This document shows, piece after piece, positions 1 through 37,550 of a stretch of DNA of 37,550 nucleotides; the stretch's first letter is position 1; every line of letters begins with the position of its first letter. The notes under the pieces were generated by a model. That model was not told the DNA's origin and ran no database searches. It saw only the letters and a list, made by a program, of their open reading frames with translations. The DNA lies in IMG/VR virus record IMGVR_UViG_3300030098_001230, positions 1-37,550 of that record. One strand, written 5' to 3'. Source of the stretch: a virus. The translations under genes and the position numbers were made by a program.

Positions 1-182
1 CGGGGGGCTATGAAACAAGAACAACCAAGCTAAGAATGAACCAAACCTCTAAAGTTTACAATCTTGGTTTTGAGGTATTCCAAAGGGATTTTACTTGGTA
101 TGTGAAATTCAATGGAGTTACGAAAGAGTTTGAAGGGGATACGATGGTCATTAGTCGGGATGGTTGGAACTGGGAAAAATAG
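1..182 (+). CDS. 3' part of junction-spanning small protein (continues from 37349)
   Basis: An open frame (first whole codon at base 3) runs with no start codon to a TAG at 180-182. Its residues (GGYETRTTKLRMNQ..., then YNLGFEVFQRDFTWYV) continue in frame the protein cut off at 37550: the last base of the window (a) plus the first two (cg) form an ACG threonine codon. Joined, the protein has 127 residues. I recall the conserved patch T-GG-x-T-x-TT-K-x-RMNQ from small uncharacterised phage proteins, but I know no function. The final G of the stop codon is also the first paired base of the hammerhead ribozyme that follows. Confidence 0.8.
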   Translation, partial: GGYETRTTKLRMNQTSKVYNLGFEVFQRDFTWYVKFNGVTKEFEGDTMVISRDGWNWEK

Positions 183-238
183 GCTTACTGATGAGGGTTT
201 TATATCCGAAACACCCAATTTATTTGGGTGTCTAAGTC
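182..238 (+). ncRNA. Hammerhead ribozyme 1 (stem I open type)
   Basis: The full hammerhead core is visible. Stem I pairs GGCTTA (182-187) with TAAGTC (233-238), with one G-U pair. The core CTGATGA is at 188-194. Stem II pairs GGGT (195-198) with ATCC (204-207). GAA plus the A of A15.1 are at 208-211. Stem III pairs ACACCCAA (211-218) with TTGGGTGT (224-231) around a TTTAT loop. The site before cleavage is GTC, so cutting falls between 232 and 233. The 5' and 3' ends lie in stem I (type I topology). Cleavage leaves a 26-base leader holding the AAAGGAA ribosome site of the gene at 259. Stem I touches the stop codon of the upstream gene, so a terminating ribosome could block folding. Confidence 0.9.
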
Positions 239-258
239 AAAAATAGAAAGGAATTAAA

Positions 259-483
259 ATGAATCCATATTTAAACACATATTATAAGTATAAGGTGGGG
301 ATGGAAATAGAACTTAATCATGAATTTGATTATAACAGGGCTATTATTACAGAATTAGATTGGCATCAGGAAAAAGACGAACCCCTTTTAATTGTTGCCA
401 TAATTCATAACGATAAACCAAAAACAGCCCCAAAGGATGAACGATGGATTTATTTTAACCAAGTAAGGAGAATTATAAAATGA
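259..483 (+). CDS. Small hypothetical protein behind ribozyme 1
   Basis: A 74-residue unknown protein rich in aromatic and charged residues, with no membrane segment or recognisable motif. The start is supported by AAAGGAA at 247-253. The upstream hammerhead would give this gene a short 5'-hydroxyl leader of 26 bases. It overlaps the next gene (ATGA at 480-483), which suggests translational coupling. Confidence 0.75.
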   Translation: MNPYLNTYYKYKVGMEIELNHEFDYNRAIITELDWHQEKDEPLLIVAIIHNDKPKTAPKDERWIYFNQVRRIIK

Positions 484-626
484 AACATTTACCTGTATTT
501 TTAGGGATTATTTTAGGATCTATTTTGGGGCTATTTATATTAGGTGGGCATTATTATTTAATGTTCCTTAATATAATGCTACCCATTTGTTCATGGTATC
601 TTATATTTTATTTAATAAAAAACTAA
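480..626 (+). CDS. Small two-helix membrane protein
   Basis: A 48-residue protein that starts on the ATGA overlapping the previous stop. Almost the whole length is hydrophobic. One helix lies near residues 5-22 (LGIILGSILGLFIL) and a second near 27-45. The C-terminus is basic (KN). It is probably an inner-membrane peptide. A holin-like or superinfection role is possible, but its position in the early arm argues against lysis. Confidence 0.6.
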   Translation: MKHLPVFLGIILGSILGLFILGGHYYLMFLNIMLPICSWYLIFYLIKN

Positions 627-641
627 AAGAGGATAAAAAAA

Positions 642-842
642 ATGTATCTACAATCAAAGTACCCCAAAACTCATTATCTTAGAGTTTTAGAAAATCTTAG
701 AGAATTGATATTATCTGAAGTGTTTTATAATACTGATTGGGATTTTGAGGATTTAATGGATGATGATGACCTAGTGAATTTAGTTTCACAGGATGAGTAT
801 TTAGAAGTAATTGAATATTTTATAAAAAAGTTAAGGACTTAA
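642..842 (+). CDS. Small acidic hypothetical protein
   Basis: A 66-residue unknown protein with an acidic centre (DWDFEDLMDDDD) and helical ends, preceded by AGAGGATAA as ribosome site. The stop codon lies inside the palindrome at 830-843. The acidic character could suit a DNA-mimic or protein-binding role, but nothing more specific is visible. Confidence 0.65.
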   Translation: MYLQSKYPKTHYLRVLENLRELILSEVFYNTDWDFEDLMDDDDLVNLVSQDEYLEVIEYFIKKLRT

Positions 843-843
843 C
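830..843. promoter_or_regulatory. Palindrome GTTAAG-GA-CTTAAC (family copy 1)
   Basis: A 6+6 base inverted repeat with a 2-base spacer; the other six copies have a 3-base spacer. It covers the stop of the previous gene and the AAGGA that would serve as ribosome site for the HNH gene starting at 847. A protein or RNA hairpin here could control that gene. Confidence 0.6.
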
Positions 844-846
844 AAA

Positions 847-1287
847 ATGAAAACTAGACAATGTAAAATCTGTAAAAAGATTAAACCTAAAACTGAAAAG
901 CATTTTTATAAATCGGGAGGGGGTGGAGATAGGAAAGGACTAGATATAAATGGAGAGCCTTATTTAACTCATAAATGCCGTAAATGTTTTTGGAATTACA
1001 AAAAACGCTTACCAAATGGAAGGCTTGAAAATAGAAAAAGGCTAAACGCTTATAAATTAGAGGCTAAATGTGCCTGTGGTTATTCTAAAAAAAGTAAGAA
1101 TTTCAGCACTAGGTCGCTAACATTTCATCACGAACATGATAATAAGGTAGCTAATATTTCTAATATGATGAATTACTCATGGAAAAAGATTTTAGAGGAG
1201 ATTAATAAATGTATAATTATATGCTTTAACTGTCATATGGCTATACATCACAAGGAAGATAAATTACTTGACTCTAATTTATATTAG
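847..1287 (+). CDS. HNH endonuclease family protein
   Basis: A 146-residue protein with Cys pairs forming a zinc site (CKIC at about residues 6-9, CRKC at about 44-47, and CACG near 75-78). A C-terminal HNH core follows: LTFHHEHD near residues 96-103, then CIIICFNCHMAIHHKED. The H-H and C-x2-C-H pattern fits metal-dependent DNA nicking or cutting. Free-standing HNH nucleases in phages act in host DNA breakdown, packaging or homing; which applies here cannot be read. It sits next to a tRNA gene, a common place for homing nucleases. The ribosome site overlaps a palindromic repeat. Confidence 0.75.
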   Translation: MKTRQCKICKKIKPKTEKHFYKSGGGGDRKGLDINGEPYLTHKCRKCFWNYKKRLPNGRLENRKRLNAYKLEAKCACGYSKKSKNFSTRSLTFHHEHDNKVANISNMMNYSWKKILEEINKCIIICFNCHMAIHHKEDKLLDSNLY

Positions 1288-1312
1288 AGGTAACTTGTAA
1301 GTGTTTATATTT

Positions 1313-1391
1313 GGGTACTTAGCCCGATTGGCAAGGGGGCAGTCTGTAAAACTGTTTAACCATCAAATAGGTTCAAATCCTATAGTACCCA
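1313..1391 (+). tRNA. tRNA-Tyr (GTA)
   Basis: Acceptor GGGTACT (1313-1319) pairs with AGTACCC (1384-1390), with discriminator A1391. The anticodon loop CTGTAAA gives GTA (Tyr). The T arm is ATAGG-TTCAAAT-CCTAT, and a long variable region of about a dozen bases is present, as expected for bacterial tRNA-Tyr (class II). CCA is not encoded. It lies between the HNH gene and a small unknown gene and probably supplements host Tyr decoding. I see no integrase that would make it an attachment site. Confidence 0.93.
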
Positions 1392-1412
1392 CTAATAAAA
1401 GGAGAAAATAAA

Positions 1413-1622
1413 ATGAAAATGGAAATTATAAAGGATTTTAATGGTATTGCAATTAACGACAAGCCAATTAAGGCTAGTAAAATTGAAGTATCAATAACCA
1501 TTCACTATGAGGGTAAGTATGGAGAGGAGCAATATGGGCTAGATAGCTTTACTTTAGATGATTGCCCTGATGTTGTTGAGCATACTGAGGAACTTGTGGA
1601 TGTAGATTGGGGAGGTAAATAA
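1413..1622 (+). CDS. Small hypothetical protein
   Basis: A 69-residue protein with a strong ribosome site (AAAGGAGAA). Alternating hydrophobic residues (IEVSITIHYEG) suggest a beta-rich N-terminus, and the tail is acidic. No family recognised. Its TAA overlaps the ATG of the next gene (TAATG at 1620-1624). Confidence 0.65.
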   Translation: MKMEIIKDFNGIAINDKPIKASKIEVSITIHYEGKYGEEQYGLDSFTLDDCPDVVEHTEELVDVDWGGK

Positions 1623-1774
1623 TGAATATATTAACACAGCTTATAATTGCGCTTATAATTAAGGCACTTATAATTACAGTAGCTTATTTAAAATCTAAAT
1701 TAAATGTAGCTAATCATAACTTAAATATGTGGAGACAAATAGCACTAAGAGAAAGGGCAAAAAATGCTAAATAA
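1622..1774 (+). CDS. Small single-helix membrane protein
   Basis: A 50-residue protein, translationally coupled through TAATG. The N-terminal half (LTQLIIALIIKALIITVAYL) is a likely membrane helix. The C-terminal half is basic and amphipathic (WRQIALRERAKNAK), expected in the cytoplasm. Function unknown. It overlaps the next gene by 11 bases. Confidence 0.55.
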   Translation: MNILTQLIIALIIKALIITVAYLKSKLNVANHNLNMWRQIALRERAKNAK

Positions 1775-1928
1775 AGTAACTAAAAAAGAATGTATGGAAG
1801 CTATAGAATATTTGTGGTCTATGGGTTATACTCAAGAGATGACCTCAGATAAAAAATTCTATACTGAAATATTATTAAGGAAAGTAGCTAACGATTATAA
1901 TATTAAATTGGAGGATGGGGATGCCTAA
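1764..1928 (+). CDS. Small hypothetical protein
   Basis: A 54-residue, mostly helical protein (KKECMEAIEYLWSMGYT...). It starts inside the end of the previous gene and overlaps the next start. The dense overlaps and consistent direction support it as a real gene. No family recognised. Confidence 0.5.
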   Translation: MLNKVTKKECMEAIEYLWSMGYTQEMTSDKKFYTEILLRKVANDYNIKLEDGDA

Positions 1929-2181
1929 AATATTTAACTGCTTAGATGGGATTGCGACAGACGAAGTTATAAAATACTGTAAGACCTGTAAAAAATGTTG
2001 GGAACAATTAAGAATGAATGTTACAGAAAATAATAGGTCTGGAGATAAGCAATTTATAACCTACTATGAAGATTTTCCAACATATGGCAAGGGTAGAAAA
2101 ACCTGTCACCAATGTAATGGAAATACCAAATCGGCTCAATTATTAAAAGGATTAGTCGTACACGAGATAACCCAAAGTTAA
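1921..2181 (+). CDS. Small zinc-ribbon-like protein
   Basis: An 86-residue protein when started at the second ATG (1921). That start is chosen because GGAGG at about 1911-1915 is properly spaced from it and collides with the first ATG (1915). Cysteine pairs CKTCKKC near residues 20-26 and CHQC near 62-65 could bind zinc. It could be a small DNA- or RNA-binding protein. The stop overlaps palindrome copy 2. Confidence 0.6.
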   Translation: MPKIFNCLDGIATDEVIKYCKTCKKCWEQLRMNVTENNRSGDKQFITYYEDFPTYGKGRKTCHQCNGNTKSAQLLKGLVVHEITQS

Positions 2182-2191
2182 GGGACTTAAC
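2177..2191. promoter_or_regulatory. Palindrome GTTAAG-GGA-CTTAAC (family copy 2)
   Basis: The flanks extend the symmetry to AAGTTAAG/CTTAACTT. It overlaps the stop of the zinc-ribbon gene and lies 19 bases before the start at 2211. No T-run follows, so it is not a simple terminator. Confidence 0.65.
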
Positions 2192-2210
2192 TTACACAAA
2201 GGAGAACACC

Positions 2211-2537
2211 ATGTTAAAAAATAAAAAAATAAAAAAGTATATACAGTCAAAGAAATTTCAAAAAGACTGTAGCAAATTTAATAAAAGGTTTTTAACCTTA
2301 TTAAATGAACACTCTGAGGATATGTCAGAAAATACATTTGTGAAATTTGCTGAATGTATATTACCATCTGTATTAATTGGTCATGTATCAAATTATTTTG
2401 AACACCATTATGACCATAATGAAGAATCTGTAGATGATTTTGTTGATACTATAAAATCAACCATAATGCAAGATTGTGACATAAAAGAAGAGCCTAAGCC
2501 ATATACATTAATTGATGATATAGGAGCCGTAGCATGA
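2211..2537 (+). CDS. Hypothetical helical protein
   Basis: A 108-residue protein with AAAGGAGAA as ribosome site. The N-terminus is very basic (NKKIKKYIQSKK), followed by helices and an acidic tail with several His residues (EHHYDHNEE). No motif recognised. It overlaps the methyltransferase start by 4 bases (ATGA at 2534-2537), so the two are likely coupled. Confidence 0.65.
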   Translation: MLKNKKIKKYIQSKKFQKDCSKFNKRFLTLLNEHSEDMSENTFVKFAECILPSVLIGHVSNYFEHHYDHNEESVDDFVDTIKSTIMQDCDIKEEPKPYTLIDDIGAVA

Positions 2538-3154
2538 ATATATTAGAGTTATTTGCGGGGTCTAGGTCATTTAGTAATATTGCAGAAAGTTTAGGTCACG
2601 AAACTTTTACATCAGATATAAACGCTTTTGATAATATTGATTATGTTACTAACATATTAGATTTTGATGTTAATAAGGTGCCTTTTTACCCCGATATAAT
2701 ATGGGCAAGTTGTCCCTGTACATTTTTTAGTGTGGCTAGTATAGGGAAACATTGGCACAAAGACCATACCCCAAAAACCGAACAGGCTAAACTAGGTGTT
2801 AAGATAGTAAAAAAGACACTAGATATTATAGATCATTTTAAACCAAAGTATTTTTATATTGAGAATCCTAGAGGCAAATTGAGAAAACTTGATGTTATAT
2901 CCTCTGTTCCATATAGAAAAACAGTTACCTATTGCTCTTATAAAGACAAGAGGATGAAACCCACCGATATATTTACAAATGATTTTCATTGGATACCTAG
3001 AAATATGTGCCATAATGGTAATAGAAATTGCCACCACGAACCAGCTCCAAGAGGGAGCAGAACAGGGACTCAGGGATTAAAGGGTAACTATGAGCGTAGT
3101 AAAATACCTAATGAATTGTGCTTAGAAATATTATCAAACAAAGGAGGAATATAA
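2534..3154 (+). CDS. DNA cytosine-5 methyltransferase (compact, phage type)
   Basis: A 206-residue enzyme expected to transfer a methyl group from S-adenosylmethionine to C5 of cytosine in DNA. Motif I (LELFAGSRSFS, residues 4-14) binds SAM. Motif IV is ASCPC with the catalytic Cys at 62, and motif VI is YIENP near 108-112. It is shorter than bacterial restriction-type enzymes (usually above 300 residues), and I cannot see a full target-recognition domain or motif X. It likely protects phage DNA from host restriction. The Mom-like gene 1 kb downstream suggests a second, separate modification. It is preceded by a coupled helical protein and followed one base later by a small gene. Confidence 0.85.
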   Translation: MNILELFAGSRSFSNIAESLGHETFTSDINAFDNIDYVTNILDFDVNKVPFYPDIIWASCPCTFFSVASIGKHWHKDHTPKTEQAKLGVKIVKKTLDIIDHFKPKYFYIENPRGKLRKLDVISSVPYRKTVTYCSYKDKRMKPTDIFTNDFHWIPRNMCHNGNRNCHHEPAPRGSRTGTQGLKGNYERSKIPNELCLEILSNKGGI

Positions 3155-3343
3155 ATGGATTATAAAGATTATCAGCCTGAAATTGTGCGAATAAAAAAGA
3201 TAATGAAACACATCAAAACCCATATAGATAAAGGTAGCAATGGCGCAGTTTGGAATTGCTTAACTGATTTATCTATTTCCACCAAGTTTCTTTGGGAAAC
3301 TTATTGTGATGAGTTTGGAGGGGAGGGATATAATGATAGATAA
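3155..3343 (+). CDS. Small hypothetical protein
   Basis: A 62-residue protein that begins directly after the methyltransferase stop, with AAAGGAGGAATATAA as ribosome site. It appears helical (IVRIKKIMKHIKTHID) with no identifiable domain. It overlaps the next start by 11 bases. Confidence 0.6.
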   Translation: MDYKDYQPEIVRIKKIMKHIKTHIDKGSNGAVWNCLTDLSISTKFLWETYCDEFGGEGYNDR

Positions 3344-3491
3344 GGGAAAACTACTAGCTGATTTACAACAGTATCAGATGGGGCTAACAGGGCAAAGGAA
3401 AGAATATTATAATTTTGCCTACCATGTTATAAAATCAATGAATCCTGAATTATTAGATATTATAATTTATGATTGGAATAAAAGGAGTTAA
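3333..3491 (+). CDS. Small hypothetical protein
   Basis: A 52-residue protein. I start it at 3333 rather than at the upstream ATG (3306) because GAGGGGAGG sits properly just before 3333. Sequence MIDKGKLLADLQQYQ... is helical. Unknown function. Confidence 0.55.
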   Translation: MIDKGKLLADLQQYQMGLTGQRKEYYNFAYHVIKSMNPELLDIIIYDWNKRS

Positions 3492-3493
3492 AT

Positions 3494-3682
3494 ATGACAA
3501 TAGAACAAAAAATAAGTAGAATCGCAGATTGGATAGTTAATGAATCAGAGCATAAATATGACGAGATAGAGTGTTTATTATATTCTATTTATGAACCTAA
3601 GATGTCAAATCTTCCAAATGATATAGATGATGCCTATGGGGAAATAATAGAGGGTCATTATGGACAGGGGGAAAATAGATGA
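3494..3682 (+). CDS. Small acidic hypothetical protein
   Basis: A 62-residue helical, acidic protein preceded by AAAGGAG. It overlaps the next gene by 4 bases (ATGA). No family recognised. Confidence 0.6.
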   Translation: MTIEQKISRIADWIVNESEHKYDEIECLLYSIYEPKMSNLPNDIDDAYGEIIEGHYGQGENR

Positions 3683-3966
3683 AGGCTTTTATAGAGGATA
3701 GGGTTCTTTATAAAAAAGAAAAAGAATCTGGTAAATTAAAAATGTCTGGTGGATCTTGGACAATTAATATGGATAAATTTGACCTTGACATTGTGGATGA
3801 AATACATTATATTACGGAGCAGTACGCCTACATTATAAAAACAAATGATGCAAAGTGGAACGGCTTTATAAAAGAGTTCCAAGGAGAAACTAAATTAATT
3901 GTAGCTATAAAACATTGGATTAGATATGCCTTACCCATTTATAAAAAATTATCAAAAGCCTGTTAA
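3679..3966 (+). CDS. Hypothetical protein
   Basis: A 95-residue protein coupled to the preceding gene by ATGA, with GGGGGAAAA upstream. It combines a basic N-terminal stretch (KKEKESGKLKMSGG) with an aromatic helical C-terminal half ending in Cys. No motif that I recognise. Confidence 0.6.
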   Translation: MKAFIEDRVLYKKEKESGKLKMSGGSWTINMDKFDLDIVDEIHYITEQYAYIIKTNDAKWNGFIKEFQGETKLIVAIKHWIRYALPIYKKLSKAC

Positions 3967-3980
3967 AGTAGAGGAAAAAA

Positions 3981-4202
3981 ATGCTGAGGATGAACAGAGA
4001 AAAAAACACAATCACAACAGCAGTAAAAAAAAATTGTGCAAATTATAATACAGGATTTAAATGTTCGGGTATTATGATAGATAGCAAATTAAATCAATGG
4101 CTTGATACTGATTTAAGTGGAAAGGAGTGTCTAATTAAAAGAGGAGAAAAATGTCAATATTTTTCAAATGTAGTTGAACCATCAATGATAGGGAAAAAAT
4201 GA
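3981..4202 (+). CDS. Small cysteine-containing protein
   Basis: A 73-residue protein with four cysteines at about residues 18, 27, 48 and 56 (NCANYNTGFKCSG, KECLIKRGEKCQYF), a spacing compatible with a small metal site. It overlaps the Mom-like gene by 4 bases (ATGA at 4199), so it may be made together with it. Small Cys-rich proteins also precede other modification genes, but no direct partner role is shown here. Confidence 0.6.
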   Translation: MLRMNREKNTITTAVKKNCANYNTGFKCSGIMIDSKLNQWLDTDLSGKECLIKRGEKCQYFSNVVEPSMIGKK

Positions 4203-4840
4203 AATTGGAAGATAATTTTACTGTTAGCAGTATAACTAGCAAAGAGACATATGATTGGTTATTATATAAACATTACTTAAAAAGAATCCCATCTATTAGT
4301 TTTAGTTTTGGGTTATTTGATGGGTCTGTATTGGTTGGTGTTGTAACCTATGGGACACCAGCTTCTAATAGCCTATGTGTTGGGCTATGTGGTAAGGAAT
4401 ATAAAAGCATAGTCTTGGAATTAAATAGACTGTGTATAAATGATGAGTTACCTAGTAACTGTGCATCATTTTTTATAAGTAGGACATTTAAATTATTGCC
4501 AAAGCCTACAATTTTAGTTTCGTATGCTGATAAATCATTTGGGCATACAGGTTATATTTATCAGGCTACAAATTGGATTTACACAGGTCTTTCAGATAAA
4601 AGAAGAGAGAGGTATAACCCCGATGATTTAGAAAAGCATGGTAGGCACATTAGCAGTTTGGATTTTCCGTTGCGAGATAGACCAAGAAAGCACAGATATG
4701 TATATTTTATAGGTAGTAAAAAAGATAAAAAAGTATTAAAAAATAAATTATTATATCCTATTAAGGAATACCCTAAATTTCAGAACAAAAATTATGATGC
4801 AAGTTTTAAGCCTAGTGTTCAAATAGATATGTTTAAGTAA
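4199..4840 (+). CDS. Mom-like DNA adenine modification protein (GNAT-type fold)
   Basis: A 213-residue protein carrying the signature of the phage Mu Mom family: LELNRLCINDELPSN near residues 73-87, then VSYADKSFGHTGYIYQATNW near 107-126. In Mu, Mom changes adenine to N6-(carbamoylmethyl)adenine and makes DNA resistant to many restriction enzymes; the fold is an acetyltransferase-like one. The aspartate of SYAD and the YQA-x-N-W stretch are intact, so the protein is likely active. It is coupled to a small Cys protein upstream. With the cytosine methyltransferase it forms a DNA-protection pair. The exact chemical group added cannot be read from sequence. Confidence 0.85.
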   Translation: MKLEDNFTVSSITSKETYDWLLYKHYLKRIPSISFSFGLFDGSVLVGVVTYGTPASNSLCVGLCGKEYKSIVLELNRLCINDELPSNCASFFISRTFKLLPKPTILVSYADKSFGHTGYIYQATNWIYTGLSDKRRERYNPDDLEKHGRHISSLDFPLRDRPRKHRYVYFIGSKKDKKVLKNKLLYPIKEYPKFQNKNYDASFKPSVQIDMFK

Positions 4841-4850
4841 AGGAGAAAAA

Positions 4851-5636
4851 ATGAAAAGTGGATTTTATGGAATTATACCAAAACCAATTTTACATCATCC
4901 AAATTTAAAAGCAAATTCTAAAATAGTATATGCAGAGATTATGGCTAGTTTAGAGGATGATGGTTGTTGTGTAAAAAGAAATATATACTTTAGTAAGGTT
5001 TTAAATATTTCAAAAGACACAGCATCAAGGGCTATAGCAGAACTTAGAAATAATGGGTTTATTCATGTTCGGATTGAACTAGAAGAAGGCACAGAAAAAT
5101 TTATTAAAAGATATATTACCCCTATGCAAAATTTCCTATGGGTTAATCAAGATGAGAACACCCCCTATATGCAAAATAGTCTAGGGGTTGATGTGCCTAC
5201 TCGTGCAGAAGATGCCCTTACCTATATGCAGAATACCCAAACATTATTATATAATAATAATATACATAAAACATATACCAATGGCAATAAAACCAATACC
5301 CCTATAAATAAAGACATAAGTGAGAGTCAGGCATTTGCATTGACAAGTATAGTAAATATGTTTTTAAATAAACAGCAAAGCAGATTTCCTCATTTATATA
5401 ATGGTGAAAGCAAACATGATTTAGTTAATAAATCAATAAACACTCTCTATGACATAATAAAAATAGATGGTGTGGAGTACGATGTTATTAAGTCTGTATT
5501 AGAGTGGGCATTAGACCATCGGTTTTGGCACTCTCATATTACCTCATTACATACCCTAAGAAGAGAGGCTAGTAATGGCAATAAAAGATTTCACAACATA
5601 TTAACAGACTACAAAACTCATGGAGGAACTGTATGA
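4851..5636 (+). CDS. Winged-helix replication initiator-like protein
   Basis: A 261-residue protein. The N-terminus (FYGIIPKPILHHPNLKANSK) followed by a helix-turn-helix (ISKDTASRAIAELRNNGFIHV, about residues 47-67) matches phage replication proteins of the lambda O/DnaD/Rep winged-helix kind. The middle is polar and probably flexible. The C-terminal helical part (about residues 160-255) may contact the helicase. It sits directly upstream of, and overlaps by 4 bases, the primase-helicase gene, the usual place for an origin-binding helicase loader. AAAGGAGAAA gives a strong ribosome site. No iterons are visible inside the gene. Confidence 0.75.
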   Translation: MKSGFYGIIPKPILHHPNLKANSKIVYAEIMASLEDDGCCVKRNIYFSKVLNISKDTASRAIAELRNNGFIHVRIELEEGTEKFIKRYITPMQNFLWVNQDENTPYMQNSLGVDVPTRAEDALTYMQNTQTLLYNNNIHKTYTNGNKTNTPINKDISESQAFALTSIVNMFLNKQQSRFPHLYNGESKHDLVNKSINTLYDIIKIDGVEYDVIKSVLEWALDHRFWHSHITSLHTLRREASNGNKRFHNILTDYKTHGGTV

Positions 5637-7324
5637 CATTTGAGGAGAATGGTATATATGTAAAAGGCACATCAGGACAGGAGAAAACAATTTGTCCTAA
5701 ATGCTCACACACTAGAAAAAATAAATCAGATAAATGCTTGTCTGTGAATATAGACGATGGCGTGTGGCATTGTCATCATTGTAATTGGGAGGGATCGCTA
5801 GATTGGAAAAAAATAGTTAAGGAACTTAACTCTCAAAAACCAATAGAAAAACCAAAGCCACCTAAAACAGAATTACCTGAAAATGTCTATCAATGGTTTG
5901 AGGATAGATGTATAACTAGGGCAGTAGTAGACTCAGAAAAAATAGGCTATGAAAATAGGTGGATACAATTTCCCTTTTATAAAAATGGTGAAGTGGTTAA
6001 TATAAAGTCTAGGACAGCAGATAAGAATTTTAGGCAATCAAAGAATGCAGAGAAATGTTTTTATAGATTTGATTCCATGTTGGGAATGGAAACTATTATT
6101 ATAACTGAGGGAGAAATGGATGCATTATCTCTGGTGCAATCTGGGTTTATGAATGTGGTATCTGTTCCTGATGGTGCGCCATCCGTAGGATCAAAACCAA
6201 GTAATTTAAAGTTCAGTTATTTAATGTCAGCAGAAGAACATTTAATGAGCGCAAATACTGTCATATTATGCACAGATTCTGATGGTGCAGGTAAACACCT
6301 AAGAGAAGAATTATCTAGGCGTATAGGTAGGGAAAAATGCTTTAGAGTGGTATATCCTGATGGATGTAAGGATATGAATGATGTTCTTATAAAGCATGGA
6401 GAAGATAAAGTACAGGATATAGTGAGTAATGCCCACCCATATCCGATTGATGGGGTTGTAGCGATTAGTGATATTGAAGATGATGCTATTGATTTATTAT
6501 TAAAGCCACAACACAAAGGTTTATCTACAGGGTGGAATGCAGTTGATCCACATTATTTAGTTAGTCCATCTGAGGTTACTGTAATTACAGGGGTACCTAA
6601 TATGGGTAAATCAGAATGGATGGATGCTTTAATGATAAATATGGTGCAAGAATATGGTTGGAAGTTTGGTATATTCTCAGCAGAAAATTTTCCTGTGGAA
6701 CACCACTTGTTGAAACTTGTTGGTAAATTTGCTGGGAAAGCATTTTGGGGGGAAGATAAATTAAATGAATCTACAGCTAGAAGTTCAATGAAGATATTAA
6801 ATGACCATATAAAATTTATAGGAACACAAGAGGACTCTGTAACAATAGAATCTATCATGGAACAAGCTAAGATATTAAACTATAGATTTGGATTAAATGG
6901 ATTAGTGATTGACCCTTGGAATACATTAGAGCATAAATTTGGAGATGGTGAAAATGAGACTTTATATGTATCTAGGGTATTGGCTCAGTTGAGTGCTTTT
7001 GCCAAAATGAATGAAATGCATATATGGGTAGTTGCCCACCCAAGGAAAATGGAGAATGATGTCAATAGGAGACCTGCTGTACCATCACCTTATGATATAA
7101 GTGGTTCAGCTAATTGGTTTAATAAATGTGATAATGCGATTACTGTTCATAGACATAAAACTGAGAATGATGACTATGCGGGAATCCATGTACATAAAAT
7201 TAGATTTCAATACAAGAATGGAAAGCCAAATCAAGGCAGACCCGCAAAGTTGAAGTATAATTTAGCTAATGGAAAATATTATGAATACATTGAAGAAAGA
7301 TTTAAGGAAGATTTATTTAAATAG
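5633..7324 (+). CDS. Primase-helicase (T7 gp4-like)
   Basis: A 563-residue replication enzyme that should prime and unwind DNA at the fork. A zinc-binding domain (C21-x2-C24 and C47-x2-C50) is followed by a TOPRIM domain (ITEGEMDAL near 157-165 with Glu159; TDSDGAG near 214-220). A RecA-like DnaB/gp4 helicase domain follows, with Walker A GVPNMGKS (320-327) and Walker B LVIDPWN. The length matches phage primase-helicases. It overlaps the initiator upstream by 4 bases and contains palindrome copy 3. No phage DNA polymerase is seen in the window, so host polymerase probably does synthesis. Confidence 0.93.
   Translation: MTFEENGIYVKGTSGQEKTICPKCSHTRKNKSDKCLSVNIDDGVWHCHHCNWEGSLDWKKIVKELNSQKPIEKPKPPKTELPENVYQWFEDRCITRAVVDSEKIGYENRWIQFPFYKNGEVVNIKSRTADKNFRQSKNAEKCFYRFDSMLGMETIIITEGEMDALSLVQSGFMNVVSVPDGAPSVGSKPSNLKFSYLMSAEEHLMSANTVILCTDSDGAGKHLREELSRRIGREKCFRVVYPDGCKDMNDVLIKHGEDKVQDIVSNAHPYPIDGVVAISDIEDDAIDLLLKPQHKGLSTGWNAVDPHYLVSPSEVTVITGVPNMGKSEWMDALMINMVQEYGWKFGIFSAENFPVEHHLLKLVGKFAGKAFWGEDKLNESTARSSMKILNDHIKFIGTQEDSVTIESIMEQAKILNYRFGLNGLVIDPWNTLEHKFGDGENETLYVSRVLAQLSAFAKMNEMHIWVVAHPRKMENDVNRRPAVPSPYDISGSANWFNKCDNAITVHRHKTENDDYAGIHVHKIRFQYKNGKPNQGRPAKLKYNLANGKYYEYIEERFKEDLFK
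5816..5830. promoter_or_regulatory. Palindrome GTTAAG-GAA-CTTAAC (family copy 3)
   Basis: It lies inside the primase-helicase gene (codons for residues about 62-66), so here it is compatible with coding. The spacer GAA is the same as in copies 4 (9580) and 5 (19744). Confidence 0.6.
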
Positions 7325-7505
7325 GTCTGAAGAAATAACTAATGAAAAGTTTAAAAACAGGAGTATAGACAGACAGATAAGACATATGCGAAAAAGATTA
7401 CATAAAGAATTTGACCAGATATGGATCAAATATAATAATAACCAAGCCACATACCAACAATGGGAGATTGCATTGGATAAGTGGTTAAATTCGGAGTTAA
7501 TATGA
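7281..7505 (+). CDS. Small hypothetical helical protein
   Basis: A 74-residue, strongly charged helical protein (RQIRHMRKRLHKEFDQIW...) that overlaps the end of the primase-helicase. An ATG at 7281 is chosen over 7269 because GGAAAA lies about 7 bases upstream, but the start is uncertain. The stop overlaps the phosphoesterase start (ATGA). No family recognised. Confidence 0.5.
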   Translation: MNTLKKDLRKIYLNRSEEITNEKFKNRSIDRQIRHMRKRLHKEFDQIWIKYNNNQATYQQWEIALDKWLNSELI

Positions 7506-8266
7506 AAGTAAAAAGATACATAGTAACACCTGACAAGCATTTCCCTATGGCAGATATGAAGGCTATCAATGTAGTTTGTAAGGCTATCGAGATTATAAAA
7601 CCTGATGGATATATAGATTTAGGCGACACAGGCGAATGGGAATCAGTTAGTCATTGGCAATGGAAAAAGAAAAAAAGACCACCATTAGAATATCAGTTGC
7701 CATATGTTGATGAGGAGATTGCCCAAGTTAATAAAGGTATGGATATAATAGATGAGTCTTTAGATAAAGCCAATGTAAAAGATAGACATTTCATTGAAGG
7801 AAACCATGAGGATTGGCTTAATAGATTTGTTGAAGAAAACCCCTACCTAGCTAAGAATTTTTTAGTAAAGAATGCACTTAAATTAAAAGAGCGTGGTTAT
7901 AAATACCACCCATTAGGCAAGATGTTGAAGATTGGAAAGCTTAATTTTTATCATGGGCATCACTATGCTGGGATACAACACACTAGAAATCACTTACTAA
8001 GAATGGGTGGAAATGTTATGTATGGTCATCATCACGATATACAGCAATCTAGTGTTACTCACATAGATGGTGTTAAGTCAGCTTGGTCTATTGGGTGTTT
8101 AAAAGATATGAGTGCAGAGGCTAACCAATGGCTTGGTAATAGACATCATAATTGGCAACACGCTTTTGCTATAGTTGATTTTTATCATAATGGGTTTTTT
8201 ACAGTACACTTGGTTCAGATTGTAGATGGCAAAACATCATTATGGGGAGAGTTAATTAAGGGTTGA
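7502..8266 (+). CDS. Calcineurin-like metallophosphoesterase
   Basis: A 254-residue protein with the metal-binding motifs of the superfamily in order: D-x-H (D11, H13), GDTGEW (D42), GNHED (N101, H102), then GHHYAG and GHHHD near the C-terminal third. In phages such proteins act as DNA repair or degradation nucleases or as phosphatases, and its place between replication genes favours a role in DNA metabolism. I start at 7502, where GGAG lies 5-6 bases upstream and the ATGA overlap couples it to the previous gene; an in-frame start at 7481 would have no good ribosome site. Confidence 0.85.
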   Translation: MKVKRYIVTPDKHFPMADMKAINVVCKAIEIIKPDGYIDLGDTGEWESVSHWQWKKKKRPPLEYQLPYVDEEIAQVNKGMDIIDESLDKANVKDRHFIEGNHEDWLNRFVEENPYLAKNFLVKNALKLKERGYKYHPLGKMLKIGKLNFYHGHHYAGIQHTRNHLLRMGGNVMYGHHHDIQQSSVTHIDGVKSAWSIGCLKDMSAEANQWLGNRHHNWQHAFAIVDFYHNGFFTVHLVQIVDGKTSLWGELIKG

Positions 8267-8297
8267 TATATAAACAAGAGAGGAGATAAATTTATAT

Positions 8298-8432
8298 ATG
8301 GAAACAAGAGAAAAAATAAGAGTTGAGTTCCCTGAAAACGCTAGTAAGGAGAAGATAGAATTTATACGACAAGAACTATTTAATTTGTTAGCAAGGCATT
8401 CTTGCAGAATAAGGAGAATTGATAATGAGTAG
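8298..8432 (+). CDS. Very small basic hypothetical protein
   Basis: A 44-residue helical protein (METREKIRVEFPENASKEK...) with AGAGGAGATAAA upstream. The pattern of a beta-strand, a helix and a basic C-terminus is plausible for a tiny nucleic-acid- or protein-binding factor. Unknown otherwise. Confidence 0.5.
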   Translation: METREKIRVEFPENASKEKIEFIRQELFNLLARHSCRIRRIDNE

Positions 8433-8700
8433 GGATGTATATTTAGCTACAATCGCTTGGGATGGATATGATTCAGATACTGATGGTTCAATGACAATAG
8501 TTAGGCACAGTATGGAAGATTTGATTGAGGGCGTAACAGAGTACCTTGATAAATTTAGTGGTAGGGGTGCATATCTTGAGTGTTCATCTATTGAGTATGA
8601 AACTGATAAGGAGTATATAGATAAGAGCGAAATTGAAATCGCTAGAGACATTACAGAAACACTTAAAACAATAATAAAAAAAAGGAGATCAAATGGATAG
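8425..8700 (+). CDS. Small hypothetical protein
   Basis: A 91-residue acidic protein. It starts at ATG 8425, 8 bases after AAGGAG; the upstream TTG at 8419 is less likely. It overlaps both neighbours, which places it in the same operon as the SSB-like gene. No domain recognised. Confidence 0.6.
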   Translation: MSRDVYLATIAWDGYDSDTDGSMTIVRHSMEDLIEGVTEYLDKFSGRGAYLECSSIEYETDKEYIDKSEIEIARDITETLKTIIKKRRSNG

Positions 8701-9208
8701 TAAAGACACAATCAAACTAAGTCCAGACAATGCTAATATTGTAGAGCTTATGTACGAAACACCAAAAACAGGTACTAATGCATATGGTAATTGGTATCTG
8801 TATGGAGTCAGAAAAGATGGTGTAGAGACAGGGTTTTTTGCTACTGATGCTTTACATAAAAAGTTGTCAGTATATGGGCAAGGAGCGAAGGTAAGCATTA
8901 CTAAGGAAGAGTATGCGCCTGGGAAATCTGCTTGGACAGTTGAACCACTTTCAGGTACTACCCCAAAACCACAAACGGCAGTATCTTATAGCAATATAGA
9001 TGCTAGGACACACGATATACATAAACAGGTGTGTTTGAAGTTAGCTGTTGAGATATTTGGTGGTACTAAGGGTATCTTAAAAGATGAAGAGGTTACAGCA
9101 ATAGAAACCAATATGAAAGTATTGTTATCTGTTTTGGAATCTGAGGAAATCGTTACTGACTCAACATCCTCTGTTGATCCTGTCAAAAATGACGATATGC
9201 CTTATTAG
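8693..9208 (+). CDS. Single-stranded DNA-binding protein (SSB-like)
   Basis: A 171-residue protein with an N-terminal beta-rich region (NWYLYGVRKDGVETGFFATDALHKKL... about residues 30-85), as expected for an OB fold. A flexible middle is followed by an acidic tail that ends NDDMPY, similar to the DDIPF tip that bacterial SSBs use to recruit repair and replication partners. It would coat single-stranded DNA at the fork. The preceding AAAAGGAG is a strong ribosome site. The fold is inferred from pattern, since no invariant SSB motif exists. Confidence 0.65.
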   Translation: MDSKDTIKLSPDNANIVELMYETPKTGTNAYGNWYLYGVRKDGVETGFFATDALHKKLSVYGQGAKVSITKEEYAPGKSAWTVEPLSGTTPKPQTAVSYSNIDARTHDIHKQVCLKLAVEIFGGTKGILKDEEVTAIETNMKVLLSVLESEEIVTDSTSSVDPVKNDDMPY

Positions 9209-9214
9209 GTAGTT

Positions 9215-9577
9215 GTGAAGAAAACATTATCAAAGAAACTTGATAAAGCGTGGGCAGATAAAATTAAGGAATATGGTATGTGTGAATACTGTCATAAGAC
9301 TAAACCTCTTAATGCTCATCATTTTTATTCACGCTCTATCAGGTCTGTCCGTTGGGATATTGATAATGGTTTCTGTCTCTGTGTGGGGTGCCATGTGTTC
9401 TCCTCCAAATTCTCTGCTCACAAGACTCCAGCTGAGTTTTTTGAGTGGGCAGTAGAAAAGCGTGGCACCCTTTGGTACGAGACAGTTAAGAAAAGAAAAA
9501 ATACAGTCATTAAATTTACAGACGATGACTATGAGGAGATTATTACCAAATTGAGACAAACAGAATTTAAATTTTAA
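9215..9577 (+). CDS. HNH/NinG-like nuclease
   Basis: A 120-residue protein, starting at GTG. CEYCHKTKPLNAHHFYSR (about residues 23-40) provides a zinc Cys pair and the HH of the HNH centre, and CLCVGCH (about 55-61) the second Cys pair. The pattern resembles the lambda NinG/HNH group that resolves or cuts DNA during phage recombination. Its place after the SSB-like gene and upstream of the NinB-like gene supports a recombination role. The ribosome site is weak. Confidence 0.7.
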   Translation: MKKTLSKKLDKAWADKIKEYGMCEYCHKTKPLNAHHFYSRSIRSVRWDIDNGFCLCVGCHVFSSKFSAHKTPAEFFEWAVEKRGTLWYETVKKRKNTVIKFTDDDYEEIITKLRQTEFKF

Positions 9578-9579
9578 GA

Positions 9580-9594
9580 GTTAAGGAACTTAAC
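9580..9594. promoter_or_regulatory. Palindrome GTTAAG-GAA-CTTAAC (family copy 4)
   Basis: It sits between the HNH/NinG-like stop (9577) and the next start (9607), immediately before TTAGGAGGAACC, so binding or hairpin formation could affect the ribosome site of the following gene. Confidence 0.65.
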
Positions 9595-9606
9595 TTAGGA
9601 GGAACC

Positions 9607-9837
9607 ATGAAAGACTTAAAAAAGATTAGAAATAAAGTAACTAGCATTTGGAGTTACACAGAATTAGAAATGGGAGATTTTTCAAAAGTTGGCTTACAAA
9701 AACATATTAACAAAATTAGTAGCATTGTAAATGAAGTGTTGGATGACTTAGATCAAGTAAAACTTTGTACAGTATGTAATTACGATGTTTGCAATGACTG
9801 TTCAGATGATATGGAAAAACAAATGGGAGACATATAA
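9607..9837 (+). CDS. Small protein with Cys cluster
   Basis: A 76-residue protein with a good ribosome site (TAGGAGGAACC). The N-terminal helical part is followed by CTVCNYDVCNDC near residues 54-65, a possible zinc knuckle. No family recognised. TAATG coupling to the next gene. Confidence 0.6.
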   Translation: MKDLKKIRNKVTSIWSYTELEMGDFSKVGLQKHINKISSIVNEVLDDLDQVKLCTVCNYDVCNDCSDDMEKQMGDI

Positions 9838-9950
9838 TGATTATATTAGACATAAGTGAATTTGTAGTAAGTTTCTTTTTATTTTCTTTTGGACTATTTT
9901 GGCTATCTATAGCAGTTGTAATATTTTATATAGTATTTAGCAGTAAATAA
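9837..9950 (+). CDS. Single-helix membrane peptide
   Basis: A 37-residue peptide, nearly all hydrophobic and aromatic (residues about 9-34), started on the overlapping TAATG. It is probably membrane-inserted. No function recognised. Confidence 0.5.
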   Translation: MIILDISEFVVSFFLFSFGLFWLSIAVVIFYIVFSSK

Positions 9951-10031
9951 ATGCCCTATAAAAGTTTTTTGATTAACCAATGTGGTGAAAGACAAGCTGA
10001 CAGGTTGGCTACCAATAGGGCAAAAACTTAA
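9951..10031 (+). CDS. Possible 26-residue peptide
   Basis: An open frame of 26 codons (MPYKSFLINQCGERQ...) begins on the base after the previous stop but has no clear ribosome site. The same bases form a possible folded RNA (9952-10024), so the frame may be accidental. Confidence 0.25.
   Translation: MPYKSFLINQCGERQADRLATNRAKT
9952..10024 (+). ncRNA. Candidate structured RNA with 8-bp closing stem
   Basis: TGCCCTAT (9952-9959) is exactly complementary to ATAGGGCA, which closes the element near 10024. The inside holds further complementary pieces: TGGT with ACCA, TTGG with CCAA, and a second AACCAA that could pair with TTGG as an alternative or a pseudoknot. It lies upstream of the gene at 10049. 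I could not match it to a known tRNA, ribozyme or riboswitch. Confidence 0.3.
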
Positions 10032-10048
10032 TAAAAAAGGAGTACAAT

Positions 10049-10282
10049 ATGAAAGTAATGACTACAGAAGAGTTAACAAAAAGCAAGGGTTCTAGTGGCG
10101 AACCATCTTATAGAACAGGGTATCATCATGGGTATGTTCAAGCACTTTTTGATAAAAGATGCAATAGGGACACAGATGAATTTACGAAATTTGATGGAGA
10201 ACTAATGAAATGGAGATATGGAAAAAGTCCATATAAAAAAAGAACTGAGTTACAAATACCACCATCAGCTAAAGGAGTATAA
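10049..10282 (+). CDS. Small hypothetical protein
   Basis: A 77-residue basic protein with AAAAAAGGAGTAC as ribosome site. Contains GYHHGYVQALFDKR and ends in basic residues. No family recognised. Confidence 0.6.
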   Translation: MKVMTTEELTKSKGSSGEPSYRTGYHHGYVQALFDKRCNRDTDEFTKFDGELMKWRYGKSPYKKRTELQIPPSAKGV

Positions 10283-10283
10283 T

Positions 10284-10400
10284 ATGATAGAAATAATGTT
10301 AATGTTTGTGTTAGCACTTGTTGTTTATAACAGCACTCTTTGGGAAACTGGAGAATGGGACACTAATAAGTCTAAGTGGGTTTATTGGAGAAATAAATGA
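10284..10400 (+). CDS. Small membrane-anchored peptide
   Basis: A 38-residue peptide: a membrane helix (MIEIMLMFVLALVVYN) then a polar, tryptophan-rich tail (WETGEWDTNKSKWVYW). The start at 10284 is set by AAAGGAGTATAAT. It overlaps the next gene by 4 bases (ATGA). Confidence 0.55.
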   Translation: MIEIMLMFVLALVVYNSTLWETGEWDTNKSKWVYWRNK

Positions 10401-10717
10401 CAGTACCTGATTTTATAAAATGGGCAGAGTCCATGCAAAAAGAAGAAAATAGAATTATGCTTTGCAAGGGTAAAGAATATACTGTCTCTGATGAAGATAA
10501 GTTTAAAAACTTTAAAAGCATCGGGGAGAGACTATCTATGAAACCTGAGCAAGTTGCTATGATTTATCTTTTAAAGCACATGGATTCCATTAGGAATTAT
10601 ATATTAACAGGTAAGGAGTCTAGTGAAGAACCTATAATTGGCAGAGTACAGGATGCACGAAACTATTTATTACTACTGGGTGGAATAATTGCCGAAAAAG
10701 AAGAAAAGAAAACTTGA
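10397..10717 (+). CDS. Phage protein, possibly MazG/nucleotide-modification-like
   Basis: A 106-residue helical protein with KGKEYTVSDEDKFKNFK (about residues 26-42) and LLKHMDSIRNYILTG...IGRVQDARNYLLLLGGII (about 59-98). The E-x-F/Y-x2-NF and KH-x-DSI...R-x-x-DARNYL arrangement resembles small phage proteins in the all-alpha NTP-pyrophosphatase or nucleotide-modification-associated groups. I am not certain of the assignment. Such a protein would act on nucleotides, which would fit a genome with modified DNA. Confidence 0.5.
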   Translation: MTVPDFIKWAESMQKEENRIMLCKGKEYTVSDEDKFKNFKSIGERLSMKPEQVAMIYLLKHMDSIRNYILTGKESSEEPIIGRVQDARNYLLLLGGIIAEKEEKKT

Positions 10718-10937
10718 CTCTATCCAATGGGTTATTGATGCTCTCGATAGACCTATTGTAGAAAAGAGATATAGGGAAAATCATAAAACAGACGAAATCA
10801 GGGCTGACGAATCTTTATTCTGGTGTCCCACTTGTCGTAAGAAGTGGAACATATTTGAGGGTAAATTGTGGAGCAGTCCTGATATGAAACTATGGGATGA
10901 AAAAATATGCCTAGATTGCGATTTGCTTGTAAAGTAG
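10689..10937 (+). CDS. Small zinc-ribbon protein (TTG start)
   Basis: An 82-residue protein with a very basic N-terminus (PKKKKRK) and two Cys pairs, CPTC near residue 46 and CLDC near 74, likely a zinc ribbon. It begins at TTG 10689 inside the end of the previous gene, with GGTGG upstream. It overlaps the NinB-like gene by 31 bases. The start codon is uncertain. Confidence 0.5.
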   Translation: MPKKKKRKLDSIQWVIDALDRPIVEKRYRENHKTDEIRADESLFWCPTCRKKWNIFEGKLWSSPDMKLWDEKICLDCDLLVK

Positions 10938-11269
10938 AAAATGGTCAATTAGTTATTACTAATAGGTCTGAGTTTGATGATGTTATAAGTAAGCTTAATG
11001 GTAATTATTATATTGAGTTAAAAGAAACAGGTGTGCGATCTGCGCAACAAAATAATTATTATTGGGCTATTGTAGATTTATTAGCAAATGATTTAGGATA
11101 TACTAATAGGGAAATGCACGATGCTATTAAAACACATTTTGAAATCGAAAGTACCAAGATACTTACAACAAAAGAATTTTCTCAGTTTATAGAGCGCATT
11201 ATAAGGTGGTCTGCTATTGAGTTAGGAGTTGTTGTGCCAGACTCTAAAACTCTTCTTCAATCCTCATAG
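10907..11269 (+). CDS. NinB-like recombination protein
   Basis: A 120-residue protein with the family pattern RSAQQNNYYWAIVDLLANDLGYTNREMHDAIKTHF (positions about 44-78). NinB of lambda binds single-stranded DNA and helps Red-type recombination. It is the last gene of the + strand replication arm. Its 3' end overlaps, tail to tail, by 26 bases the last gene of the structural arm on the other strand, and no terminator hairpin is visible. Confidence 0.75.
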   Translation: MPRLRFACKVENGQLVITNRSEFDDVISKLNGNYYIELKETGVRSAQQNNYYWAIVDLLANDLGYTNREMHDAIKTHFEIESTKILTTKEFSQFIERIIRWSAIELGVVVPDSKTLLQSS

Positions 11270-12278
11270 ACACATTAAATACATCAGGGGCAACCTGAGT
11301 CATATCAAAACTATTTTTTCCAAATCTAGCAAATAAATAATCAGATTCTGCCGTACTACTATTATCTGTAGTAAATATAAATGGCAAGTGATTTCCATTT
11401 GTCATATTCCATACATCATTTATAACTGCATCATCATCCCTATCTAATGAGGAATAAGCATCAGGCATAACATGAGTAGATGCTAGGTAACTAAATTTCA
11501 TATCGTAACTCATCCTACCACCCTGACTTCCCCATCTATTTGTATCTGTTTGAAATGGAGATAAATTTTGAGAAGATCCAATTCTTCCATGATTAGTCAT
11601 TGTTGAAAATCTTTGACCACCTACTGACTGTTGTACATCCACAGTATCAAATGTTATACTTCTTTTAACATCTAAATCAGGACTTACAGGCATATCATAA
11701 TATTGTCCCAACATAATACCACCTATTTTTAGATTTTCAGATGAATCAAAATCACCACTATTACTTCCTTCAAATTGAATACCCCAATATCTAAGGCTAG
11801 TATCGGAAAATGTTATTATAGTTGTTCCATCACGAGCTGGGGTTACAGCGTGTGTTCCCGAATCTGCTACAGTTGCATTTACCAACAAACCTGATTGTGC
11901 ATCAATATCTGTATGCCCAGTATCAAAATCTTCATTGTTTATTTGATTTTCAGTATCACTAGCTGCGATTATAAATTTACCTTGTGCTGATGTTAAATTA
12001 TGATTTAATATTGCTATAAAATTAAATGGTATAATTCCACTATCAGATTCTGAATCAATAGTGACTAATACTTTTTTACTAGTGACATTGCTTGTGTTAA
12101 AACTTATTTGATTTAATGGTCGCATATCAAATAGTTCTGCTTCAGTTCCTGTACTTACAGCTAGTAAATTACCACCAGTAATTACATCAAAATTATTATT
12201 TTGAGCAGTTCCTCTACTCATTGCATAAGATGCCCAATCTACATAAAATCTTGGTGTTCTAATATTTACATTTGCCAT
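11244..12278 (-). CDS. Tail tip or distal tail protein
   Basis: A 344-residue beta-rich protein. It has the character of marine siphovirus distal tail proteins (MANVNIRTPRFYVDW; many Ser, Thr, Asp, Asn), with conserved-looking aromatic runs such as RYWGIQFEGSN. It is the last gene of the - strand operon and shares its start base with the end of the preceding tail gene (12278). The exact place in the tail cannot be read. Confidence 0.55.
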   Translation of the reverse strand: MANVNIRTPRFYVDWASYAMSRGTAQNNNFDVITGGNLLAVSTGTEAELFDMRPLNQISFNTSNVTSKKVLVTIDSESDSGIIPFNFIAILNHNLTSAQGKFIIAASDTENQINNEDFDTGHTDIDAQSGLLVNATVADSGTHAVTPARDGTTIITFSDTSLRYWGIQFEGSNSGDFDSSENLKIGGIMLGQYYDMPVSPDLDVKRSITFDTVDVQQSVGGQRFSTMTNHGRIGSSQNLSPFQTDTNRWGSQGGRMSYDMKFSYLASTHVMPDAYSSLDRDDDAVINDVWNMTNGNHLPFIFTTDNSSTAESDYLFARFGKNSFDMTQVAPDVFNVSMRIEEEF

Positions 12279-14416
12279 TATATTTGCCTCGCTTTAATAG
12301 AAAGTTTTCCAACTCCCCTATTGATATCTGTAATTATAAATGTTTGACTGCTCCATGATGCTGAATTGTACCCCATTGGTGACTCTGGAAACATATTATT
12401 ATTATCAAATGCTATGGTAGACCCTACTTCTATTGGGCTTAAACTTGAATCAACCCACTTTGCAGGATTAACTATATCGCATGATACTAATAATTTAATG
12501 TCTCCAAAAATATTATCATAGTATGTATAAAAATCATCATTTGGATTACTAGATGGTGTTGTTGGTATATCACTTGCTGATGCACTATGACCAACATAGG
12601 CATCTAAATTAACTTGTTCTATATTTTCTTTGGTTTGAATATTCCAATTAGTTCTTGATGTAGAGTTACTTGAAGATACAGTAGTTAAATATTGATCTAA
12701 AGCTGGGTGCTTTCTATATGAAATATCCATTTTAGTAATTAAATCTGAAAAAGGAGTTACTGCAACAGACACATTATTAATATCGTATTTATCTAGTGTT
12801 GTATCCACAGAACCATAAGAGTCCTGTATAAAAATATACTGCCCTGTTCCGTCAAACCTATATCGAAATATAAACCCACCTTCGTACTGCAATTTCTCTA
12901 ATTCTTTTTCTAAGCTTACTGGTTCTAGTTGCCAGTATCTAATTTGCCAGTCTTTTGCAGTATTTAAAGCACTCCAACCAGTTGGGTCTGTGGTTGATAA
13001 ACCAGCGAATCTAGTTAATAAATCTCTATGGGCTTCGTGTATTTCTGTAATGCTATTACTTGACCCTGAATAAGATTCAGTTAGCCCTTCTCCCCCAACA
13101 TACATATATTCTAAATCATCTAAATATTGTTTTGTTGATTCTGTACTCTCTGCTGAAGTGTCTAAGGCTACCTTTACTAAAATTTGTACATCATAAATTT
13201 CTCCAGTAATTGTTCCACTTGCATCCTCATCTGATTCAAAACTAAACCTATATTTTATATTAGGTAATTGATTGTTATTGTCTGTATATATTGTTTTAAA
13301 TTCACCCGAACTAGAGCTTCCAGTAACTGTATAAGTATCTACTTGTATGCTAGAGCTATAATTAGCATTTGTAGCAATAGTATCTAAAACTGTGCTACCC
13401 ACCATAACTTTTAAAAAAGCTTGAATATTTGAGTCGGTAGCATTTATTTTATATCTTGTAAATATTTTAATATCTGTAACTTTACCAACAATATTTGGTG
13501 GGGTAAACTCTATATCTCTTTGCCTATTGGTATTTGTACTTAATGATGTGGGTGTTAAGTGTGTAAATGTCGAGCTTTCATCCGACCTAGAATCAAACGC
13601 ATTGTCAGGATTTTCATATTGATCGCCTTCGTTGCTTAAAGTGGTTTTAGGTTTTAATTTAAACCCCCTAAATAAATCAGTTCTACATTTCATAGCGTTG
13701 CCACCTTGATATGTTTCTGATATATCTGTAAATGCAGAGCTGGTTAATCCTATGGGTACAAATTGATCACAATCTTTTTCATAATGATGTAGCCTACCAT
13801 CTTTATTAGCATTCCCATCGTAAGACCTAGCTACTAAGGCTGTTATTTTACCACTCGTATTATCCACAGGTACAGGATACAGCGATCTAGTTTCTGATAA
13901 ATTTTGAGAATCTTGAGATGAGGTACTTTCTTCAAAATTCCCATAAGCAACAGGAAAATACTTTAAAGATACTGTGGCTTGATCTTGGGGAAATTTTATA
14001 AAATCCCAAGGTCTTTGAGTTGCCAAGGAGAGATTAACTGTTTTGCCGTTTGTAGAAATATCAACTAATCTAAATGCCCCTATTTGTTGAGCAGTATCAG
14101 CATTAATTTGAGAATGAACAGTAACTAATTGATTGATATAGTTATTGGTTCCCCCAAATAATTCATTAGATATTGCACTACCTTTGTAATTAAAATCAAC
14201 TATACTTAAAGACATATTAGAAGTTTTAGCTACAGAGTTTTTTAAATCTATTGACTCTCTTATAGATGGTTTATTTAATATAACTCCATGATAAAAATTA
14301 CTACCATATGTTACATCCTTAAATGATATAAATACACCCCCACCTTGCCTATTAGCAAGTTTAAATAACCAGTTTTCTGATATGTTACTTAATTTTATAG
14401 ATGTTCCGTATGCCAT
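12278..14416 (-). CDS. Large tail tip/baseplate-like protein
   Basis: A 712-residue protein directly downstream of the tape measure gene, the usual place for tail-tip or hub proteins. It is beta-rich, with a central region of alternating Ser, Thr and hydrophobic residues (about 280-430) consistent with beta-sandwich insertions, and a C-terminal part (SPIEVGSTIAFDNNNMF...) resembling the end of hub proteins. No enzyme motif is visible. Confidence 0.65.
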   Translation of the reverse strand: MAYGTSIKLSNISENWLFKLANRQGGGVFISFKDVTYGSNFYHGVILNKPSIRESIDLKNSVAKTSNMSLSIVDFNYKGSAISNELFGGTNNYINQLVTVHSQINADTAQQIGAFRLVDISTNGKTVNLSLATQRPWDFIKFPQDQATVSLKYFPVAYGNFEESTSSQDSQNLSETRSLYPVPVDNTSGKITALVARSYDGNANKDGRLHHYEKDCDQFVPIGLTSSAFTDISETYQGGNAMKCRTDLFRGFKLKPKTTLSNEGDQYENPDNAFDSRSDESSTFTHLTPTSLSTNTNRQRDIEFTPPNIVGKVTDIKIFTRYKINATDSNIQAFLKVMVGSTVLDTIATNANYSSSIQVDTYTVTGSSSSGEFKTIYTDNNNQLPNIKYRFSFESDEDASGTITGEIYDVQILVKVALDTSAESTESTKQYLDDLEYMYVGGEGLTESYSGSSNSITEIHEAHRDLLTRFAGLSTTDPTGWSALNTAKDWQIRYWQLEPVSLEKELEKLQYEGGFIFRYRFDGTGQYIFIQDSYGSVDTTLDKYDINNVSVAVTPFSDLITKMDISYRKHPALDQYLTTVSSSNSTSRTNWNIQTKENIEQVNLDAYVGHSASASDIPTTPSSNPNDDFYTYYDNIFGDIKLLVSCDIVNPAKWVDSSLSPIEVGSTIAFDNNNMFPESPMGYNSASWSSQTFIITDINRGVGKLSIKARQI

Positions 14417-14422
14417 TTTATA

Positions 14423-16459
14423 TTACGCCAAATTCATTCTTTGAGCTTTTTGAATTGCAGGTATTATAGTTTCAACTACAGTTTCATCTACAAGTGGAGC
14501 AGAAATATTTACAGTTACACCAGTATTACCTGTTTGATTCATTTGAGCAAGTGTTTCAGACCCTATAGATTGAACAGCACTTCTAGACATTACAAACTCA
14601 CCTCTTTCTGCTTCAATTATTGTACCACCTTGAGAGTGCCTATTACCCCCAACCATACCACCTCTTTCAAATTTTTGTGCTTTTATTTGTTGTATATTAG
14701 CCATTCCTTGTGCAAATATTGCAGTTGCACTTAAAAATCCTAAAATTCCTTCTTGGGCAAAAGCTTTGTTCATACCAGCAAACATATCTACAGTTGCACT
14801 AGCTATAGCTAATGCCTTTGCTAACTCAGCAGTTTTTTTATTATGACCTGCTAATTCACTCATAGCAGAAAAAGCATCTGAAGCACCTTTTACTGTAGCC
14901 GTTGCTAATTTTTCTTTTAAATTTATTTGCTCAGTATCTAATTCTAAATTTTTCTTTATAGCCTCTTGAGCAGTTATGTCTTTATTGCGTTCTTGCAGTT
15001 TTATTAAAGTTCTTTTTTCATCTATAGCATTTAATTGCTCTGTAATCGTAAGCCCATTTTTTAAATCTAAATTTCTTTGCTTAATAATATCTATTTCTTT
15101 TTGAAATATTTGAGTTCTAAGATCAATAACAGAATTGCTTTTTTTAAATCCCTCAGTTTCTTGTTCTATTGCTTCAGCAATTTTAATAATAGAATCTTTT
15201 TGCCCAAGGTTAATATTATTAATATGCTCACCAATTCTAGCTATTCTTTTTTTAAGTTTTATTTCTTTTTCGCTTTCCTCTAACCCAAAAACATCATTTT
15301 GCATTTCTGCTAATTCACCTGCTAACTTTGTTCTTCTAGCTATAAGTATTAATAATTTTTGTTCATTAGACATTGATTCTTTAATAGGTTTATCTGCTAA
15401 TGCTATTGAATCTAAATATTTTGTTGCAGATTCAAATACAGAAGTAAAAGCTTTTGCTGTCGTAGTTAGCGCAGGTTGTAAAACCTCGCCTGTAGCAACT
15501 GCTAATTCACTTGTTGCCCTGCTTAATTGATCATATACATCTTGATTGGTAAAAACCTCATCTCCTAAAGTTTTTACCTTAGCCCTAGCTGATTCCATAG
15601 CTGATTCTAAAAATGCTGTTTTCTTTTCTTGATCTGTTAATTGATCAACGCTAATTCCTAGTTTCTTAGCATATGCTTCATAAGCCTCTTCTGATTTAAC
15701 AATAATACCAATGTTGTCTAACATTAACCTAGACTGTCTACCTATACCAGTTACAAGAGACTCAACAGATGATGCTGTATCCCTACCTAATGCCCTACCG
15801 AGTCTTTGAGCAATATCAAACATTTCAGCCATTTCATCTGAATTTGTACTTACTCCAAGAATCATAGCATTATTTGCCTGTTGAAATAAATCAAACTCAG
15901 ACATAGTGCCATTAGTAGCTTGTTGTAACTTTTCTAGCGCAACACGAGAGTCGTCAGTAGAGCCTGATAATGTGCTAAAGGCTCTTTCCATATTTTCAAC
16001 TTTTGATGCTGTTGTTGCAAATTTTCCTACAGCTCTAATAGCAAAGCCCACAGCAAAATTAAACAACAGTAATTTTGATCTTAATACCGCAAGAGTTCCT
16101 CCAAGTATTCTAGTTCTATGTGAAAAACCTTTTAAATCTCTAACATATTTTTTTGTTGTTTTTCTTAACCTTGCTAAAGCTAAATCATTACCTCTTAATG
16201 CTCTTTTATATTCAGAAAGAGGAACTTTTAAATCTTTTAAACTTTTACCTTCTAATTGTAAAGCAACTCTTAATTTTTCTACGGCTTTTCTGTGAGATTT
16301 GCTAGAAGCTGTTTTTTTTGTTTCTGCTTTAGTAATACTGTTTTGTGTCTTAGTTAAGGCTTTTGTTGCTTCATTGAGTTTTTTAATTGTTGCAATTAAT
16401 ACATCATCGCCTTTTGCTTTAAATTCTACTGTTATTGTTTGCTGTGCTTTACTTGCCAT
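14423..16459 (-). CDS. Tail tape measure protein
   Basis: A 678-residue protein that sets tail length and is expelled into the host at infection. It has a long helical N-terminus, a hydrophobic helix near residues 119-143 (LAVLRSKLLLFNFAVGFAI) and helical coiled regions. Another hydrophobic helix region lies near 590-625, and a C-terminal motif (GGTIIEAERGEFVMSRSAVQ) is common at tape measure ends. Using the family rule of about 0.15 nm per residue, the tail would be near 100 nm. It overlaps by 11 bases the frameshifted chaperone upstream, the classic G-GT-H order. Confidence 0.9.
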   Translation of the reverse strand: MASKAQQTITVEFKAKGDDVLIATIKKLNEATKALTKTQNSITKAETKKTASSKSHRKAVEKLRVALQLEGKSLKDLKVPLSEYKRALRGNDLALARLRKTTKKYVRDLKGFSHRTRILGGTLAVLRSKLLLFNFAVGFAIRAVGKFATTASKVENMERAFSTLSGSTDDSRVALEKLQQATNGTMSEFDLFQQANNAMILGVSTNSDEMAEMFDIAQRLGRALGRDTASSVESLVTGIGRQSRLMLDNIGIIVKSEEAYEAYAKKLGISVDQLTDQEKKTAFLESAMESARAKVKTLGDEVFTNQDVYDQLSRATSELAVATGEVLQPALTTTAKAFTSVFESATKYLDSIALADKPIKESMSNEQKLLILIARRTKLAGELAEMQNDVFGLEESEKEIKLKKRIARIGEHINNINLGQKDSIIKIAEAIEQETEGFKKSNSVIDLRTQIFQKEIDIIKQRNLDLKNGLTITEQLNAIDEKRTLIKLQERNKDITAQEAIKKNLELDTEQINLKEKLATATVKGASDAFSAMSELAGHNKKTAELAKALAIASATVDMFAGMNKAFAQEGILGFLSATAIFAQGMANIQQIKAQKFERGGMVGGNRHSQGGTIIEAERGEFVMSRSAVQSIGSETLAQMNQTGNTGVTVNISAPLVDETVVETIIPAIQKAQRMNLA

Positions 16460-16892
16460 GATTTATAGCCTCTGATTTCTTACGCTCTATTGCGTTTTTT
16501 ATTAAAAAACTTTTTTCTATCCACTTACTTGGTTGCTCTCCGTATGTTCCTTTATGTGGATTAATACCAAATTGCTGAGAATATATATACCTAGAAATAT
16601 CTTTTTGTGATTGAGAATCTAGAAGTGCATTGGGACAAGCAAAAAAAGGTAACTGTTTTACTACAGATTGAGCTATATTAAAATTGCTACCTTTTTTATT
16701 TGTTTGTTTGACCTCATCAATTAAAAGCTCAATAACAGACTCTACATCACTCTTTGATGTAAATACTCTAGTCTCATATTTTCCTTCGATTAAGATAGGA
16801 ATTTGAGCTTTATATGGGTATGTATGATACATACAACCCCCACAATGACTGGCTACATGAATGTTGTATTCTAGTGTGAGGGCTTCTACTCC
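16449..16892 (-). CDS. Tail assembly chaperone, frameshift-extended part (GpT-like)
   Basis: The reading frame from 16892 to 16449 has no stop. It can be entered from the upstream chaperone by a -1 slip at GGGGG (16895-16891, - strand). The fused product has about 233 residues: the first 86 from the upstream gene and 147 from here. An internal ATG at 16832 exists but has no clear ribosome site. The domain includes CGGC and FACP cysteines and a helical tail. By analogy with lambda G and GT, the long form binds the tape measure. Confidence 0.75.
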   Translation of the reverse strand, partial: GVEALTLEYNIHVASHCGGCMYHTYPYKAQIPILIEGKYETRVFTSKSDVESVIELLIDEVKQTNKKGSNFNIAQSVVKQLPFFACPNALLDSQSQKDISRYIYSQQFGINPHKGTYGEQPSKWIEKSFLIKNAIERKKSEAINHGK

Positions 16893-17149
16893 CCCAAGCG
16901 TTGATACTCTTGAATAGCAACTGATAACTCATTCTTCTCGTCATCTGTCAAGGACTTAATAAATTTATCATCTGCGCCCTCAACCCCTTTTCTAATCCAT
17001 GCAGTTCTAGCTTTAGATAGATTTTTAATTGCTACAAGACTTTCCCCATCGTATTTCATTTCAGGAACATCATTGCAGAAATCTATATCATCTACTGACA
17101 TTTCTTTTAATTTTACTTCTTTGTCAGTAGCAAGTTTGATACTCTTCAT
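16886..17149 (-). CDS. Tail assembly chaperone, short form (GpG-like)
   Basis: An 87-residue acidic protein ending in LGE* between the tube protein and the tape measure. This is where siphoviruses encode the tail chaperone made as a short form and as a -1 frameshifted long form. The slippery G5 run lies in the last codons, two codons before the TAG stop. It shares its first base with the end of the tube gene (17149), suggesting coupling. Confidence 0.75.
   Translation of the reverse strand: MKSIKLATDKEVKLKEMSVDDIDFCNDVPEMKYDGESLVAIKNLSKARTAWIRKGVEGADDKFIKSLTDDEKNELSVAIQEYQRLGE
16891..16896 (-). other. Programmed -1 frameshift site (TGGGGGA context)
   Basis: On the - strand the codons TTG GGG GAG TAG are followed in the -1 frame by GGA GTA GAA..., which is open through to the chaperone extension. 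I verified the frame: the ATG at 16832 is 60 bases (20 codons) from the GGA codon at 16892. The G-rich stretch fits the general X-XXY-YYZ type only loosely; no downstream pseudoknot was assessed. Confidence 0.7.
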
Positions 17150-18135
17150 TATGCTAGGTCAAATGTAATAGGTGCTTGATCCCCTGTAACTGCTTTTATG
17201 GCTACATCTAACATCATTGCATCACCTTCGTTAAAAGTAACATCTGTAAGAATGCCATCAGGGATAGAGATTGAGCAATCCGTTGCTGTTCCCTGAGTCA
17301 TAACAAACATATTCCCATCGGTAAAACCAGTTTGACCATTAAAATTATGATATATTGGTCTTGATGCTAAATCATATTTAACTGTAGCATTTGCAGTTAT
17401 TGATATTTCCTCACCTCTACTAAACGCTTGATATCCTGAACTTGAAAACCCAGTATAAATTGCAGGACTTTCAATAGTTACATCAAAAGCTGTCATTACA
17501 ACATCTATTGCGGCAACTTTTTTAGCACTCAATCCTGTAACGCTAATATACGATGTCCCAAAAGCATTGTTGCCGGGATTTGCTGTGTTATTAGTTGTGG
17601 GATTAAAACCAGTTGATATAGTTGCGCTGAATTTATAGATACCACCATCTGTGCCAGAATCAGCAGAAATAGTAAAGCTAGTACACAAACAGCCAGTTAA
17701 AACTGTGTTGTAGCCATCATCGTAATCAGGTGGGGCTAATATTAGTGTAAATGTCTTATCCCCAGCTGACTCTCCATATAAACCAGAAACGCCAGTAGCA
17801 GCTGTAGCAACTTCAACATCAGCAACAGAAGTCCCTATTGTAGAGCCTGTTACACTTTGCATTAAAATTGTTGTTCCTACATCCTTACGGAATGTTCCTG
17901 AAAGAGTAACCTCAACCGCTCTCATTTCATTGTCTTGGAAAAAATCACTTTTATGTAATACCCTACCAGCTCTTGACCTTACTGATGCAACTTGATTTGG
18001 GTTTAAACTAGGGAAAGCTACTGAATCTACATCTAGCTGATAAGCATTTGATGTAAAAGTTGGTGCTGTTCCACAGGTAGCTTCTTCAATTACCCATGCT
18101 TGAAAATCTCTTGGTGAAAATACTGCGTTAGCCAT
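17149..18135 (-). CDS. Major tail tube protein
   Basis: A 328-residue, beta-rich protein with Gly, Thr and Ser runs (IEEATCGTAPTFTSNAY near the N-terminus) and a C-terminal MLDVAIKAVTGDQAPITFDLA. Size, composition and position (before chaperones and tape measure) match siphovirus major tail proteins, which form the tail tube by hexamer stacking. It is preceded by a 58-residue gene whose end overlaps the start by 8 bases. Confidence 0.8.
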   Translation of the reverse strand: MANAVFSPRDFQAWVIEEATCGTAPTFTSNAYQLDVDSVAFPSLNPNQVASVRSRAGRVLHKSDFFQDNEMRAVEVTLSGTFRKDVGTTILMQSVTGSTIGTSVADVEVATAATGVSGLYGESAGDKTFTLILAPPDYDDGYNTVLTGCLCTSFTISADSGTDGGIYKFSATISTGFNPTTNNTANPGNNAFGTSYISVTGLSAKKVAAIDVVMTAFDVTIESPAIYTGFSSSGYQAFSRGEEISITANATVKYDLASRPIYHNFNGQTGFTDGNMFVMTQGTATDCSISIPDGILTDVTFNEGDAMMLDVAIKAVTGDQAPITFDLA

Positions 18136-18304
18136 TATCTACCTCTTTCTTTGAATTTGTTTCTATTTTATCTTTTATTTGATCTGGTACAATGTCTAAC
18201 TCAACACTTTTACCCTGATTTAAAGCTACCCAATCTTTATGTTCTAAATTACAAAAATTGTAATTAGATGATAGCTTTTCATCTTTTTTTAACTTTACTT
18301 TCAT
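18128..18304 (-). CDS. Small hypothetical protein in tail module
   Basis: A 58-residue charged protein (MKVKLKKDEKLSSNYN...). Its stop overlaps the tube protein start by 8 bases, and AAGGAATAAG lies upstream. Neither a membrane segment nor a known motif. The position suggests a head-tail or tail accessory protein. Confidence 0.6.
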   Translation of the reverse strand: MKVKLKKDEKLSSNYNFCNLEHKDWVALNQGKSVELDIVPDQIKDKIETNSKKEVDNG

Positions 18305-18322
18305 ATCTTATTCCTTATTACT

Positions 18323-18754
18323 TTATGATATGTTGCCTAAGTATTTACCTCTCCATTCCCATCTCATTACATTTAAACCTTCAATTAATGCCTCATCATC
18401 TTCTATCTCATTAATACGGCAAGTTAACAACCTACCATCAAAAAAGGTATTGCTCTGATTCTGAAAGAATAGACCTTCTATGTGCGATACTTGACGAAGT
18501 ATATGTTCCCAAGTATCTTTTTTAATTGTTTTTTCTTTAAAAGCATATGATACATCTATTATATACTCTCTAAGCTCTCCTGTAGACATACGCTCAATTA
18601 AATTCGTACCTACAGGATTAAGTCTTATAGACTGGTTTCCCATGTCTTTAAAGTCCCCTGTGTAGACAGGGATGCTACCAGCAAATTCATTATTTAAGAA
18701 AGTGCGGATAGTGTCTAATATCTTATCATTCCAGATATTGACAAATGTAATCAT
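18323..18754 (-). CDS. Tail terminator / neck protein (gp17-like)
   Basis: A 143-residue protein between the connector and the tube gene. Length, position and an alpha/beta pattern fit tail terminator proteins of the HK97 gp10/lambda gpU kind, which stop tube growth and join tail to head. It overlaps the connector by 4 bases. No single diagnostic motif. Confidence 0.6.
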   Translation of the reverse strand: MITFVNIWNDKILDTIRTFLNNEFAGSIPVYTGDFKDMGNQSIRLNPVGTNLIERMSTGELREYIIDVSYAFKEKTIKKDTWEHILRQVSHIEGLFFQNQSNTFFDGRLLTCRINEIEDDEALIEGLNVMRWEWRGKYLGNIS

Positions 18755-19698
18755 CTACGAGTTGCCCTCATAGACATTGGCATTCCACCATCCGTTAGTT
18801 CATATTTGCCATGAACCTCAATTTCCCAATAATCATTAATAGTAGCTGTGTCTGCTGTGTCACCAGCAAATCTTAAATCTAAACCACGACTAAGTAATTG
18901 ATAATCACCACTTATAGTTTCAACATAACTAGCAGTATCGCCATTATTCATTTTCTCACTACCAAGATTTGTTGAATCAGATTCCCATACAGAATACTTA
19001 GCAGTCCCCATAGCCCCAGCTGTGGTAATTTTTACTCCTATTTTATCGTATATTCCGTAATAAGCCCCTCTAGTATCTACAATCCTTAAATTACCATTAA
19101 CTGTACCTTCCCTTATGACCCCCATAGAGGAATCACCAGTTGTTTGCCAAGACAGTTTTGCGCTACCAGTATTTAAAGCTGTAATGTTTTGCTCTGCATC
19201 ATTGAATAAAGCATCTGCTACTTCAGATGTTGGTTGTGATGCCCTAATTAAAAAAGCACAAGCTATGAGAGCAGTTGTTCTAATAATCATATAATCATAA
19301 TTACCATCTTGGTCTTTAAATTGTTTTCTAGGTAACTTACCATCTAGCCTAGAGTCAAGGTATTTTTCAGCATTTGATATATATCTTGTTTTTAATGTTG
19401 CCCAATCATCCCCAGACTCCATTAACATATCATTGGGGTTTGTGGCACTATTATAATAATAAACAGCATCTAGTGATGATTCATAGAACCACTCTCCATT
19501 AGAATTTACAACACCACTATTTGCCTGAGCAGAACCTAAATCCTGACCATTAGCAAATAACTGAGTAATTAAACCACAATTATCTGCTCTATATAACGAA
19601 CTGCTATGGACTACCCATCCATAGATAGCAGTTTTTGTGTCAAACTCATCAATAGATGGAAACACATCTTTTAAATCTCTGTTTGTGCAATAAGCCAT
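18751..19698 (-). CDS. Head-tail connector-like protein
   Basis: A 315-residue protein whose N-terminus (MAYCTNRDLKDVFPSIDEFD) and helical stretch (IRTTALIACAFLIRASQPTS near 138-157) match head-tail adaptor proteins, with a longer beta-rich C-terminal domain than usual. The family joins the portal to the tail. It is encoded on the - strand, while the portal is on the + strand. Confidence 0.65.
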   Translation of the reverse strand: MAYCTNRDLKDVFPSIDEFDTKTAIYGWVVHSSSLYRADNCGLITQLFANGQDLGSAQANSGVVNSNGEWFYESSLDAVYYYNSATNPNDMLMESGDDWATLKTRYISNAEKYLDSRLDGKLPRKQFKDQDGNYDYMIIRTTALIACAFLIRASQPTSEVADALFNDAEQNITALNTGSAKLSWQTTGDSSMGVIREGTVNGNLRIVDTRGAYYGIYDKIGVKITTAGAMGTAKYSVWESDSTNLGSEKMNNGDTASYVETISGDYQLLSRGLDLRFAGDTADTATINDYWEIEVHGKYELTDGGMPMSMRATRR

Positions 19699-19743
19699 AG
19701 TATTCCTATTTTAATATTTTATAATGTTTAATACAATACAAAA

Positions 19744-19758
19744 GTTAAGGAACTTAAC
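19744..19758. promoter_or_regulatory. Palindrome GTTAAG-GAA-CTTAAC (family copy 5)
   Basis: The only copy within the - strand arm. It overlaps the endolysin stop codon and lies in the 55-base gap before the connector gene. No T-run follows on either strand. Confidence 0.65.
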
Positions 19759-20134
19759 TCCTGAGTTCTACATGAACTAGATCATCGAATGAATTATCTG
19801 CTATCTCACCATCACTATCCCAGTCTCCACCCCAACGAACATTTACATTCATATTTTTAGCTATACCCCTAATCATTCCACCCATATAATGAAACCTTTC
19901 TCTATCCTCCCAATCAATAGGGTATGGTGCAAGGTCTACAGCTTTACCTTCAATATGCTTAGAGTATTTTGTTTTACTTGCACCTTTTGCTACTAATTCG
20001 TCTTGTCTTTCTTGTGTTCTTAATCCCTCAATAATAGTTACATCCATTATTTTAATAAGTTCATTTAAAACATTTACAAGCTCAGGTTTAACGCCTTTTA
20101 GCCTACTCCTAGACCTTTTTCCAAAACGATACAT
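19754..20134 (-). CDS. Endolysin, M15/VanY-like peptidase
   Basis: A 126-residue zinc peptidase that would cut peptide cross-links in the host cell wall. SKHIEGKAVDLAP (H60 and D67) and DLVHVEL (H121) are the metal ligands and active region of the M15 family. It has no signal peptide, so it needs a holin; three membrane-anchored proteins precede it. TAATG coupling to the lysine-rich peptide. Confidence 0.88.
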   Translation of the reverse strand: MYRFGKRSRSRLKGVKPELVNVLNELIKIMDVTIIEGLRTQERQDELVAKGASKTKYSKHIEGKAVDLAPYPIDWEDRERFHYMGGMIRGIAKNMNVNVRWGGDWDSDGEIADNSFDDLVHVELRS

Positions 20135-20220
20135 TATTTTTTCTTCTTTTTTTTAGACTTTACTTTTCTTTTCTTTTTAGATTTTGGTTTCCCAAATCCG
20201 TATCCTTTTCCTTTTGGCAT
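20134..20220 (-). CDS. Lysine-rich 28-residue peptide
   Basis: A frame MPKGKGYGFGKPKSKKKRKV... with Gly/Lys then a run of Lys and Arg. Start and stop overlap both neighbours as TAATG (20222-20218 and 20136-20132), so it is translationally chained with the 75-residue protein and the endolysin. The strong positive charge suggests DNA, RNA or membrane binding. It could be an internal capsid or lysis factor. Confidence 0.55.
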   Translation of the reverse strand: MPKGKGYGFGKPKSKKKRKVKSKKKKKK

Positions 20221-20447
20221 TACTTCCCCTTAAATAATCCTTCTACAACATCTGCAACTAAATCCACACACTTTTCAAAAAACACTTGTTCTTTTTCCTC
20301 ATCAACAAAAGGAATGTCAATTTTTGCATTAATTTTACTTGCTAGTTCTTCTTGAAATTCGTCAGACTGAACCCACTCTACTGCTTTTTGTTTAAATTGA
20401 TCAGCTTGAGATTCTGCTACTGACAACATTATTGATTTAAAATCCAT
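20220..20447 (-). CDS. Small hypothetical protein of lysis region
   Basis: A 75-residue helical, acidic protein (MDFKSIMLSVAESQADQFKQK...). The start at 20447 is chosen because AAGGAAATAAAC precedes it. No membrane helix is seen. The role is unknown, but the position is between a holin-like peptide and the endolysin. Confidence 0.6.
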   Translation of the reverse strand: MDFKSIMLSVAESQADQFKQKAVEWVQSDEFQEELASKINAKIDIPFVDEEKEQVFFEKCVDLVADVVEGLFKGK

Positions 20448-20449
20448 GT

Positions 20450-20590
20450 TTATTTCCTTATTTTGTTTATTTTTAATATTAAATAGACTATTGTTAATAG
20501 TGCAACAATGCATTGCAATGTAAGACTGGCACTTGTTAAAGATAAGCCATAATTTGCTACACTAGCTGATGCTACTTTTAAACTATCCAT
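20450..20590 (-). CDS. Holin-like small membrane protein
   Basis: A 46-residue peptide, MDSLKVASASVANYGLSLTS then a hydrophobic helix LQCIVALLTIVYLILK (about 26-40) and a basic tail (KINKIRK). This layout is typical of small holin-like or pinholin-like phage proteins. It overlaps the gene upstream by 8 bases. Strong candidate for the pore protein that lets the endolysin reach the wall. Confidence 0.6.
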   Translation of the reverse strand: MDSLKVASASVANYGLSLTSASLTLQCIVALLTIVYLILKINKIRK

Positions 20591-20906
20591 GTTTTCCATT
20601 TACCCTACTTAATGAACCTTTGATTTCAGATACTTGATTATCAAGGTCGTTAATTTCTTTGTTAAGATCGTCAAACTTTCTATCAAGCCTATCATCAGAC
20701 TTGTTCCACCTATTAATAAGTTTGATGACCATTCCCTCCATATTTTCAAGTGTTTCACTTTGCCCCTTGTTTTCTATTTCTAAGTCTTTTAGTGCCTGTG
20801 CTTGTTCGTTCCCTCTTTTGTTCATAGAGTAAACCATAAACATAAACATAGCCCCTACGACACCTATCATACCCGCTTCTGAATAAATTGCTAGAAATTC
20901 TTCCAT
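20583..20906 (-). CDS. Membrane-anchored coiled-coil protein (lysis region)
   Basis: A 107-residue protein with an N-terminal helix (MIGVVGAMFMFMVYS, about 13-27), then a long charged coiled-coil (EIENKGQSETLENM... LDRKFDDLNKEINDLDNQVSEIK). It may be a holin accessory or spanin-like protein. Follows the previous gene directly. Confidence 0.55.
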   Translation of the reverse strand: MEEFLAIYSEAGMIGVVGAMFMFMVYSMNKRGNEQAQALKDLEIENKGQSETLENMEGMVIKLINRWNKSDDRLDRKFDDLNKEINDLDNQVSEIKGSLSRVNGKHG

Positions 20907-21206
20907 TTACTTCTTCTTCTTTTTTAATAGTTTTTGATGCCATTTTAATTCTTCTTCCATTTGCTCATATCTTTTGCTTTCCTCCTCTATATGCTTTTCG
21001 ACCAATTCTGTAATTGTGGTGTCAGCACTAGATACTCTGCGTTCAAGCTCTCCAATTCTATAGACAATTTGATAGTACGAATAAACAAGTCCAGCGATAA
21101 GTATGCACATTTGAATAAGCCACTTAATGTTAATACTAATAACGGCATTATCATCCACGACTGTCCCACGATATGACCTTGCTGTTTTAGGTTTATTGTC
21201 ATTCAT
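20907..21206 (-). CDS. Membrane-anchored coiled-coil protein (lysis region)
   Basis: A 99-residue protein with one central membrane helix (IKWLIQMCILIAGLVYSYYQIV, about 27-48), then a coiled-coil rich in Glu and a lysine tail (LLKKKKK). It sits just after the pilin-like gene and before a second similar protein. The pair resembles spanin or holin-antiholin sets in layout, but no diagnostic motif is seen. Confidence 0.55.
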   Translation of the reverse strand: MNDNKPKTARSYRGTVVDDNAVISINIKWLIQMCILIAGLVYSYYQIVYRIGELERRVSSADTTITELVEKHIEEESKRYEQMEEELKWHQKLLKKKKK

Positions 21207-21212
21207 GTCTCA

Positions 21213-21707
21213 CTATGGTTTATAATACTTGTAAAAATCTTCAGGTTTTTCAGCATCCACTACAATAAAGATTGGAGAAACAATACTATTCCCTGTACCA
21301 GACCCACCAATAATGGCATATTCATAACGACCATTTTGATAGGGGCTTTTAATTGTATCATTATCAAATAAGTGTAAAAAGCTTGTATCATTAAATACGG
21401 GAACAAACTCTGCATCCTCCAACTCTTCCACTTCAATTCTTCTATTTTCATTGTAATCAACTAATACACCAATGCTACTTGTTCTATGTGCTTGACTAGG
21501 AAACTTTCCCATGCCATAAACTTCTACTTGCTGATTATACCACATCTGAGATGCTTTAGTAATCTTTTCTAAATTTGCTTTAGTTTGCTTTGCCTTAGCT
21601 CCCTCACCGATACGACTAAAAGCAGGAGCGGCAGTTGTAGCCAAAGTAGCCATGATAGCCATAGTAACAGCAAATTCTGCCAATGAATTTCCACTATTGT
21701 TTCTCAT
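21213..21707 (-). CDS. Type IV pilin/pseudopilin-like protein
   Basis: A 164-residue protein with a clear class III prepilin signal: a short leader MRNNSG (G6 as -1), then N7 as +1, E11 as +5, a hydrophobic helix FAVTMAIMATLATTAAPAF, and P28 as +22. These are the hallmark positions of type IV pilins and pseudopilins. The downstream helix (SRIGEGAKAKQTKANLEKITKASQMWYNQQ) and an acidic C-terminal domain follow the GspG/PilA design. It should be processed by a host prepilin peptidase and anchored in the inner membrane. A phage-encoded member is unusual; see findings. Confidence 0.8.
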   Translation of the reverse strand: MRNNSGNSLAEFAVTMAIMATLATTAAPAFSRIGEGAKAKQTKANLEKITKASQMWYNQQVEVYGMGKFPSQAHRTSSIGVLVDYNENRRIEVEELEDAEFVPVFNDTSFLHLFDNDTIKSPYQNGRYEYAIIGGSGTGNSIVSPIFIVVDAEKPEDFYKYYKP

Positions 21708-21976
21708 ATGTTTTTAGCAACTCCATTTACCAATGTGTGTTTACCTGCTTCAATTTTTTCTATTTCATCTTCTGCTTCTTCAAAAAAAGCGGATTGGGCG
21801 GTAATCCAAGAATCAGTTCTTTTAATTACCACCCCATCACTTGTAACTATATAACTCTTATTCTGTGCATCAAAAGAAACTGTCTCATCATCACTAAATT
21901 TGTATGTTACATTTTCTTTAGTTCTAGGTTTAAAAATATAAACCTTATTACCCTTTGCACATTTACGAACAAGCAT
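21704..21976 (-). CDS. Small hypothetical protein
   Basis: A 90-residue basic-to-acidic protein (MLVRKCAKGNKVYIFKPRTKENVTYKF...) that is beta-rich in its first half and helical at the end. It overlaps the pilin-like gene by 4 bases and the previous gene by 1 base. It could assist the pilin-like protein or a virion protein. Unknown family. Confidence 0.6.
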   Translation of the reverse strand: MLVRKCAKGNKVYIFKPRTKENVTYKFSDDETVSFDAQNKSYIVTSDGVVIKRTDSWITAQSAFFEEAEDEIEKIEAGKHTLVNGVAKNI

Positions 21977-22212
21977 TATGCCTCTACTTCAACCTCTTCA
22001 GGTTCAGCTTCGAGAGATTCCCGCAGTTTATTGATAAATGCTTCTTTACCAACTTCTAACTGATCACGCATAAACTGATTAGTATTAATCTTGCTTTGCA
22101 TATCGTTAATGTGGTTTAATAGCATTTTCTCCTCATCGGTCATCTCATCAATGACATACTCTTTTTCATCAAGAGTAAGGACTGCAGGCTTTTCTTTTTC
22201 TTTTTTAGCCAT
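21976..22212 (-). CDS. Small conserved phage protein (DUF6447-like)
   Basis: A 78-residue helical protein (VLTLDEKEYVIDEMTDEEKMLLNHINDMQSKI...). The pattern V/L-L-x-G/D-x-KEY-x-I/V-D-E/D-x-T/S-DEE-K... fits the small phage family I know as DUF6447, often near virion fibre genes. No biochemical role is known. Assignment is by eye. Confidence 0.55.
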   Translation of the reverse strand: MAKKEKEKPAVLTLDEKEYVIDEMTDEEKMLLNHINDMQSKINTNQFMRDQLEVGKEAFINKLRESLEAEPEEVEVEA

Positions 22213-22236
22213 TATGTACTCCTTTGTTTGTTATTG

Positions 22237-22560
22237 TTAAAGTGCTTTTAAATCTTTTTCTAGTTCTTCCCAATCAGCTTGTTCTGCCTGTGCTTCAGAT
22301 GCTCTATCTTTACAGCGTTGTATTTCACTAGCAACTTCGCTTAGACTGTAAGACCTAACTGAATCATCTAATGCTTTACCACTATTTGGGTCATACCGCT
22401 TTTGAACTAGCTGTAATTCTTCGTGTGATTGTTCAGCTTCAGCTGCTCTTACAACATTTCCGTCATTATCTTTCACTTCAGAAACTGCTGGTCGGTCAAC
22501 CACTTTAGCTTTCTTTACAGACCAACTTTTAGCTGATTTCATTGCTTTGTAGTTTTTCAT
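22237..22560 (-). CDS. Hypothetical protein following tail fibre
   Basis: A 107-residue charged, helical protein that begins directly after the fibre stop codon, so it may be made with it. It contains repeated Lys and Glu/Gln-rich helices and no known motif. It could be a fibre chaperone or attachment factor, but that is position-based only. Confidence 0.55.
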   Translation of the reverse strand: MKNYKAMKSAKSWSVKKAKVVDRPAVSEVKDNDGNVVRAAEAEQSHEELQLVQKRYDPNSGKALDDSVRSYSLSEVASEIQRCKDRASEAQAEQADWEELEKDLKAL

Positions 22561-25500
22561 TTACTTTTCCTCTAATTGTTTCTTGAGCGATTTTACTTCA
22601 GCAGATAGCTCTTGAACTGCTTTAATTAATGGTGTAATTAATTCTGTTTCACCAAGTTCTTGCATACCATCTTTGTTTTCTTTCCAAACTGGAAACTCTG
22701 AATGACCTGCTTTGTCCATTGCCTCTTTAACTTCTTGAGCAATAAATCCATAATGCTTTTTATCAGGGTTTGTACGCTCTGTTTTATCAGCATTGTATTG
22801 GTCAAACTCTTGAGGGTATTCACTTGGTGCTTTTTTCTTAAAAGTGACTGGTCTTAAATCATTAATAAAATCAAGACCTAACTCAGAATCTTCTATATCT
22901 TTTTTAATTCTTCTATCAGATGAATGTGTCCAAGTAGCGTTTTCACCAAAGTCATTAGTAATATAATCTGAATCAACACCTATTCTAACTGTTTCTGTAC
23001 CACCGCCAGCTAATGTATCTGTACCAGCTTTTAATAGTATTTCATCAGCTACATCTGCTGCAGAAGCATCAGCACTATGTCCAATATATGTATTATAATT
23101 GCCAGTGGTAATAGTGTCACCAGCATAATTTCCAATCGCTACATTTGAATCTCCAGTAGTAATTCCTTTTAACGACCCTACACCAATCGAAACATTATGG
23201 TCGTGTGAGTTAGTTGATACACCCTCTTGAGATTCATGCCCTATTGCAATATTATGAGCCCCAGTCTGATTATGTCTGCCAGCTTGGTATCCCATATAGA
23301 CATTCTTATTTCCAGTTGTCAATGATTGACCAGCTGCATTTCCTACTGCAACATTTTCAGACGATGTGGTAATTGCATACAAGGCGAACTGCCCCAAAGC
23401 TGTGTTGTTGGAGTTTGATTGTCCACTTGCACCAAAACCTGACATATATCCAATATAAGTATTGTTCTGCCCAGTAATATTGTAATATCCTGCATTATAA
23501 CCAATAGCAACATTTGCAGTATCTTCATTATCAGAATCAGAATTTTGACTATATAAAGCATAACTTCCTATTGCGATTGACCTATCTCCAACATCTTCAG
23601 TTACTAATGCCTCTCTACCAATACCTATATTATTTACACCAATCGTAATATTTTTTAAAGCCTCATATCCCATTGATATATTATTTTCACCAGTGGTAAT
23701 TAAAGATCCAGCAACTCCTCCTATTGCTACATTACTATCACCAGTTGTTACAGATCCCAGTGCATTCGTACCTATACCAATATTATTTCCTGCTCCATTC
23801 ATAGCTGCATCTAATGCATAACTTCCAATTCCAATATTATTATTTGATGCAGCGGTTGCCCAAGCACCACCACCAGCAGAATTTCCTAAAAACACATTAT
23901 CTGTACCACCAATAGAACCAGTTCCATCCATTACATAAGCACCTACTGCGACATTTCGAGCTAATGCTCCACTTCCACCTAATCCTGCTGAATATCCAAT
24001 GGCTACATTGTTATCAGAACCATCATTATCAATATCCCTACCAGCTTGTGTTCCTATCATGGTGTTTTCATCTTCATCGCCATCTGCGGATTCAAAGGCT
24101 CTATAACCTATAACAGTACAATTATCAGCGGTTGTCATTGATTGTGATGCTTGATAACCGATTGCAAGATTATTTCCACCTGAAGTAAGAGCAGTAAGAG
24201 CATTTGACCCTATCGCTATTGTTCCTACTTGACCATTTGCTCCAGTTGAATTTAGAGCCTCATCTCCAATAGCTATATTATCTGTTACTACTTTTTCAGC
24301 ATTGTTAAAATCTGCTCCTCTAAATGAGTTATAACCTAATGCTATATTTCTATCAAATCTTGTATTAGCGTGAACATCTCCACCTCCACCTTGAAATGCT
24401 TCCATCGAACTTACACCAATAGCAATGTTTTTAGTACCAGCGTTATTACCATCATCGCCTTTATAATCAGCCATTGCAAGGTCACCGATAGCAATGTTGT
24501 ATGCTCCTGCTACTATAGATTTAAGAGCGCGCCTACCTATTGCAGTATTACTAGCACCTGTTGCAGAAGTTAATGCTTGAGAACCAATAGCAGTATTGTA
24601 ACTTGATATACTATTAGTTAATAATGCTTTATATCCGAGAGAGGTATTATGACCACCACTTGTATTAGCTTTACTAGCTTGATACCCTATATAAGTTCCG
24701 CCTTCTGCTCCTGCGTGATTAACTGCTTCACCAGCATCTTTACCAACAGCAACCATATTATTGCAATCTGATAAACTATCTAAAGCATGTGCACCAACTG
24801 CGACATTGTCATCACCAGTTGTAACAGCTTTCAATGTATCATGTCCTAAAGCAGTATTACGTAAAGCACCATTTAATGCCCCACTCATAGCAGTAGCACC
24901 GATAGCAACATTTGAATTAGATGCTGCTGTTGTCCACGAACCACCACCTGCGTTATCTCCGATAAAAATATTTTGTTGTCCAGCAATAGATCCTGTTCCA
25001 TCCATCGCTGCAAAACCTATAGCAATACACCTATCTATTTCACCGCTAGTAACACTTCCCATAGCATCAGCACCAATCGCTACATTCTTTTCTGTGCTAT
25101 CATTATTAGCATTTTGCATCGCAGAAGAACCAATAGCGACATTGTTGTTTTCAGCTCCATCTGCAGAGTTTAATGCTTTTCTACCTAACGCTGTATTTGC
25201 AGTACCAGTTGTAAGATTCTGCATAGTTTGATAACCGACTGCAAGATTATTTGTACCTGAAGTAAGTGCAGTCAATGCATCCTGACCAATAGCTATAGCT
25301 CCAGTATGAGCATTTGTGCCTGTACTATTTAAAGAACCAGCTCCAATAGCAATATTTCCTACATTAGTAGCATCTCCTGCTGAGAAAGCAAGTGCGCCTA
25401 TCCCAATATTATGACTAGCATCATCTACAATTAAACCACCTGATTCCCTACCAATCATTATATTATCAGCATTGCCAGTAGTTGCTGCATCAAAAGCGTT

Positions 25501-28500
25501 ATATCCTAAAACAGTATTATTGCTAGATGTGCTTAAATTCCTAGCTGAGTAACTACCTAAAATGGTATTTCCACTTCCTGTCGAAACAACCAACCCTGAA
25601 TTAACACCCATTGCTACATTGCTATCACCAGTAGTAACAGCACTTAATGTACTATGTCCAATAGCAGTATTGTATCTAGCGTCATCTAAAGCTGCGTCAA
25701 GTGTATAGTTACCTATAGCAACATTACCTCTTGTTCTATCAGAATTACCCCAAGTTCCACCGCCTGAAGAGTGTCCTATAAAAATATTGTCGTATGAACT
25801 ATTAGCATTTGAACCAGCATCAGTATCTTGCATAGCATTTGTACCAATAGCCATATTTCTTTCACCAGTTAGATGAGTTTTCATAGCATTCGTACCAATA
25901 GCTATATTATTTGAAGCAGTTGTTAAGGTATAAGCTGCACTATTTCCAATAGCTACAACATTATCTGCTTGAGTTATAGCACTTAAAGCGTAAGCACCTA
26001 CTGCTGTATTGTATAATGCCCCATCTAAAGCTGAGTCCATAGAATAACTACCAATGCCGACATTACCATTAGATTCTGCATTCGCCCAAGTACCCCCACC
26101 AGCTACATGACCAATAAATATATTGTCATTTGATCCTTGAGATGTCGTTCCAGCATTAGTATCTCCCATTGAGTATGCACCAATGGCAACATTTCTTACA
26201 CCAGTTAAATGTTCTTGAAGAGCTTTAGTACCTAAAGCGATATTTTGACTACCAGTTGTTAAAGTTTTTAATGCTAATTCTCCTATTGCAGTATTTTCAG
26301 CACCTGATGTAAGAGCAGTTAGAGCTTGATACCCAATCGCTACTGTGCCATCTGCATTAGATGTTGCATCTGCAACCATTGCTCCCTGACCGATTGCTAC
26401 AACATTGTCCACATCTGTAGAATTTCTTAATGCAGCTGATATTGATGCACCTGATGCTCCAATAGCTACATTATTACTTCCTGTTGTTAATGCTCTACCA
26501 GCTGAAAATCCAATTATAGAATTTGCACCACCTGAAGTAACAGCTACTAAAGCCCTGTTTCCTACAGCAGTATTTCTACTATTGTTTTGCCCATCAACTC
26601 CAATACCACAATCATAACCTACATATACATTGTAAGCGCCAGTCTCATTAAATTTACCAGCTTGATAACCAATAGCTGTATTTTCAGTTCCACTTGTTAA
26701 TTCCATTAAGGCACTTCTACCGATAGCAACTTGTGAACTATTTGTAGTAATTGCAGATAATGCCTCGTTACCAACAGCAATATTATTTGAGCCAGTAGTA
26801 ACTGCGTCCCCAGCATTTGCACCGACTGCGACATTGTTATCCCCATCTGTAATTACGCCCAATGCGTAACGACCTATGGCAGTATTATATGATGCATCAT
26901 TATCGGCAGCAGTACCACCTGATTTCATAGCAATGTCACCTACTGCGGTATTACCAATTCCACCCTGTATATATCTAAACGCTTCTGCACCTATTGCAGT
27001 ATTAGTACCCTGTGTTGAAATATATTCACCAGCATAAGCACCTATAATAGTACTGCGTGTAGCAGTTGTTAGTGTATAACCTGTACTTAATCCAACTGCT
27101 GTATTATAAGTTACTTCATTATCACTATCTGAATTTTGTTGTACTAATGCATTCTGACCAATAGCAACAGTTCCATTTCCAACATCTTCCGCACCTAAAG
27201 CATTTTTACCAATCGCAATATTCATAGCACCTATCGTTATTGCATCACCTGCTCCTGAACCGATTGCGACATTGTCAATACCTGTAGTGATTACTTTTAA
27301 GGAGTTAAAACCTACGGAAGTGTTATCACTATGATTTTGACCACTTGCACCCATCATAGAACCACTACCAACAGCAGTATTATTACTACCAGTTGCGTTA
27401 TAGTACCCTGCCTCCCAACCTAAATTAGTGTTGCTATCTCCTGTACTTATTGAAAACCCAGTTGATTTACCAAATAAAGTATTTTTATCACCACCACTAG
27501 CAATATTTCCTCCTGACGTATATCCGAATATTGTATTACTAGCACCACTATCATTATTACTAAGACTGATGCGAGAGTTGTTGTCAAGTTCTAATCTTTT
27601 ACCGCCATTAGCATAAAAATTCATAGTATTTTCGGAATGGTTATATGAAAGCTCTGCAATGATTGCACTATCTTCATCACCAAAATAAATACCCTGTTGC
27701 TTATCGTTTGGGCTTAAAAATTGTATAAAAGAGTGATTGTTTTTTTCTATTGTTAAAAGTGCATTGCTATTAGCAGTAATGCTACCAGCAGAACTATCGT
27801 GAATATGAGTTAGGCTGTCGGGTGAGGCAGTTCCGATGCCCAATCGCCCTGACCTATCAATACGCATTTTTTCAGTTGAAGAAATAGCACCTTCATTAGT
27901 TGTAAAAAATGCAAAATATGATGGAACTGAATTAGTACCAATAGTTCCCTCTGAACCTGCTCGTATACCTGCTGAACTCCTAAGAGCGTTATTACTAGCA
28001 GATCCATAATACCAAATTTCACCTAAAACATCTCCACTTGTAATTGCCGTTGGAGATGCATTACTCCCTCTTGACCTTATAAAAGTCTGTCTCGGAGATT
28101 CTCCAGCATTTTGCGTAACAAAACCAGTGTAATCATGGTCAAAAAATCCCATAGTCGCACCTTCATGTAGCTCAAGAGGATGTGTGGGCGTGGAAGTTCC
28201 GATACCAATCGAACCTCCTGAAGTAATAGTCATTGCGTTAATTGATGTATCGTTATTATATATTGCGAAAGCACCACCACCACCTTGAGCGCCACTATTT
28301 GCACTAGAAATTAATAACCATTGGTCTCCACCAGTTCCAGTAGAATCAATACCAATCCACGCTTCATTAGAACCTGAGCCTATAAAATTTGCCACTTCAG
28401 ACGCATTATTAGTTACGCTCATCTTTCCAGTAATCATCTCATCGTATGTAAATGAGCCACCACCTTCTACTTTAAAATCACCTGTGATAGTGATGTCACC

Positions 28501-28560
28501 ATCTATAGTACCGCCTTTTGAAAGATCAGGAGTGACGGCACTCCCCATTCCTCCGTACAT
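22561..28560 (-). CDS. Giant tail fibre with YadA-like repeats and S74 chaperone
   Basis: A 1999-residue fibre, about 16% of the genome. The N-terminal part (1-340) has beta-helical SIGIGTSTPTHPLELHEG-type segments. Residues about 341-1830 are tandem repeats of N-[V/I/T]-A-[V/I]-G-x2-[A/S] type, like the heads of YadA adhesins. The C-terminus (1880-1999) is an S74 intramolecular chaperone: HSSDRRIKKDI (Ser1881, Lys1886) is the self-cleavage site, and a final coiled-coil (LSAEVKSLKKQLEEK) helps form trimers. It is expected to form a long trimeric fibre for host binding. It is coupled upstream by TAATG at 28560. The location between head and tail genes is unusual. Confidence 0.9.
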   Translation of the reverse strand: MYGGMGSAVTPDLSKGGTIDGDITITGDFKVEGGGSFTYDEMITGKMSVTNNASEVANFIGSGSNEAWIGIDSTGTGGDQWLLISSANSGAQGGGGAFAIYNNDTSINAMTITSGGSIGIGTSTPTHPLELHEGATMGFFDHDYTGFVTQNAGESPRQTFIRSRGSNASPTAITSGDVLGEIWYYGSASNNALRSSAGIRAGSEGTIGTNSVPSYFAFFTTNEGAISSTEKMRIDRSGRLGIGTASPDSLTHIHDSSAGSITANSNALLTIEKNNHSFIQFLSPNDKQQGIYFGDEDSAIIAELSYNHSENTMNFYANGGKRLELDNNSRISLSNNDSGASNTIFGYTSGGNIASGGDKNTLFGKSTGFSISTGDSNTNLGWEAGYYNATGSNNTAVGSGSMMGASGQNHSDNTSVGFNSLKVITTGIDNVAIGSGAGDAITIGAMNIAIGKNALGAEDVGNGTVAIGQNALVQQNSDSDNEVTYNTAVGLSTGYTLTTATRSTIIGAYAGEYISTQGTNTAIGAEAFRYIQGGIGNTAVGDIAMKSGGTAADNDASYNTAIGRYALGVITDGDNNVAVGANAGDAVTTGSNNIAVGNEALSAITTNSSQVAIGRSALMELTSGTENTAIGYQAGKFNETGAYNVYVGYDCGIGVDGQNNSRNTAVGNRALVAVTSGGANSIIGFSAGRALTTGSNNVAIGASGASISAALRNSTDVDNVVAIGQGAMVADATSNADGTVAIGYQALTALTSGAENTAIGELALKTLTTGSQNIALGTKALQEHLTGVRNVAIGAYSMGDTNAGTTSQGSNDNIFIGHVAGGGTWANAESNGNVGIGSYSMDSALDGALYNTAVGAYALSAITQADNVVAIGNSAAYTLTTASNNIAIGTNAMKTHLTGERNMAIGTNAMQDTDAGSNANSSYDNIFIGHSSGGGTWGNSDRTRGNVAIGNYTLDAALDDARYNTAIGHSTLSAVTTGDSNVAMGVNSGLVVSTGSGNTILGSYSARNLSTSSNNTVLGYNAFDAATTGNADNIMIGRESGGLIVDDASHNIGIGALAFSAGDATNVGNIAIGAGSLNSTGTNAHTGAIAIGQDALTALTSGTNNLAVGYQTMQNLTTGTANTALGRKALNSADGAENNNVAIGSSAMQNANNDSTEKNVAIGADAMGSVTSGEIDRCIAIGFAAMDGTGSIAGQQNIFIGDNAGGGSWTTAASNSNVAIGATAMSGALNGALRNTALGHDTLKAVTTGDDNVAVGAHALDSLSDCNNMVAVGKDAGEAVNHAGAEGGTYIGYQASKANTSGGHNTSLGYKALLTNSISSYNTAIGSQALTSATGASNTAIGRRALKSIVAGAYNIAIGDLAMADYKGDDGNNAGTKNIAIGVSSMEAFQGGGGDVHANTRFDRNIALGYNSFRGADFNNAEKVVTDNIAIGDEALNSTGANGQVGTIAIGSNALTALTSGGNNLAIGYQASQSMTTADNCTVIGYRAFESADGDEDENTMIGTQAGRDIDNDGSDNNVAIGYSAGLGGSGALARNVAVGAYVMDGTGSIGGTDNVFLGNSAGGGAWATAASNNNIGIGSYALDAAMNGAGNNIGIGTNALGSVTTGDSNVAIGGVAGSLITTGENNISMGYEALKNITIGVNNIGIGREALVTEDVGDRSIAIGSYALYSQNSDSDNEDTANVAIGYNAGYYNITGQNNTYIGYMSGFGASGQSNSNNTALGQFALYAITTSSENVAVGNAAGQSLTTGNKNVYMGYQAGRHNQTGAHNIAIGHESQEGVSTNSHDHNVSIGVGSLKGITTGDSNVAIGNYAGDTITTGNYNTYIGHSADASAADVADEILLKAGTDTLAGGGTETVRIGVDSDYITNDFGENATWTHSSDRRIKKDIEDSELGLDFINDLRPVTFKKKAPSEYPQEFDQYNADKTERTNPDKKHYGFIAQEVKEAMDKAGHSEFPVWKENKDGMQELGETELITPLIKAVQELSAEVKSLKKQLEEK
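23071..27540 (-). repeat. Long tandem protein repeat in fibre gene
   Basis: About 1490 residues of NxAxG repeats, with larger units repeated as well. Four copies of [D/G]NxFxG...GGG-[T/S/A]-W-x-[N/T]-...GNVxIG...ALxGAxxNTAxG and three copies of G-x-[S/D]-GQ-x-[N/H]-S-[R/N/D]-NT-[A/S]-[V/L]-G can be seen. The DNA copies differ at many third positions. Confidence 0.85.
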
Positions 28561-28904
28561 TATACTTCTACCAATCTAACTGCACCAGTTGTAGTAGAGG
28601 TGGAGTTATAATTAAAATAAACTGTTGTACCTAATCCCCTAGGTATTGTTAAAAACATTAATGTATTTTTAGGAATAATCATATCGTTTGATGCATTTAC
28701 ATCTGTTGTTGTAGTTGAAAAATTAAAATAAATTTCAACCGCACTATATACTCCAACTGAGCCTGTAGATGCTTTTAATGCTTTATGTGTTGTGTTTCCT
28801 GTACTAGCACTTGAACCTGCTGTACCTGCTGAGGCTACTGTCCATTCTCCCCCAACTGTAGTGTTTAGTGCTTCTTGCACCGAATATGTGTGAATATCTG
28901 CCAT
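28560..28904 (-). CDS. Possible virion decoration or fibre-base protein
   Basis: A 114-residue protein of low complexity, beta-rich, rich in Thr, Ser and Ala (TASAGSSASTGNTTHKALK, FNFSTTTTDVN). It lies between the capsid gene and the fibre and is coupled to the fibre. It could be a head decoration protein or the fibre attachment protein. Confidence 0.5.
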   Translation of the reverse strand: MADIHTYSVQEALNTTVGGEWTVASAGTAGSSASTGNTTHKALKASTGSVGVYSAVEIYFNFSTTTTDVNASNDMIIPKNTLMFLTIPRGLGTTVYFNYNSTSTTTGAVRLVEV

Positions 28905-28957
28905 TTTTCTTCCTCTCTAAGCTATGACAACAGCGTGAACGAGACTGTGTGTCTAAA

Positions 28958-29146
28958 TTATTTTTTCTTTTTAGATTTTTTTGATTTTTTAAAGATAGGT
29001 TTTTTGTAAGGAGAAAAGTCATCTTCTCCCATTATTCTTTTCCAACCATTCTCTTCTAAATGCTCCAATTTTTCAGGATGTTTTTCTAAATCTATATCTT
29101 CAATTCTTTGAATTTGCCCACTATTATCTTTTTTCCAATATTGCAT
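28958..29146 (-). CDS. Small lysine-tailed hypothetical protein
   Basis: A 62-residue protein (MQYWKKDNSGQIQRIEDIDLEKHPEKLEHLEENGWKRI...) ending in a run of lysines (KKSKKSKKKK). It follows the major capsid gene, and GGAG lies before the start. It is likely a small virion or DNA-binding protein. No motif. Confidence 0.6.
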   Translation of the reverse strand: MQYWKKDNSGQIQRIEDIDLEKHPEKLEHLEENGWKRIMGEDDFSPYKKPIFKKSKKSKKKK

Positions 29147-29160
29147 AATATCTCCTAGTT

Positions 29161-29190
29161 ATTGGGGGCAGAGCAAATCATACCCCCAAT
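29161..29190 (-). other. Strong hairpin after the major capsid gene
   Basis: ATTGGGGG (29161-29168) pairs exactly with CCCCCAAT (29183-29190), with a 14-base loop. It lies 15 bases past the capsid stop codon on the - strand. No T-run follows, so it looks more like an mRNA-stabilising or partial terminator hairpin that could raise capsid expression over the downstream genes. Confidence 0.55.
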
Positions 29191-29204
29191 TATGTAGAAT
29201 GTGT

Positions 29205-30101
29205 TTAGTCTACGTTAGTAAACTTTACACCTCTTTTATTGTCTGAATCGTCAATAATTTTGCATCCATACAATAAATCGCTGACTACCTTAGTACCAAG
29301 TGCATCAACAGAGTATTCACTCTGGACTCTCACTTCCTGCTGAGATGCAAAAGCACACGCAGATTTGTGGAAAATAGCACCTGGGATTGTAGATGAAGTA
29401 CCAGCTGTGCTTACAGTATTAGACATATAAACATCAATACCATAAAGCGATCCAACCATACCAGATCTTAGTCCACGATTACCTTCGCCTACAGCATCAT
29501 TTCTGATGAAGTATTGAGCGATACCAGCAGATGGGTTAAGTATATCAGCAAATAGTGTTGGATTAACAACCATTGCACATTCCCCATCCATGTAAGGAAT
29601 ATCGTTTTCACCAAGAGTGGCAAGAGCAGATTCAAATACAGCTGCAGTTAGTGTATCATCCGCAGAAAGAGCTTGAGATTGATTTAGACCATCTAACTCA
29701 GCCCAGATATCAGCATCAACCTGACGAGCAAGAGCCTCACCCATCATTCTTGAATACTTAGCTACCAAATCAGCCTCTGACTGAATAAGAGCCACATCTT
29801 CAAAAAGTTTTGCGACATATTTGTGTTTATTGATCGCTAACTGAGTGGTTGTGGTTGCAGTTGCATCATAAGATACATCTGAACCTGCTGATTTATCACT
29901 CGCACTAATTAAGCTCATTTCTGGGATGTTAATAGCATCACCATAACCTTTGCTACCTACAAGTGCAGAATAATCATCAACCAAACCACGAAAAACAGTT
30001 TTACGCTCAAAGTATTTATATATACCATCTGCCCAAATTTCTGGAATAAAATGTTGGTCAGTTGTAGTAGTAACAGGACTACCTTGATAATGTTTAGCCA
30101 T
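29205..30101 (-). CDS. Major capsid protein
   Basis: A 298-residue coat protein. Its N-terminal region (MAKHYQGSPVTTTTDQHFIPEIWADGIYKYFERKTVFRGLV) and the stretch VVNPTLFADILNPSAGIAQYFIRND are typical of HK97-fold capsid proteins. The sequence ends in a segment rich in charged residues (DLLYGCKIIDDSDNKRGVKF). It lies directly after the scaffold gene. AAAGG is a suitable ribosome site. Confidence 0.85.
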   Translation of the reverse strand: MAKHYQGSPVTTTTDQHFIPEIWADGIYKYFERKTVFRGLVDDYSALVGSKGYGDAINIPEMSLISASDKSAGSDVSYDATATTTTQLAINKHKYVAKLFEDVALIQSEADLVAKYSRMMGEALARQVDADIWAELDGLNQSQALSADDTLTAAVFESALATLGENDIPYMDGECAMVVNPTLFADILNPSAGIAQYFIRNDAVGEGNRGLRSGMVGSLYGIDVYMSNTVSTAGTSSTIPGAIFHKSACAFASQQEVRVQSEYSVDALGTKVVSDLLYGCKIIDDSDNKRGVKFTNVD

Positions 30102-30106
30102 TTAAA

Positions 30107-30610
30107 TTACCTTTTCATGTATGATTCCAATACTGTCCCCCAGTTTCTTCTTCTTTCGTCATCAGGCATATTTACCCAATCACTCGTATTTTTAGTAGGA
30201 ATTGTTCCCTGTCTATCAGGTGGATTAATTTTTTCATCCATTGTAAACTCCTCTACAATACTCAAAAGAACCTCGGTTTCAACATCGGCAAATTTTTCTC
30301 GTTTTGACTCAGGAAGTTGAGCTAAAGCACCCTCACGAAGTCTAGCATCCATATTTTCCCATCTTTCCTTATAAGGTTTATAGGAATCTATTTCTTTAGC
30401 AAGGTCTGCATTGAGTTCTTGCCATTTCTCTTCTTCACGAAGTTTTGCTCTACGATCCTCTTCCTCTTTACTTTTAAAAGACTCAAGACTTTCTCTGAGC
30501 TGATTTCTTTCTGAAATAACTTCATTTAGCCTTGAAATCGGTACATTGTTTTCGACTTGTGTGTCGGGTTCCTGTTTTACATCTGTTTCGATGGTTTTTT
30601 CTTCTGACAT
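30107..30610 (-). CDS. Scaffolding protein
   Basis: A 167-residue, highly charged, helical protein (SRLNEVISERNQLRESLESFKSKEEEDRRAKLREEEKWQEL) with no hydrophobic core, which fits a capsid scaffold that leaves before DNA fills the head. It lies upstream of the major capsid gene. I start it at 30610 since AGAGGTCAAA lies upstream; the earlier in-frame ATG (30658) falls in the divergent promoter region. Confidence 0.75.
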   Translation of the reverse strand: MSEEKTIETDVKQEPDTQVENNVPISRLNEVISERNQLRESLESFKSKEEEDRRAKLREEEKWQELNADLAKEIDSYKPYKERWENMDARLREGALAQLPESKREKFADVETEVLLSIVEEFTMDEKINPPDRQGTIPTKNTSDWVNMPDDERRRNWGTVLESYMKR

Positions 30611-30639
30611 TTTGACCTCTTTAGTGAGTTTTGTTAAAC

Positions 30640-30656
30640 GCAAGAATCGTTCTTGC
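30640..30656. promoter_or_regulatory. Palindrome GCAAGAA-TCG-TTCTTGC in divergent promoter region
   Basis: A 7+7 base inverted repeat with a 3-base spacer between the divergent scaffold and terminase genes. Its right arm starts a longer pair: TTCTTGCATTA (30650-30660) is exactly complementary to TAATGCAAGAA (30693-30703), which covers the terminase start codon. It may be an operator for a divergent pair, or a packaging mark. Confidence 0.5.
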
Positions 30657-30665
30657 ATTAATATA

Positions 30666-30674
30666 TGCTATAAT
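30666..30674 (+). promoter_or_regulatory. Extended -10 promoter TGC-TATAAT for terminase operon
   Basis: A perfect TATAAT at 30669-30674 with TG one base before it, 22 bases upstream of the terminase ATG. No good -35 is seen at the normal spacing, as often with extended -10 promoters. It lies between the arms of the inverted repeat. Confidence 0.5.
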
Positions 30675-30695
30675 GTAAGTTAGAGAAGTAATCTA

Positions 30696-32009
30696 ATGCA
30701 AGAAAAAAATTACGATTTTAAGAAAAAGTGGTTTGAGTATTTAAATTACACACCACATGATGGTCAGTTGGCTTTGCATTATCCCGAAAAAACAGATGCT
30801 AGATTTCATGTTATAGTATGTGGAAGAAGATTTGGAAAAACTTGGGCTAGTGCTATGGAGGCAACCTATGTCGCATCACAACCTAATAAGAGGATTTGGG
30901 TTGTGGGTATGTCGTATAGAAAAGCAAGGTTAATATTTAGAGAAATCTGGCAAAGAATGGTTATTGGTCATGGAGATGATATTGACAAAGCCTCAGAAAA
31001 AGATATGTTTATTCGTTTTAAGTGGGGTACTACTGTTGAGGGAATGTCAGCAGATAACGCAGATTCATTAGTGGGCGAGGGTCTTGACCTACTTGTAATT
31101 GATGAAGTTGCCAAAATGAATAAAAAAATATGGGATATGTATTTATCCCCAACAGTTGCTGGTAGAAAGGGAAAAGTTATATTTATTACAACTCCAGAGG
31201 GAAGAAATTGGATATATGACTTATACAAATTGGGCATTACAGATGATGAGTGGGCTAGTTACTCATCTCCGTCATGGACAAACCAACATGAATTTCCCCT
31301 CGGTTTACAAGACCCTGCAATTATTGAAAGAAAAAGAAATATGTCTAAAGAACTCTTTGGGCAAGAATTTGGTGCAGAATTTTCTGTATTTGAGGGAAAG
31401 GTCTGGGATTTTCATAGAGAATTAGATGTTGGCGATTTTCCATATGATCCTAACTTGCCTACATACTGTAGTATAGACTTTGGCTACAGACAACCTGCTG
31501 TACTATTTATTCAAACTCAATTTGATGGCAGAGATGAGCATATTAGAATATTTGACTGCATTTTACATAAAAATAATATTAAAACAGAAGATTTAATTAA
31601 AATGATAAAAGTTAAGGGATACCCTATTTTATCATTCTATGGTGACCCTGCGGGTGCTAATGTTCAAGGGCAAAGTGGTGCTGGTGATATGGAGATATTT
31701 AGAAGAAGTGGGATTAGGGTCTTGTACACTAGAGATAGAATGAGTAGGAATATAGTTAATAGTGTATCTCACACTAGAGGATTTTTTGAAAGTGCAGATG
31801 GCACTAGAAGAGTTCATGTACATAAAAATTGCAAAGAGGTCATAGAAGATTTTGAGGAATATAGATATCCAGAGTCTGAAGATGGCAAACCAATAAAAGA
31901 AGAACCAATAAAAGATGGATATCACGATCATGGAAACGATGCTTTTAGATATTTCATCATAAATAGATTTCCAATGAAAAACAGAGAAATGAAAAGGATA
32001 CAAAGATGA
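30696..32009 (+). CDS. terL: Terminase large subunit
   Basis: A 437-residue packaging motor and nuclease. Walker A CGRRFGKT (42-49), Walker B LDLLVIDE (130-137), the coupling motif ITTPEGR (164-170), and the nuclease acidic sites SIDFGYR (D261), FYGDPAG (D317) and HDHGNDAFRY near the C-terminus are all present. It would translocate DNA into the prohead and cut it. The ATG lies just after the extended -10 promoter. It overlaps the portal gene by 4 bases. The small subunit is not next to it but lies at 34557-35183 on the other strand. Confidence 0.95.
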   Translation: MQEKNYDFKKKWFEYLNYTPHDGQLALHYPEKTDARFHVIVCGRRFGKTWASAMEATYVASQPNKRIWVVGMSYRKARLIFREIWQRMVIGHGDDIDKASEKDMFIRFKWGTTVEGMSADNADSLVGEGLDLLVIDEVAKMNKKIWDMYLSPTVAGRKGKVIFITTPEGRNWIYDLYKLGITDDEWASYSSPSWTNQHEFPLGLQDPAIIERKRNMSKELFGQEFGAEFSVFEGKVWDFHRELDVGDFPYDPNLPTYCSIDFGYRQPAVLFIQTQFDGRDEHIRIFDCILHKNNIKTEDLIKMIKVKGYPILSFYGDPAGANVQGQSGAGDMEIFRRSGIRVLYTRDRMSRNIVNSVSHTRGFFESADGTRRVHVHKNCKEVIEDFEEYRYPESEDGKPIKEEPIKDGYHDHGNDAFRYFIINRFPMKNREMKRIQR

Positions 32010-33316
32010 TTGAAAAATTATTAAAGGATAAATTGTTAGAAACAAAGCTTATGCTGTCTCATTCTAGGCGTAATGAAATAAGAAAGCATTTAGATTATTA
32101 TTCAGGTGTTTCTACAGACCAATACATTAATAGATATTTTAATGGGGATGCTTTTAATGAAATACCCCCTACTTTAACAAATTTTACTAGAAAATTTATT
32201 AACAAGATTAGTAGAATATATAGTTTAAGTGCTAAGAGAAATCTAGGTGGAAATACTAAAAAATATGAAGAATTAACCCCTACAAAAGATGTTAGAATGA
32301 AACATTCTGAAAGAATGACTAGATTAATTGGTACTATTGCTAATCGTGTTCATTGGAGAGATGATAGTTACTTTGATTATAGACCAATTTACTATTTTGA
32401 GGCTTATTTTGATGATAATCCATTTGAACCAGATGCAATACTATATCCACTACTTAATAGCACAGCAGATTTATCAAATGCTGAGAATCTGCAATGGGAA
32501 TATTGGGATAGTGAAAAATACGGCATAATGAATGAAGATGGTAAGATGATTCAAGAAAAAACTAACCCATATGGTATAATTCCGTTTGTTTTTACTCATA
32601 GGGAGGATCAGATTGATTCTTTTTTTGTAGAAGGAGCATCTGACATTGTAAATTGCAATGAGCAGGTAAATATTGCCTTAACTGAGTTAAATCTTGGCAT
32701 GAGGTTTAATATGTTTGGACAGCCTTGGGTAACAGGTCTTAATGCTGACCAGAGCTTACTTAGAACTGGTTCTGATACTATTTTAGATATGGGAGATGAG
32801 GGTGCTTACAACATAACAAGCCCACAGGGCAATATTGTTGAGGCTATTGAAAATATTAAATTTCAAATGGAAATGATTGCCATGAATAATCACTTGTGGA
32901 TTCAATGGGCTGAATCAGGCGGTGAAGTTCCTAGTGGTATTTCACTTATGATTAAAGATATGGAAAGAAAAGAAGATTATTATGATGATATTGCTCTTTG
33001 GAGACTATATGAGAAAGATTTTTACAATGTTGAGCGTGTTATTGCTGAATATAATGGTGTTTCTCTTCCAGAAGAGTTTGGAGTTGATTTTGAAGAGGTT
33101 GAATACCCAAAGACAGTACAAGATCAAATTCTTAAAGACAATTTTGACTTAGAAAATAATCTTACTACTCAAGCAAAAATAATGGTTAGGGAAAATAAAG
33201 ATTTATCTTTAGAACAAGCCCAAAAAATTATAGATAAAAATGGAGAGGCTAATGAGCAAAGAAACCAACAGTCAGTTTTTACTCAATTCCGTCAGGGAGC
33301 TGGACAAAATCAATGA
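32006..33316 (+). CDS. Portal protein
   Basis: A 436-residue protein directly after the terminase, starting on an ATGA overlap. Size, order and helical C-terminal stem (LTTQAKIMVRENKDLSLEQAQKI) fit phage portals, which form the 12-fold ring for DNA entry and exit. The central part includes NPYGIIPFVFTHREDQID. It overlaps the next gene by about 65 bases at its C-terminus. Confidence 0.8.
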   Translation: MIEKLLKDKLLETKLMLSHSRRNEIRKHLDYYSGVSTDQYINRYFNGDAFNEIPPTLTNFTRKFINKISRIYSLSAKRNLGGNTKKYEELTPTKDVRMKHSERMTRLIGTIANRVHWRDDSYFDYRPIYYFEAYFDDNPFEPDAILYPLLNSTADLSNAENLQWEYWDSEKYGIMNEDGKMIQEKTNPYGIIPFVFTHREDQIDSFFVEGASDIVNCNEQVNIALTELNLGMRFNMFGQPWVTGLNADQSLLRTGSDTILDMGDEGAYNITSPQGNIVEAIENIKFQMEMIAMNNHLWIQWAESGGEVPSGISLMIKDMERKEDYYDDIALWRLYEKDFYNVERVIAEYNGVSLPEEFGVDFEEVEYPKTVQDQILKDNFDLENNLTTQAKIMVRENKDLSLEQAQKIIDKNGEANEQRNQQSVFTQFRQGAGQNQ

Positions 33317-33479
33317 TATTGAGTTTAATCTTGATGGTGAGTTAAGAGAGATTATAAAAAATCCAGTTAAGTGGGCTGAAGAACAAGCAGATAGAGCTTT
33401 ATTAGAAAATGTTGATAAATACCTTGAGGCAAAACAACTAGGAGAAAAATTTTGGAATGGAGTTAAAAATAAAGACTAA
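33252..33479 (+). CDS. Small head-associated hypothetical protein
   Basis: A 75-residue charged helical protein that starts inside the portal 3' end. GGAGAGG precedes the ATG at 33252, which is favoured over 33240. It overlaps the next gene by 23 bases. Unknown role; its position is that of small head proteins. Confidence 0.55.
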   Translation: MSKETNSQFLLNSVRELDKINDIEFNLDGELREIIKNPVKWAEEQADRALLENVDKYLEAKQLGEKFWNGVKNKD

Positions 33480-33930
33480 TTTTAGCTTTGGTAAACTAGA
33501 AAGGCAAATGCCTAAGATAATAAGAGAGTATCTATCTGATTATGCAAAGGGAACTGAGGAGGGGTCTAAAAATAATATAGACAAAGGTTTAAACCCACCT
33601 TTAAGAAAATCTACTATTGAAATTAGAAAAACAAAAGATATTGTAGGCAATAAACCTTTAAAAGCCTCTGGAAAACTTTATAATAGTATTAAATCTAATA
33701 AAGTTGGTAATAAATTATTTTTTTTAGAATATGGTCAATACCACAGAGAGGGATTTACTCCTAAAAAAATCCCAATGCTAAAAGCTCATACACCAGATAA
33801 AGTTATATTTGTTAATAACAACAAAGGCATAAAAGTTCCTGCAAGAGATTTTATAGGAATACTAGATGAAACTAGAAATAAAATATCTAAAATTTTTAGA
33901 GATAAAGTTGTTAAGGCTTTAAAGAAATAA
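33457..33930 (+). CDS. Mu gpG / HK97 gp10-like virion morphogenesis protein
   Basis: A 157-residue protein with the pattern of this family: PPLRKSTIEIRK...NKPLKASGKLYNSIKS (about residues 46-79), then EYGQYHREGF. These proteins act in tail completion or neck assembly. It lies after the portal and before a Mu gpF-like protein. Confidence 0.7.
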   Translation: MELKIKTNFSFGKLERQMPKIIREYLSDYAKGTEEGSKNNIDKGLNPPLRKSTIEIRKTKDIVGNKPLKASGKLYNSIKSNKVGNKLFFLEYGQYHREGFTPKKIPMLKAHTPDKVIFVNNNKGIKVPARDFIGILDETRNKISKIFRDKVVKALKK

Positions 33931-33966
33931 TAATTATTGTATTAAATAAGGGACTGGGATTACATT

Positions 33967-34434
33967 ATGCCAAAGAAAAGGAATGAGTTAAATGAAGCCG
34001 ATAGAAGATTATTTACTGAGATTGCTGCTGGAATGTCTTACGACACAAGAATCTTCGATCAACGATTTAGACAAGAAATTAATAGACTTACAAGAAGTGG
34101 TCTTGATGAACAATCAATTATTAGGGTTCTTGAGCAAGACTTTATTACCAATGGAAGAATCTTTGGCGAACTCAGAAACTCAATTAAACGAGGAGTTGTG
34201 GGAGGAATTAACCAAGCATTCCGCTCAACTGGAAAAATGGGGGAAAAGCTAAGATGGGTTGCTATATCTAAAAACATTTGCGATGATTGTCTTAGTGTTG
34301 CTGGTGAGATTGATACTTGGCAAGGATGGGAAAGCAGAGGTCTGCCGGGGTCTGGATGGAGTATTTGCAAAGAATATTGTTATTGTCAGCTAATCCCAGA
34401 GGATATAGAGATAGATGATAGCCTTGAAATATGA
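33967..34434 (+). CDS. Mu gpF-like minor head protein
   Basis: A 155-residue protein whose C-terminal half shows the Mu F motif: CDDCLSVAGEIDTWQGW...GLPGSGWSICKEYCYCQLIP (four or more Cys, with W-x-x-x-GLPG). This domain is found in minor head proteins of many phages. It overlaps the 48-residue gene by 4 bases. The ribosome site is weak (GGGA). Confidence 0.78.
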   Translation: MPKKRNELNEADRRLFTEIAAGMSYDTRIFDQRFRQEINRLTRSGLDEQSIIRVLEQDFITNGRIFGELRNSIKRGVVGGINQAFRSTGKMGEKLRWVAISKNICDDCLSVAGEIDTWQGWESRGLPGSGWSICKEYCYCQLIPEDIEIDDSLEI

Positions 34435-34577
34435 AGAATGTTACCTTATTAAGGTGTTTTTGTTTGTCTTGCCATTGGTCTTGGCAAGTATTGGCTGTTG
34501 ATGCTGACAGAGAACAAGAATGTCCCGAATGTAAATCCTACGATACTAAAACATTTTTAAAGAACTTTGATATTTAA
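34431..34577 (+). CDS. Small zinc-ribbon protein
   Basis: A 48-residue protein with C-F-C-x2-C (CFCLSC) and CPEC, a likely zinc ribbon, starting on the ATGA overlap with the gpF-like gene. Its 3' end overlaps the small terminase on the other strand by 21 bases. Confidence 0.55.
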   Translation: MKNVTLLRCFCLSCHWSWQVLAVDADREQECPECKSYDTKTFLKNFDI

Positions 34578-35183
34578 TGCTTTTTCCTTTTTTATTATCT
34601 TTTCTTGCCATTCCTTGCGTTGAGCAGGTGTTTGTCTCCCCCTAGTTGGTCTATTAATACCCACAGCTTTAGCCCTAGCTCTCCACTTTCTAGCCTCTCT
34701 ACGCTTTTCATTCTTTTTAATATTTCTTTTTAATTCTATTTTTTCCTCATATTGAGTCTTTACTGGCTCAGTTTTAGGCACAACTGGTCTTTGTGGGAGT
34801 ATCTCTACATCCTCTACAATCTCAGCATCTTTTAAATCTGAATTTAAAAATTTTTCAAATGGGCTTTGATAGTTATTTACCTCTACACGCTTAATAAGCT
34901 TACCTGAATGTTCTAACACCAATCTACCAGCTTGAACATTACCTGCCTCAGCCTCTCTAACCATACTATTTAAAACATTCGGCAACCTAGAACCAAATGT
35001 AACCATATACTTCTGATAAAATACTTCTACAAACTCTGGATCTTTCATCCAATTATGTATAGTAGCTCTAGTAACACCAACCTTATCTGCAACTTCCTGT
35101 ATAGGTGTTTCAGGGGATGTAACAAGCATATCTACAACTAGCGATTTCTCTGGTTTCCACTTTTCTGGGAGTATTACACTCAT
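34557..35183 (-). CDS. terS: Terminase small subunit (phBC6A51-like)
   Basis: A 208-residue protein with a helix-turn-helix (IQEVADKVGVTRATIHNWMKDPEF, about residues 28-51), a central helical part (RLPNVLNSMVREAEAGNVQAGRLVLEHSGK) and a long basic C-terminal region (RNIKKNEKRREARKWRARAK...). This is the pattern of phage small terminases that recognise the packaging site. It is separated from the large subunit and encoded on the opposite strand at the end of the packaging arm. AAAGGAATTTAT is the ribosome site. Confidence 0.75.
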   Translation of the reverse strand: MSVILPEKWKPEKSLVVDMLVTSPETPIQEVADKVGVTRATIHNWMKDPEFVEVFYQKYMVTFGSRLPNVLNSMVREAEAGNVQAGRLVLEHSGKLIKRVEVNNYQSPFEKFLNSDLKDAEIVEDVEILPQRPVVPKTEPVKTQYEEKIELKRNIKKNEKRREARKWRARAKAVGINRPTRGRQTPAQRKEWQEKIIKKEKALNIKVL

Positions 35184-35359
35184 ATAAATTCCTTTATTTA
35201 TGGTATATTCTACGGACTTTCTTTCTTCTATACAAGGGAATTAGTGGACTTTCTTTTCAAATTTTTTTTATATATCCCTGCAAGTGTTTGTTATTAAATA
35301 ATTTATGGGGAATGCGTAATCACACCAAAGTATAAATTTACATACGCCCTAGGGTACTT

Positions 35360-35433
35360 GTCAAGTAAAAAATAAAAATAATTTGCAATTTAATATCGGA
35401 TCTACGATAAAGTCAAGTAAAAAATAAAAATAA
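35360..35433 (+). repeat. 22-base direct repeat pair in control region
   Basis: Exact copies at 35360-35381 and 35412-35433, 52 bases apart. Each is GTCAAG followed by an A-rich stretch. They may be initiator or regulator sites. Confidence 0.6.
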
Positions 35434-35442
35434 ATATTTCTC

Positions 35443-35472
35443 TTGACATTGTGAGGGGTGCTGTTGTATAGA
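35443..35472 (+). promoter_or_regulatory. Candidate promoter TTGACA...TATAGA
   Basis: TTGACA at 35443-35448 and TATAGA at 35467-35472, 18 bases apart. No gene follows for nearly 500 bases, so the product would have a long leader or a noncoding RNA. Confidence 0.35.
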
Positions 35473-35851
35473 GTTTAAATTCCATCAATTAAAAATAATC
35501 CTTGACAATCAGTAAAATAGTCTAATTAAATCTTTAACCTATTAAACGAATTTACTTGTAATTGTCCTTGTTTAGTGTTATGGGTAATGTTTAGTAGTGC
35601 CTTACTAGGATTTAGGCGAAATATGACCAATTCCACCCTCAATAAAAGCCCAAAACATAGCCTTAAACGCCATAAAAAGAGTTTTAAATATCCAAGTTCA
35701 ATCATCTGAATAACAGCCATAAACAGCCATTTAGACACCTTGAAAGACTTTTTGACAATAGCAAGTAAAATCTTTAACTAAATGCATTTTTCTAATGAAA
35801 AATAGAATAATTTTAGATAAAAATTATCCTCTATATATAAGGTGTATCAAA

Positions 35852-35866
35852 GTTAAGCACCTTAAC
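35852..35866. promoter_or_regulatory. Palindrome GTTAAG-CAC-CTTAAC (family copy 6)
   Basis: It ends 12 bases before the -35 box of the best early promoter (35879). This is the strongest positional hint that the palindrome is a regulator-binding site. Confidence 0.65.
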
Positions 35867-35878
35867 TGTGAAAATTAC

Positions 35879-35908
35879 TTGACATTAACCAATTAGACCC
35901 ATTAAGAT
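35879..35908 (+). promoter_or_regulatory. Early promoter TTGACA...TAAGAT
   Basis: TTGACA at 35879-35884 and TAAGAT at 35903-35908, with 18-base spacing. The start would fall about 50 bases before the ATG at 35967. A small hairpin GCCC-ATTA-GGGC (35935-35946) lies just before the AAAGGAG ribosome site. Likely drives the + strand early arm. Confidence 0.55.
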
Positions 35909-35966
35909 TAGACAGATTAAATATTAAAATAACAGCCCATTAGGGCATAAAGGAGAATAAAAGCAC

Positions 35967-36557
35967 ATGAAGAAAGAAAACAAAATAACCAAGCAAACAT
36001 ATAAGAAACCTACCAAAAAGGAAATAGACGAAGCCCTTCAGATAGGTTTGATGCTAGGAGAAAAAACAAAGTCAGTTGTTGATGTAATCAAAAGAGATTT
36101 ACATCACAAAGATGAAAACAATCAAACCCAATTAACTAGAAAATTTGACAATATCCTAAATGGAAATGATGTCGAATTGATAGAGAAAACAAAAGGGTTT
36201 ATCAAAAAACAAGTTCAGACCCTAGTAAAAGAAAAGGCGGTACAGTTAGCCGTTTTAGGAGATGAAAGAAAAGACGCTCAAGTAACTCTAAAAAAGGTTA
36301 CTAAGTCAATGATAGAAAACGTAGACGGGCTTTACGCTGATAATTTCAACGAAAAGGATTTCGGCTCATTTCGGGTTGTTAAGATGCACAAAAAGACTGA
36401 AGACCTTACAATTCATGAAGAACTCATGAAGTGGATGCGCTCTCAGAAGAAAAACGGATTATGGACAGGCTCAAAAGGGCAAGAAAAAGACCCCGAATTT
36501 TACGACGTTGCAACAGTTATTAATCTTTGCAAGGATATTCAAGAGGGGAAAATATAA
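35967..36557 (+). CDS. First early-arm gene, hypothetical
   Basis: A 196-residue charged, mostly helical protein (MKKENKITKQTYKKPTKKEIDEALQIGLMLGEK...) directly downstream of the strongest early promoter, with AAAGGAG as ribosome site. The second half has a KMHKKTEDLTIHEELMKWMRSQKK region. I recognise no family. As the first early gene it could reprogramme the host or act as a regulator. Its stop (36555-36557) is one base before the second hammerhead ribozyme. Confidence 0.7.
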   Translation: MKKENKITKQTYKKPTKKEIDEALQIGLMLGEKTKSVVDVIKRDLHHKDENNQTQLTRKFDNILNGNDVELIEKTKGFIKKQVQTLVKEKAVQLAVLGDERKDAQVTLKKVTKSMIENVDGLYADNFNEKDFGSFRVVKMHKKTEDLTIHEELMKWMRSQKKNGLWTGSKGQEKDPEFYDVATVINLCKDIQEGKI

Positions 36558-36558
36558 A

Positions 36559-36612
36559 CCTACTGATGAGGGGCGAGTTCAAATTCTCGCCCCGAAACGC
36601 AAAGCGTCTAGG
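36559..36612 (+). ncRNA. Hammerhead ribozyme 2 (stem I open type)
   Basis: Stem I pairs CCTA (36559-36562) with TAGG (36609-36612). The core CTGATGA is at 36563-36569. Stem II is 8 bp (GGGGCGAG 36570-36577 with CTCGCCCC 36586-36593) around TTCAAATT. GAA plus the A of A15.1 are at 36594-36597. Stem III is ACGC with GCGT (36597-36600 with 36604-36607), with an AAA loop. The site is GTC, so cleavage falls between 36608 and 36609. The 21-base leader left holds GGAGG for the gene at 36630. Stem I is only 4 bp, with extra contacts not visible. Confidence 0.88.
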
Positions 36613-36629
36613 GATAATTTGGAGGAATT

Positions 36630-37097
36630 ATGAAACAAACATACAAAACAATTATAAAAGATGTTGACCAAAACGACAGTAATTATTGTACTGTTTTGGC
36701 TGTAGCCATCGCCATGGATCTACCATTTAAAAAAGTTCAAAAGGGCTTTTTTGAATTAGGAAGAAAACGAAACAGGGGCTTTTACTTTTTTAGAAATTTT
36801 AAAGATGTAGCCGAAAAATTTAACATCAAATATGAAATCATCGCAGAGCATCAATTCGAAGTTAAAGAAAGATATTTTACATCTCTAACGGCTAATAATT
36901 GCACTGAATACCTAGACCTAGACACTTACATTTTAGGCTGTAGAGGGCATGTATTTGCCGTTAAAAATGGCAAAGTGGAAGATTGGACTAAGGGAAGAAA
37001 ACACCAAGTTAAACAGGTATATAGAATTATTAACAAAAAACCCAAAGTTAAGGCACTTAACTCTTGGGATAGTGGATTTGATTTATCAAAATATTAA
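36630..37097 (+). CDS. Papain-like cysteine-protease fold protein
   Basis: A 155-residue protein with the pattern of small phage C39/papain-like proteins: DQNDSNYCTVLAVAIAMDL (Cys20 with a following helix), GCRGHVFAV (His107) and KVEDW (Asp118), giving a plausible Cys-His-Asp triad. A target cannot be named. It is translated from the RNA piece made by the two hammerhead ribozymes. The ribosome site is GGAGG at 36621-36625. Palindrome copy 7 lies near the 3' end. Confidence 0.65.
   Translation: MKQTYKTIIKDVDQNDSNYCTVLAVAIAMDLPFKKVQKGFFELGRKRNRGFYFFRNFKDVAEKFNIKYEIIAEHQFEVKERYFTSLTANNCTEYLDLDTYILGCRGHVFAVKNGKVEDWTKGRKHQVKQVYRIINKKPKVKALNSWDSGFDLSKY
37047..37061. promoter_or_regulatory. Palindrome GTTAAG-GCA-CTTAAC (family copy 7)
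   Basis: It lies inside the 3' part of the papain-like gene, 36 bases before the end of the coding region. The flanks AAA...TCT match those of copy 5. Confidence 0.6.
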
Positions 37098-37116
37098 AAA
37101 AGGAGAATAAAACAAA

Positions 37117-37332
37117 ATGAAGAAACCAACAATATACGAAATTAAACGATTAACAAAAGATAAGGCTCCTTATTTTTTTAGTAGGGACACCATGAAATTT
37201 TTTGGTCAAACGCTAAAAGATTTTAAGGTTGAAAGCTTTAAAGATGGAAGATTTAAAATAACTGCAAAAAGTTGGGGAGGAAATGAAACAGTTAGATATT
37301 TCAACCCCAAAACAAACGATTTAGAATATTAA
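37117..37332 (+). CDS. Small conserved phage protein
   Basis: A 71-residue protein (PTIYEIKRLTKDKAPYFFSRDTMKFFGQTLKDFKV..., then TVRYFNPKTNDLEY). I recall this pattern (YFFSR-x-T-x-x-FFGQT-x-x-DF-x-V) from short phage and bacterial proteins of unknown function. AAAGGAG is the ribosome site. Confidence 0.7.
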   Translation: MKKPTIYEIKRLTKDKAPYFFSRDTMKFFGQTLKDFKVESFKDGRFKITAKSWGGNETVRYFNPKTNDLEY

Positions 37333-37348
37333 AAGAGGAGAAAACAAA

Positions 37349-37550
37349 ATGAAAACTATAATAAGGAAAAATAGTGTCTTTGGTAATCATCAATATATAG
37401 AGATTAATGACCATAGACCCGAACCCGTTAAAATTGGAACTCACAAAACAGTAGTGTTCACAGAGCCAAATTTAAAGGGAGAAGATACAACAAAAGTTGT
37501 ATATCATAAAACGGCTGTTGTTAGTTTTAATGAGCATACTATTTTATTAA
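37349..37550 (+). CDS. 5' part of junction-spanning small protein (continues to 182)
   Basis: It starts at ATG 37349 after AGAGGAG and is open to the end of the window with one base over. Joined to bases 1-182 it gives a 127-residue protein. The halves match without a stop, and the joined YHKTAVVSFNEHTILL plus TGGYETRTTKLRMNQ reads like a single conserved domain. It sits on the RNA piece between the two hammerhead sites. Confidence 0.8.
   Translation, partial: MKTIIRKNSVFGNHQYIEINDHRPEPVKIGTHKTVVFTEPNLKGEDTTKVVYHKTAVVSFNEHTILL

Follow-up and report, generated by a model that had tools for sequence, protein, structure and literature searches.

Clustered hammerhead ribozymes of prophages have been described as flanking genes or short blocks of genes, and cleavage of such phage arrays has been demonstrated both in vitro and in E. 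coli (Perreault et al. 2011, PMC3088659). The authors of that study proposed that long phage transcripts are processed to operon- or gene-length mRNAs, and they sought spliced or circular products and detected none. A 2017 review still regarded the role of hammerheads in prokaryotes and phages as an open question (PMC6155905). Here we analyse a window of 37,550 nucleotides, positions 1 to 37,550 of IMG/VR virus record IMGVR_UViG_3300030098_001230, in which a first-pass annotation recognised two hammerheads flanking a block of genes and considered such paired punctuation worth describing. The main idea of paired phage hammerheads is not new, having been stated, tested and discussed in the 2011 paper. 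What seems new here is that phage hammerheads sit on the stop codon of the preceding gene, that they differ in this from terminators, and that the second hammerhead of the window forms a conserved island between differing genes. The text of PMC3088659 makes no mention of stop codons; in the literature searched, mostly without subscription papers, we met no survey of stop-codon geometry, no contrast with terminators and no such island, and priority is not assured.

Judged from its sequence, each of the two window elements is a complete type I hammerhead with cleavage predicted at C17. The cores had been annotated as complete at two sites on the + strand, and we find the coordinates and parts to be as claimed (Table 1). 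Set against the consensus of Perreault et al. 2011 (PMC3088659), both elements carry all of the required core (C3 U4 G5 A6 N7 G8 A9, G12 A13 A14, the A15.1-U16.1 pair and H17) together with the core-adjacent base pairs in stems I, II and III. The link to stop codons is likewise as annotated, with the first hammerhead abutting the upstream stop and the second building it into stem I, and in both the stop lies at −6 from C3 (stop end/C3: 36557/36563 and 182/188). Cleavage would leave leaders of 21 nt (first) and 26 nt (second), each with a ribosome site, again in agreement with the annotation. When the sequences are tightly cut the minimum-energy fold is the hammerhead for both, and in an 86-nt context the minimum-energy fold of the first lacks stems I and III.

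Table 1. Positions of the hammerheads, their parts and the neighbouring genes in the window, and of the tRNA-like minihelices in other viral contigs
Feature	Position	Strand	Remarks
196-aa gene before first hammerhead	35967..36557	+	Order of 196-aa then 155-aa gene kept in distant relatives
First type I hammerhead with upstream stop	36555..36612	+	Predicted cut 36608/36609; covariance model match
First hammerhead, stop TAA	36555-36557	+	End of 196-aa gene
First hammerhead, stem I	CCTA 36559-36562 / TAGG 36609-36612	+	4 bp
First hammerhead, core CTGATGA	36563-36569	+	GAA 36594-36596
First hammerhead, stems II and III		+	8 bp and 4 bp; C17 = 36608
Leader after first cut	36609..36629	+	21 nt; ribosome site TTGGAGGAA; ATG at 36630
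155-aa protein, first gene of block	36630..37097	+	phrog_3754, function unknown
71-aa protein, second gene of block	37117..37332	+	DUF7447, phrog_4655
Junction-spanning gene, 5' part	37349..37550	+	127 aa; L007 homologue matches phrog_554
Junction-spanning gene, 3' part	1..182	+	Stop TAG 180-182
Second type I hammerhead	180..238	+	Predicted cut 232/233; covariance model match
Second hammerhead, stop TAG	180-182	+	Stop of junction-spanning gene, with its G as outermost stem I base
Second hammerhead, stem I	GGCTTA 182-187 / TAAGTC 233-238	+	6 bp, one G-U
Second hammerhead, core CTGATGA	188-194	+	GAA 208-210
Second hammerhead, stems II and III		+	4 bp and 8 bp; C17 = 232
Leader after second cut	233..258	+	26 nt; ribosome site AAAGGAA; ATG at 259
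74-aa gene	259..483	+	Heads RNA downstream of second cut
Minihelices	L008 ~6363-6408; L009 ~6053-6097; L010 2409-2452 and ~2522-2563; L357-L379		

We trained a covariance model (R1) on 60 viral hammerheads from outside this clade. Its score for the second hammerhead is 58.5 bits, with an E value of 4.6e-11, and for the first 31.2 bits, with an E value of 1.3e-4; across the whole genome it finds no hammerhead beyond these two. Our pattern finder, which demands CUGANGA, stems I, II and III, GAA-A and U-H17, returned 0 hits in 1.5 Mb of Markov sequence having the dinucleotides of the window. The covariance check against Rfam that had been recommended with the annotation came out in part: a search of the window at the gathering threshold gave no ribozyme, and RAGATH-1-hammerhead (RF03152) matches both elements weakly below its cut-off of 56.3 bits, at 33.1 and 19.9 bits. 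A nucleotide search of phage records gave no match. Intact cores and stems, an independent model match, conservation and geometry can be read from the sequences themselves.

The RNA between the two predicted cuts is, as annotated, 1,174 nt long, runs across the window ends and holds three genes. We take the window ends to join because the spanning frame (127 aa) is open through the join and matches an uninterrupted 128-aa gene of a close relative, L007, minus one codon at the join. The 155-aa product had been labelled papain-like, a name given to it by no database family; its invariant residues are C20, H107 and D118, its structure model is poor (pLDDT 62) and its fold matches are weak (YopQ, E 0.02-0.03; a peptidase domain, E 1.3). 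In this region neither sigma-70-like sites nor terminators exceed their frequency in shuffles, and we therefore infer the transcription unit from gene layout only. Upstream of the ribozyme operon, between divergent genes, lies an AT-rich 780-bp stretch (window 35184-35966) without long ORFs that contains TTGACA-like boxes and repeated GTCAAGTAAAAAATAAAAATAA and is perhaps the main promoter or origin region.

The proposed check of related phages identified two close relatives, L006 and L007, that retain both hammerheads. The cores are intact in 6/6 hammerheads of this clade, the sole core change being at N7 (T to A), and loop length also varies among them. In the first ribozyme of L007, stem II carries a compensatory C-G to G-C double change and a second possible compensatory pair that depends on the placement of a one-base gap, covariation that, coming from three close sequences, is too thin for significance alone. 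L007 has the same three genes between the cuts, with a predicted release of 1,177 nt; in L006 the third gene is swapped for two others (42 and 159 aa), and the predicted release is 1,420 nt. An 82-bp segment that runs from the stop TAG to the following ATG (window 180-261) shares 91% identity with L006 6347-6428, and the genes on both sides of the segment differ between the two phages. The differing upstream genes both end in the same TAG, at −6 from C3. That this island is conserved while the genes around it are swapped suggests selection on the entire segment of stop, ribozyme, leader and start as one unit.

Farther relatives are more varied. In L010, the gene pair that flanks the window's first ribozyme encloses a hammerhead-like element (1323-1389; 27.2 bits, E 0.0012 with model R1) with the core CCGAAGA, adjoining a stop (at −7); the 155-aa protein homologue of L010 is ~40% identical. 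The change of U4 to C is expected to weaken cleavage, and the element offers a naturally occurring test of a variant core. L008, L009 and L013 have a terminator-like hairpin and no ribozyme at the first site, and L347 and L349 a plain GC-rich hairpin and no ribozyme; with ordinary hairpins in these five relatives, cleavage is therefore not essential there. Disrupted cores in homologous phages had been named with the annotation as evidence against it; of the relatives, L006 and L007 have intact cores, L010 has the U4C core and the five others have hairpins. A further intergenic hairpin, GCCGACTCANNNAGTCGGCTTTTTGGGTG, occurs in L008 (4938), L009 (4951), L010 (3059) and L013 (5603) and is conserved beyond the need of a plain terminator.

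We surveyed viral hammerheads by pattern scanning, three times in IMG/VR and once in GTDB genomes. The collected loci contain at least 337 different type I hammerheads, and at least 100 loci have two or more, on the same strand in 100/100 of the matches listed. Spacing within the arrays has a median of 586 nt (interquartile 413-929; 72 independent arrays among the matches listed), and this range of 0.4-0.9 kb is about the size of a gene. The window pair belongs with such arrays, having two same-strand hammerheads at gene boundaries 1,174 nt apart, within a few kb of phage DNA. A similar finder gave at least 15 type III and at least one type II hammerheads in the same loci, counts that are no measure of abundance because the loci were collected through type I. 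In L117, L293 and L322, near-identical hammerheads occur 2-3 times per phage with sequence differing on both sides.

Removal of near copies left 231 hammerheads, 219 with an upstream frame of at least 50 codons (among the matches listed). The stop ends within −14 to +16 of C3 in 180 of these 219 listed (82%), with peaks of 63 at −7 or −6, 31 at −1, 23 at +3 and 17 at +13. The +3 stop is the UGA of the core, so that this peak is built into the hammerhead; the +13 stop lies in loop II; and some stops at −1 are forced, the scan patterns fixing three stem I pairs. Hammerheads that match none of the scan patterns still have −7/−6 as the dominant position (13/36, among the matches listed). Of the 231 hammerheads among the matches listed, 214 have A(−7) and 180 have G(−6), and loop II bases are also conserved in viral hammerheads. 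Terminator hairpins in the same contigs start mostly 15-30 nt past a stop, and none of 37 starts within −3 to +1 of it, versus 37% of hammerheads (both among the matches listed). Distances from the cut to the next start codon peak at 22-30 nt and have a median of 29 nt (among the matches listed). The window hammerheads are typical of this geometry, with the stop at −6 in both and leaders of 21 and 26 nt.

We also observed ~40-nt tRNA-like minihelices, comprising only an acceptor stem and T arm (GGGYRAATGGTT...GGTTCGATTCC...CCCA), between phage genes. They were found by scan in 23 viral contigs, where the typical distance is 6-14 nt from the preceding stop and 17-28 nt to the following start, and both stems vary compensatorily. 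ARAGORN and Rfam did not recognise them, with only sub-threshold matches to the tmRNA end and tRNA-Sec. They are possibly RNase P punctuation, parallel to the hammerheads. The window itself has a complete tRNA-Tyr (GTA) at 1313-1392, bounded by an HNH gene with its stop at 1287 and by a gene that starts with the ATG at 1413; at ~20 nt before the start codon, its spacing is the same as that of the ribozyme and minihelix elements.

Taken together, these comparisons lead us to conclude that the hammerheads are probably self-processing intercistronic punctuation of polycistronic phage mRNA. The ribozyme, bearing the stop of the preceding gene at its 5' edge, would fold once that gene is transcribed, and the self-cut would leave 21-26 nt ahead of the next gene. 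Still carrying its stop, the upstream mRNA would then finish in the hairpins of stems II and III and bear a 2',3'-cyclic phosphate, and the downstream mRNA would start with a 5'-OH and a short unstructured leader containing the ribosome site. Two such cuts would give a 1.17-kb three-gene mRNA whose stability and translation would be decoupled from the genes on either side. With the stop at the 5' edge in 82% and the start at a median of 29 nt past the cut (matches listed), the cut lies between cistrons, and the upstream mRNA therefore keeps its stop; since the cut comes after the stop codon, no non-stop mRNA arises. The intact cores of the clade, the R1 matches, the L010 variant, the gene-size one-strand arrays and the cleavage of phage arrays in 2011 (PMC3088659) all argue for punctuation, and the loss of the first ribozyme's 4-bp stems I and III in the 86-nt fold and the hairpins of five relatives argue against it. 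The annotated ribozyme-processed operon is retained as to paired ribozymes that flank a gene block and are kept in relatives, an idea that was already in print in 2011. We infer cleavage in the cell, separate stability and a benefit to the phage.

A ribosome ending the upstream gene might instead sit on the stop in stem I and block folding, with cleavage only when that gene is not being finished and the stop-codon overlap acting as a sensor of translation. We regard this as possible but not favoured. It fits the 180/219 listed cases whose stop meets or falls within the ribozyme's 5' portion, their peaks at −7/−6 and the conserved A(−7)G(−6), and the 15-30 nt between stops and terminator hairpins of the same contigs (among the matches listed) is as expected if the ribosome disturbs nearby structure. 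However, the stop would be placed identically if the element must begin right after it, saving space and leaving the upstream mRNA its stop; conservation of A(−7) and G(−6) may serve folding; and the core UGA, with UAA in some stems and loops, catches any entering frame and so sharpens the peaks at +3, −1 and +13. Known footprint sizes suggest that stem I would be covered by a ribosome standing on the stop, and translation may therefore hold back the cut. It is a tentative, rather doubtful extension that phage type I hammerheads are stop-bearing modules in which cleavage competes with finishing ribosomes, the same boundaries using hammerhead, hairpin and terminator interchangeably; if that were true, phage mRNA would be cut according to translation.

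It is unlikely that the ribozyme segment is a shared linker for gene exchange by recombination, with catalysis secondary. The 82-bp segment kept between differing genes would suit such a linker, as would the 157 near-identical viral hammerhead pairs that differ on both sides versus 137 that are the same on both (among the matches listed), a difference scored by shared 10-mers, which misses diverged homologues. Function alone, however, would also preserve a ribozyme during gene turnover, and compensatory stem changes preserve a structure for which a mere linker has no need. That the elements are decayed or inactive relics persisting as 3' hairpins that protect the upstream mRNA is improbable: plain or terminator-like hairpins at the same boundary in relatives and the expected weakening by U4C in L010 point that way, but in the window, L006 and L007 neither ribozyme lacks any required core base, N7 alone being changed. 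Least credible is a circular or spliced RNA made by joining the ends of the released RNA after two cuts. Cleavage would yield the right end groups, and a full 6-bp hybrid stem I is possible in ~38% of neighbouring array pairs (among the matches listed); here, however, the hybrid stem I for a circle would have only 4 bp, including a G-U, and the hybrid for splicing 2 bp. The arrays (matches listed) are as compatible with splicing as with circle formation, and their copies resemble one another about as closely in stems II and III as in stem I, the pattern that duplication would produce. With no circle-specific signal over these listed arrays, and no circular or spliced products detected by Perreault et al. 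(PMC3088659), the suggested circularisation is not upheld. Assignment to ribozyme-flanked circular RNAs (retrozyme or viroid-like) was also considered and rejected, the stem I halves not matching.

Among described systems, the window most resembles the clustered prophage hammerheads of Clostridium scindens, Azorhizobium caulinodans and the Agrobacterium tumefaciens ardA locus, in which several lie on one strand and flank genes; it differs from the 2011 arrays in its phage and its genes (PMC3088659). Halovirus HF1/HF2 shares an early-gene hammerhead placed shortly ahead of a start codon, but that hammerhead, 13 nt upstream of the helicase gene, is single, has a variant core and belongs to an archaeal virus (PMC3088659). 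Like RAGATH-1-hammerhead RF03152, the second ribozyme has UUACUGAUGAG..CGAAAC..GUCUAAG aligning over the full model, whereas that family's extra upstream hairpin is not clearly formed in the window copies, which fall below the 56.3-bit cut-off. If cleavage sets mRNA dosage in phage operons, the hammerhead would do without an enzyme what host RNases do in processing, and would be a ready-made component for building operons. Phage T7 has RNase III sites between its early genes, and there too a polycistronic early mRNA is cut to gene-size mRNAs with 3' hairpins. In T7 the cut is made by a host protein enzyme and leaves a 5'-phosphate, whereas the window hammerheads would cleave themselves and leave a 5'-OH.
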